Below are positions 1 to 42,778 of a stretch of 42,778 bases of DNA, in pieces. The stretch is from the NCBI GenBank assembly GCA_017539165.1, contig JAFYHN010000058.1, positions 1-42,778 of the forward strand. Direction: 5' to 3'. The position numbers were made by a program, and so were the translations under genes. The notes under the pieces are model-generated. The model saw only the letters and a program-made list of their open reading frames with translations. It was not told where the DNA came from and searched no databases. The DNA comes from Eubacterium sp. Lineage in GTDB: Bacteria; Bacillota; Clostridia; Lachnospirales; Lachnospiraceae. Positions within the stretch are counted from its first letter, which is position 1. The number at the start of each line of letters is the position of its first letter.

Positions 1-286
1 CATCAGTACAGATTGTATAGCCATTCCTGTCTTTGGTTCTGATTCTCTGCACCCAGCCATTTTCAGTATATAATTTTACTGACATTTCTTCCTTGAAATC
101 TTTATTCCAGAAAGAATTGAGTTTATCAGTACCAAGCGGTCTGTTTTCAATAACCCATCTGATTGCCCGGATTATGGCTGTCTTACCATTATCTGATTCA
201 CCACAGATTGAATTAATACCTTTGTCAAAATCAATCATGGTGTCTTTATGAGATTGAAAATTCTTTATTTCTATTTTTGTAAACAT
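1..286 (-). CDS. Rad50/SbcC-like ATPase, N-terminal part (cut by window edge)
   Basis: The first 95 codons of a minus-strand gene that runs off the left edge. Translation from ATG at 286 shows a typical SMC/Rad50/RecF N-terminus: a short beta strand (FTKIEIKNFQSH), then a Walker A motif GESDNGKT at residues 29-36 followed by an Ile/Arg-rich helix. This is the nucleotide-binding head of recombination ATPases such as T4 gp46, which work with an Mre11-like nuclease in DNA end processing. The ATG directly follows the TAG of the upstream gene, which encodes a matching C-terminal ATPase half, so the two are translationally coupled. Whether this gene also carries its own C-terminal lobe cannot be seen. 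Confidence 0.75.
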   Translation of the reverse strand, partial: MFTKIEIKNFQSHKDTMIDFDKGINSICGESDNGKTAIIRAIRWVIENRPLGTDKLNSFWNKDFKEEMSVKLYTENGWVQRIRTKDRNGYTICTD

Positions 287-877
287 CTAAACCTCTATTA
301 ATGCTGAAACATTATTCTGTTTTCTGAACCTGAACTCTTTATCAGCAGCAGATGAAAGTTCATCAATATGCGTAACATAAATAAACTGTAAGTTCATCTT
401 TTCACTTAATGTTTCCATAAGTTCTGCAATTTTCGGTCGTAGGCTCTTGCTGACAAAACGGAATGGTTCATCAAGCACAATTACATTATCAGTACTTGAA
501 AGTGCATACACCGCTATACGGAGAGTGAAACATGCTAAATCCACCAACCCGCCACCATTCTGATTGAGAATATCAACTTCATCATTATCTTTTTTGAATA
601 CAAAACGAACTTCCGTCTTGCCCCTTGCCGGAACATATTGAAGTTCAAACGTGTATTCCGGGAAACATGTTTCAAGACCAAGGTTGACAATGTTGTTGAT
701 TTTGACTGACAGTTTGGATTGCACTTCTTCAGCAACAGACTGTAAAAGAACCTGAGATTTCAAAACCGTCTCAAGTTCTTCTGCAAGTTCCTGTTTCCGT
801 GTCTGTCTTTTTTCAAGTAGCTCTTTGCTGGACTGTCTTTTTACAACAGCCTTATTCAATACTTCTTCAATATTCAT
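287..877 (-). CDS. Rad50/SMC-like ATPase, C-terminal lobe only
   Basis: A 196-residue protein. Residues 1-60 are charged and predicted coiled coil. A signature-like segment (QNGGGLVDLA, about 106-115) is followed by a Walker B motif (NVIVLDEP, 131-138) and an H-loop-like IYVTHID (166-172). There is no Walker A. These features match the C-terminal half of Rad50/SbcC ATPase heads, so it probably needs the Walker A protein encoded just downstream (from 286) to form an ATP site. No Shine-Dalgarno is seen: the ATG abuts the AT-rich 15-mer TTCTAATATTAAAAT. The family assignment rests on motif order; the exact partner is inferred. Confidence 0.7.
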   Translation of the reverse strand: MNIEEVLNKAVVKRQSSKELLEKRQTRKQELAEELETVLKSQVLLQSVAEEVQSKLSVKINNIVNLGLETCFPEYTFELQYVPARGKTEVRFVFKKDNDEVDILNQNGGGLVDLACFTLRIAVYALSSTDNVIVLDEPFRFVSKSLRPKIAELMETLSEKMNLQFIYVTHIDELSSAADKEFRFRKQNNVSALIEV

Positions 878-892
878 ATTTTAATATTAGAA
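878..892 (-). promoter_or_regulatory. AT-rich 15-mer abutting a start codon, no SD
   Basis: Minus strand reads TTCTAATATTAAAAT directly before the ATG at 877. The identical 15-mer abuts the ATG of the DnaB-like helicase (6400-6414), and a near copy lies before the SNF2 helicase. It could be a -10-like promoter box giving leaderless mRNA, or an unusual ribosome entry site. Confidence 0.5.
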
Positions 893-1300
893 AAGTTCTA
901 TTTTTCTTTGATGTTCAGCAGCATTTATTCTGTCCTGTGCAATCTTAAAATATTCTTTATTCAGTTCAATACCTATAAAATTACGATTAAGATTTACACA
1001 GGCTACACCTATAGTTCCGCTACCCATAAAACAATCCAAAACAGTTTCATTCTCATGACTTGAATTTCTTATTAGTTTTTCAATTAATAGTAAAGGTTTG
1101 ATTGTAGGATGTTTGTATATCTTTTTATCAGCATTGTTTATAGGACTTTGAAACAATGTCTTGGCATCTTCGTAATTATCAGGATGACACAATTTATGAT
1201 TAGGTTCAAAGAAATACAGACAATATTCACTATCGGTAAGATACTTTCCGTTATATGTCGGTAAAGCGTTTGTTTTATTCCAAATAATTATTTCAAACAA
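887..1300 (-). CDS. Beta-class DNA methyltransferase, 3' part (out of frame with 5' part)
   Basis: C-terminal half of an N6-adenine/N4-cytosine methyltransferase (N6_N4_Mtase family). It shows KHPTIKP (residues 63-69) followed by the SAM-binding motif I DCFMGSGT (89-96), the order expected when the catalytic DPPY motif lies upstream. The first in-frame initiator is TTG at 1300 and has no clear ribosome site. The matching N-terminal half (1288-1623) overlaps it in another frame. Adding one base to the A7 run near 1304-1310 joins them into one protein of about 245 residues. The part is therefore either reached by frameshifting or belongs to a broken gene. Confidence 0.7.
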   Translation of the reverse strand: MFEIIIWNKTNALPTYNGKYLTDSEYCLYFFEPNHKLCHPDNYEDAKTLFQSPINNADKKIYKHPTIKPLLLIEKLIRNSSHENETVLDCFMGSGTIGVACVNLNRNFIGIELNKEYFKIAQDRINAAEHQRKIELF

Positions 1301-1623
1301 ACATTTTTTTGGTTCACATAATAATCAAAATAACTAGGTATTTGTTTCTTATTGCAGAAAAAATAAGCATTCATATAAGGCATTATTCTGAATAGTTCTT
1401 CTCCAACAGAAACAATATCATATCCATTATCAATCTTACTTTCTACTAATTCAATATTAGATTTATCAAATCCTTTATTATGATACAGTTTACCACCATC
1501 ATGATTCACATCTACATCATAGGGTGGGTCAAGAATTGCAAGATTTATAGAATTGTCAGGAATATCTTTAAGAAGTTTCAGACAATCACCATTATAAAGT
1601 TTATTCGTACTCAATCTGAACAC
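1288..1623 (-). CDS. Beta-class DNA methyltransferase, 5' part
   Basis: N-terminal half of a type-II-like DNA methyltransferase. It opens with the NGDCLKLLKDIPDNS pattern usual before motif IV and carries DPPY at residues 32-35, the catalytic motif for amino-methylation of adenine or cytosine. It starts at GTG 1623 behind an AAGAAAG sequence and overlaps the end of the SNF2 helicase gene by 23 bases. The frame ends at a stop 11 codons after the family similarity would normally run on, just past a run of seven A. The remaining motifs (TPPR-like KHPTIKP, motif I) lie in the overlapping frame at 887-1300. Probably a phage anti-restriction or orphan methylase. Confidence 0.75.
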   Translation of the reverse strand: MFRLSTNKLYNGDCLKLLKDIPDNSINLAILDPPYDVDVNHDGGKLYHNKGFDKSNIELVESKIDNGYDIVSVGEELFRIMPYMNAYFFCNKKQIPSYFDYYVNQKNVCLK

Positions 1624-3355
1624 CTTTCTTATTCTTCATCAGTTTTCTCTGCTTTACCCTTGCAATCATTGATTCATTTATATCAACGAATTTTGCATTA
1701 GTATTACCATCCATGACGGCTTTCATATCAGCATAATGTTCACTCAGATTATAATACGGGTCCTCATCAACAGTATCTTTTACAATCAGATAATAAATAA
1801 TACATCTGTCTGCTTTCTGACCGATTCGATGTACCCTATCACTCGCCTGTTCCATTTGTGAGATTGTATTTGCCCATTCAGTAAATATTACGGTATGACT
1901 TGCTGTCAAGGTTATTCCGGTACTTGCTGCCTGTGTCTGACCGATAAACAGCCTTACATGTTCATCATTCTGAAAGGCATCAACCATTCCCTGACGTTTA
2001 TCACTTGGTACGGAACCGTTTATTCCAACAGCCTGTTTACCGAATGTTTTCATAAGGTCTTCATACATTCTGTTATGAAATGTGAATACAACCAGTTTGT
2101 CTTCAACTTCAAGCATATCCTTTATGAACTGAACAACAGCTTCAAGTTTAATATCAACAAGTGCTTCTTTCATTTTGGCAAGATAACTGAACTGATGTAT
2201 TCCTTCTTCCTGTTCAGCAAGTTCCATTTCCATCTGGTCGTAAACCTTGCGGCTGTTTTTATCCATATCGAAATAGATAGGTATCTTCTGTTTTTCAGGA
2301 AGCTGTGAAAGTACATCTTCTTTTCTATGCCTTATCATTATTCCTGAAAGTTTCTCACGCAATTCAGGAATGTTACTTGCACCTTTATATTGCCAACCAA
2401 ATCCATTGTAATATGGGTCACAGTATCTCTGCTTGAAATCCCATTCTTTAGGGAATATGTGAGGTGCTAGTAAATGACAGGCATTATAAAACTGAGCAAC
2501 CCTTGTTTCAAATGGAGTACCTGAAAGGAACAGCTTGAGTACATTATCATTCACAGCAACCTGAGTAACACCTCTGGTTCTTACCGTTTTTGCAGATTCA
2601 ATAGCCTGAACTTCATCACAAATCAGAACCTTCGGTTTTATTACTTCATTAATGTAATCAACCCAGCCTGAGATTGGAATGAAAGCCTTACGGTAAAACC
2701 AGCCGTTTTCCTTGGCTGTCTTTATTCTTTCTTTTTCTCTTTTCTGTGCTTCTTTATCATCTACCCCAAGAATGTCGTAATTTATGATTACAACATCAGC
2801 CTGTTTCACACTATTGAGAATATATCTATCATCATAAGAAGTACGACCATTTATAACATAAGTTTTTACTTCAGGATTCCATTTACTGAATTCTACAGCC
2901 CAGTTAGTCTTTAGGGATGCCGGACATATTACTACAGCAGGATAACACTCTTTTATCTTAGACCTGTACAGCAAATACATAATACTCATCAATGACTTAC
3001 CTGTTCCTTGGTCTGAAGCCAGAAGAATGTTCCCGGTCATATGCAGCATTTGATAAACAGATTCTTTCTGGAAAGGGTACATCTTTTCAGGAAAGTTCAT
3101 GGCTTTCATTTCATCCTGTCTTTTCTGAATTACCCGGTCGATTACTGATTTAAGCTGAATAAATGAATCATCAAATATAGCACCTTCAATCTTGGAGATT
3201 TCAGTAACTGAACTTACAGTACGGTTAAATGCAAAAGCATTCAATGAAGATAGGTATTCTGCATTGAACTTTTCAGCGAGTTCATTAAGTCTGTCTACAT
3301 TAAGTCTGGCGGCATCTACAATGATTCTTGTACCGTCATAAGTTACTCTAGCCAT
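1601..3355 (-). CDS. SNF2/Swi2-type superfamily 2 DNA helicase/translocase
   Basis: 584 residues. Helicase motifs appear in order: a Q-like YPFQKE (94-98), Walker A SDQGTGKS (114-121), DEVQ box (247-250), motif III LSGTPFE (277-283), and motif VI SDRVHRIGQK (505-514). The HRIGQ signature is diagnostic of the SNF2 family (SMARCAL1/Rad54/HARP-like). Such phage enzymes translocate on double-stranded DNA and act in fork reversal, recombination or replication restart; T4 UvsW is a functional analogue. A small N-terminal domain (1-90) precedes the core. The gene begins 7 bases past the stop of the zinc-ribbon gene frame overlap and its end overlaps the methyltransferase start. Confidence 0.9.
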   Translation of the reverse strand: MARVTYDGTRIIVDAARLNVDRLNELAEKFNAEYLSSLNAFAFNRTVSSVTEISKIEGAIFDDSFIQLKSVIDRVIQKRQDEMKAMNFPEKMYPFQKESVYQMLHMTGNILLASDQGTGKSLMSIMYLLYRSKIKECYPAVVICPASLKTNWAVEFSKWNPEVKTYVINGRTSYDDRYILNSVKQADVVIINYDILGVDDKEAQKREKERIKTAKENGWFYRKAFIPISGWVDYINEVIKPKVLICDEVQAIESAKTVRTRGVTQVAVNDNVLKLFLSGTPFETRVAQFYNACHLLAPHIFPKEWDFKQRYCDPYYNGFGWQYKGASNIPELREKLSGIMIRHRKEDVLSQLPEKQKIPIYFDMDKNSRKVYDQMEMELAEQEEGIHQFSYLAKMKEALVDIKLEAVVQFIKDMLEVEDKLVVFTFHNRMYEDLMKTFGKQAVGINGSVPSDKRQGMVDAFQNDEHVRLFIGQTQAASTGITLTASHTVIFTEWANTISQMEQASDRVHRIGQKADRCIIYYLIVKDTVDEDPYYNLSEHYADMKAVMDGNTNAKFVDINESMIARVKQRKLMKNKKGVQIEYE

Positions 3356-3512
3356 TTATTTTAATTTTAGAATTTTCTTTAGCCTTGAGTTTATCAAAAA
3401 CTTCCCTATCAATCAGGGTTCCACTACAATGTGGACATCTTGGGATAATCCAGAGGTCTTTCCGGTTAAAGATAAGAGTAGCTTCACATTTTATACATTT
3501 CAGTTCAGTCAT
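3348..3512 (-). CDS. Small zinc-ribbon protein (54 aa)
   Basis: A short gene with start ATG at 3512 and TAG at 3348-3350, overlapping the ATG of the SNF2 helicase. The 54-residue product has two CxxC knuckles (CIKC at 6-9 and CPHC at 26-29) about 16 residues apart, the layout of a zinc ribbon, followed by a basic tail. Such small phage zinc ribbons often bind nucleic acid or RNA polymerase; the function here is unknown. The start has no Shine-Dalgarno and is abutted by TTAAATATTTTAT, the same sequence found before the gene starting at 31683. Confidence 0.75.
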   Translation of the reverse strand: MTELKCIKCEATLIFNRKDLWIIPRCPHCSGTLIDREVFDKLKAKENSKIKING

Positions 3513-3521
3513 ATAAAATAT

Positions 3522-3617
3522 TTAATTCTTCTTAATGTACTTCTGCATATCAAGAACATTAATCTGTGGAAGTCCGTTATAATGCTTATCCCAGATAAAC
3601 CAACAGGATACAATCAT
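3522..3617 (-). pseudogene. Orphaned original 3' end of the methyltransferase gene
   Basis: A 31-codon open frame (ATG at 3617, TAA at 3522-3524). It parallels the last ~29 codons of the complete methyltransferase upstream: MIVSCWFIWDKHYNGLPQ versus MIVSCFFVWDKDYDGLPQ, both ending in a lysine-rich tail. By hand, about 62 of 81 bases match (3538-3618 against 4381-4461) and similarity stops abruptly at the ATGATTGTA. It lies directly downstream of the GIY-YIG endonuclease gene, whose TGA overlaps its ATG. The simplest reading is that this is the original gene end, displaced when the endonuclease inserted with its own copy. Confidence 0.8.
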
Positions 3618-4366
3618 AGTTGCACAATTTGATAATGGTATCCATTTATCGCAATATTATTTTTTAATACATTTCTAAATTTACATCTTCCAATACCTAA
3701 AACATTACAAGCATGTCTTTCTGAATCAAATGTAACACCTGTTTCTATACACAATATACAGTGACGTTTTTTATTAGCTTTTCTATGTTTAATACAGTAT
3801 TGTTCATAATCTTCTTTTGATAAATTTTTCATCCATTGAGTTTTCTTGCGAAGCAAGTCTGGGTTATCAACCAACAATTTCTTTTGAATATCAGAAAGTC
3901 TTTTTCTCAGTTCAGGACTTGCCACTCTACCTCGATTTGTTTCACTAATCTTCTTACGAGCCTCTTTAGTAAACACTCTATAGTCACTAGGCTTTGGAAT
4001 TATACCATTCTTTATTAAATAATTTACATATCTCCAATTGTCAGAATTTCCTCCGGGTATCAAGTTATACCCATTGTTTGGATTATCTGATTTATAAAAC
4101 CCGATAAACATATCCTCCCAATAATTCAAATCATAAGTTTTTTTGATAAGCATGAAAGAATAATCATCAACTCCATATTTCCTTAAACTTCTATGTAAAT
4201 AAGTATCATCATTTGAACGAATATGTTGTCTAAAACGCTGATATACATTTAACGATTGTCCAATATAAACTTTATGATTTATAAGATTTTCAATCTTATA
4301 AATACCAGCAACTTTATGAGAAGGCTTTATATTGCAATGTAAAATCGACTTATATTTATCTTCCAT
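3614..4366 (-). CDS. GIY-YIG homing endonuclease
   Basis: 250 residues. The N-terminal GIY-YIG nuclease domain shows GIY (21-23), YIG (34-36), the conserved Arg (about 45) and the metal-binding Glu in NYWED (about 84). The middle (about 130-180) is Lys/Arg/Ser-rich with NUMOD3-like repeats (TKEARKKISETNRG, SPELRKRLSD). The C-terminus (about 203-248) resembles a NUMOD1 DNA-binding helix-turn-helix (CIETGVTFDSERHACNVLGI). This is the architecture of free-standing homing endonucleases of phages. It overlaps the end of the methyltransferase by 11 bases and is followed by a second, diverged copy of that gene's 3' end, implying insertion into the methyltransferase gene. Confidence 0.92.
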   Translation of the reverse strand: MEDKYKSILHCNIKPSHKVAGIYKIENLINHKVYIGQSLNVYQRFRQHIRSNDDTYLHRSLRKYGVDDYSFMLIKKTYDLNYWEDMFIGFYKSDNPNNGYNLIPGGNSDNWRYVNYLIKNGIIPKPSDYRVFTKEARKKISETNRGRVASPELRKRLSDIQKKLLVDNPDLLRKKTQWMKNLSKEDYEQYCIKHRKANKKRHCILCIETGVTFDSERHACNVLGIGRCKFRNVLKNNIAINGYHYQIVQL

Positions 4367-4988
4367 CTTTTCTCTTTATGTATTTATCCATATCCAAAAC
4401 TTTAATTTGTGGAAGCCCATCATAATCTTTATCCCATACAAAGAAACAACTTACAATCATACCACATTCAACTTTACCATCTTCAGTTTCAGGTTTATCA
4501 AATGCAATCATTCTGTCAAAAATTAAAACATATTCCAAATGTTCCCACAGTCCGTTTATGTTTCTGTTATGAGCACCAAAAAAGTTTGGTTTACCGATAC
4601 AGAAAACTTTATCAGATTGTATTTTAGCTTTAGTTACAAACTCATCAAATTTCTTAAAAGGTGGATTCATGATGGTAATATCATAATGATTAAGATTCTT
4701 ATAATTTCCATTATCATCTTTTTCAAGATAATCATTTCCATAAATTAAATCTGTTTCAATAAATCTGTTGTATTCTGCAAACCCTTTCTTCCTGAGAACA
4801 TTACCGATGGCATATTTTCCACAACATGGGTCACAAATAACTTTACCCTCAACACTACTATTAAAAATTGAAACCTGAGAATTTATAAGTTCTTCAACCA
4901 TACAACTTGGTGTAGGATAGAAATCTCCTTCAGGTCGTTCAGATTCAGGTTTTCTATTAGCATAGTTCTTACCTTTAGTCTTCATCAT
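4356..4988 (-). CDS. Phage DNA adenine methyltransferase
   Basis: About 210 residues. It has the YPTPS motif near the N-terminus, a SAM-binding motif I (CDPCCG, about 52-57) and the catalytic NPPF (about 108-111), the motif I then IV order of gamma/Dam-like N6-adenine methyltransferases. The ATG at 4988 is preferred to the one at 4994 because GGAG lies 7 bases before it and only 1 base before the upstream ATG. Its start overlaps the DnaB gene end. The 3' end seems to have been supplied by the adjacent homing endonuclease insertion, since the older 3' end survives at 3522-3617. It probably protects phage DNA from restriction. Confidence 0.8.
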   Translation of the reverse strand: MMKTKGKNYANRKPESERPEGDFYPTPSCMVEELINSQVSIFNSSVEGKVICDPCCGKYAIGNVLRKKGFAEYNRFIETDLIYGNDYLEKDDNGNYKNLNHYDITIMNPPFKKFDEFVTKAKIQSDKVFCIGKPNFFGAHNRNINGLWEHLEYVLIFDRMIAFDKPETEDGKVECGMIVSCFFVWDKDYDGLPQIKVLDMDKYIKRKDGR

Positions 4989-6399
4989 CTTCATTCTCCA
5001 TAATCAGATTCTCAGCAAGAATCGGTTCGCCAAATACAAATTGACCAAGACTAAGACATTGCGGGAATACACAGCAATCCACAGCCTCCCCATTACGCAT
5101 TACAACATTCCTTAATCTCATTATATGATTCTTCTTCATCTTTGGTGTCTGTTCCATTGATACCATCGAAGTAACATGAGTTATCTTTCTGTAATCTTCA
5201 GCAATTGCGTTTACATCTACAACAGATGAACTGTAGCCGGTACGGTTTGTCTGAGTTGCTGTAATAACGCAGCAATGGAACTTCATTGCAAATCCACGAA
5301 GATACTGGGTAATGGCATTAAGTTGATTTCTTAATTCAGTTCCACCACCAATTGGCTTGGTAATGTCAGCATAGTCTATGAGAAGAACGTCTGTAACAAA
5401 GTTTTCTTTTGTTGCAAGTTCTTCCACCCTATCGCAAATATCAATTACAGATGCCGTTCCGGCAGGATATGCAATGACCCTGAGATTTGCACTATACTTT
5501 GTAAATGCACGAAGCTGTTTCTGTAACTTCTCAACATCTTCCTCTTTGCTTTCCTTTACATTTACATCATAAAGTTCAATTTTATATTTTCCCTTTTCAT
5601 CAGGACATTCCACAAACTTACAGGTTTCATATGTACCCGGCTTAACAAGTCCTGACTTTACACCAAACCATCTTTTCCACAGACGCTGGATTTCTTCTTC
5701 CCTTGTCATTTCAAGCTCAACAAGAGTAACATTAAGTCTTTGTTCAACAGCCTGAATACCACACTCCTGAAGAAGAAATGACTTTCCTTTCTTGGCACCA
5801 CCCATAATCATAATGAAGTCATTACGGTGTATATTACCGAAAACATTATTTATTTCTCCGGGCATTGTAAAGAGAACTTCTTCCTGTTGTTTAAGGGCAT
5901 TCTTGATAATATCAACAGCTGATTTATCAAGCAGAGAAACCTCATTAGTTTCAGCAATACTGATTCTGTTATAGTTCTGCTGTACCTTACGAGCTTTATT
6001 CATATCTCTGGTGTCAATACAAGCCTGTAAGTTTTCCGTATATTCCTGAAGTGCCTTATAGTCAATGAAGTCTTTACCCCGGTCTATGAGATAATCTTCA
6101 TTGTTTATATTAATTTCAGATTCTGCAATGTTCTTGAGATAGTTATACACAAGGTCCTTGAGTGCCTCATCCTGAATCTCATCACATCTCATTTTATAAA
6201 CAGATGTAATGTCTTTCTTAGGACTGACCTTAAACTTTTCATAGTAGTCCTTAACCCAAGACACAATGACCCTTGAATAATCACAGTCAAAATAATTTGC
6301 TTTAGTGTATGGCAGAAGAATCTGACAGCATTTATTACTCATTATAAGACTTGCCACAAAGTCTTTCTCATTCAGATTCTCAATTACTTCTCGTTTCAT
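4975..6399 (-). CDS. DnaB-like replicative DNA helicase
   Basis: 474 residues with a RecA-type ATPase domain in the C-terminal half: Walker A GGAKKGKS (200-207), an acidic motif after VTLVELEMTREE (about 224-235), Walker B TDVLLIDYAD (336-345) and the DnaB motif III region with ITATQTNRTG (379-388). The N-terminal 180 residues correspond to the primase-interacting domain. It would unwind the fork as a hexamer with the DnaG-type primase encoded at 12179. The C-terminus is acidic (ENEDDED). No Shine-Dalgarno is seen; the ATG abuts the same AT-rich 15-mer found at 878-892. Confidence 0.92.
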   Translation of the reverse strand: MKREVIENLNEKDFVASLIMSNKCCQILLPYTKANYFDCDYSRVIVSWVKDYYEKFKVSPKKDITSVYKMRCDEIQDEALKDLVYNYLKNIAESEININNEDYLIDRGKDFIDYKALQEYTENLQACIDTRDMNKARKVQQNYNRISIAETNEVSLLDKSAVDIIKNALKQQEEVLFTMPGEINNVFGNIHRNDFIMIMGGAKKGKSFLLQECGIQAVEQRLNVTLVELEMTREEEIQRLWKRWFGVKSGLVKPGTYETCKFVECPDEKGKYKIELYDVNVKESKEEDVEKLQKQLRAFTKYSANLRVIAYPAGTASVIDICDRVEELATKENFVTDVLLIDYADITKPIGGGTELRNQLNAITQYLRGFAMKFHCCVITATQTNRTGYSSSVVDVNAIAEDYRKITHVTSMVSMEQTPKMKKNHIMRLRNVVMRNGEAVDCCVFPQCLSLGQFVFGEPILAENLIMENEDDED

Positions 6400-6414
6400 A
6401 TTTTAATATTAGAA
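6400..6414 (-). promoter_or_regulatory. AT-rich 15-mer abutting the helicase start codon
   Basis: Minus strand TTCTAATATTAAAAT immediately precedes ATG at 6399. It is identical to 878-892 and no Shine-Dalgarno lies between. Candidate leaderless promoter or ribosome entry element. Confidence 0.5.
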
Positions 6415-6434
6415 CACCACCATTTTTCAATAAA

Positions 6435-6833
6435 TTAATTGAGTTGGGTGTAATCTGGAACAGATTCAGGTTTAGAAATTCTATATTCTCTATTGTTACG
6501 ATTCCATTCTTCCCAGATAAGTTCGTAATATGTCTTATTACAATCTTCTTCATAAGGTGAAACAGTATTCAGAAATTTACATAAATGTTTCTTCTCCTTA
6601 GAGTTCAGTTTATAATCTTTTCCATCATGTACAAAATATTCAGGACAATCTATCCTAGGACAACATTCTTCCCCACTCTGCATTTTAATTACATGAAAAT
6701 GAGGAATGTTTCTTTCACCACTATAAACTGACACGAGAAAATGTCCATTACAGTTAAAATCTCCAATTCTAGCCATAGAAAGAATTAAAGACTTATCCAT
6801 TTCAATTACATTTGTACCAACTACAAGTTTCAT
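6435..6833 (-). CDS. Small protein, possibly DUF4160-like
   Basis: 132 residues, not firmly recognised. The middle has ARIGDFNCNGHFLVSVYSG followed by NIPHFHVIK, reminiscent of the PPHVHV core of DUF4160 proteins (often in toxin-antitoxin-like pairs), then CCPRIDCPEYFV with three cysteines. The C-terminus is charged and Tyr/Trp-rich. It has a good Shine-Dalgarno (AGGAG, 6841-6845) and lies directly downstream of a promoter, a folded leader RNA and a terminator-like hairpin, so its expression may depend on readthrough. The DUF4160 link is a weak pattern match. Confidence 0.5.
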   Translation of the reverse strand: MKLVVGTNVIEMDKSLILSMARIGDFNCNGHFLVSVYSGERNIPHFHVIKMQSGEECCPRIDCPEYFVHDGKDYKLNSKEKKHLCKFLNTVSPYEEDCNKTYYELIWEEWNRNNREYRISKPESVPDYTQLN

Positions 6834-6847
6834 AATAATCTCCTAAC

Positions 6848-6868
6848 AAAAAAGCCTTCATCTGAAGG
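6848..6868 (-). terminator. Intrinsic terminator / attenuator before the 6435-6833 gene
   Basis: Minus strand hairpin CCTTCA/TGAAGG (6855-6868) is followed by C and six T (6848-6853), 4 bases before the Shine-Dalgarno of the next gene. The same bases can instead pair with 6919-6934. Confidence 0.65.
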
Positions 6869-6978
6869 AACTCGGTCAGTGTCACCGAAAACCGCTAGTC
6901 TACAGAACGGTTATAATTCCCTCAAACAAAGGCTCTTAAATTATAGACTATATTTTATCGTAAGGCACTACTCTTACA
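6848..6978 (-). ncRNA. Candidate structured leader RNA with pseudoknot
   Basis: About 130 nt between a strong promoter and a T tract. Minus-strand elements: 6919-6934 pairs along all 16 bases (with G-U) with 6853-6868. Enclosed are hairpin AACCG/CGGTT (6890-6894 with 6908-6912, 13-nt loop) and hairpin TCGGT/ACCGA (6872-6876 with 6884-6888, 7-nt loop). The first loop contains 6896-6902, which is fully complementary over 7 bases to 6944-6950 upstream, forming a pseudoknot. The closing stem and a local terminator share the same 3' bases, so this could be a riboswitch or attenuator, or a free-standing small RNA. I do not recognise a known family. Confidence 0.55.
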
Positions 6979-6984
6979 ATGTTT

Positions 6985-7012
6985 ATTATAGCATAAATAA
7001 TTATTTTGTAAA
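6985..7012 (-). promoter_or_regulatory. Strong sigma70-type promoter (leftward)
   Basis: TTTACA (7007-7012) and TATAAT (6985-6990) are separated by 16 bp, with an extended -10 TGC (6991-6993). It lies just after the stop of the 7015-7962 gene and would start transcription near 6978. Confidence 0.8.
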
Positions 7013-7014
7013 GT

Positions 7015-7962
7015 CTAAAATATCGGTAAATCTTCAACATCAACTACTTTCTTCTCAACCTTTTCTTCCGGCTTGGAGAAAGATTCATCTGTATAATATC
7101 TGTCTATGCTTTTAGGCAGCTGTTTAAGTGCGTTGAATTTATTCCGGTCGATTCCTGTTCTCAGCCATTCCTTGAACATTCCATCAAGCATACCTGAATC
7201 ATATCTGGTCAGCCTGAAGTAATAAACATTCATCACAGGATTCTCACCCTCTTTCCACTTCAACCGGTCAAGGAGAAATCTTTTGAAATCAATAAAAGGA
7301 TTCCCATCTTCACAGGATGCTATGAACTCCCCATAAATATTCGGAAATGTTTTTCTGAAACATCTTAACCATCTGGTCCAGTCTACCATTTCATACCAGA
7401 ATGAAAGCTGCATATGTTTCATCTTGAACCATTTGTTACAGAATGATTCAGCTTCTTTCCTGAACAAAGCATTGGTTTCATCTTTAAGTTTACCGATGGT
7501 TATGTCTGAATTATAGTTGTATGACATCTTAGGTTCATTCACGAACTTCATGAAATTACTGTCGAAACAACCATCAGGATTAAACTTTACTGAACCTTCA
7601 AAGAAAGTTGCAAAAGAAATATCATCAAGAAACTTTTTATTGAAAGGCATACGGTCCTTGCTCTTGGCAAGTTCATAATGGTCAAGGGAACCTATTACTA
7701 TATTCCTGACCATCTGCCAAGAACCTTTGACAGCCTTTACCTGTTCATTCACTCTGTCCAAATCAAACTGATTAATCCGGGAATAAACGAAATTGTGGCG
7801 GAGAAAAGTTCCGTCATACAATTCCTTTATGAAAGCTGCATTTCTCGCATAAACAGGACTTTCAGGTTTGGGATTGTTGTTCCTTAAATGAATGAGCATA
7901 TAATTTATAATGCTTTTTACATGAGGGTCATATACAGGACCATCATCAAATAAAGGTGTCAT
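7015..7962 (-). CDS. Unknown replication-region protein with SSB-like acidic tail
   Basis: 315 residues, no family recognised. The protein is rich in aromatic residues (for example KWFKMKHMQLSFWYEMVDW, about 180-198) and predicted alpha-helical, without obvious catalytic motifs. The last residues, VVDVEDLPIF, follow a charged linker and resemble the acidic-hydrophobic C-terminal tip of single-stranded DNA binding proteins (DDDIPF type), which recruits replication partners. It sits between the Rep-like primase and the helicase, so a role in replisome loading is plausible but inferred. Start ATG 7962 has AGGAG about 7 bases upstream. Confidence 0.6.
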   Translation of the reverse strand: MTPLFDDGPVYDPHVKSIINYMLIHLRNNNPKPESPVYARNAAFIKELYDGTFLRHNFVYSRINQFDLDRVNEQVKAVKGSWQMVRNIVIGSLDHYELAKSKDRMPFNKKFLDDISFATFFEGSVKFNPDGCFDSNFMKFVNEPKMSYNYNSDITIGKLKDETNALFRKEAESFCNKWFKMKHMQLSFWYEMVDWTRWLRCFRKTFPNIYGEFIASCEDGNPFIDFKRFLLDRLKWKEGENPVMNVYYFRLTRYDSGMLDGMFKEWLRTGIDRNKFNALKQLPKSIDRYYTDESFSKPEEKVEKKVVDVEDLPIF

Positions 7963-7970
7963 ATAAACTC

Positions 7971-9581
7971 CTAGGCAATGTATCTTGTTTCAAGTTCATG
8001 ATTCCCGGCAAGTGGAATATCATAATTTACAGCATGACCATATTCTTCTGCAACTCTGCTGTAGTCCATCCATTTCCATTTGATTTTAGATTCTCCGAAT
8101 CTCATCTTCATCAGTTTTATTTTATCTGAAATCTCTGCAATGATTTCTTCCCAAGGTCTGTACCCGCCGAATTTCATTGCTGAGTTCTTGAACCAAGTAA
8201 CAGTTTTTACAGTATCCATTACCATGAATATTGCCATATAGGAATATAAGGTTACCCTAGACATTCCGAATATTTTAGCAATCTCAGAGATACTGTAATC
8301 CTGAGATACAAGTTCCACAAATCTTTTCTTCAGCCTTTTAGCCTGTTTTATTTTTTCTGAACGCTGATTTCTGTTCCAGTAGATAGAGCTTTTCCATTGA
8401 CCACTTGTAGTATCAATGTCCTTATAATTATCAACTGACCAAGCATAAAGTGAATGAACCTGAGATATGATTTCCTTGTCAGAGTGTGGTTCTTTAAGAC
8501 ACTTGTCAGCTATCTCCATCTTTACAGACAGCAGATAATTCTCAAGGGAACTTTCTGTCGGAGTACAGCCATTCCTCATATTCTGCCATACCCATTCCCT
8601 TGCATAAATCATCGTCAGTTTATGCCTTGACAGTTCAGGATTCTTTTCATCAATGTCATGTATCTCAAGATTTATGTTTTTTCTCAGGACTATATTGTTC
8701 TTATCAAGGAACCTTATATAATCAGCCAGTTCATTCCCGGTCGGTTTCTTTTCCCTTAAACTCACATAAGTATTGTTTATGAAAAGATAAGATTCCTGTG
8801 AATCTGAGTAAGGATTGCGGCACAAAGTACCCTGATAATAAAGGTCTGTGCCGGAATATATGTCCTTGAAATATCTTGCAAGTCTTTTAAGGGTTCTTGA
8901 ATAGACAAGATGATTATCTTCATTTCTTTTTACGGTAGGAATGTATTTCCCATTGGAATTCTGTTCTTTAAGGTCAATGTATTTCACCATAACCGGTGAT
9001 TTAAGGTAAAACTGTATCTGCCAGTGTCCTGTTGAGATATGTCTTGTACAGACACATTCAGGAATGTCCTTTGCAGCTTTAAGTTTATCAAAGAATGTCT
9101 TTACATCAATCCTTTCATCAATATCTACTGTGAAAAGGTCTTTTCTCATTGATGATTTGCCGCACTCTACAAGCGGGAACATTGAATATCTGCTGAATAT
9201 GTTCATCAGGCTCTGAAACTGATGTTCTTTAGGTCTTGGAATGTCTGTAGTGTGGACACGCATAGGTTCTCCACGCTTAGTCATCTTTACCAAGAATGTA
9301 GTCTGCATTGCATCAGCAAGTTTTTCATACTTGGTTTCATAGACTTCAGAATTACCGATTAAATCAGGGTCTTTTACCATCTTGAAAGGGTTAGTTACCA
9401 TGGTAAACCTGATTTTGTTGCATGTATATTTCACAGATTCTTTCATTAATTTTTCCCAATATGTCAGACTTTCTGCTGTTCTACAGGAAGGCTTATACTT
9501 AATATTAGAATCTAAAAGATTTTCAGAATTTGCGTGATTTTCTAGGGATTTTATTATATTATTGTTATTAGTCATATACAT
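7971..9581 (-). CDS. Rep-like primase / replication initiator (AEP, ColE2-Rep type)
   Basis: 536 residues. FTVDID (150-155) fits the hhDhD metal motif of archaeo-eukaryotic primases, STGHWQIQF (183-191) fits motif II (s-x-H), and GTLCRNPYSD (251-260) resembles the NP-containing segment of the ColE2 RepA/replicase family. A helical region (about 320-385) could be PriCT-like and a helix-turn-helix follows (SISEIAKIFGMSRVTLYSY, 430-448). Such proteins both bind an origin and make the primer. The gene is the first of the leftward operon and faces a divergent intergenic region with a dyad. A DnaG-type primase is encoded separately at 12179. Assignment is by motif only. Confidence 0.6.
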   Translation of the reverse strand: MYMTNNNNIIKSLENHANSENLLDSNIKYKPSCRTAESLTYWEKLMKESVKYTCNKIRFTMVTNPFKMVKDPDLIGNSEVYETKYEKLADAMQTTFLVKMTKRGEPMRVHTTDIPRPKEHQFQSLMNIFSRYSMFPLVECGKSSMRKDLFTVDIDERIDVKTFFDKLKAAKDIPECVCTRHISTGHWQIQFYLKSPVMVKYIDLKEQNSNGKYIPTVKRNEDNHLVYSRTLKRLARYFKDIYSGTDLYYQGTLCRNPYSDSQESYLFINNTYVSLREKKPTGNELADYIRFLDKNNIVLRKNINLEIHDIDEKNPELSRHKLTMIYAREWVWQNMRNGCTPTESSLENYLLSVKMEIADKCLKEPHSDKEIISQVHSLYAWSVDNYKDIDTTSGQWKSSIYWNRNQRSEKIKQAKRLKKRFVELVSQDYSISEIAKIFGMSRVTLYSYMAIFMVMDTVKTVTWFKNSAMKFGGYRPWEEIIAEISDKIKLMKMRFGESKIKWKWMDYSRVAEEYGHAVNYDIPLAGNHELETRYIA

Positions 9582-9603
9582 ATCTTGCCTTGTGTATTGA
9601 TTA

Positions 9604-9638
9604 GGGAAAGACAGATATTCACAGTATCTGTAATTCCC
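9604..9638. repeat. Dyad in divergent intergenic region (operator or origin candidate)
   Basis: Arms of 14 bases (9604-9617 and 9625-9638) match at 12 positions around a 7-base spacer; the core ACAGATA/TATCTGT is perfect. It lies between the Rep-like gene (leftward) and the coiled-coil gene (rightward). There is no T tract, so an operator or initiator site is likelier than a terminator. Confidence 0.5.
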
Positions 9639-9679
9639 GATGTATTAGAATATATAAGTCTTGAGATATATTTACTGTC

Positions 9680-9685
9680 TATAAT
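9680..9685 (+). promoter_or_regulatory. -10 box for the rightward operon
   Basis: TATAAT 20 bases before the ATG at 9705, with AAGGAG between. The -35 is poor (TCTTGA at 9658-9663, 16 bp away). Confidence 0.4.
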
Positions 9686-9704
9686 TAAAAAGAAGGAGCA
9701 ATTC

Positions 9705-10106
9705 ATGGCAGAAGAAAAAACATTTGAATCAAAAGAAATTCTCAAAACCCCGGTAGACACATCGAATCCTGATGAAGTTCTTGCTGCAATCGAAAAGATT
9801 CTCAGCACAAAAGACGACCCCAAGATGAAGCTGTTCGTACTTGGAGAACTTCTGGAACAGAATAAGAACCAGACAATCTATGACCTCAAGGGTGAAATCA
9901 ATAACCTGTGCAAACGCATTTCCAATCAGCGTAAGTACATCAATAAGATAAAGAAATCCCTTAAATCTGCTCAGGTTAAAACCATGCAGACTACAAATAC
10001 CCTGAACAGTATTTCCAAGAAAATAGATGATGTTGCTTATCAGAAAGCTCAGAAGAACTGGGATAATCAGCATAAGAAAGTCTATTATGTCAGAAAGAAA
10101 AAGTAG
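9705..10106 (+). CDS. Small coiled-coil, basic-tailed protein
   Basis: 133 residues from ATG 9705, chosen because AAGGAG lies about 8 bases upstream; the open frame extends further back without a ribosome site. The N-terminal 50 residues are acidic. A predicted coiled coil (about 55-115) is rich in Asn, Lys and Gln, and the last residues are basic (YYVRKKK). There is no recognised family. First gene of the rightward block and followed by its own strong terminator, so it forms a single-gene transcript. A DNA-binding or scaffold role is possible but unproven. Confidence 0.7.
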   Translation: MAEEKTFESKEILKTPVDTSNPDEVLAAIEKILSTKDDPKMKLFVLGELLEQNKNQTIYDLKGEINNLCKRISNQRKYINKIKKSLKSAQVKTMQTTNTLNSISKKIDDVAYQKAQKNWDNQHKKVYYVRKKK

Positions 10107-10146
10107 GATTACAGTCATATAAAATCCTTATGTTATATTAAGATTG

Positions 10147-10186
10147 GCACTACCAAACCAGTACATCCTTTTGGTAGTGCTTTTTT
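10147..10186 (+). terminator. Rho-independent terminator
   Basis: 11-bp stem GCACTACCAAA/TTTGGTAGTGC (10147-10157 with 10170-10180) followed by six T (10181-10186). Confidence 0.9.
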
Positions 10187-10300
10187 ATTTTAATTTTACC
10201 TGTATAAGACCTATATTATTCATATTAGGGGTTTACACTTATGATAGTTTTTTATGTATTTCTTAATAAATCTATTATTAAAACATAAGGAGAATCATAA

Positions 10301-11278
10301 ATGACTAGTAGTGAATTATGGGATATGCTGGTTAGTATAGCCAAGAGAGATAAGAAGTTTCCTAAGTCAGAAACATTGTCTGCATATTCTAAAGTACCTG
10401 ATGACATCATAAAGAAAGTTTATAAGAGATGGATGTTGGAAGGTAAACTTGAAAAGAAAGGAGATACTTTTATATTTACTGATAATGCAATACAATCAGA
10501 AATTGTGGAAGATGAAGAAAAGCTGCCGGTAAGACCTGCAATGAAACCGTCAGTAAGAAAAAAGATAGAACAGCAGAACACTATCATTCTCAGGGTTATA
10601 AAAATTGTGGTAGGAATCATAGGTGCAATACTTACCTGTGTATCAATCCATTTTACATTTCAGTTCAATAAACTCGGCATGACAGCTTTCTGGGGAATGA
10701 TGCTGTCCGTATCAGTTGTCTGCTTTATGGCATTTGCATTTACAATCAAGTCTTATGTAAACAAAAGATTGACCGGGATATTCATTGTAGTTCTATGGGT
10801 CCTCGGAATTTCATATTCTGTCTTTACAGCTGTAAGCGGTCAGTTTAATGACTTCAGAAAGTATACAGCTTCCGACAGTTCAGTTCAGGTTGAAAGTAAA
10901 AATAAGATTTATGAAAGTCAGCTTAAAGCACTTGAGAAGAAACAGACTGAACTTCTGCATTGGAGAGAACAGGAAACTGAGTATTCTCTTAATCCTGACC
11001 TCAAGGTTGAGAATCCGGTTACTTGGGTAAAAATTCAGAATGGTGTTGAAGAACTCAGGGAAGTTGAAAGTAATATCACAGATGTTCAGGAAAAGCTGCT
11101 GAACAATATCAATACAGATGTAGTACTTGAGGAAACAGTATATAACTGGCTGTCTGGTTTCTTGGGAATAAGTGCTGACATCATCCAGTTCATAATCATT
11201 CTGTTCCCGGCTTTATTTATAGACTTATGTTCAACAGTCTGCTTTACATTTACCTTTGGCAAGGAAAATACCCTCTAA
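10301..11278 (+). CDS. Winged-helix N-terminus fused to a four-pass membrane protein
   Basis: 325 residues. Residues 1-62 look like a compact winged-helix domain (SELWDMLVSIAKRDKKFP, then a wing KLEKKGDTFIFTD). Hydrophobic segments follow at about 95-120, 127-149, 157-178 and 288-315. Between segments 3 and 4 lies a charged coiled-coil region (about 195-275). This suggests an inner-membrane protein with a cytoplasmic DNA- or protein-binding head. No family is recognised; anchoring DNA or replication at the membrane, or superinfection control, are possible roles. ATG 10301 has AAGGAG 9 bases upstream. A long inverted repeat follows the stop. Confidence 0.7.
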   Translation: MTSSELWDMLVSIAKRDKKFPKSETLSAYSKVPDDIIKKVYKRWMLEGKLEKKGDTFIFTDNAIQSEIVEDEEKLPVRPAMKPSVRKKIEQQNTIILRVIKIVVGIIGAILTCVSIHFTFQFNKLGMTAFWGMMLSVSVVCFMAFAFTIKSYVNKRLTGIFIVVLWVLGISYSVFTAVSGQFNDFRKYTASDSSVQVESKNKIYESQLKALEKKQTELLHWREQETEYSLNPDLKVENPVTWVKIQNGVEELREVESNITDVQEKLLNNINTDVVLEETVYNWLSGFLGISADIIQFIIILFPALFIDLCSTVCFTFTFGKENTL

Positions 11279-11295
11279 AACCCACCTAGGATTGA

Positions 11296-11359
11296 TTTTG
11301 AGAAGACTTTTCAGACATTTTGAGTAATTATTCAATTTCAGTTAAAAGTCTTCTCAAAA
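11296..11359. repeat. Perfect 16-bp inverted repeat
   Basis: TTTTGAGAAGACTTTT (11296-11311) and AAAAGTCTTCTCAAAA (11344-11359), separated by 32 bases. No T tract follows, so it is not a standard terminator. The right arm overlaps the spacer of a possible promoter with TATAAT at 11364-11369, so a repressor or activator site is possible. Confidence 0.75.
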
Positions 11360-11417
11360 CGCATATAATCGCTTATAGCACAGGTTTCTATAATTATAAT
11401 AAGAAGGAGCAAAAACT

Positions 11418-11642
11418 ATGAGTACTAAAGTTAGTTATTCAAACAAAAATCTAAAACTTACTCTTGATGATAGAAATTATCGTATCGAAGTTGAGGCTGT
11501 TGCTGATTATTGGTATCAGCCTTGTGTGATGTATTTTGCAGATGGAACTTGGGGTTGTCTGAAAAGGAGGAAGACAATTGAGAAGGACTTGGAATTAGAC
11601 CTTATACTCAAACACCCTGAATATAAAGATTTTACAATATGA
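11418..11642 (+). CDS. Small hypothetical protein (74 aa)
   Basis: 74 residues, beta-rich by pattern (KNLKLTLDDRNYRIEVEAVAD) with a Trp/Tyr-rich middle. No family recognised. AAGGAG lies 9 bases before ATG 11418. First of three tightly packed small genes; its stop overlaps an ATG (ATGA). Two TATAAT boxes (11364-11369, 11389-11394) lie upstream near the 16-bp inverted repeat. Probably an accessory or host-takeover gene. Confidence 0.7.
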   Translation: MSTKVSYSNKNLKLTLDDRNYRIEVEAVADYWYQPCVMYFADGTWGCLKRRKTIEKDLELDLILKHPEYKDFTI

Positions 11643-11653
11643 GAGGAAATGTG

Positions 11654-11866
11654 ATGAAATTCAAAGAACTTAAACCAATTATCATGCCGAGTTATCTCAC
11701 AATATTTGAATCATTTCCTACGTTTAATGTTTTAAGAAAAGAACATATGACAATAAATGATTCTGATGAACCTACTGAATGGGATGACTATGAAGTTGAT
11801 ATAATCTCAGGTAAAGCTGATTGTGCTTTGTATATCTATCTTAAACATAAGGAAGGTGCTATATGA
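11654..11866 (+). CDS. Small acidic hypothetical protein (70 aa)
   Basis: 70 residues from ATG 11654, chosen over ATG 11639 because GAGAGGA lies upstream of it at normal spacing; the earlier ATG overlaps the previous stop. Acidic middle (NDSDEPTEWDDYEVD). No family recognised. Its TGA overlaps the ATG of the next gene, so the three small genes are translationally coupled. Confidence 0.65.
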   Translation: MKFKELKPIIMPSYLTIFESFPTFNVLRKEHMTINDSDEPTEWDDYEVDIISGKADCALYIYLKHKEGAI

Positions 11867-12147
11867 CACTAACACAAGAAGACGCAAAGAAATGGCTGCC
11901 GTTTATTCAGGCTGTTGCTGAGGGTAAAGAGATACTGATGTGGACAGGTTTAATGGAGTCTGTAGACCCTGTAAAAGAAGGACATGGTTTTTATTCAACA
12001 GAACATTCATTTAAGGACCCTAATGGTAATCGTTATGCTTCACTAAAAGAAACTGAATATCAATCTTTAGGAAATATGATTGTATTTAATCATGGGAATA
12101 AAGAACCTATATACAATCCTGAACTGTATTTTAAGATTAAAGAATAG
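11863..12147 (+). CDS. Small hypothetical protein (94 aa)
   Basis: 94 residues starting at the ATGA overlap with the previous gene (GGAAGG upstream). It resembles small phage proteins of the general pattern EDAKKWLPFIQAVAEGKEI followed by a beta-rich half (YFKIKE at the end), often found as uncharacterised accessory genes. No function can be assigned. Followed 31 bases later by the primase gene. Confidence 0.7.
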   Translation: MTLTQEDAKKWLPFIQAVAEGKEILMWTGLMESVDPVKEGHGFYSTEHSFKDPNGNRYASLKETEYQSLGNMIVFNHGNKEPIYNPELYFKIKE

Positions 12148-12178
12148 CCGGGTTTTCTCAGGATTCTAACATTATAAT

Positions 12179-13090
12179 ATGGCAATAGATTTCAAAAGAC
12201 TTTTCAACGATACAGGTATTCCCCACAGAGATGATGAAAAACGCAGCTGGATTCATGTAAACTGTCCATTCTGTAAGAACCCGGCTGATACTCATTTCAA
12301 TGGTGGTTTCTATCAGCTCAACCCGCATTTCTATTGCTGGAGATGTGGTTCACATTCACATTATGATGCTGTTGCAAAAGTTCTGAATATTTCCATATCT
12401 CAGGTAAAAGAACTTTTTGATACATATAATTACATCAGCAAGGAGAAAGCTCCTGTCAGAATAGCCAGAGGTCAGAATCTGGAACTTCCGGGTTATCGAC
12501 TTGATGACAATGAAAAGGAATATCTGTCTGGTCGTGGATTTGACCCTGATTATCTTCAGTCCAAATTTCATATAAGGGGTGGAGGAACCATAGGAGAATG
12601 GTCTTACAGAATCCTGATTCCGATTTATTATCATGATGTTCTGGTAAGTTGGACTGGTCGTTCAATTCTTTCAAAGGACTATCAGAAAGAACATAAAATT
12701 CCAAGATATAAAAATCTGTCCATTGAACAGTCTGTCATAAATCCTAAAGAGATTTTCTTTAATCTTGATAACTGTGATAAAGATAAAGTTATACTTGTTG
12801 AAGGTCCGTTTGATGTACTTAGGATGGGTGATGATACAATTTGCAGCTTGGGAACTTCCGTAACAAGAGAACAGGAACTGTTTCTCAAGAATCATTTCAA
12901 AAAAGTATTCATAGCTTTTGATAATGAACCGGCAGCTCAGGAGAAAGCAAGACATTTAGGAATGAACCTGAACTCTGCCGGAATGAAAGTTGAAGTAGTT
13001 AATATATGTGAGGATTTTAACAAGAATGACCCCGGTGAATTGACAGAAAATGAAGTCTTGCAGATTAAAAAAGAATTAGAATTTTTATAA
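12179..13090 (+). CDS. DnaG-type DNA primase
   Basis: 303 residues. The N-terminal zinc finger has CPFC (29-32) and CWRC (53-56), typical of CHC2/T7 gp4-type primases. The TOPRIM core shows VILVEGPFDV (204-213; catalytic Glu in EGPFD) and a VFIAFDNEPA segment (243-252) in place of the usual D-x-D. It is shorter than cellular DnaG because the helicase-binding C-terminus is absent. It should prime lagging-strand synthesis with the DnaB-like helicase at 4975. No Shine-Dalgarno precedes ATG 12179; instead TTCTAACATTATAAT abuts it, like the 15-mers at 878 and 6400. Confidence 0.9.
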   Translation: MAIDFKRLFNDTGIPHRDDEKRSWIHVNCPFCKNPADTHFNGGFYQLNPHFYCWRCGSHSHYDAVAKVLNISISQVKELFDTYNYISKEKAPVRIARGQNLELPGYRLDDNEKEYLSGRGFDPDYLQSKFHIRGGGTIGEWSYRILIPIYYHDVLVSWTGRSILSKDYQKEHKIPRYKNLSIEQSVINPKEIFFNLDNCDKDKVILVEGPFDVLRMGDDTICSLGTSVTREQELFLKNHFKKVFIAFDNEPAAQEKARHLGMNLNSAGMKVEVVNICEDFNKNDPGELTENEVLQIKKELEFL

Positions 13091-13099
13091 TTTTTTTGC

Positions 13100-13128
13100 T
13101 TGACTTTTGTTTTACTATCTATTATAAT
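13100..13128 (+). promoter_or_regulatory. Sigma70-type promoter of the lipoprotein gene
   Basis: TTGACT (13100-13105), 17 bp, TATAAT (13123-13128). The spacer and -10 (TGTTTTACTATCTnTTATAAT, n=A) match the promoter at 30135-30162. Confidence 0.9.
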
Positions 13129-13170
13129 TATATATAGAAAGGGTTGAGAAAGACCCTTTAAGGAGCTTTT

Positions 13171-13770
13171 ATGAAAAAACTTATTTTTGCCCTTCTGGGT
13201 ACTTTGGTTCTGGTTTCCTGTAAACCAGCTGTTGGTGGCAATGATGATGAAAAAATCATTGAAGAAACAAGAGTTGAAACACCTGCTGAAACACCTGCTG
13301 AAACACCTGCTGAAGCACCTGTTGAAACTCCAAAAGAAGATGAACCTGAAGTTCCACCATATAACCCTTGGGTTCAGGTTGTTGCTGATGAAGATTCAGA
13401 ATCAGGAATCGCTTACTTCTTTATTGACCGCCGGGTTTCAAATCCACTTGCTGAACTTGTTGCTGATGAAAAAATCCAACTTGAACTTGTTTGTAGAAAA
13501 ACAAACAATCGTGCAGACAGATATTTTGGTCCTGCTGATGATGGTGCAGAAGTCATTAAGGTTTATAAGGTTTTTGTAAACAAAGACAAAGTTTCTGACA
13601 GCATTTATCTTGAAGATGAAAGTCTCATTACCACTTCAAGTAATGGTTCTAGTCCTTTCCGTTTTAAGATTTCCAAGACTGACGGTATATGGGTTATGAG
13701 TATTGTTAATACGATTTATGACTCTCCAAATGATAGAGCCTTGAAATTCTTCAATACCTATTATGAGTAA
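13171..13770 (+). CDS. Phage-encoded lipoprotein (moron)
   Basis: 199 residues. The signal peptide MKKLIFALLGTLVLVSC has a lipobox LVSC with the lipidated Cys at 17. A low-complexity linker of ETPA repeats (about 35-55, five 12-base units at 13276-13335) leads to a globular beta-rich domain (about 65-199). It would be exported and anchored in the membrane facing the periplasm or surface. It stands alone with a consensus host promoter and a strong terminator, so it can be expressed outside the lytic programme. Superinfection exclusion or altered host surface are plausible roles. AAGGAG precedes ATG 13171. Confidence 0.85.
   Translation: MKKLIFALLGTLVLVSCKPAVGGNDDEKIIEETRVETPAETPAETPAEAPVETPKEDEPEVPPYNPWVQVVADEDSESGIAYFFIDRRVSNPLAELVADEKIQLELVCRKTNNRADRYFGPADDGAEVIKVYKVFVNKDKVSDSIYLEDESLITTSSNGSSPFRFKISKTDGIWVMSIVNTIYDSPNDRALKFFNTYYE
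13276..13335 (+). repeat. 12-bp tandem repeat in the lipoprotein gene
   Basis: Five 12-base units coding ETPA-like repeats; the first three (GAAACACCTGCT) are identical. Unit loss or gain keeps the frame and changes only linker length. Confidence 0.85.
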
Positions 13771-13790
13771 TCAGTACTCTTAATATAAAA

Positions 13791-13818
13791 AGACCGGCTT
13801 TCTTGCCGGTCTTTTTTT
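13791..13818. terminator. Bidirectional terminator
   Basis: AGACCGGC/GCCGGTCT stem (13791-13798 with 13805-13812), T tract to the right and A tract to the left. It separates the convergent lipoprotein gene and the 13817-14077 gene. Confidence 0.9.
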
Positions 13819-14077
13819 AATTGTTTCTTGGGATTTTTATATCAAGATGTAGGAAGTAATAATTTGAAGATGTCTGTTTAAGGACATTTTTAGGTGTAAA
13901 GACAATATTCTTGAGAACTTCCGTTTCATAATAAATCTTAAAATGTTCAGTTATCTGGTCGAACATATTCTGGTCCATAATGATTCCACATTCAGCATAG
14001 TTTCTGTAAACCGGCTTACTGGTTTCATCTGTAACCCTTTCACCATTTCCAATCATGAATCCATTATCCCAAACCAT
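13817..14077 (-). CDS. Small tail-operon protein (86 aa), unknown
   Basis: 86 residues, last gene of the leftward tail operon, 4 bases after the fibre-like gene and ending in the bidirectional terminator. It begins MVWDNGFMIGNGERV and is predicted alpha/beta. An AGGAT ribosome site lies about 8 bases before ATG 14077. No family recognised; from position it may be a fibre- or baseplate-associated protein or chaperone. Confidence 0.6.
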   Translation of the reverse strand: MVWDNGFMIGNGERVTDETSKPVYRNYAECGIIMDQNMFDQITEHFKIYYETEVLKNIVFTPKNVLKQTSSNYYFLHLDIKIPRNN

Positions 14078-14081
14078 AGAA

Positions 14082-15623
14082 CTATCCTATTTGAGTAATA
14101 TTTACTAATACTGATGAATCTATGGCACTTACTTTATAAGAACCACCGGTACCATCATTGAAGTTGAAAACATCGCTTGGACTAGCTATCTGAATATCAT
14201 TATGAACATAACATATACCACTACCAAAGTAACCTATGAAACTTTCTACTTTATCATTAAAATCTGTTTCAGTAGGTGATGTGTGTGGCTTTCTTCCTAC
14301 AATTAAGAAAATGCCTGATAATCCTGTAGAATCCCAAGCAGATGTTGGAGAAGAACCGTTGTTCTTAAATTTTGCTTTTAGATTAGAAACATCTGTTTGT
14401 AAATCTCCAACATCATCTTGTAAATTCTGAATATCTGTTTCAATACTCTGAACATCTATTGAAGAACCAAGTTCATCGAAATGTCCGGAAGAAGTGTCTG
14501 CATCCCATACCCAAGCTATGTTTGCACCTTTCTGGTATTTATTCGTAACACCTACCGGGAAGATAATTTCAATATAATTTCCACTAGCAGGACTGATATT
14601 ATATATGTTACCATTTTGTCCGGCACCTAAGTCAGCAAGAATAACTTCACTATTATTTTCAAGTATGAGTTTTTCAGTAACAGGAGTACTGTCATTTACT
14701 ACACTTACAACAGTACCTTTATAAGAATAGGCTGCACTTGCTACAGCCTCTACTGTTTCTATTCTTCCAAGTAATGTTCCTGATGTAGATACATCATAAT
14801 TTGATGGTACACCTTCAACTTCTTCAATCCTGTCTAATCTTGCAGAAACTGTACCTTTGTTAGTAAGGTCATATCCAGATGTTCCTACATCATCATCAAG
14901 GGTTTTAAGACGGGCATATATTCCTGTTGCAGCTGTTCCACCACTTTCTTCAGTACCCACATTTGTTTCAAGAGTATTAAGTCTTGTTGAAACATCACCT
15001 TTACTCTGGTCGTAGCCTGAACCCATTTCTGTTTTAAGAGTGTTAGTGTCCTGAACAAGACCACTATTTGAATCTCCAACAGTTGTTTCAAGAGCCTGAA
15101 CTCTGCTTGTAAGTGTATTTGTTGGACTCCCACCTCCACCACCTACATTTTCCCACAATTCTTCAATGTTGCTTTCAGCATTATCAGCCCTTGTAAGAAG
15201 TCCATCAACATGCTGATGTCCGGCTGGTCTTGTTTCATCAGTCCAACCATCTTTTACATAACCTTCAAGAGTAGTAGTTCTATCATTTAGTGTTGTATAA
15301 CTTGATTGTGGTGTATCAGGAACACCTGTATTTGCAACAAGGTTTGCTATTCTACTTACAATATTCAGGACACCTGCCGGGAGTGGCTGTAATGTAGTTG
15401 CCCTGTAATTATATTCATTTACATCTATACCAACAAATGTTGCTACATTATCTACAGCAACTCCATTAAAATTAAGATAGTTTTTCCAGTCAGCAAGACC
15501 AAGTGTTTTAATACCTGCATCATCCTGAGCCTGTTGATAAACAATCATTCTATATCTTGAAGCTGTAGTATCATCTATAGCACCTGCCGGTAGGTCTGCC
15601 GGTTCTGCGATTTCTGTTGCCAT
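14082..15623 (-). CDS. Coiled-coil tail fibre / baseplate fibre protein
   Basis: 513 residues. The N-terminal 130 residues are probably the baseplate-attachment domain. From about 145 to 310 there are repeated units of the form TLTSRVQALETTVG, SARLDRIEEVEG, TLLGRIETVEA, separated by Gly/Ser/Asn loops, a pattern of trimeric coiled-coil fibres. Another heptad segment (IETDIQNLQDDVGDLQTDV) lies near 390-410, and a beta-rich C-terminal domain follows. Position after gp25, gp6 and the wedge gene fits a baseplate-proximal fibre. AAGGAG precedes ATG 15623. Confidence 0.75.
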   Translation of the reverse strand: MATEIAEPADLPAGAIDDTTASRYRMIVYQQAQDDAGIKTLGLADWKNYLNFNGVAVDNVATFVGIDVNEYNYRATTLQPLPAGVLNIVSRIANLVANTGVPDTPQSSYTTLNDRTTTLEGYVKDGWTDETRPAGHQHVDGLLTRADNAESNIEELWENVGGGGGSPTNTLTSRVQALETTVGDSNSGLVQDTNTLKTEMGSGYDQSKGDVSTRLNTLETNVGTEESGGTAATGIYARLKTLDDDVGTSGYDLTNKGTVSARLDRIEEVEGVPSNYDVSTSGTLLGRIETVEAVASAAYSYKGTVVSVVNDSTPVTEKLILENNSEVILADLGAGQNGNIYNISPASGNYIEIIFPVGVTNKYQKGANIAWVWDADTSSGHFDELGSSIDVQSIETDIQNLQDDVGDLQTDVSNLKAKFKNNGSSPTSAWDSTGLSGIFLIVGRKPHTSPTETDFNDKVESFIGYFGSGICYVHNDIQIASPSDVFNFNDGTGGSYKVSAIDSSVLVNITQIG

Positions 15624-15633
15624 ATTTCACTCC

Positions 15634-16731
15634 TTAAATTCTTTCTCTAGTATAAAACATTGCACCTATTCTGCAATCCTCATGTACTACCTGATAAGCA
15701 AGACAAGGGGCATCAGGTCTGTTTTCCAGCCTTAACATAATAGGTATATATTTTTCAAAATGTATGTTGTTGGCATTGTATACGTTTTCAACAACATATG
15801 TTTTGTTATCACTTGTATTAGAGAGAACAGAGATGTCTGACCATATGTATTCTTTTGTACCTTCTTCAGTTTCATCTACGGAAGACTGACATTTCATATC
15901 AAAAGAAATCAGAATAGCATCATCTAATCTCTGAACTTCTCGTTCAAACTCAATTGCTCGGTCAGTCTGTAATTCAGTATCATACATTCTGACTTCCCGG
16001 TAGAGTTCTATAATTTCATTGTCAGTATAACCATTAAGGATTTCCATTGAGATAGGGTCTCCAAAAGGTGCTGAGAATGTTCCTGAAGATGTATCTATTC
16101 CGGTCGAATATAATTCCGTGCTTGTACCACTAAGATAACAGTAAGGTACATAAAACAGCAGAATCATAACACGTGCCGGTTTTGTAAGGGTTATGATATA
16201 GTCAAAGTCAAGAAGACTGGCATTAAGTTCTTCCAATGTCTGATATTCAGAACCAGCACCATCTTGAGCCGGTTTATCACAATAGTAATTCTGAAAACCA
16301 ATCTGGATAAGACCTTCAGACATATCTGTGTAAAGACCGGCATCTGTATATTTCCAAGGACTTTCATCTGTATGTTTTGCAACATCTGTGTAAAGGTCAG
16401 AACCATGATACTCAAAAACTTTACCTGTAAACATACTTGCAGATATGAGTTCAAACAGACGAATATCTTTCTTCAGCATTGAGTAAGCAATAATAGAACG
16501 GTATGGTTCTTTATTCAGGTTTCTGGCTTTATTGCTGAATGAGTTGAAAATAATGAAAGCATCACCATTCTGCATTTCATCTTTCAGGTTCTCATACAGT
16601 TCCTGAAGTGAAGTGGAGTTCATCAGAGAATCAATAAAGGCATAGACATACTTTTTCTCTATAGGCATTTTGGGAGAAGTATTACGCTGTGCATATAACT
16701 GTATGTCTGTTCTGTTTACTATTTCCATCAT
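15634..16731 (-). CDS. Probable baseplate wedge protein (gp7/tail protein I position)
   Basis: 365 residues. Its ATG overlaps the TAA of the gp6/J-like gene (TAATG), so they are coupled. No sequence motif identifies it; the gene after baseplate J is normally tail protein I or a gp7-like wedge subunit, which connects the baseplate to fibres. Residues about 105-150 carry short repeats (SDLYTDVAKHTDE, AGLYTDMSEG). Function is inferred from order only. Confidence 0.55.
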   Translation of the reverse strand: MMEIVNRTDIQLYAQRNTSPKMPIEKKYVYAFIDSLMNSTSLQELYENLKDEMQNGDAFIIFNSFSNKARNLNKEPYRSIIAYSMLKKDIRLFELISASMFTGKVFEYHGSDLYTDVAKHTDESPWKYTDAGLYTDMSEGLIQIGFQNYYCDKPAQDGAGSEYQTLEELNASLLDFDYIITLTKPARVMILLFYVPYCYLSGTSTELYSTGIDTSSGTFSAPFGDPISMEILNGYTDNEIIELYREVRMYDTELQTDRAIEFEREVQRLDDAILISFDMKCQSSVDETEEGTKEYIWSDISVLSNTSDNKTYVVENVYNANNIHFEKYIPIMLRLENRPDAPCLAYQVVHEDCRIGAMFYTRERI

Positions 16732-18710
16732 TATACCTTTTTAATATCAATAGAATGAAGCTTTCTAAGTCCTTTTTCATCACCAATTGAAAGAATACCT
16801 TCATTTTCCATTCCCCAGTAGAATTCAAGAACAGCATCTGTCATAGGTACTGTTTCACCGGCAAGGTTAGGGTCTGAGACTCCACCTGAACTGTAAAGCT
16901 GAGGGTTTGTAAAATCAAGGGTAACAAGTTTTTCAACATGACTTCCAACAGGAACGGCTGTATTATATTCATCATAAATCTGACAGGATACTAAACTTCC
17001 GGCTATTTCAACTTCTTCAAGAATTCTTGTTACTTCAACTTCTTTTTCTTCACCATCTATAATTTTCTTAGTTTTATAGGTAAGCGTACACCAACCTCTA
17101 CCCGGTCGTTCATCTGCATAAGATTCCTGAGAAATTCTCATTCCATAACTTACAAGTTCATGATAACGCAAATAATGATAACCTTTAAGAATAAGACCAG
17201 TAGAAGCATATGGAGAAGTCTGCTGAATATCCTGAATGATTGCTGCAAGGTCAAGATTTTCAAAAAGAGAAGAATCTTTTGACTGTAAGTAAGCAAGATT
17301 GTAATACTGAGAGGCTTTAGCTTTTACAAACTGTTCAAAAGATTCCATAGAAGTTGTTGTAGAATATTCAAAAGCAAGGTGCTGTTCAACCGGAGTAAAC
17401 TCTGAAATCTGAAGAACGGCAATATCTTTATATGGTTCTATTCGTTCGAGTAATCTTTCTTTAACATCTGAAGCTAAAGAGTTTCCATTAGGGTCTACAA
17501 GATAAATATCAACAATTCCGGTAACTTCCATTGTGGTTTTTCCCTGTCTAACCCATCTTTCATAATCTGAAAGTACAAGACAATCTCCTACTTCAGGCTG
17601 AGCATTAAACCATGCTGTATATTCAGGAACAGATGAAACATTGATACTTGAGTACAATCTCTGTTTAAGATACAGACCAAGTTTACCTGTTGATGGTTCA
17701 TTGATTGCAACAGATGATTTAGTATTGGTTACTACAAGTTTTACTGTATTTTCATTAAGGTCTTCATAAGAAGAAACGAAATGCAGCTGATTTTCTTCAA
17801 TTTCACCCTGAATACCATCTGACTTTATGTATGATACTTCATAAGGCTGTCCATTAGGATTATTTATTTCAGTACCGGCAAAAACCTTAATATACAAATA
17901 ACCGTCATAATAATAAGCAAAATAACCATTTCTTGGTACAGCAAATGTATCAGCAAACTGAATTGGAGAAAGTTTATTGGTATATGCTGACCTTTGCCAT
18001 TTCTCACCATCATAAACTACAAGGTCACCCCGGCGGAATTCTATAGGAAGTCCTTCTACTGAGAACTTAGTTTCTCCATCAGCAATTACCCAGTAAGCTT
18101 CACCTTTGATTCCATACTCATCTTGAAGATAAGGGGTACCACCATAATCATGTTCAATCTCTTTCTGAGGTTTCCAAGAACCCAAGAATGACAACTGGTC
18201 GTAAGAAGTCTCATAAGATACTTCAGGTATTTCTTCACCATTTATTTTTACTGTAAGATATGAAAGGTCAGGATTGTTAGCCTGAAACTTGATGATTGAA
18301 TGATATGTGCCTGTTTCAGTAATTCTTGTTCCCTGAACAGCTGTAACAGTTCGTATATCACCCTCAAGAAGAACAATGTCTTCCATGAGAGTATAAATTA
18401 CACCATCATCAGTAGTGAGTTCATCATACTTATTAATGGTAGTTCTTGCATAATCACCATCATCAAGAGAAACAGAAACCTGAGTTGTAGCTGTTGTTCG
18501 ATAAGGAATCTTCTGAAGGAAGAAAGCCAACCAAGAACGCATTGTATCTTCAGAGAAGTTGTTGATGTCAGTAAATTCAGCATTGATTCTGTTCTGTTCC
18601 TCCAGAATAGCCTTTTCCATATTGACACCAATACTTGACCATAACTGATAAAGTTCAGTTTCTTTTTCCTGTGCATTGAAATATGTTGCGAATTGATTCA
18701 AAAATGCCAT
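16731..18710 (-). CDS. Baseplate J-like / T4 gp6-like wedge protein
   Basis: 659 residues. The N-terminus (MEKAILEEQNRINAEFTDINNFSEDTMRSWLA) and the later segment around 400-460 (DIYLVDPNGNSLASDVKERL, then VEQHLAFEYS) fit the baseplate J/gp6 family, in which a loop region precedes the 'VyVvdp.G.p..dl...v...l' stretch. It forms the inner baseplate ring that opens on contraction. It follows the gp25 gene with a TAATG overlap, the usual gp25-gp6 order in contractile tails. Confidence 0.8.
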   Translation of the reverse strand: MAFLNQFATYFNAQEKETELYQLWSSIGVNMEKAILEEQNRINAEFTDINNFSEDTMRSWLAFFLQKIPYRTTATTQVSVSLDDGDYARTTINKYDELTTDDGVIYTLMEDIVLLEGDIRTVTAVQGTRITETGTYHSIIKFQANNPDLSYLTVKINGEEIPEVSYETSYDQLSFLGSWKPQKEIEHDYGGTPYLQDEYGIKGEAYWVIADGETKFSVEGLPIEFRRGDLVVYDGEKWQRSAYTNKLSPIQFADTFAVPRNGYFAYYYDGYLYIKVFAGTEINNPNGQPYEVSYIKSDGIQGEIEENQLHFVSSYEDLNENTVKLVVTNTKSSVAINEPSTGKLGLYLKQRLYSSINVSSVPEYTAWFNAQPEVGDCLVLSDYERWVRQGKTTMEVTGIVDIYLVDPNGNSLASDVKERLLERIEPYKDIAVLQISEFTPVEQHLAFEYSTTTSMESFEQFVKAKASQYYNLAYLQSKDSSLFENLDLAAIIQDIQQTSPYASTGLILKGYHYLRYHELVSYGMRISQESYADERPGRGWCTLTYKTKKIIDGEEKEVEVTRILEEVEIAGSLVSCQIYDEYNTAVPVGSHVEKLVTLDFTNPQLYSSGGVSDPNLAGETVPMTDAVLEFYWGMENEGILSIGDEKGLRKLHSIDIKKV

Positions 18711-18985
18711 TATTGTGTTTCTCCCATTATGCCGGAAACATCTACGGTAATATCGTAATACTGAATCCTTGAATTTTCACTATCTAGTGTAATATCTGGA
18801 CCAAGGTCCTTAAAAGCAAGTTTAATTGCAGCAGTTTGACTTCCATATACAAATTCTGAAACATCTACACCCCGGTCGTAATAAGGAATATCATGAGTTG
18901 TATGGAGAAGTCTTGTTTCCATACGTTTTATGAGAGCCTCTTTACCGGTATATCTTTTGCTTAATGTTTCATCAAATTCAATCAT
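18710..18985 (-). CDS. Baseplate wedge protein, gp25/GPW family
   Basis: 91 residues, typical length for the gp25/GPW family. The central part, KRMETRLLHTTHDIPYYDRG, corresponds to the family's R..RL.T..GE.p..p.yG core. It anchors sheath and wedge to the baseplate. There is no Shine-Dalgarno; an AT-rich element (TTATATATTATTTATAT) abuts the ATG at 18985. It is the first gene of a short coupled set with gp6 and the wedge protein. Confidence 0.85.
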   Translation of the reverse strand: MIEFDETLSKRYTGKEALIKRMETRLLHTTHDIPYYDRGVDVSEFVYGSQTAAIKLAFKDLGPDITLDSENSRIQYYDITVDVSGIMGETQ

Positions 18986-19003
18986 ATATAAATAATATAT
19001 AAT
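18986..19003 (-). promoter_or_regulatory. Candidate late promoter element abutting the gp25 start
   Basis: Minus strand ATTATATATTATTTATAT directly before ATG 18985, with no ribosome site between; related to the TATATATTTTATAT elements before other structural genes. Confidence 0.45.
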
Positions 19004-19018
19004 TATTTTGACAAATGT

Positions 19019-19636
19019 TTAAGATACGGTTCCATTACCAACTGAACCAGCAAGATTTCCCTGACCATTTGTACTTACTGTTCCTGCTGTTAAATAATCA
19101 GTAAACAACTCAGAAAGTTTTTCAGCAAATAGTTCATCACCATCTTTTGTAGAACCTTCAGGTGGGTTTCTCATAGATTCAAAGCAATCTTTTAATCCTT
19201 GTGCCAATGCTGTATAACTACATGTTATTTTTCCTGTGGCTGCACCACCATAAGGAGTAGGAGTAGCAGGTGGAGGTGGAGTTAGAATTCCTGTAACAGC
19301 TGTAGTTATAGTTCCTGCTGAAACCATACTATGTAATCCTATCGCTAACTGGTCGGCAAGATAATTATCAGCAGCATCTCCAAGTGTTGGCATTAAAACA
19401 CAAGCTGCTGAAATATAACCAAAAGCTATGGTTGGTACACATATGATTCCCGTTCCCGTTCCTGTTCCGGCAAAAGCACCACCTGAAACAGCACCAGCAT
19501 CATTTGTACTTATGGAAGCTGTACCACAATAAATAGAACAGGCATTGGCAATACCATTAGAAAAATCAGTATCACTGGTCATTGTCTTAAAACAAGTTAA
19601 TAAAGTTGTTTTAAGAACTGTAGGTTCTAAAGCCAT
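19019..19636 (-). CDS. Gly/Ala/Thr-rich structural protein, unknown
   Basis: 205 residues. The middle is Gly/Ser/Thr-rich (SGGAFAGTGTGTG) and Pro-rich (LTPPPPATPTPYGG), and the protein falls into two similar halves: an N-terminal unit LLTCFKTMTSDTDFSNGIA and a C-terminal unit LKDCFESMRNPP..DELFAEKLSE, each followed by a Gly-rich stretch. This suggests an internal duplication. It lies between the spike and gp25 genes, so it is probably a hub or baseplate component. GGAG lies 6 bases before the ATG. Confidence 0.6.
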   Translation of the reverse strand: MALEPTVLKTTLLTCFKTMTSDTDFSNGIANACSIYCGTASISTNDAGAVSGGAFAGTGTGTGIICVPTIAFGYISAACVLMPTLGDAADNYLADQLAIGLHSMVSAGTITTAVTGILTPPPPATPTPYGGAATGKITCSYTALAQGLKDCFESMRNPPEGSTKDGDELFAEKLSELFTDYLTAGTVSTNGQGNLAGSVGNGTVS

Positions 19637-19639
19637 TTA

Positions 19640-20302
19640 TTACTCCATAAGATTCTGAAGTTGAGTTATATATGCTGTGAATTGACCGGGTACTACAGTA
19701 TGTGCTGCTGGAGAACCTTGGGTAGCAAGACTTGTATTGAGAACATTCAGGATGTTATAGATAATCTGATATAAAGATTGTCCTGTACCATTGTCAATGG
19801 AAAACTTACCACCATTAGTAACAATATGAACATTCTTACCGGCAATCCAAGTTCCATCTGTCTTGTGCATAAGAATAAAATTATCACCATCATGAATAAC
19901 CGTATAATCATCAGTCTTAATGATGTAGCTGTTTTTACCTAGTCTTGTAGCACCTACAGTATTTACAGCCATAGGCATATTCCCAGCATGAATATTTCCG
20001 AGATTGAATTTCTCATAGAATTCTTTATCAACATTTACTTCATCTGGATTTTTATAGAGAACTGGATACATAAGGTTTCCCTGATGAAACTCAACCATCA
20101 CCTTATCACCTTTTCTTAATGGTAAACTTAATGCCCAGAATGGAACATAAGTAAGAGGGTAATTGGTATCTTTCTGAAAAAATCTTTCAATGTGAACATT
20201 ACAGTAAAGTTTCTTTTCTCTTGCTACGGTATCAATCATATCTTCTACAAGAGTACCTACATATATTCCAGTTGCTTCAGTTCCTATAAATTGTTTAGCC
20301 AT
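19640..20302 (-). CDS. Baseplate central spike / gpV-gp5-like OB-fold protein
   Basis: 220 residues. Residues about 10-90 form the N-terminal OB-fold of gp5/gpV spike proteins (IYVGTLVED..., then KGDKVMVEFHQGNLMYPVLY). A short beta-helix-like stretch follows (TVIHDGDNFILMHKTDG, NVHIVTNGGKFSI), then an alpha-helical C-terminus (YQIIYNILNVLNTSL). No lysozyme domain is present. It would make the membrane-piercing tip. GAGGT precedes ATG 20302. Confidence 0.75.
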   Translation of the reverse strand: MAKQFIGTEATGIYVGTLVEDMIDTVAREKKLYCNVHIERFFQKDTNYPLTYVPFWALSLPLRKGDKVMVEFHQGNLMYPVLYKNPDEVNVDKEFYEKFNLGNIHAGNMPMAVNTVGATRLGKNSYIIKTDDYTVIHDGDNFILMHKTDGTWIAGKNVHIVTNGGKFSIDNGTGQSLYQIIYNILNVLNTSLATQGSPAAHTVVPGQFTAYITQLQNLME

Positions 20303-20304
20303 AG

Positions 20305-21141
20305 TTATACCTCAAAATTAATGTTGGCAAAGCAATGTACAAAAGCATTTGCTTCAAGCAGATTCTTTCTGCTGTAAATACACAGATAAGGAAGTCCTGT
20401 ATCAAAATCAGGTATTTCTTCAAACTTCATTGTATAAACTCTCAGGAACTCTGCTGCGGCAGCTGTATGAATAGTAAACTTAGGACCCATAAACTTAGCC
20501 AGATAATCTCTCTGATTCCAAGCAACTGGCTGATGTGTAAGACAGAAACAATTTTCAACACTATCATTCTGAAATACAATCTTATCTCCACCGGGGATTG
20601 ACTGTTCTTCAAATTTCATTGTTGTGGCTGTCTGGTGCAAAAGGTTATGCCATTTTATACTCAGGAGTTTATCAGTACCAGCATAAATATAAACAGCATC
20701 ATCAAGTCTTTTCTTCACCATATTCTTTTCAAATGAATAGAATCTGCTATCCTGAATAAAGTTCCCGGCAAACTGATTTATCATAGGACATGGTATCTCC
20801 AAGTCAGAACTTTCATTGGTAAGATTAAGACGCAATGACCTTGCAAGTTTCTGAGTACTTGTTATAGGTTCATTAATGACCATGAACAGACATTTTGGAC
20901 AACAGCTCATTTCATAGTGCCAGTTCATATTAGCACCAGTTGATTCTGAGAAACCATATGGAATCCAGTCGATTCCCTGATATGTAAAGTAATAGCCAAC
21001 ATCTGGTCCGAATGAACATTTCTTATCGCATTCAAAAACTATTTCAAGAAAAGAAGAACATGCAAAAAAATCATCTGTGAGAAAAGCCTGTCCGATTTGA
21101 CCTTCACCTTCATCAAGGTTTATCTGTCTACCTTTTGCCAT
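20305..21141 (-). CDS. Probable baseplate hub protein, unknown family
   Basis: 278 residues with many cysteines in the first third (FECDKKCSFG, YEMSCCPKCLF), a possible metal site. Predicted mixed alpha/beta, no recognised family. It sits between the junction/84-aa genes and the spike gene, the place where hub proteins (T4 gp27 type) are encoded in contractile tails. It overlaps the upstream 84-aa gene by 14 bases. Role inferred from order. Confidence 0.55.
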   Translation of the reverse strand: MAKGRQINLDEGEGQIGQAFLTDDFFACSSFLEIVFECDKKCSFGPDVGYYFTYQGIDWIPYGFSESTGANMNWHYEMSCCPKCLFMVINEPITSTQKLARSLRLNLTNESSDLEIPCPMINQFAGNFIQDSRFYSFEKNMVKKRLDDAVYIYAGTDKLLSIKWHNLLHQTATTMKFEEQSIPGGDKIVFQNDSVENCFCLTHQPVAWNQRDYLAKFMGPKFTIHTAAAAEFLRVYTMKFEEIPDFDTGLPYLCIYSRKNLLEANAFVHCFANINFEV

Positions 21142-21382
21142 TTACAAAGTACCCCTCAAATAAACTGTCTGCTATAACATATGGTGTTCCCTTAGATAAT
21201 GATATAGGAGATTTTACTGAAAGATAATTGTTTGCAAGTTCACCTTTCATTGATTCAGAACCAACTGACTCAAGAATCTGGTCAGGTCGATATGCCCATT
21301 TCTCAGGTATTTTTATCTCAGTAGAGTTTCCGATTCTGAATATGTTGGCAATTCCTCTTGGTATCTTTAATGGTTTAAGCAT
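21128..21382 (-). CDS. Small baseplate-region protein (84 aa)
   Basis: 84 residues. Pattern MLKPLKIPRGIANIFRIGN then a beta-rich body. Small proteins at this position in myovirus tails are often LysM or gp53-like adaptors, but no LysM motif is visible. AGGAG precedes ATG 21382. Overlaps the downstream hub gene by 14 bases. Confidence 0.55.
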   Translation of the reverse strand: MLKPLKIPRGIANIFRIGNSTEIKIPEKWAYRPDQILESVGSESMKGELANNYLSVKSPISLSKGTPYVIADSLFEGYFVNGKR

Positions 21383-21391
21383 TTCAATCTC

Positions 21392-22348
21392 CTATAATTT
21401 TGCACTCAGGGCACTCTTTGTACTTTCAACTATATTGCTGAATCCACTCACCAAATCATCTGCGAACGTCTGCATTGAATCTACAAGGTCTGATAAAGCT
21501 GCCTGATTCTCACCATATTGAGTAAGCATAAAGTTTCCATGTTCATCACAATAATTGACATCCATGGCTGTTGCCTTTACATCACATTTTGCCCATAAAG
21601 GATAACCTGTTGAATCCATCATAGGTGAGAACTGAACATCTACATTTTCAAGATAAACACCACCAAAAGCAAACAGGTTGCCGATAACGATTGTAACTGG
21701 GTCACCATCATTTCCATCTTGAGTACCTTCAGCACCATAACCAATAGCAGGACCCGGAATTACATATGAATTGGCTACTGTATCAACAACAGCTTCAAGC
21801 ATACCTTTTCCACCTGTCGTATTGGTCTGATTCATATCAATAAGTTTAGTCTGATTAAGACTACTCTTAATTGATTGTGCTGTTTTAAGCTGTCTTGGGA
21901 ATGTAAAAGAAAGAAGTGCTTTGGCTGGTTCCCATACATCAAGATAACCATTATTGTTATCAGAAACAAAATTAAATGAAAAATTAAATGAGAATGGCTT
22001 GGTTGATTTCCAGAACTTTCTGTTCATCCAAGGTTGCTGGAAAGATGTACCATTCTTATATTGAACCACATTGTTTACAAGGTTAATAACAGAACCACCT
22101 ATGGAAGTAATGCCACCACCAAAGATTTCCTGCCACTCTGAAGTTCCACTTAATTTTACACCTTCATTAAGAAGACCACAGACCCTTCGTCTTTTATGGG
22201 CACAAGAAATAATTACTTCCTGAAGACTGTTTTCAGTTGTACTTCCATTTCCTGTTGCATTTATAGAATCAAATATATCTTCAGTTATCTTTTGAGGTTT
22301 ACCTAATGTTGGGAGATTTTTAATATAATTAGTAACTGCAATAGCCAT
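21392..22348 (-). CDS. Tail tube-baseplate junction protein (gp48/gp54-like candidate)
   Basis: 318 residues, directly after the tape measure. The C-terminal third has LENVDVQFSPMMDSTGYPLWAKCDVKA, a pattern of tube-fold baseplate proteins in which a beta strand precedes 'P..A.v.l..' (tube initiators). The N-terminus has a mostly hydrophilic body with a WKSTKPFSFNFSFNF beta segment. It would cap the hub and start tube growth. Confidence is moderate; assignment rests on pattern and gene order. AGGAG precedes ATG 22348. Confidence 0.5.
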   Translation of the reverse strand: MAIAVTNYIKNLPTLGKPQKITEDIFDSINATGNGSTTENSLQEVIISCAHKRRRVCGLLNEGVKLSGTSEWQEIFGGGITSIGGSVINLVNNVVQYKNGTSFQQPWMNRKFWKSTKPFSFNFSFNFVSDNNNGYLDVWEPAKALLSFTFPRQLKTAQSIKSSLNQTKLIDMNQTNTTGGKGMLEAVVDTVANSYVIPGPAIGYGAEGTQDGNDGDPVTIVIGNLFAFGGVYLENVDVQFSPMMDSTGYPLWAKCDVKATAMDVNYCDEHGNFMLTQYGENQAALSDLVDSMQTFADDLVSGFSNIVESTKSALSAKL

Positions 22349-22357
22349 AACTATCTC

Positions 22358-24256
22358 CTATTTGTTAGTGCTGGTAGGATTCTTAGCCTTAGAAGTATCA
22401 ATGTTCAGGTCAAGTTTCATATTGTTACCGAAGTTCTTCCAAGAATCCATCCATTCTTTGTATTCGTTCTGTAAGTAATGTTCAGCATTTGTTTCAGGTG
22501 CTGGTGTCCATACAGAATCTGTTTCTGTCTGCCATTTAGCAAGAACCGCTTTAGTATCAATTCCATAATCTCTTTCATACTGTGCAGCCTGATATGCTGT
22601 AAGAGTTCCGGCCTCAGCTCTTTTGATAAGGGCTTTTTCAAGTTCACTTGTAACAAGACCTTTTCTCTTTTCTTTTATAGCATCTTCACCGGCACTAACT
22701 TCAGCATCTATTTCAGCCTCACGCTGTGCCCAATATTCAGGACCAAAACTTGTCTGACTTCTTTCTTTAAGGTCAAGATAATTGGCAAGTTTTTCTTCAC
22801 TTATATTAAGACTGGCAACTTTCTTCTGGGCATCTGCCATTGCTATATCTCTTTCAGCAAACCATTTTTCCATATCACTGTCGAGATAGGCTTCAGTAAG
22901 TTCAGGCATACCATTCTCAGCACGGGTTTTATTTGCAGCTGAAAGAATAGCCTGTTTATATGCTGTACGACCTTCTTCTGTATCAAGGTCATAATCACGG
23001 GCATTTACACTACCGGCACCTAATTGAGATGCTCTTGTATTTAATGTGTTATCTACTGTGGTAACACCTTTCATGGCTTTTTCATAAGCCTTGATGTCTT
23101 TATCTTTTTCAAGTGATTTCAGTTCTTTTTTCTCATCAGCACTCAACTGACCGAAAATAGGTTTACCTAAGATTCTGATTTTACTCAGGGTCTTATCAAT
23201 TGAAAGTTTAGCTTTACTTAAAGTAGTATTTACAAAAAGTTTTGCTTTATCACCAACTGTACCAAACCAAGCCTTTATCTTGGCAATACGGGCATCCCAT
23301 TTTACCGGAGAATCTGCTATGAACTGAGCAAGTTTACCTTTAAGAAAGACTATTATCTGAGAAAGAACAGCAAGACCCGCAATTGTAAGAAGTGCAACTG
23401 TTGCAACCTTACCAACAGCCTGACCCATAACATAACCGATTTTCTCAGTATTATTCATGTTCTTTTTTCTGTCTTTCTTTTCTTCTTCAGTTTCAGCATC
23501 CTGTTTAGTTTTATCTTCTTCTCTTTCTTTTCCTTCTTCATCATTGTCTGTAATAAGTTCAGAAAGATTATCATTCATCTCAACCTGTTGGTCATTCATT
23601 GTTTCAAAGTTATCTTTAATCAGGTCATTAAGGTCAGTCATTGTAGTTGAAATTGACTGGATTTCAGGAGAACGTGAGATAGCCTCAACTGTACCTGAAG
23701 TTCTCTGTTCCTTTTCAATTTCATTTCCACCCTTTCCTCTGGCATCCTTAAATCCGGCAACAAATCCGGTTGAGAAATCTTTTACTGTTTTATCAATAAG
23801 ATTGGAAACTGTCTTTAATGGGTTATCAAGGGAAGTAACTACAGAATTAAAAGTTTTTTCTACATTGGCTCTCAGGTTGTCAAATTCTTTCTTTTCTTCC
23901 TGTTCTTTAGCCTTTCTATTTCTTTCTTCTTCTTTCTGAAGTTTATTCTGGTATTCCTGCCACTTGATGAATTTGTCCTGTTCATACTTAGCGGCAAGTG
24001 CGGCATCTGCCCTACCACCTGCTGTAAGACCACCAGCACCTTTCTTTACAAGGTCTGATTTATTGATACCTACGGTTACAGCTTTTTCTACATCTTTATA
24101 ACTTACAGGAACATCTTCTCTGGCAAGAGAATCCCTGACCGTTTCAAGAGACTGTATGATAATACTGCCGATGTCTTTACTGGCAAGGGCTGTTGTTTGA
24201 GATGGTTGAGCTGCTGGAAGGTTAGAACCTCCACCTGACCTTGTATAAACTGCCAT
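22358..24256 (-). CDS. Tape measure protein
   Basis: 632 residues, close to T4 gp29 length. The N-terminal part is alpha-helical and charged (about 90-130 and 215-270, Lys/Glu-rich), a hydrophobic segment lies at about 280-306 (QAVGKVATVALLTIAGLAVL), and the remainder is helical. It sets tail length and probably inserts in the membrane during DNA entry. It follows two chaperone-like genes and precedes the baseplate genes, the standard order. Ribosome site AAGGAC about 8 bases before ATG 24256. Confidence 0.8.
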   Translation of the reverse strand: MAVYTRSGGGSNLPAAQPSQTTALASKDIGSIIIQSLETVRDSLAREDVPVSYKDVEKAVTVGINKSDLVKKGAGGLTAGGRADAALAAKYEQDKFIKWQEYQNKLQKEEERNRKAKEQEEKKEFDNLRANVEKTFNSVVTSLDNPLKTVSNLIDKTVKDFSTGFVAGFKDARGKGGNEIEKEQRTSGTVEAISRSPEIQSISTTMTDLNDLIKDNFETMNDQQVEMNDNLSELITDNDEEGKEREEDKTKQDAETEEEKKDRKKNMNNTEKIGYVMGQAVGKVATVALLTIAGLAVLSQIIVFLKGKLAQFIADSPVKWDARIAKIKAWFGTVGDKAKLFVNTTLSKAKLSIDKTLSKIRILGKPIFGQLSADEKKELKSLEKDKDIKAYEKAMKGVTTVDNTLNTRASQLGAGSVNARDYDLDTEEGRTAYKQAILSAANKTRAENGMPELTEAYLDSDMEKWFAERDIAMADAQKKVASLNISEEKLANYLDLKERSQTSFGPEYWAQREAEIDAEVSAGEDAIKEKRKGLVTSELEKALIKRAEAGTLTAYQAAQYERDYGIDTKAVLAKWQTETDSVWTPAPETNAEHYLQNEYKEWMDSWKNFGNNMKLDLNIDTSKAKNPTSTNK

Positions 24257-24270
24257 TTAATTGTCCTTAT

Positions 24271-24284
24271 TAAAAATATATAAC
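24271..24284 (-). promoter_or_regulatory. Late-promoter-like element before tape measure
   Basis: Minus strand GTTATATATTTTTA about 15-30 bases before the ribosome site and ATG; matches the recurring TATATATTTT motif. Confidence 0.4.
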
Positions 24285-24285
24285 T

Positions 24286-24474
24286 TTAGTCATTGGTCAA
24301 ACCACGCATAGAGTAATACAGTTCTTTAATATCATGGTCGCCTATACAATCCTTGAGTTTCTGTATTTCATACATCTTCATATTGAGAATTGATTCTGCT
24401 GTTCCAAGATTGTAGAAACACAATGGTATTATGGCATTTTTATAAAAGTCTGTAAGAGAACGTTCACTAATCAA
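24286..24474 (-). CDS. Small tail-assembly ORF (62 aa), possibly reached by frameshift
   Basis: 62 residues, alpha-helical. The first initiator is TTG at 24474, overlapping the last codons of the upstream gene, with no Shine-Dalgarno. Short ORFs overlapping a longer chaperone ORF just before the tape measure are often expressed by programmed frameshifting (lambda G/GT type). Here the shift needed is +1 or -2 around CTTCTTGATTAG. Either independent TTG initiation or a frameshifted extension is possible. Confidence 0.55.
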   Translation of the reverse strand: MISERSLTDFYKNAIIPLCFYNLGTAESILNMKMYEIQKLKDCIGDHDIKELYYSMRGLTND

Positions 24475-25231
24475 GAAGTCCAGCGAGTAAGGGTAACTGG
24501 AAGACTAAGCTTCCACCACACTCCTCACATTCAAGTTCATAGACTTTATTCTGAACACCAAAACTGTTTACTTCAAGTACCTTTTCACAAAGGTGTGTAA
24601 TTGTCTGGTATTTGTTGCAATCCAGATAACTCATAAGACTGTCAAATCCGGTATTCTCAGTAACAAATCGGTTTCCTTCATTATCTACAAGGTGCATTAA
24701 GGACCTCATAAATGTGAATTCAAAAGATAGTTCTTTGCTGTCAGCAATGTCCTGTGGAGTAGCATTTTTTACAGTAAGGAAATAATTATAGAGCTGACTT
24801 TCCATACTCATCGGTGGCGGCAACACCTTATATTCTTTTTCATTATCTGTTGTTTTGAACAAGATTGTAGGAACTTCATAATCAGCCGGGGTTGGATTTA
24901 AGTCAGCATCTGACAGGAAAACTTCATATTTATTTTTATGTCCACAAACTCCACCACCCTTTTTATCATGAGTACATTCAACTGAAATAACATATTTGTT
25001 TTCAAGGGAATTAATCTTTACCAGCATGAACAGGTATCTCAATTCTGATAAGGTGAGTTTATTGGCATCTTCTTCTACAAGGTCTTTAAGGATTGAGAGA
25101 ACAACATCTTCCGGGAGCTGACCTTCACAGGATGCGAGTAAAGCATAATGACGACCGGTCATATCCAAGTCTATGTTTATCTCCTTGAGAATAGATAATT
25201 GTGGTGTTGGTGATTTTATGGTTTTTCTCAT
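24467..25231 (-). CDS. gp26-like baseplate/tape-measure chaperone
   Basis: 254 residues. Four cysteines in two pairs (C86/C96 and CEEC at about 235-238) suggest a zinc site, and the ending CGGSLVFQLPLLAG resembles T4 gp26/gp51-type baseplate hub assembly proteins. It sits two genes upstream of the tape measure. It is expected to help assemble hub and tape measure without being a major virion part. AAGGAG precedes ATG 25231. Assignment by pattern and order. Confidence 0.6.
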   Translation of the reverse strand: MRKTIKSPTPQLSILKEINIDLDMTGRHYALLASCEGQLPEDVVLSILKDLVEEDANKLTLSELRYLFMLVKINSLENKYVISVECTHDKKGGGVCGHKNKYEVFLSDADLNPTPADYEVPTILFKTTDNEKEYKVLPPPMSMESQLYNYFLTVKNATPQDIADSKELSFEFTFMRSLMHLVDNEGNRFVTENTGFDSLMSYLDCNKYQTITHLCEKVLEVNSFGVQNKVYELECEECGGSLVFQLPLLAGLLD

Positions 25232-25259
25232 GATTTTACTCCTTTATATAATATTAGAA

Positions 25260-26033
25260 TTACCACAGATGTATTGCTGTTAATTCAGTCAGGTTAGCCC
25301 ATTGATTTTGACCATCAAGAACCTGTAGATTGGTTTTACTTTTGTATATTTTAGGAATCCTTGCATAAGTTACAGTAACTTTATGCAATCCACTTCCACC
25401 TTTATTTGCCTGAGTTCTCTGAATCCTTATAGGGTAAATGCGTGGATATGTAGTTTCAGATGTAACATGACTTCCATACTGTAATTCAGGTTTCAGAGTA
25501 TCTTTAAGACCGGCAACAAGCTGTCTTATGTTAGTCATCACATGATTTCCCTCATCATCAATTGACCCAAATCCTGCATTATGCAGAGTAACATATTCCA
25601 TAGCTGTCATTGTATTTTCAAATTCAATATATCTTGCACTTGAACAGATACTTGCAGGAGTATTGAAAGTGGTTCCCTGACCATCTCGTATGGCATTAAA
25701 CCAAGTTCGATGATAGTTGTAAACAGAATTAAGAGAATCTTCAAGATATGTAACTGTAATGTGGTTCATCTTGACTTTTTTAGGAATTTCATAAGATACA
25801 GGACCAGTCTGAATGGAATCTGTTTCAAATTCATCTTCAGGAATACTTATTGTTTCAGCGAGCTGTGAAACATATAATCTGTAAACCGGGTCTTGTAAAG
25901 TAGTATAGATAAGGCGGTTTCGCTGAGAGAAATACTTCTGCTGATTCTCATCAACTTCCCGCCCATCTATATACCACAGGAACTTATAATCTTTCTTAAA
26001 GTCAGAAATTAATGGTAAAGTCTGAGGTAACAT
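25260..26033 (-). CDS. Tube-like / tail completion protein
   Basis: 257 residues. The segments KMNHITVTYLEDSLNSVYNY (about 88-107) and IYPIRIQRTQA (about 199-209) then VTVTYARIPKI are those of the contractile tail tube fold (gp19/Hcp-like beta barrel) but in a protein about 70 residues longer than the main tube. It follows the tube gene by 19 bases. It may be a second tube protein, initiator (gp54-like) or terminator (gp3-like). AAGGAG precedes ATG 26033. Confidence 0.55.
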   Translation of the reverse strand: MLPQTLPLISDFKKDYKFLWYIDGREVDENQQKYFSQRNRLIYTTLQDPVYRLYVSQLAETISIPEDEFETDSIQTGPVSYEIPKKVKMNHITVTYLEDSLNSVYNYHRTWFNAIRDGQGTTFNTPASICSSARYIEFENTMTAMEYVTLHNAGFGSIDDEGNHVMTNIRQLVAGLKDTLKPELQYGSHVTSETTYPRIYPIRIQRTQANKGGSGLHKVTVTYARIPKIYKSKTNLQVLDGQNQWANLTELTAIHLW

Positions 26034-26052
26034 TATAACTCCTTATAAAGAA

Positions 26053-26613
26053 TTATATAGTTTTACCACGCTTGTTAGGTACATTAACATTCCTATCCCA
26101 AGCAATGTTTACGGTAAGTCTGTTAACGTTATCACCTTCTTTGCTGATTTCCTGAACATCAATTTCATATACACGAACACCTTCAAGTCTTCGGTAAGCT
26201 GTAATGGTTTCCTTATCTACAGAAACCATTGCAACACCAATATTGAACTTAGCCTGAACACCATAAACACCGGCCTGATTTTCTTCATTACCTGTAAGGT
26301 CTTTGAGAGCTGAGAAGAAATCATAAGCCCACATATCCTCATCAACAAAGAATTCAAAGTTGGTATCACGGGTTGAGTTATCTGTTCCCGGAATATTGAA
26401 AAACTCACCAGCCCATCTGATTGTAATCTTGTTTGTTTTTCGGTCAGGGAAAACAGCCTTAGTGTTGTATATATCTACATTGCTCTGAAATCCAAGAGCA
26501 TTTGGAAATTTAGCAAGGATAGGGGCCGGAACATTCTCTATAAATACTTTATAGAGATAGTTTCTTTGATAATCACCTATTGTTGCATGTACGTTCTTAC
26601 AAGAAATACCCAT
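26053..26613 (-). CDS. Tail tube protein (gp19-like)
   Basis: 186 residues, close to the T4 gp19 length (163). NYLYKVFIENVPAP (about 14-27) and the loop-strand run AVFPDRKTNKITIRWAGEFF (53-72) match T4-like tube proteins, with TNFEFFVDEDMWAYDFF following. It would polymerise into hexameric rings inside the sheath. It directly follows the sheath gene in transcription order. AAAGGAG precedes ATG 26613. Confidence 0.8.
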   Translation of the reverse strand: MGISCKNVHATIGDYQRNYLYKVFIENVPAPILAKFPNALGFQSNVDIYNTKAVFPDRKTNKITIRWAGEFFNIPGTDNSTRDTNFEFFVDEDMWAYDFFSALKDLTGNEENQAGVYGVQAKFNIGVAMVSVDKETITAYRRLEGVRVYEIDVQEISKEGDNVNRLTVNIAWDRNVNVPNKRGKTI

Positions 26614-26639
26614 AATATTCTCCTTTTATATTTATCTTA

Positions 26640-29048
26640 CTACGAAGCATTTACAAGTTTAAGATTGATGTAGATAACTTCTGCATCCTTAGTAATTGCA
26701 ACTTCAATCGGAATGGTCAAAGTTCTTCCCTGTTTCTGTGCTTCAGCATAAGAAGGAACTTCAATCCTATAACTGTAAACAAAACCTTTAGTCTGGAAAT
26801 CACCAAGAATTGCATCAAGTCCAGATTCCTGATTGAGAAGGTCTGTTGGTGTCATATATCTGAAGTTGAACTGTTCCTCAAAACTTACAATCTGTTCACG
26901 AAGTCCATCTACAATAAATACCGGTGCGATGTAAGAAAGGTCTGTACTCAAAGCATAAGTAGTACGCTGTTCACACATCACAGTTCCTCTTGAAAGACTT
27001 CTCTGCCAGTTGATACGGTTTGTCTTGAGTTCATCACCATAGTTCTCATAATCACATTCCATAAGGCTTTCAACAGAGATTCCACCATATGTAAGACCTG
27101 CTGGTGGGTAGCACAATGACTGATAAGCAGCAAGCATATCAGCAAGGATTGCAACATAGTTTACAGATGGGTACACATAAATTTTTGTACCGGCATCATC
27201 AATCTCAACTTCATCAGGTCTACCGGCAATTGCAAGGTATTCACTGTTATAAACATTCTTTTTCCATTCTTCCAAATCCATATACATCTTGTAAGCAGGT
27301 GCATCAGCAAAAGTATGTTTGAAGTAATCTTTTGCCTTTGCAGCAATCTTGTTTACAACCTTGAGATTTGTAATACCATTCATGGCAATTACATTACAAG
27401 GATTTGTTTCAAGCAGATTCACATCAATGTCACTTGCAACGATATTGTTAGAACCATTGCTACCATTATCAAGAGTAAAGTAATCTCTTACAGCACCCCA
27501 GTTAGATGGAATGTTTCCGGTAATGTTCATCTGAATATCACCAAAGTCTACTTTCTCCCAGTAGATTTCTGATTCAGGGTCTGTAGAAATGTTTACAGTA
27601 TTTTTTACTGTATACTGATTATCAGCATAATCAGCTATTGATACTGTCCAGTCTTTGATAGAAACAGGAATTCGTCTGATTGTGAAATAACTGTCTTTAG
27701 CAGGCTGTGATGTAAGAACAATGGTAAGATTATCTTCTTCCCAACTTGCTGTTCCGATGTCGTTTATCTGGCTGATGTATTCATATACATACTGAATATA
27801 TGTGATAGGAATATCAGTTGCGGCATCAAGGGTTGCAATAATGTCTTCATTTGTTTCACGAGAGCTTTCTGTAATGATTGCTGAACTTGTGAATGAAGCA
27901 ACCTTATACCAAGCATTTACAACATTTGTATACATTCCTGTTGGAACCTGTTTTGTATAAGGAACATACTTCAATTCAGCAAAAGCATCGTTTCCATAGA
28001 GTGTTGTGAGTTCAAGCAAGGCATCTGTATTTGTTACCTGAGAAGTAAGAATCTGGTCGATTGATTTTCCAAGTCTTGTTATTTCATAGAATGTTGCTCC
28101 AGAATCACTTGTCATATACCACTTACCTTCAGTCAGATACTGAACAGTATCATCAGCGATATATGTAGGTGCAATTGAAACGGCTGTTCCTGCACTTCCT
28201 TCAGGAGTGATTGGAGCATAAGAAGAATCATAATAAGTATCGCCTATATTCCAAGTATCATAAGTAACACCATATTCACTCTGTCTTACATTTCCAAGGT
28301 CTTTTGTTTCTCCCGGAGTTCCCTGTGGTTCAGTAGAAATTTCCATAGAGGCATTGTAGAAGTTTGTACCATCAGACCAGATGTTAAATTTGTCAATTGT
28401 AATCGTATCTGTCTGAATAGTACCATCTACAACTTTATAAACTTTAAGTTCATCTTCATGGTTAAGCATGATTACAGCAACGGGATTGCTGTTTGAAGAA
28501 TCATAAAGAATACAACCTGATTTAATGGTTTCCCCATAAAGTTCTATTTCTTCATTCTGTGAAACATCTTCCACAACAATTGTCTGTGGAGATGTTGGAG
28601 ATGGAACCTCATTTGGAACTGTGCTTGTAAGTGGAGTTGGTGTAAACTTGAGAGCTATAGTTCCCGGATTACCTACTGTTTTATTTGCAACAGCAAGGAT
28701 AGGTGCCGGGTCCAACTGAGTAATGTCTTCAAACGTTTCAGCATCATCATTTGATTCCTTATCAGATGTTGCTGACATAAAGTAAGCATTTGCGAGTTTA
28801 GCACCCTGATTCAAACGCCATACATAAGCATATGAAACTTTTTCAAGAATCTTGGCAAGTCCATAATAATTAGAGTTATATGAAAGGTCATAACCGAGAA
28901 TGTCTTTATAAGTAGAAGCTGTAACATAGTTCATTCCAAGTTTACCTTTTGTTGTAAGCATAGGAACAAGTACTTTAAGCTGTGAGGCACCACCTGTCTC
29001 AAAAGAGTTGTCAGTTATTGTAAGATATACTCCGCTTTCTTTATCCAT
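26640..29048 (-). CDS. Contractile tail sheath protein
   Basis: 802 residues. The N-terminus GVYLTITDNSF is the extended strand of sheath proteins that links to neighbouring subunits. The central part is a large inserted beta-rich region, and the C-terminal 250 residues carry the conserved sheath core (for example YVYPSVNYVAILADMLAAYQ, then WQRSLSRGTVMCEQRTTYAL, and an IEVPSYAEAQKQGRTL near the end). It drives contraction. It is long compared with T4 gp18 (659), mainly from the insertion. AAGGAG precedes ATG 29048. Confidence 0.85.
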   Translation of the reverse strand: MDKESGVYLTITDNSFETGGASQLKVLVPMLTTKGKLGMNYVTASTYKDILGYDLSYNSNYYGLAKILEKVSYAYVWRLNQGAKLANAYFMSATSDKESNDDAETFEDITQLDPAPILAVANKTVGNPGTIALKFTPTPLTSTVPNEVPSPTSPQTIVVEDVSQNEEIELYGETIKSGCILYDSSNSNPVAVIMLNHEDELKVYKVVDGTIQTDTITIDKFNIWSDGTNFYNASMEISTEPQGTPGETKDLGNVRQSEYGVTYDTWNIGDTYYDSSYAPITPEGSAGTAVSIAPTYIADDTVQYLTEGKWYMTSDSGATFYEITRLGKSIDQILTSQVTNTDALLELTTLYGNDAFAELKYVPYTKQVPTGMYTNVVNAWYKVASFTSSAIITESSRETNEDIIATLDAATDIPITYIQYVYEYISQINDIGTASWEEDNLTIVLTSQPAKDSYFTIRRIPVSIKDWTVSIADYADNQYTVKNTVNISTDPESEIYWEKVDFGDIQMNITGNIPSNWGAVRDYFTLDNGSNGSNNIVASDIDVNLLETNPCNVIAMNGITNLKVVNKIAAKAKDYFKHTFADAPAYKMYMDLEEWKKNVYNSEYLAIAGRPDEVEIDDAGTKIYVYPSVNYVAILADMLAAYQSLCYPPAGLTYGGISVESLMECDYENYGDELKTNRINWQRSLSRGTVMCEQRTTYALSTDLSYIAPVFIVDGLREQIVSFEEQFNFRYMTPTDLLNQESGLDAILGDFQTKGFVYSYRIEVPSYAEAQKQGRTLTIPIEVAITKDAEVIYINLKLVNAS

Positions 29049-29062
29049 AATTGTTTCTCCTT

Positions 29063-29079
29063 AATATTAAATATATAAT
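29063..29079 (-). promoter_or_regulatory. Late-promoter-like element before the sheath gene
   Basis: Minus strand ATTATATATTTAATATT, 9-25 bases before the AAGGAG of the sheath gene; matches the motif before several other structural genes. Confidence 0.45.
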
Positions 29080-29080
29080 G

Positions 29081-30073
29081 TTAATTGATTACCAATGTTT
29101 CATTACTGTCATCATAATAGATGTTTATATCTTCCTGAGATACAGGATAGATTTCAAGTTTGTTTGAAAAAGCTGTAATATCACTTCCTTCGCCGGGACC
29201 GTAGATTGAACTTGGGTCTGATGGATTTATATTAGTCGCATTTACCAGAGCAAACATACCACCATGAACTTTAGTTAATGGCATTTCATTATCTGAATCC
29301 CTTAAACCAAATCCCGCACTCTGAATTGAGAAACCACTGTAATTCTTAATCATCCAACCTCTTTCACCACCGGGAATTGAATAAGATACTTCATCAATAT
29401 TTATCTTTCTACAGCCTGAATTACCTGATATATAACCTGAATATCTTGAATTATGACTTCTGACTTCGAGAGAATCATATCTACCACCATTGGAACGAAT
29501 AGGGTGAACAAGTGATAACCAACACTTAGGATTCCACCCTTCTTCACGCAACAGAACATCACTTATATCAGCACCTCTTGTGTTTATAGAATAATAAATG
29601 GTATTGCCAGTTTCATATTTTTGGATAGTTGCTATAATTAATCCATGCTGATTGTTGATGAAATCATCAAGGTCAGTAACATCAAGAGAACGGAATTCTC
29701 CATACCATTGTGTCTGAGTATTACCATTGTTAGCAAAAGAATAGGTAAATCCAACAGCAACATCACTTGCAGATACTGTCATAGTTACCTTTGTTGTGGT
29801 AGTTACTTTTACAGCATAAAGTGGAATAACGTTTCCATATGCATCTGTGGCTGAGTTTTCAATTTTATCAGATGGAACAATAAGCATTGAAAAAGGATTG
29901 ATTGTAATATCAATACCTGAACTTGTACCCTGACCATAAGTAATAGCAGGTCTTGAAAGAAGACCCGGTGTAGATAATCCGGCAAGAAAAGTATTGAGAT
30001 AATCTGCCTGTAATGGTGTACTGTATTTCCAGCCTATTCTCTGCTGTCCTACATCTACTGAAGAACCACCCAT
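29081..30073 (-). CDS. Structural protein of unknown role, first gene of the tail operon
   Basis: 330 residues, beta-rich, low cysteine, with N-terminus MGGSSVDVGQQRIGWKYSTP and many Asn/Ser/Thr. It lies just upstream of the sheath in a strongly expressed late operon (ribosome site AAGGAG, late element upstream), so it is probably a virion protein, perhaps a tail-neck or fibre component. No family recognised. Confidence 0.6.
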   Translation of the reverse strand: MGGSSVDVGQQRIGWKYSTPLQADYLNTFLAGLSTPGLLSRPAITYGQGTSSGIDITINPFSMLIVPSDKIENSATDAYGNVIPLYAVKVTTTTKVTMTVSASDVAVGFTYSFANNGNTQTQWYGEFRSLDVTDLDDFINNQHGLIIATIQKYETGNTIYYSINTRGADISDVLLREEGWNPKCWLSLVHPIRSNGGRYDSLEVRSHNSRYSGYISGNSGCRKINIDEVSYSIPGGERGWMIKNYSGFSIQSAGFGLRDSDNEMPLTKVHGGMFALVNATNINPSDPSSIYGPGEGSDITAFSNKLEIYPVSQEDINIYYDDSNETLVIN

Positions 30074-30093
30074 ATAAATCTCCTTATATGATG

Positions 30094-30131
30094 ATATAAA
30101 ATATATAAACTCTATAAAGAAATATATAAAA
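30094..30131 (-). promoter_or_regulatory. Two late-promoter-like elements before the tail operon
   Basis: Minus strand reads TTTATATATTTTATATC (about 30094-30110) and, upstream, TTTTATATATTTC (about 30119-30131), both on the 5' side of the AAGGAG of the 29081-30073 gene. No -35 is seen. Confidence 0.55.
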
Positions 30132-30134
30132 CAC

Positions 30135-30162
30135 TTGACATTGTTTTACTATCTGTTATAAT
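30135..30162 (+). promoter_or_regulatory. Sigma70-type promoter of the 30272-30956 gene set
   Basis: TTGACA (30135-30140), 16 bp, TATAAT (30157-30162). The sequence from TGTTTTACTATCT to TATAAT is the same as in the lipoprotein promoter except for one base. Confidence 0.9.
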
Positions 30163-30271
30163 AATACTAAAGTTTGCAAGGGAATTTGCAGATAATATAA
30201 TTGATGGATGTCCGGGAATAAAGGGAAGTATTCCTGAACTTGAAAAGCTGATAAAATATAGGTGGGGCATT

Positions 30272-30457
30272 ATGTATTATTTTATTGTCATTTTATTAAT
30301 TATTTCATCTGGTTTGTTTGTTCTTACAACAGACAAATATCTCAATTTCAAGAAAGAAAAAGAACTTTTCAAAGCTAAAATTGCTACTAAGATTCTCATC
30401 ATTTCTTTCATGATTGCCATAGTATGTATCTATGGTCTTGCTATTATGGGAGTGTAA
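30272..30457 (+). CDS. Small membrane protein, two passes (61 aa)
   Basis: 61 residues with hydrophobic segments at about 2-18 and 40-59 and a basic loop between (KFKKEKELFKAK). It is a two-pass inner membrane protein; function unknown, possibly membrane modulation or superinfection related. ATG 30272 has AGGTGGGG a few bases upstream. First gene of a plus-strand island inserted among minus-strand structural genes. The reading frame stays open upstream for about 50 codons but offers no initiator. Confidence 0.7.
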   Translation: MYYFIVILLIISSGLFVLTTDKYLNFKKEKELFKAKIATKILIISFMIAIVCIYGLAIMGV

Positions 30458-30459
30458 AA

Positions 30460-30693
30460 ATGCACATGAGTGAACTTACTGTTCAGGAACTTGAGTTTCT
30501 GGATAAGGTGAACAAGGTAAACAGAAAGTTCTGTAAAGATGAACAGAAATCTTTATGGAATGTCTGCAAAGGGTATTTGAACAAGATATTCACAGACAAT
30601 CTGCTGGATTTACCTGAAACTGAATCAAAACCAATCTTTTTGAAGATTAATGGTCTTGAACCTGAGAAAAAGTCTGTAAACATGCTGTTCTAA
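30460..30693 (+). CDS. Small hypothetical protein (77 aa)
   Basis: 77 residues from ATG 30460, chosen because GGGAG lies upstream at good spacing; an upstream in-frame ATG lies inside the previous gene. Acidic-basic helical protein (ELTVQELEFLDKVNKVNRKF). No family recognised. Begins 2 bases after the stop of the membrane protein gene. Confidence 0.65.
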   Translation: MHMSELTVQELEFLDKVNKVNRKFCKDEQKSLWNVCKGYLNKIFTDNLLDLPETESKPIFLKINGLEPEKKSVNMLF

Positions 30694-30695
30694 AA

Positions 30696-30713
30696 TTTAT
30701 ATATTTTATATAT
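30696..30713 (+). promoter_or_regulatory. Late-promoter-like element, plus strand
   Basis: TTTATATATTTTATATAT, 8 bases before GGAGGA of the next gene; same core as the minus-strand late elements. Confidence 0.5.
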
Positions 30714-30731
30714 CATTTTTGGAGGACAGAA

Positions 30732-30956
30732 ATGAAACAGACATTCTATATGCTTAAAAACACAAGTATGTCTGAAGGCACATATTTGATTGATGGTGAA
30801 TATAAAAGCATTTATCCGGGAGAAACAATCACTCTGAAGAAAGCTCCTGTAAACACCACCGCTAATGTAAGCCTGACGATGTACAGGAAAGAAACAGGCA
30901 ATCAGCCTATTCTGAACAAAAAGCCAGTTCAGTCCGGTAAAGGAAAAAAGAACTGA
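30732..30956 (+). CDS. Small beta-rich protein (74 aa)
   Basis: 74 residues: an N-terminal beta domain (YMLKNTSMSEGTYLIDGEYK) and a basic tail ending KGKKN. The pattern resembles small phage head- or tail-decoration proteins, but no family is recognised. GGAGGA lies 6 bases before ATG 30732; a late-type element precedes it, so it is probably expressed late even though it follows the early-type promoter. Confidence 0.65.
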   Translation: MKQTFYMLKNTSMSEGTYLIDGEYKSIYPGETITLKKAPVNTTANVSLTMYRKETGNQPILNKKPVQSGKGKKN

Positions 30957-30961
30957 TTTAT

Positions 30962-30989
30962 AATCCACAGTCTTATGGCTGTGGATTTT
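30962..30989. terminator. Terminator between convergent genes
   Basis: 9-bp stem AATCCACAG/CTGTGGATT (30962-30970 with 30979-30987) with four T (30986-30989). Its left side forms the last codons of the minus-strand 30973-31683 gene. Confidence 0.75.
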
Positions 30990-31683
30990 CTATTATAGGG
31001 TCTACATACTCTTTTTCATAAATCTTATTCTGATTCAGGTAGATAATTACCCGGTCGATATAATCAAACGTATGACAGTATGGAACAGTTATTTTTACAG
31101 TATAACTTGCATTCAGGTCAAAACTTCTGTTTTCTTCATTATCAACTTTATCTGTAGGTTGCATACCTGTAAGCATTACTTCAGCTTTAGTTGTGAGTTC
31201 CTTACAATCGGTCAGGAGTTCCTTAATATCAATATCAAAATATCTCAAACGGTCTAGGTCAATAAGATTCTGATTTACCCGGTCTCTGAATGATTTATAA
31301 TACGAGCTGCTGAACAGTTCAAAATCTATCTGGAAGTCATAAAGAAATCCTCTTTCACAGCCGGTAGTTCCATCAGTTTTTTCATATGAGAAATCTCTTG
31401 GAAGTACTGACCTTGCATAGAAAGTCTGGTCCTCATTCCAGTTTAATAAAGAAGTTCTCCACAGACAGACAAATGGAGATAATACACCATGCAGCTGAAA
31501 GTTTCTTTTCTTGCTTAATTGTGCCGGACATAAAAAGAGATGTTTATATAAATCTTCTACAGAATCTTCCCGGCAATGAGGTCTGATAATACCAACAAGT
31601 CTGTTTCTGAAAAGTTCAAAAATTCTGAATTCCAGATACTTGGCTAGAGTAGATTCTACTTTATTGTAAATTGTTTCGTCCAT
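30973..31683 (-). CDS. Virion structural protein of unknown role
   Basis: 236 residues, aromatic and charged, mixed alpha/beta, no recognised family. It may be a neck, tail-completion or head-tail connector protein, given its place upstream of the tail operon. There is no Shine-Dalgarno: ATG 31683 is abutted by TTAAATATTTTAT, identical to the sequence before the zinc-ribbon gene at 3512. Confidence 0.55.
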   Translation of the reverse strand: MDETIYNKVESTLAKYLEFRIFELFRNRLVGIIRPHCREDSVEDLYKHLFLCPAQLSKKRNFQLHGVLSPFVCLWRTSLLNWNEDQTFYARSVLPRDFSYEKTDGTTGCERGFLYDFQIDFELFSSSYYKSFRDRVNQNLIDLDRLRYFDIDIKELLTDCKELTTKAEVMLTGMQPTDKVDNEENRSFDLNASYTVKITVPYCHTFDYIDRVIIYLNQNKIYEKEYVDPIIENPQP

Positions 31684-31696
31684 ATAAAATATTTAA
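31684..31696 (-). promoter_or_regulatory. AT-rich element abutting a start codon, no SD
   Basis: Minus strand TTAAATATTTTAT directly before ATG 31683; with the ATG it gives a 16-base match to 3510-3525. Candidate leaderless late promoter. Confidence 0.55.
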
Positions 31697-31703
31697 GAAA
31701 AGG

Positions 31704-31740
31704 AAAACCGGTAGGAGAAAAACCAAAGTAAAACCTACCG
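31704..31740 (-). terminator. Hairpin after the holin-like gene
   Basis: CCGGTAGG/CCTACCGG stem with an 18-base loop followed on the minus strand by TTTTCC; a weak terminator between the 31781-32113 gene and the 30973-31683 gene. Confidence 0.55.
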
Positions 31741-31780
31741 GGATTCCCAAGGAGTAAAATCCATGAAAGTATGGATTTGC

Positions 31781-32113
31781 TTATTTATTCTGCTTAATAG
31801 CCAGAACACCAAAAATAATTGTAAGGATACCGATTACAGCACCGGCGAGTGTGGCAAAAATACTGTCAGCCAAACCACCAATTGCTACAAGAACAGCACC
31901 TACAACTGAAAGTCCAATAACAAGAATGTACTTCCAGTTAAATTTCTCACCTTCTTTCTTGTATTTGTTTACAACAGCAACAATTGTTGATGCAAGGGCA
32001 AATGCAGCAAGAGCAATAGCAACAATATCTGCACTATCAAACTTGCAGAAATAACCAACTACAACAGATGCTACAAAGAACAAAGAACCAACAATACCGA
32101 AAATCTTATTCAT
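31781..32113 (-). CDS. Multi-pass membrane protein, holin-like candidate
   Basis: 110 residues with four hydrophobic segments (about 5-22, 28-48, 62-80, 86-105). Paired with an adjacent two-pass protein, it could be a holin or antiholin that times lysis, but no endolysin lies in the window. GGAGGA precedes ATG 32113 within the 3' end of the upstream gene (8-base overlap), so they are coupled. Confidence 0.55.
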   Translation of the reverse strand: MNKIFGIVGSLFFVASVVVGYFCKFDSADIVAIALAAFALASTIVAVVNKYKKEGEKFNWKYILVIGLSVVGAVLVAIGGLADSIFATLAGAVIGILTIIFGVLAIKQNK

Positions 32114-32327
32114 TGTTTTCCTCCAGATTTTTCTTTTCTTTGAAATTGTCTACGATGATGTTGAAGTCCATAGTTCCAAGACCTACTCCATAGGCAAATG
32201 CTATGACTTCCCATATCTCGTGAATAGTAGCATTTCCCATTATTCCGAACCACTTGAGTACAGATAATGCGAAACCAACAACGATTAAACCGAATTTAAT
32301 CCATTTGCTATAATCTTTGTTTTTCAT
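32106..32327 (-). CDS. Two-pass membrane protein, holin-like
   Basis: 73 residues. One hydrophobic segment (about 11-26), a second (about 38-54), and a charged C-terminus (KEKKNLEENNE) fit small class II holins or their regulators. AAGGAG precedes ATG 32327 and a late-promoter-like element (TTTATATATTTC) lies further upstream, right after a terminator. Coupled to the following membrane gene. Confidence 0.55.
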   Translation of the reverse strand: MKNKDYSKWIKFGLIVVGFALSVLKWFGIMGNATIHEIWEVIAFAYGVGLGTMDFNIIVDNFKEKKNLEENNE

Positions 32328-32346
32328 GATATATACTCCTTGAAGA

Positions 32347-32360
32347 AATATATAAATAAA
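32347..32360 (-). promoter_or_regulatory. Late-promoter-like element before the holin-like pair
   Basis: Minus strand TTTATTTATATATTT, just after the terminator T tract (32358-32392 hairpin) and before AAGGAG. Confidence 0.5.
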
Positions 32361-32392
32361 AAGAACAGCCTTTCAAACTAAAAGGCTGTTCT
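32358..32392 (-). terminator. Intrinsic terminator (leftward)
   Basis: Minus strand AGAACAGCCTTT/AAAGGCTGTTCT stem with TTTTT following; ends the fibre/glycosyltransferase operon. Confidence 0.9.
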
Positions 32393-32421
32393 CAGGAGAG
32401 TTTTATGATTGAATACTGAAC

Positions 32422-32595
32422 TTATAGAGGATTTTTCTGACCATCTTCATAAGCCTTTTTCAAAGAGGCTTTATAAGCGGTCCAAAATTCCTCACAGTCC
32501 TTGTGATTGAAAGTCTTACCTTCCATAACAATCATCTGCATACGGAAATCTTCTTCCCTAGGTTCTAAACTGTCATACCATTCTTCAAAATCCAT
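32422..32595 (-). CDS. Small acidic hypothetical protein (57 aa)
   Basis: 57 residues, start ATG 32595 with AAAGGAGGAAC upstream, stop TAA at 32422-32424. Begins MDFEEWYDSLEPREEDFRMQ and is predicted helical with several aromatic residues. No family recognised. It follows the glycosyltransferase gene closely and ends just before a terminator, so it is the last gene of that operon. Confidence 0.7.
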   Translation of the reverse strand: MDFEEWYDSLEPREEDFRMQMIVMEGKTFNHKDCEEFWTAYKASLKKAYEDGQKNPL

Positions 32596-32607
32596 AAAGT
32601 TCCTCCT

Positions 32608-33732
32608 TTACCAAGTAGCAACACCTGTTTTAAGGTCATTGTCGATAATTTCCTGACTGAACTTAGAACGGATTTCTTTAAGTTCATCTTCACCATTGTA
32701 AGGGTCATTCTTAACCTTGTTGAAGAATTCATTGAATGAAATCTGTGGAATGATACCGATAAGCTGCTGAGAATGTCCGGCATACTGCATGGTATACATA
32801 TTCTTTATTACATCATCAGAAATCAAATGTTCAATTTCTTTATAGGCTTCATGATAGAAACGTTTAGCATTGAACAAGTTCTGTTCAGCAAATACAGGCT
32901 TTCTTTCAAGACATTCTACATAGGTGAAGTAATGACCAATCATCATTTCAGTAGCAAATCTTGTTATGCCGCCATTGAAAGGATTCTTTTCCCGGCAGAA
33001 CTTGATTGCTCTGATACTTGCCTGTGTAGCACCAATCTGGCAAAGGTCAAAGTTGTACTGTGGAATACCTTTTTCATCAACTCCGATTCTTGTGATGGAA
33101 TGTTCACTACCAACTCTCCAGAGATAAATAGGGTCATTGATAACATTAATCTTCAAAGGTGTTCCCTCAATTGACATACGGATTTTCCAGTTGAATTCAC
33201 CATCTTCCATTGCACGAAGTTCTGAGAATTCAATCTTCATTTCTTTAAGGAACTTAGTGTTGTAAAGACGACCGAATACCCAAGGATGTCCGATGTCATT
33301 TCTTGGAGCAACTCTTACCTGAGGGTTATCTCTGACTTCCTGAAGGAATGGAGCTTGTACTTCAATAACCTGTGGCTGAATACCACGAGATAACTGTTCA
33401 AGTGCAAAAGGTGTATAGAAAACATCATCTGCATCAATGAAAGTAATCCACTCAGTTGTAGCATTTTCTAAAGCTCTTTGTCTTGCCAATCCCGGTCCTG
33501 TGTTCTTTTCACAAGGAACCACCTTGATTGTAAGTTTAGGGAACTTGTCTTTCAGGTAATCATAATTGTCTTCAGGGTTGTCTGAAGCAATAACAACTTC
33601 TACAATATCTCTGACTGTCTGAATATTGATTGAAGACAGACAATCTTCGATATGGTCTTGTGCTTTGAAGGCAGGAATACCAATGGTAACCTGCAACTTC
33701 TTTTCTTCTTCTGTTTTTTCTTTTTTAGCCAT
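32608..33732 (-). CDS. Family 2 glycosyltransferase
   Basis: 374 residues with a GT-A fold: VTIGIPAFKAQDHIEDCL (15-32) is the nucleotide-sugar binding start, and WITFIDADDVF (95-105) carries the DxD metal motif of GT2 enzymes. Asn/Gly/Pro-rich KNTGPGLARQRAL (77-89) is the usual loop. The C-terminal half is lineage specific. It lies downstream of the giant LRR fibre gene, so it may glycosylate that fibre or modify host surface sugars to block superinfection. Confidence 0.85.
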   Translation of the reverse strand: MAKKEKTEEEKKLQVTIGIPAFKAQDHIEDCLSSINIQTVRDIVEVVIASDNPEDNYDYLKDKFPKLTIKVVPCEKNTGPGLARQRALENATTEWITFIDADDVFYTPFALEQLSRGIQPQVIEVQAPFLQEVRDNPQVRVAPRNDIGHPWVFGRLYNTKFLKEMKIEFSELRAMEDGEFNWKIRMSIEGTPLKINVINDPIYLWRVGSEHSITRIGVDEKGIPQYNFDLCQIGATQASIRAIKFCREKNPFNGGITRFATEMMIGHYFTYVECLERKPVFAEQNLFNAKRFYHEAYKEIEHLISDDVIKNMYTMQYAGHSQQLIGIIPQISFNEFFNKVKNDPYNGEDELKEIRSKFSQEIIDNDLKTGVATW

Positions 33733-33765
33733 ATAGGTATACCTCTATTTTAATGATAGAAATAA

Positions 33766-33796
33766 AAACCCTGTCTGTATTTCAAGACAGGGTTTA
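33766..33796 (-). terminator. Intrinsic terminator after the LRR fibre gene
   Basis: Minus strand AAACCCTGTCTT...AGACAGGGTTTTTA; stem of 9 bp followed by five T. Confidence 0.9.
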
Positions 33797-33817
33797 ATAA
33801 GCAAGGTTTTAACTCAC

Positions 33818-36800
33818 TTATGCAGGAATGTAATTGTTATAAATGTACAGGTTGTAAGCACTGTTGAAATAACCATTACCGTCTGCCAAAGCCTCGTATG
33901 TTGGTTTGATATAACCAGCAACCAAATACTGATTAAGCATAAAGTCTGTTGCCTCTGAAGTAACACAGAATGACTTCTGAAGTGCATTGGTGTTGTTTGA
34001 TATACAATTTACAAGGTTTGCATTTGTACCAATCCAATCAATATAGATATTGGCTCCAAAAGAATTACAGTTGTAAACCAACCAAGAACAGTTTGTATTA
34101 AGTCCTTTAATTCTGATGTCTGAATTAAAAATACTTACTTCAAAAGGACCCCAAATACGACAGTTGTTTCCAAAAGTAACCGGACTATTGAAGTTTGTAC
34201 AGTTGTAAAGTATCCAAGTAGTATCAACGTTATCACCTATAACAATAGGCTGATTGAAGTTAGTACATCTGTAGAACATGTTCTGACAGTTTGTAGCATA
34301 TTCAATGTTGATAGGCTGATTGAAGTTCTGACAGTTGTAGAACATATAAGAACAGTTACCTGAAATGTTAGGTGTGCCAATTGGTTGATTGAAATTGCTA
34401 CAGTTGTTAAACATGTAAGAACAATTTGTAAACTTAACACCATCCATTATAACAGGCTGATTATACCAATAATAGTCATCGAACATATGAGCGGCTTCTA
34501 CATTGGTACATTCTGGAGCAAATACAAAAGATGCGTTTCCTCCTGAACTGTAACTGCTTGAATTAAATACCCTATAAGTATTAAGATTTGAACCATTTAG
34601 AGTAAAGTTCGCATTAGAATTAAATCCAATACCATAAAGTACTAAATTATTACCTGAAATATTAACTTCATTAACCTGAGTATTGTAGAACATGCTTACG
34701 AAATTGCCACAATTATTAACATTGATATTTATAGGTTGAGCAAGGTTCACACAATTATTAAACATATAACCAAAACTATCACATTCTAATAAAGTAATAT
34801 CAATAGGTTGATTAAAGTTCTGACAGTTGTAGAACATAAATGAACAATTACTAGCAGAATTGATATTTACAATACTGTTGAGATTACTACAATCTTGGAA
34901 CATACAAACCAAGCTAGGTGAATTACCCTCAATGTTTACAGGACTGTTAAAGTTATAACAACCATAGAAAGCATTATAACAATTTGTAACATTAGCCGGT
35001 ATATTAATTGGCTGATTGAAATTGGTATAACAGAATGCATTACTCATATCCTGTACACCATTACCAATTGTAACAGGCTGATTATAGTCGGTACTTGCAA
35101 ACATATTTGAGATGTTAATTACGCTGTCAGGAATAATTGTAGGCTGGTTATAAGCAGCACTTCCTCTGAACAATCCACTCAAGTTTGTAATTCCCTCATT
35201 GAATGTAATAGGACTGTTGAATCTTTCACATTCCATGAACATACCGTCTACTTTTTCAACTCCATTACCGATTGTTACAGATGAATTAAATGCACTGTCA
35301 TACTCAAACATATAACGAACATCTTTAACACTATCAGGAATTACAACAGGTTGATTGAAGTTAGAACTTGCAAACAGCATTGGAATGTATTTAACTCCAT
35401 TCTCAATCGTTACAGGTGAATTAAATCTAGCACAGTCAGCAAACATATATGCTGAGTAAGCATTTCCTGTACTCCATTCTTCCGAATTGGTATTGTCGTA
35501 TTGGAAAGCGTTTGAAGGAATGGTAATAGGCTGATTAAATCTACTACAACCTGCAAACATTGACCTCATATCACAATCACCCTGATTACTTAATACTACA
35601 GGAGCATTAAAGATACCAGCAGGAAGTGATTCATAATGACCTGACATTTGGAACAGGTTTGAAGTATTGTTTGCGTAATAGAGATTTAACGGCTGACTGA
35701 ATCTTGTTGAGCCTGCAAACATATAAGCACAGTTTCCAAAGAATGTTACATTGCTAAGGTCGCTATTGAACATTAAACAGTTTGCAAACATAAATGAACA
35801 ATCACCATAGTATTCATACCATTGTTCATATCGTTCATCGTATTCTCTGTAATAACCGTTACCATAATTACCACTAAGGTGAACTTCTGTAAGACTAGCA
35901 CAAGAATGGAACATACCTGCTGCTGAAGATACATCGCCGTTGATTGTGATGTTATCTAAGAACTGACAACCGCTGAACAGGTAATCGCCCCACATATTGT
36001 TTGAATTAAGAGTAATATTTCCTTCAAACTCTGCAAGACCACTGAAAGTACCATAAGCAAATTGAATACCCGTAGCATAACAAGTAATATCATTAACATA
36101 AGAGCCATAAGAATCTCCAAAGAGATTATTCATATGGGTTACATTAGTTCCAATTATCAATCTGTTTTCAAAAGCACCTGAGAGCAACCAATCACAATTT
36201 TCAACTGTATTTGGAATTACGAGTTCCTGATTGTATGCTGAGCCATTAAACAGACCTGATATATCTGTTACATTCTGTGGGAATGTAAACGGCTGATTGA
36301 AGTTAGTACCATTCAGTAACCAAGAAATGTTCAAGTTTTCAGGAACATTAACAGGACTGTTAAAGTTCCATGCTCCTTCAAACATATTCTGTACATTTGT
36401 AGCACTGCTAGGAATTGTAATAGGCTGATTAAACACACTAGCCTGTCTGAACATAGAACTAAGATTTTCAACACCTTCCTCAATTACTACAGGAGAATTG
36501 AACATCTGAGAATATTCAAACATACCACTAGCATTTATAACATTCGCAGGAATTGTTACAGGCTTATTGAACACGCTTGTACTCTGATAAAGATTTGAGG
36601 CATCCACAACACTATCAGGTATATTGAAAATCTGATTGTATGCTGAGTATTCAAACAAAGATGAAATATTTGTAAGTGTGCCAAGAATATTAAGATTAGC
36701 ATTGAAATTAGAACTCTGCAACATTCCTGATATATCTTCTACACTCTCAGGAATTGTTAAGTCCTGATTGTATCCTGAACTAGAGAATGTATAAGCCATG

Positions 36801-39553
36801 TTCTTTACATTCTGAGGAATTGTAATAGGCTGATTGAAGTTAGAATAACAGAATGTATAAGCCATGTTCTCTACATTTGCAGGAATTGTAATAGGCTGAT
36901 TGAAGTTAGAACAACTTACAAACATGTTGTCGATATTTACAGCACTATCAGGAATTGTTATAGAAGTATTAAAATTCTGTGATGAAGCAAACATGCCTGA
37001 CAATTCTGTAACTGTTGAAGGAATTGAAACAGAACGATTATAGTTCCAAGTGTTTGCAAACATCCAAGATGTATCTAAAAGACCTTCGTGTAATGTTACA
37101 TCTCCTGTGATACTACTTCTTTGGAATGTACCACTTGCATATTTTACAGTTGAAGGTATTTCAATACCACTTGCAAAATCATAACTAACTTCGGAGAAAG
37201 TATAATTTACAGATTCAAGATTAGGATATTCTGCAAGATTAACATTTGCAACGAAAGACGCATTAGCACCTGAGAAACTGCGGGTAAGTGCTGAGAAAGT
37301 ATTAGGTAAGTTGATAACACCATTTGTATAACTTCTCAAAATTCCACCTGCGTCTCCTGTACAAGCATCAACATTGAATGTAATCTTATCATAAAGATTG
37401 GCTTTAATACCTGCAAACATAAAATCTGTATTTTCAGGATAACCTTCAAATACAACGGTATTGTTGAAGTTTGCACAACTAAACAGCATGTAAGATGAAT
37501 CTTTTACACTTGCCGGTATAGTAAGGTTAGTGTTGAAGTTTCCTACATACATAAACATATTGGCAACATTTTCAACTCCATTAGGAATAGTAATATTACC
37601 CATATAGTTTGAACTTTGGAACATACTTGATAAATCTTTTGCTGTATTAGGAATTATCATATTGTTAGGTGTAAAATTTTTAACTGAAGCAAAAGCATGT
37701 GAAAGATTTTCTGCTCCTGAAGGTATGGCTATATTTGAATAGTAATTCAAATTATAGACACTTGCAAACATATATGACATATCTTTAATCTTTGAATCCT
37801 TAGAAAGATTAACAACGATAGGGCTGTATGACCTTGAAGGACCCAACATATGAGAGGCATTTACAATACTTAAAGGAATATTAATATTACCTGTAAGATT
37901 TGTATAATTAAACATATATGAAGCGTCTATAATTCCATTTCCCAAATATGTATCATGTAATCCCACACCCGATACATTTTCAAAAGCATGTGAAGCATTT
38001 GTAACGCTGTCAGGTATGACAATTCTTGTTAAGTATCCACCATAACTGTTGTATGTGTTTCTATTGGAACACATATAAGATATATCCTTTACTGTGTTAG
38101 GCAATACAAAGCCGAGGGAGAATGAATAATAATCAACCTGACCTGTCCATCTTCCCGGTCCTGCAAATCTTGCATAATCAAACATATGACTTACATTTGT
38201 AACACCTTCAGGTATTACAAAGACCATATTAAAGTATGAACCGCCTGTATTACCTGCATAGAAGTAATTGTGATTATTGCTAAGACCATTGAACATGTTT
38301 GACAAGTCTTTATAACCATTTTCAAATTCAACAATAAGAGGAAATCTGTTATTGAACTGAGGCATTGGCTGATATGACAAATAAGGAGCTTCAGGGAGGA
38401 ATGTTTGGAACGGTATTTGGTTGCCTTCAAGATTCTTTGATATTACAACTTTGTAATAGTTTGCATAAGAATTGATATTAGGCTTGCAGTTAAGACTATC
38501 TACATAATGTACATTTGGTGCAGAAATTACGCAAATACCTGTACTGTTAAATTTGAAGTCTTCTGTATCAATAACAGGTCTTTTATAATTATACAATACA
38601 AATTCCTTTTCTCCGTCATAAGAGTTCCTGTGACCGTCTACCCAAACAGTATTAGGATATGCTTCATTTATAGCGTCCATAAAAGCATTTATGTTTCTAA
38701 CAGCAATGTTAAGGTAAGGATATTCTTGACTACCGTTATTCGTAAATCTGAAGTTAGACAAAGTATTACCCATTAAATAAGTACCTGCAATCTGACTCCA
38801 ACCTTGCGAATTTAATTCAGTAAGATTATCACTTCCCTCGATAACATAATAGCCGCCACAAGGATATGTATTAAAGATTTTAGTATTCTCTGATAATTTC
38901 ATATAAGGTTCATGAACATTTGAATACGAAATGTTTCTTGCATTTACAAGGCTTTTAGGAAGTTTGTAAAAAGGAAGAGGAACATTTTCAAATACATTAT
39001 ACATATCTTCAATTCCTTCAGGTAAACTAGAAGGAAAAGAGCCGGTACCATAACCATAGTAGGCATAGAATGTATTATCCATTGTCTTTAATGTTGAAGG
39101 AAGAGTAACAGGCTGTTTAAGACCATTACAACCATAGAAAGTGTTATTCATTGATACAACACCTGTTGGAATTGTAATAGGCTGATTAAAATAGCTACAA
39201 CCATTAAATGTGTTATCCATTGCTGTGATATTTGAAGGTGAATCAAAATATACAGGAGCATTGAATGTCTGACAATTAAAGAATGTATTATTTACAGATG
39301 TAACTGTAGCACCAAAAGTGATAGAAGGATAACTTGTAACCTGATTTGTGTTATTGGCAAACAGGTTATCAGCATTTGTTTCATCACTTATATCTGCAAC
39401 CGTCATTGTGTAAACAGGAGTATCGGACTTCAACGGTTTCGGAATAGAGTTGATATAACCACTCATCTGTCCGGGTTTCATTGTATCTTCAATTTCAAGT
39501 TTACCACGAATTGAGGTTGCTATGTCTGAAAATACTGAAGTAAGTTCACTCAT
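33818..39553 (-). CDS. Giant BspA-type leucine-rich-repeat tail fibre (1911 aa)
   Basis: 1911 residues. The first 40 residues (SVFSDIATSIRGKLE, then KPGQMSGYINSI) match the N-terminal module of many phage tail fibres that docks to the tail. Nearly all the rest consists of tandem units of about 22-25 residues of the form NMxxMFxxCxNFNQPITIPxxV, the BspA/DUF285 leucine-rich-repeat type used by bacterial surface adhesins. Some adjacent units are nearly identical at the DNA level. It probably reads a host surface protein or polysaccharide. Good ribosome site AAGGAG before ATG 39553. Followed by a terminator, a glycosyltransferase and a small gene. Confidence 0.85.
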   Translation of the reverse strand: MSELTSVFSDIATSIRGKLEIEDTMKPGQMSGYINSIPKPLKSDTPVYTMTVADISDETNADNLFANNTNQVTSYPSITFGATVTSVNNTFFNCQTFNAPVYFDSPSNITAMDNTFNGCSYFNQPITIPTGVVSMNNTFYGCNGLKQPVTLPSTLKTMDNTFYAYYGYGTGSFPSSLPEGIEDMYNVFENVPLPFYKLPKSLVNARNISYSNVHEPYMKLSENTKIFNTYPCGGYYVIEGSDNLTELNSQGWSQIAGTYLMGNTLSNFRFTNNGSQEYPYLNIAVRNINAFMDAINEAYPNTVWVDGHRNSYDGEKEFVLYNYKRPVIDTEDFKFNSTGICVISAPNVHYVDSLNCKPNINSYANYYKVVISKNLEGNQIPFQTFLPEAPYLSYQPMPQFNNRFPLIVEFENGYKDLSNMFNGLSNNHNYFYAGNTGGSYFNMVFVIPEGVTNVSHMFDYARFAGPGRWTGQVDYYSFSLGFVLPNTVKDISYMCSNRNTYNSYGGYLTRIVIPDSVTNASHAFENVSGVGLHDTYLGNGIIDASYMFNYTNLTGNINIPLSIVNASHMLGPSRSYSPIVVNLSKDSKIKDMSYMFASVYNLNYYSNIAIPSGAENLSHAFASVKNFTPNNMIIPNTAKDLSSMFQSSNYMGNITIPNGVENVANMFMYVGNFNTNLTIPASVKDSSYMLFSCANFNNTVVFEGYPENTDFMFAGIKANLYDKITFNVDACTGDAGGILRSYTNGVINLPNTFSALTRSFSGANASFVANVNLAEYPNLESVNYTFSEVSYDFASGIEIPSTVKYASGTFQRSSITGDVTLHEGLLDTSWMFANTWNYNRSVSIPSTVTELSGMFASSQNFNTSITIPDSAVNIDNMFVSCSNFNQPITIPANVENMAYTFCYSNFNQPITIPQNVKNMAYTFSSSGYNQDLTIPESVEDISGMLQSSNFNANLNILGTLTNISSLFEYSAYNQIFNIPDSVVDASNLYQSTSVFNKPVTIPANVINASGMFEYSQMFNSPVVIEEGVENLSSMFRQASVFNQPITIPSSATNVQNMFEGAWNFNSPVNVPENLNISWLLNGTNFNQPFTFPQNVTDISGLFNGSAYNQELVIPNTVENCDWLLSGAFENRLIIGTNVTHMNNLFGDSYGSYVNDITCYATGIQFAYGTFSGLAEFEGNITLNSNNMWGDYLFSGCQFLDNITINGDVSSAAGMFHSCASLTEVHLSGNYGNGYYREYDERYEQWYEYYGDCSFMFANCLMFNSDLSNVTFFGNCAYMFAGSTRFSQPLNLYYANNTSNLFQMSGHYESLPAGIFNAPVVLSNQGDCDMRSMFAGCSRFNQPITIPSNAFQYDNTNSEEWSTGNAYSAYMFADCARFNSPVTIENGVKYIPMLFASSNFNQPVVIPDSVKDVRYMFEYDSAFNSSVTIGNGVEKVDGMFMECERFNSPITFNEGITNLSGLFRGSAAYNQPTIIPDSVINISNMFASTDYNQPVTIGNGVQDMSNAFCYTNFNQPINIPANVTNCYNAFYGCYNFNSPVNIEGNSPSLVCMFQDCSNLNSIVNINSASNCSFMFYNCQNFNQPIDITLLECDSFGYMFNNCVNLAQPININVNNCGNFVSMFYNTQVNEVNISGNNLVLYGIGFNSNANFTLNGSNLNTYRVFNSSSYSSGGNASFVFAPECTNVEAAHMFDDYYWYNQPVIMDGVKFTNCSYMFNNCSNFNQPIGTPNISGNCSYMFYNCQNFNQPINIEYATNCQNMFYRCTNFNQPIVIGDNVDTTWILYNCTNFNSPVTFGNNCRIWGPFEVSIFNSDIRIKGLNTNCSWLVYNCNSFGANIYIDWIGTNANLVNCISNNTNALQKSFCVTSEATDFMLNQYLVAGYIKPTYEALADGNGYFNSAYNLYIYNNYIPA
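36784..36911 (-). repeat. 66-bp direct repeat inside the LRR gene
   Basis: Two adjacent copies (from 36784 and 36850), about 62 bases each, almost identical; period 66 = 22 codons, one LRR unit. Confidence 0.85.
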
Positions 39554-39568
39554 AGATTTCTCCTTAAA

Positions 39569-40213
39569 TTAATAATTTGTATTGAGGACTTCTGTAATAG
39601 CAGAACTTACCTGACCATCGACATAAGCCTTAATAACCCTATTCTGTACAGCGTTGGTAGAAGTATCGGACATCTGAGTATCAATATCTCCTCCACCTCC
39701 ACCACCGCCGGACTGAACGCTGATATTTACCCACTCATAAACATCATTGTCTGTTTCAGCACATTTGTAGAAATAACCCTGAGTATAGGTATCTGTTTCC
39801 CCAACATACTGAACGATTTTGTCAGCAAGTTCCGCACTAGCTTCAGGCATTTCTTCAACCTGACTTGCCTTACTATCTGCATATGCACGAGCAGCAGTAT
39901 CACCTTCATCAACATAGGCTTTGATAACCTTGTTCTGAACGGCATTTGTAGATGTATCAGACATTGCTGTATCTACAGTTCCACCACCGCCACCTCCTGA
40001 CTGGAACAGACGGAACTTACCTGTAATAGGGTCTACCTCATTGTCCTTGTCATACTTATAAAAGTTCTTGTCTTCCAGACAATACGCCAGATAAATTGGT
40101 GGCATTGTATTATCACGGACAGCAGCCATTTCTTCAAAAGTAGCATACTGCTGTCTTACAAAATCCGGCTTGACACCGGCATAGTTTAAGTTATCACCGA
40201 TTTTAATAGCCAT
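39569..40213 (-). CDS. Fibre-associated protein with STNAVQN repeats
   Basis: 214 residues. Two Gly-rich linkers (about 73-78 and 169-175) each precede an identical module MSDTSTNAVQN-VIKAYVD (about 84-102 and 181-198). This module is common in gut phage tail fibres, where it tethers or trimerises distal domains. A beta-rich N-terminal domain of about 70 residues comes first. It lies directly upstream of the LRR fibre gene and probably acts as its adaptor or as a separate short fibre. Confidence 0.7.
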   Translation of the reverse strand: MAIKIGDNLNYAGVKPDFVRQQYATFEEMAAVRDNTMPPIYLAYCLEDKNFYKYDKDNEVDPITGKFRLFQSGGGGGGTVDTAMSDTSTNAVQNKVIKAYVDEGDTAARAYADSKASQVEEMPEASAELADKIVQYVGETDTYTQGYFYKCAETDNDVYEWVNISVQSGGGGGGGDIDTQMSDTSTNAVQNRVIKAYVDGQVSSAITEVLNTNY

Positions 40214-40215
40214 AA

Positions 40216-40794
40216 TTATTCTCCTTCATCTTCTACAATTGGTGACCAAAAGTAGTTAATCTTTTTATACTTAATCTTGATTTCAAGAGCTTTGATTTCT
40301 TCTTCAGTAGGAACAGTAAGTGTTTTATAATCATCATCTGATTTAACGTAAACACTATCTTCATTTTCCTTAATGAAAAATTCCTTGTCTTTTATAACCA
40401 AGAACTTGATAGTTTCAAAGATAGGTCTTCTTTCCTGTTCTTCAACAGGTTCTTCTTTCACTTCTTCTTTGACTTCTTCTTTGACTTCTTCAGGTGGTGC
40501 AGTAAAATCTTTTTCCTCTACTACTTCTTCAACAGGTTTTTCTTCTTCAGGAAGTTCTTCAAATTCACCTGTTTCAATATCTTTGAACTCACCATTATCA
40601 AAAACATAATTTCTGAGTTCTTCAACATTATCCATAGTTTTTACACCAAAAGAAAATCCCGAACCACAACACTTGTATTTACCTTTAGGAAGTTTATCAT
40701 TTGTTTTCTTTGAGGAAACATAAACTTTATTAAGTAATTCAAGAGAAGGGTCAGGGAGAGTTTCGACTTTTATGATTTCCATTTCTTCAGACAT
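40216..40794 (-). CDS. Acidic low-complexity structural protein (192 aa)
   Basis: 192 residues. A globular N-terminal domain (about 1-75, with CCGSGFSFG) and a C-terminal domain (about 125-190) flank a highly acidic low-complexity linker (about 79-122) with the repeat EEVKEEVKEEVKEEPVEE. It resembles virion decoration or fibre-linker proteins, but no family is recognised. AAGGAG precedes ATG 40794. Confidence 0.65.
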   Translation of the reverse strand: MSEEMEIIKVETLPDPSLELLNKVYVSSKKTNDKLPKGKYKCCGSGFSFGVKTMDNVEELRNYVFDNGEFKDIETGEFEELPEEEKPVEEVVEEKDFTAPPEEVKEEVKEEVKEEPVEEQERRPIFETIKFLVIKDKEFFIKENEDSVYVKSDDDYKTLTVPTEEEIKALEIKIKYKKINYFWSPIVEDEGE

Positions 40795-40807
40795 ATGCTG
40801 TTTCTCC

Positions 40808-40854
40808 TTAAAAATAATCTTTCCGCACCCATTTAGAGTACGGAAAGACTGTTT
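40808..40854 (-). terminator. Intrinsic terminator
   Basis: Minus strand CTTTCCG/CGGAAAG stem with 15-base loop, then ATTATTTTT; follows the 40871-42031 gene. Confidence 0.7.
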
Positions 40855-40870
40855 AGAATTCTCTTACTGA

Positions 40871-42031
40871 TTAGTCAGCAGCAATGAATACCTGAGCGAG
40901 TTCTTCACCAACTTCGCCTGTTGTTCCTGTTTCCATGATGTAAACATTATATTCAACACCATTGATTTCAACAGTCTTGAGAACATAACTATCAGTAATA
41001 GCATGTTCGCCAAGTCCATCCTTGAACTTAGAACAAGTACCATATTCACTTGGGTAAGCCCATACGATACAACCTGAATCAGTAACAACATCTTCAGTAA
41101 TTGTATAAACGAATGGGTCAGGTGAGCCTGCTGTCTTGAGTTCATCTGTGTAAAGACCATCAAGACCTGTAATATCACTTGCTGTAAGAGTAGTAGGTGC
41201 TTCAGCTCCGATGTACCAACCGGCATAGCGTTTAGCTGGTCCTACATAGATTGTGTAAACTCCTGTTGCAACCTTAGATGTTGCAAGACCAAGTTTAACA
41301 CCAATAGCCTTAACAGTAATACCACCATCAGGAATAACGATGTCTTCTCCTGTGTATTTGGTTGATTCCAATGTAGGAGTTGAACCATCTGTTGTGTAGT
41401 AAATATCTGCTCCTTCTGTAGAACAGGTAATCTTTGTCTTTGCACCAACATCAACAGCACCCGGCTTGAGTGTGAATGTAGGAGTAGCAACGGATTTACC
41501 GCCACCTCCACCACCACCGCTACCACCAGAACCACCTGATGTTTCAGCGAGCTTTTCAGTAGCATCATTAAATGCAGCAGAATCTTCATAAGTAACCTTA
41601 ATCTGATTTCCACCAAAATCATAAACGATTTCAAGAGCTGCCGGATTAGTATTAGCAACAACCATCTGAGAGGCATTGTAATACTTGTTGTCGATTTTGA
41701 AGAATGAATCTTCAAGAGTAGCCACAGCGTCTTCTGCATCAGCAACAGATTCATATTCATAGGCAATAATAACATTACCTACAAACTGATAAGTTACTGT
41801 AGCACCATTCTGTTCTGCAATAGAAAGGCGACCTGTGTTGTAGTATGTATCACCAATTAAAAGACAGTTATCTTCAATTGCCGATACCGCATCATCATAT
41901 TCGCTAGAATCAGCGAATGTCTGAGTTTCAATCTTACCGTCGAAGTAATAGGTAATTTTGAGTTTTGTTTCATTTACCTTTACTTTTGAGAGATGGATAA
42001 GACCGCTGTAATCTGAAAATGCTTTAATCAT
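40871..42031 (-). CDS. Tail fibre-like protein with chitobiase C-terminal-like domain
   Basis: 386 residues. The N-terminal part (about 1-160) has three similar beta units of about 50 residues, each with a YYF or YEY-rich strand and a DA(V/T) helix. A Gly/Ser linker (about 166-178) leads to a CHB_HEX_C_1-type domain (about 183-262; ADIYYTTDGSTPT), an immunoglobulin-like fold often bound to carbohydrate, and a further C-terminal domain. This is a receptor-binding or decoration protein. Ribosome site GGAGGA before ATG 42031, with a late-promoter-like element upstream. Confidence 0.75.
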   Translation of the reverse strand: MIKAFSDYSGLIHLSKVKVNETKLKITYYFDGKIETQTFADSSEYDDAVSAIEDNCLLIGDTYYNTGRLSIAEQNGATVTYQFVGNVIIAYEYESVADAEDAVATLEDSFFKIDNKYYNASQMVVANTNPAALEIVYDFGGNQIKVTYEDSAAFNDATEKLAETSGGSGGSGGGGGGGKSVATPTFTLKPGAVDVGAKTKITCSTEGADIYYTTDGSTPTLESTKYTGEDIVIPDGGITVKAIGVKLGLATSKVATGVYTIYVGPAKRYAGWYIGAEAPTTLTASDITGLDGLYTDELKTAGSPDPFVYTITEDVVTDSGCIVWAYPSEYGTCSKFKDGLGEHAITDSYVLKTVEINGVEYNVYIMETGTTGEVGEELAQVFIAAD

Positions 42032-42049
42032 ATAGTCCTCCTATTTAGA

Positions 42050-42070
42050 CATATAAAATATATAAATAAG
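42050..42070 (-). promoter_or_regulatory. Late-promoter-like element
   Basis: Minus strand CTTATTTATATATTTTATATG, about 15 bases before GGAGGA; shares the TATATATTTTATAT core with 30094-30110 and 30696-30713. Confidence 0.55.
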
Positions 42071-42095
42071 AATGAACTATATGATTAAGAGTAAA

Positions 42096-42695
42096 TTATA
42101 CAATATGATACATTTTGATAAAGTTATTTAATGTTATCCAAGTAACATTAAGTTCCTTAGCCAGTGAATTCTTACTCCTACCCTGTTTTCTTTCTCTACG
42201 AATATATGCAGCTTTACCGGTTAATTTATATTTACTTGGTTTCTGACCTTTCTTCCTACCAATGTGTTTACCCTGTTTTCTTGCCCTTTCCAATCCTAAC
42301 TTGGTTCTTTCTGACAATAAGGTTCTTTCAAGTTCAGCAGAAAGACCAAAGGCGAATGCCAGAACCTTTGATTGTATATTATCACCAAGTTCATAGCCTT
42401 CCTTAATGGCAATAACTCTTACATTCTTCTCAAGAAGTATTTGAAGAACATTCAAAATCATTGTAATGGAACGACCTAAACGAGATAGTTCTGTAATGAT
42501 TATCATATCACCTGAAGAAACTTGGTTTATAAGGTTCCCTAACTGTCTTTCTTCAGGCTGTTTGGTTCCTGAGATTGTTTCTGCTATCCAAGTGATGTTA
42601 TGGATTCTGTGGCTTTTAGCATAATCTTTAATTGCTAATTTCTGGTTCTGTACAGTCTGTGTTGAGGTTGATACTCTAATGTAGGCATAGTTCAT
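42096..42695 (-). CDS. Serine recombinase (resolvase/invertase family)
   Basis: 199 residues. The catalytic Ser9 lies in AYIRVSTSTQ, and ELSRLGRS (69-76) is the conserved Arg motif; a long helix with FGLSAELERTLLSERTKLGLERARKQGKHIGRKKG links to a C-terminal helix-turn-helix (about 172-195). This is a full-length small serine recombinase of the resolvase/invertase type. It is beside the fibre genes and could invert, delete or resolve DNA there. It has its own sigma70-type promoter and strong ribosome site, unlike the late genes, so it can be expressed outside the lytic programme. Confidence 0.9.
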   Translation of the reverse strand: MNYAYIRVSTSTQTVQNQKLAIKDYAKSHRIHNITWIAETISGTKQPEERQLGNLINQVSSGDMIIITELSRLGRSITMILNVLQILLEKNVRVIAIKEGYELGDNIQSKVLAFAFGLSAELERTLLSERTKLGLERARKQGKHIGRKKGQKPSKYKLTGKAAYIRRERKQGRSKNSLAKELNVTWITLNNFIKMYHIV

Positions 42696-42738
42696 AATTA
42701 CTCCTTCCCCTCAACCACCATGTTGAATCTTATTATGT

Positions 42739-42766
42739 ATTATAACATATAATAAAAACTTGTAAA
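42739..42766 (-). promoter_or_regulatory. Sigma70-type promoter of the recombinase gene
   Basis: Minus strand TTTACA (42761-42766), 16 bp, TATAAT (42739-42744); transcription would start near 42732, ahead of GAAGGAG at the recombinase start. Confidence 0.8.
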
Positions 42767-42778
42767 GAATAAACGAAC

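Follow-up and report, generated by a model that had tools for sequence, protein, structure and literature searches.

Hybrid genes formed by mobile open reading frames in mitochondria were reportedly described by Paquin et al. 1994. In fungal mitochondria there are four cases in Glomus sp. (atp6, atp9, cox2 and nad3) and one, atp6, in Allomyces macrogynus. The gene has acquired a foreign 3' end, behind which follow an endonuclease reading frame and then the native end of the gene, 52 to 279 bases long (PMC3630166). The endonuclease of the atp9 case is of the GIY-YIG type and those of three of the four Glomus cases are LAGLIDADG, and the native ends in Glomus match related species at 91-98% of nucleotides, against 64-81% for the inserted ends (same source).

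In phages, the homing endonucleases of T4 make a double-strand break that is repaired from the donor, and flanking sequence is co-converted (PMC2988022). The free-standing Seg family of T4-like phages homes without introns: as far as the same source goes, these are GIY-YIG enzymes encoded without intron or intein beside their presumed targets, and a second copy of a target end is undescribed (PMC2988022). Phage endonucleases at exchange boundaries have also been treated, a carried gene end being unmentioned in the accessible part of that work (PMC10448857). No phage case of a fused end, an endonuclease and an orphaned end was found in the literature searched, outside which most subscription papers lie. 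Friedrich et al. 2007 are said to have described a ribonucleotide reductase gene of a T4-like phage in which an endonuclease gene lies in the coding sequence and the product is still functional; that gene is left in pieces, unlike the one considered here, which appears to be made whole by a carried end.

The locus studied here lies in a stretch of 42,778 nucleotides (the window, meaning the whole stretch analysed), and its genes follow one another on the minus strand in the order DnaB-like helicase, adenine methyltransferase, GIY-YIG endonuclease, a frame of 31 codons, zinc-ribbon protein, and SNF2-type helicase (Table 1). The order typical of mobile-ORF hybrids (fused-end gene, endonuclease, second 3' end) is found in the window, in the phage locus L192 (with L200), and in L202, and the anatomy is present in short form in L137. 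In the position of the endonuclease, in the comparable size of the stranded end and, for atp9, in the endonuclease family, the window resembles the mitochondrial hybrids (PMC3630166); unlike them, the window, L192 and L202 belong to dsDNA phages and have a methyltransferase or an SbcCD-like gene as target. Phage genes surround the window element and its sisters are in viral contigs rather than mitochondria, so that it works like the mitochondrial hybrids without being classed among them. It is like the Seg enzymes in being a GIY-YIG endonuclease beside its presumed target with neither intron nor intein, and unlike them in leaving a hybrid gene and an orphaned end. An earlier, sequence-only reading of the window had called the carriage of a replacement coding end unusual: it is so for phages, but it is known from fungal mitochondria (PMC3630166). 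A phage variant of the mechanism described there would be new.

Table 1. Features of the methyltransferase locus in the window, listed in the direction of transcription
Feature	Positions	Strand	Support
DnaB-like helicase, upstream flank	4975-6399	-	PF03796; 83% to L024, 81% to L025
Adenine methyltransferase gene, intact	4356-4994	-	phrog_799 E 1.4e-27; NPPF motif in the translation; relatives
Methyltransferase 5' half, closest to L012/L013	4698-4994	-	codon log2 ratio +0.7 (ambiguous codon usage); sliding identities
Methyltransferase body 3' half, probably co-converted with the endonuclease	4461-4697	-	codon log2 ratio -4.6; nearest relative changes along the gene
Fused methyltransferase 3' end, putatively arrived with the endonuclease	4356-4460	-	codon log2 ratio -5.5, beyond the 5-95% range of core genes
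GIY-YIG homing endonuclease gene, free-standing, 250 aa	3614-4366	-	Pfam PF01541 E 4.3e-7; phrog_314 E 2.4e-25
Orphan methyltransferase 3' end, 31 open codons, putative old resident	3522-3617	-	62/81 bases identical to the fused end; codon log2 ratio +7.6
Small zinc-ribbon protein, downstream flank	3348-3512	-	PF13453 E 2e-6; relatives before SNF2 in L018, L025
SNF2-type helicase, downstream flank	1601-3355	-	PF00176; 84% to L024, 83% to L019, 78% to L025

All of these elements were found where the sequence-only reading had placed them. The PF01541 match of the endonuclease exceeds the curated cut-off, and when aligned with two phage relatives the window protein shows the GIY and YIG motifs, together with an invariant arginine. 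The stop of the methyltransferase overlaps the start of the endonuclease (4356-4366), and the TGA stop of the endonuclease (3614-3616) overlaps the ATG of the orphan frame (3615-3617). No intron family of Rfam matched the window between 3300 and 5100 (a single chance snoRNA match had an E value of 0.3), and none matched L192, L202 or L137; having its own start and stop codons and no Rfam intron match, the window endonuclease is free-standing and intronless.

The orphan and the fused end are identical at 62 of 81 bases, exactly as first counted, or at 64 of 84 over 28 codons (22 of 28 residues). The match begins at the stop codon of the endonuclease. Ahead of the junction just 17 of 60 bases agree; the boundary of the duplicated end is therefore sharp, which had also been claimed. 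The best local alignment of the two ends has a score of 79; since 200 composition shuffles reached no more than 30, chance likeness was rejected. Over the 28 codons dN is 0.18 and dS 1.5, such that the ends diverged mostly as working alleles; a recent tandem duplication of the methyltransferase end, which the sequence-only reading had likewise denied, was accordingly rejected.

We think it quite probable that the GIY-YIG enzyme is a phage homing endonuclease whose spread substitutes a new 3' end for that of the gene it targets; the window endonuclease likely brought the methyltransferase's new 3' end, stranding the old one. The enzyme would cut a methyltransferase gene that lacks the endonuclease, at the point where the orphan begins, about 30 codons short of the gene's stop. 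Repair would copy in the donor's cassette (a 3' gene end with some preceding coding sequence, then the endonuclease gene), and the recipient would be rejoined at the cut. Its gene would remain complete, now ending in donor sequence, while the former end would be stranded behind the endonuclease stop. Being different in sequence, the carried end would shield the new genome from cutting. Since the endonuclease start and the methyltransferase stop overlap, it may also serve translation of the endonuclease. The presence and absence of the endonuclease among relatives is consistent with its predicted site-specific cutting of the endonuclease-free allele and the spread that would follow.

Relatives of the methyltransferase comprised 15 loci in viral contigs (including three from an earlier scan) and L009, from a Lachnospiraceae metagenome-assembled genome; two weak Helicobacter matches (L010 and L011) were left out. 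The 3' end is complete in 15 of them (L001, L002, L003, L009, L012-L020, L022 and L023) and cut off in L021; these 15 are partly non-independent, as L015 equals L016 where shown, L022 likewise equals L023, and L014 is 98% identical to L015. All 15 have a single methyltransferase end, and in none did tblastn place a gene like the window endonuclease directly behind the methyltransferase; L015 and L016 have such a gene about 1.4 kb further behind. A Pfam comparison of the first frame behind the methyltransferase, covering 9 of the 15, gave no endonuclease family. Two ends with no endonuclease between them, the arrangement that the sequence-only reading had named as contradicting it, thus occur in 0 of 15.

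Because the bodies of these 15 genes are too distant from that of the window (at most 76% identical), they do not themselves show which end is native, and the nearest sisters by DnaB, L024 (DnaB 83%, SNF2 84%) and L025 (DnaB 81%, SNF2 78%), have lost the methyltransferase. L024 retains a scar of about 16 first codons ahead of SNF2 (L024:7409-7470), while in L025 the first methyltransferase codons (GKNYANRKPES) run into the frame of an HNH endonuclease (L025:7406-8251; phrog_374, E 4.4e-62) and the remainder of the gene is missing. SNF2 lies behind the methyltransferase in L013, L018 and L019, directly in L019 and after small frames in the other two, and DnaB lies ahead of it in L013 and L018; the sequence of L019 starts inside the methyltransferase gene. 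L018 has a SegE-like GIY-YIG gene between DnaB and an intact methyltransferase (L018:4078-5010), the DnaB gene of L013 contains an intein-like insertion (L013:625-1700; Hom_end_hint, Hom_end), and the SNF2 gene of L019 an insertion that looks like an intein by eye (L019:990-1750). With L025, these insertions make the locus a repeated target of selfish endonucleases, and all are of other kinds than that of the window.

Searches of cellular genomes gave no close sister of the methyltransferase among 195 related prokaryote genomes (only the window's own genome and two others at 28-29% identity), and only the window's own genome among 398 of the phylum at an E value of 1e-20. The window's own was likewise the only SNF2 match in the 195 genomes and the only DnaB match in 397 genomes of the family. 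Used alone as a query, the DnaB protein matched nothing in the viral contigs, and the window endonuclease alone returned no relatives.

Codon usage separates the two ends. We scored it as a log2 ratio of phage core against endonuclease usage: the orphan scores +7.6 and the fused end -5.5, while residues 100-178 of the methyltransferase score -4.6 and residues 1-99 +0.7, compared with a median of +6.1 (5-95% range -2.0 to +12.0) for 85 windows of core genes. The test is noisy, with eight endonuclease windows ranging from -9.0 to +8.2 (one window at +8.2). By this measure the fused end and the 3' half of the methyltransferase group with the endonuclease, and the orphan goes with the phage's own genes. 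The GC3 of the window orphan was set aside in favour of the codon likelihood: in several relatives, too, the gene end is richer in GC3 than the body.

When the ends were compared with 13 methyltransferase relatives (L016, L021 and L023 were not used), 9 of 13 were closer to the orphan than to the fused end in DNA, and 10 of 13 in protein. The fused end was nearer in DNA to L001, L003, L009 and L019 and in protein to L001, L003 and L022, and it has the stretch MIVSCFFVWD in common with L001. Tree placement of the short ends gave no AU value below 0.05 among the 12 best placements of each run.

The body of the methyltransferase also disagrees with its flanks. Between the window and L019 the SNF2 genes are 83% identical and the methyltransferase bodies 65%, while between L017 and L019 the methyltransferases are 79% identical and the SNF2 genes 57%, and the trees of methyltransferase body and flanks conflict; much of the window methyltransferase is therefore foreign to its neighbourhood, and its foreign look, judged against the flanks, extends past the tail to most of the gene. 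The nearest relatives along the gene are L012 and L013 for about the first 90-120 residues, then a mixture led by L001 and L017. Breakpoint tests give a weak hint of the same change: of 22 run, 10 had p below 0.05, the best at 0.0036, uncorrected. Taken together, codon usage, the comparisons of ends and the disagreement of body and flanks favour an old orphan and a new fused end and endonuclease, the methyltransferase body having come in with them in part or as a whole. The proposal that the endonuclease came with its own 3' end and orphaned the old one thus gains from the window itself, from codon usage and from 9 of the 13 relatives in DNA, although the relatives are too distant and the nearest sisters lack the gene. 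The extent of the imported piece had been given as the gene end, which we amend: the 3' half of the methyltransferase was probably imported too, with an uncertain upstream edge at about residues 87-123, and perhaps the whole gene.

The same disagreement is what would be expected had an ordinary free-standing endonuclease arrived with an entire donor methyltransferase by long co-conversion, with illegitimate joining at the cut to close the downstream side. The orphan would then be a leftover of the old gene, and the carried end a by-product and no property of the element. The 65% identity to L019 next to 83% in SNF2, the reversed figures for L017 and L019, and the conflict between body and flank trees all fit such a course. 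On the other side, the step in codon usage from the 5' half to the 3' half suits an edge inside the gene (the breakpoint tests being weak), and in the second family, described below, a whole foreign gene is unneeded. We regard replacement of the whole gene as unlikely, if still a serious contender.

A second family with the same arrangement came from a survey of loci with window-like endonucleases, in which the best 80 of at least 370 relatives (among at least 600 matched stretches) were scanned for repeated gene ends. In L192 an intact SbcCD-like gene (PF02463) is followed by a GIY-YIG gene and then, from the endonuclease stop onward, by 60 codons of the same gene end (53 of 62 residues identical). 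Relatives of this SbcCD-like gene were found at 54 loci: L200 is the same contig as L192, L217 is another contig (100% over the query), and L202 carries a similar cassette, with Metallophos and SMC domains in the target gene and an endonuclease that shares 66% identity with the one in L192. In six sisters (L201 and L203-L207) a single end is followed by the usual next gene, with no endonuclease between; the orphans of L192 and L202 lead directly into the next gene in the same way.

This family allowed the comparison that the sequence-only reading had suggested, namely whether endonuclease-free relatives carry the orphan-type end. Over 180 bases, the orphan and the fused end of L202 agree respectively at 173 and 144 positions with L201, 159 and 143 with L203, 143 and 153 with L204, 164 and 144 with L205, 151 and 155 with L206, and 162 and 143 with L207. 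Four of the six endonuclease-free sisters (L201, L203, L205 and L207) thus have an end of the type of the L202 orphan, which occupies the usual position ahead of the next gene; L204 and L206 are nearer the fused end. For L192, five of the six (L201, L203, L204, L205 and L207) are nearer the orphan, and L206 is nearer the fused end (150 against 145). The expectation is borne out by most sisters, then, with L204 and L206 as the exceptions; a sister species decides the native end in Glomus (PMC3630166), whereas those of L202 agree in four of six only. A tree of ends joins L204 to the fused end of L202 with 95% bootstrap support, and L201 to the L202 orphan with 88%. The body of the L202 gene is 88% identical to L201 (502/570) and 87% to L204 (497/570), and the downstream genes are likewise about equally close, so that the body alone cannot decide which end is resident, and a whole foreign gene is unneeded there. 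Although both lack the endonuclease, L201 and L204 have different end types in shared surroundings.

Base composition and codon usage were compared here also. GC3 is 0.15 and 0.18 in the fused ends of L192 and L202 and 0.30 and 0.25 in their orphans; the end of L206 (0.15) is poor like the fused ends. Codon scores, taken against gene body and endonuclease, are -5.4 and -4.3 for the fused ends and +2.9 and +5.9 for the orphans. In our reading the orphan-type ends would be the usual ones and the end of L204 an exchanged one, either as a donor lineage or after loss of an endonuclease; that the fused type is ancestral in this family seems less likely. The end of L204 in question lies near position 3457 of that locus. 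The window, we infer, followed the same course as L202, and end replacement as a kind of event is well supported by these comparisons, if short of unanimously.

Were the fused end native and the orphan foreign DNA trailing the endonuclease, the MIVSCFFVWD stretch in common with L001, the closeness of the fused end to L001, L003, L009 and L019 in DNA, and that of L204 and L206 to the fused end of L202 would find an explanation. Codon usage points the opposite way, however, most relatives are nearer the orphan (in the window family, and in four and five of six sisters for L202 and L192), and the orphans of L192 and L202 sit against the next gene just as single ends do; we consider this reversal quite improbable. 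A drifted tandem duplication of the gene end, between whose copies the endonuclease inserted later, would account for their direct order, but it is very improbable indeed, given a dS of 1.5 and dN of 0.18 that bespeak long divergence under selection as working ends, two ends in 0 of 15 relatives, and no such pair listed there by the duplication scan.

Between the stop of the fused gene and the endonuclease, L192 (2948-2990) and L202 (just after 3642) contain two short degenerate repeats that are similar to the beginning of the orphan, one of which agrees with it in L192 at 18 of 20 bases; just ahead of the endonuclease start in L202 there is also, by eye, an inverted repeat (CCCACCTATT/AATAGGTGGG). 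These are possibly traces of earlier insertions or a control element.

The third, short case is L137, in which a structural-looking gene has its final 27 bases repeated, with 22 of 27 positions identical (14 in a row), beginning 2 bases past the endonuclease stop; the best other match in the locus reaches 16, and none of 20000 random 40-mers reaches 22. It was kept as positive, together with L192, by a targeted scan in which 69 of the 80 endonuclease loci (the best 80 of at least 370 relatives) were testable, a scan that misses shorter or more decayed stubs. Among its candidates, L123, L134 and L191 were dropped as not scoring above their own shuffles, and L173 was dropped because, although above them (47 against 40), its repeat starts 131 bases past the endonuclease stop. 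A first duplication scan of 199 loci, less four copies of the window DNA, had given 52 rows, all of which except L192 were dropped by eye as simple repeats, antisense frames, tandem paralogues or an endonuclease paralogue (L181). The scan of L200-L253 gave L200, L217 and L202, and rows for L209, L218, L220, L223, L232 and L235 that were dropped by eye.

More tentatively, as a possibility that falls somewhat short of even chances, these loci may represent a recurrent class of phage homing cassettes composed of a replacement 3' gene end and a GIY-YIG endonuclease. The carried end would keep the target working, make the allele resistant to cutting and supply translation signals for the endonuclease, and ends would be swapped between lineages and persist (as perhaps in L204) without the endonuclease. 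If true, free-standing phage endonucleases need neither an intron nor an intein to enter a coding sequence and leave it unbroken, and hybrid genes with ends from another lineage are predicted. Wherever an endonuclease separates a phage gene from a stub that repeats the gene's end, the arrangement may then preserve the trace of a homing event, each stub indicating a candidate target for cleavage.

Two further observations concern the remainder of the window. A second methyltransferase-like gene is present as two overlapping frames on the minus strand (887-1300 and 1288-1623), between the SNF2 gene and an SbcC-like gene, where L024 carries a single frame of 266 aa. Also on the minus strand, at 33818-39553, is a phage protein of 1911 residues made of short degenerate repeats of the type NxFNQPITIP, which we take to be BspA/DUF285-like.
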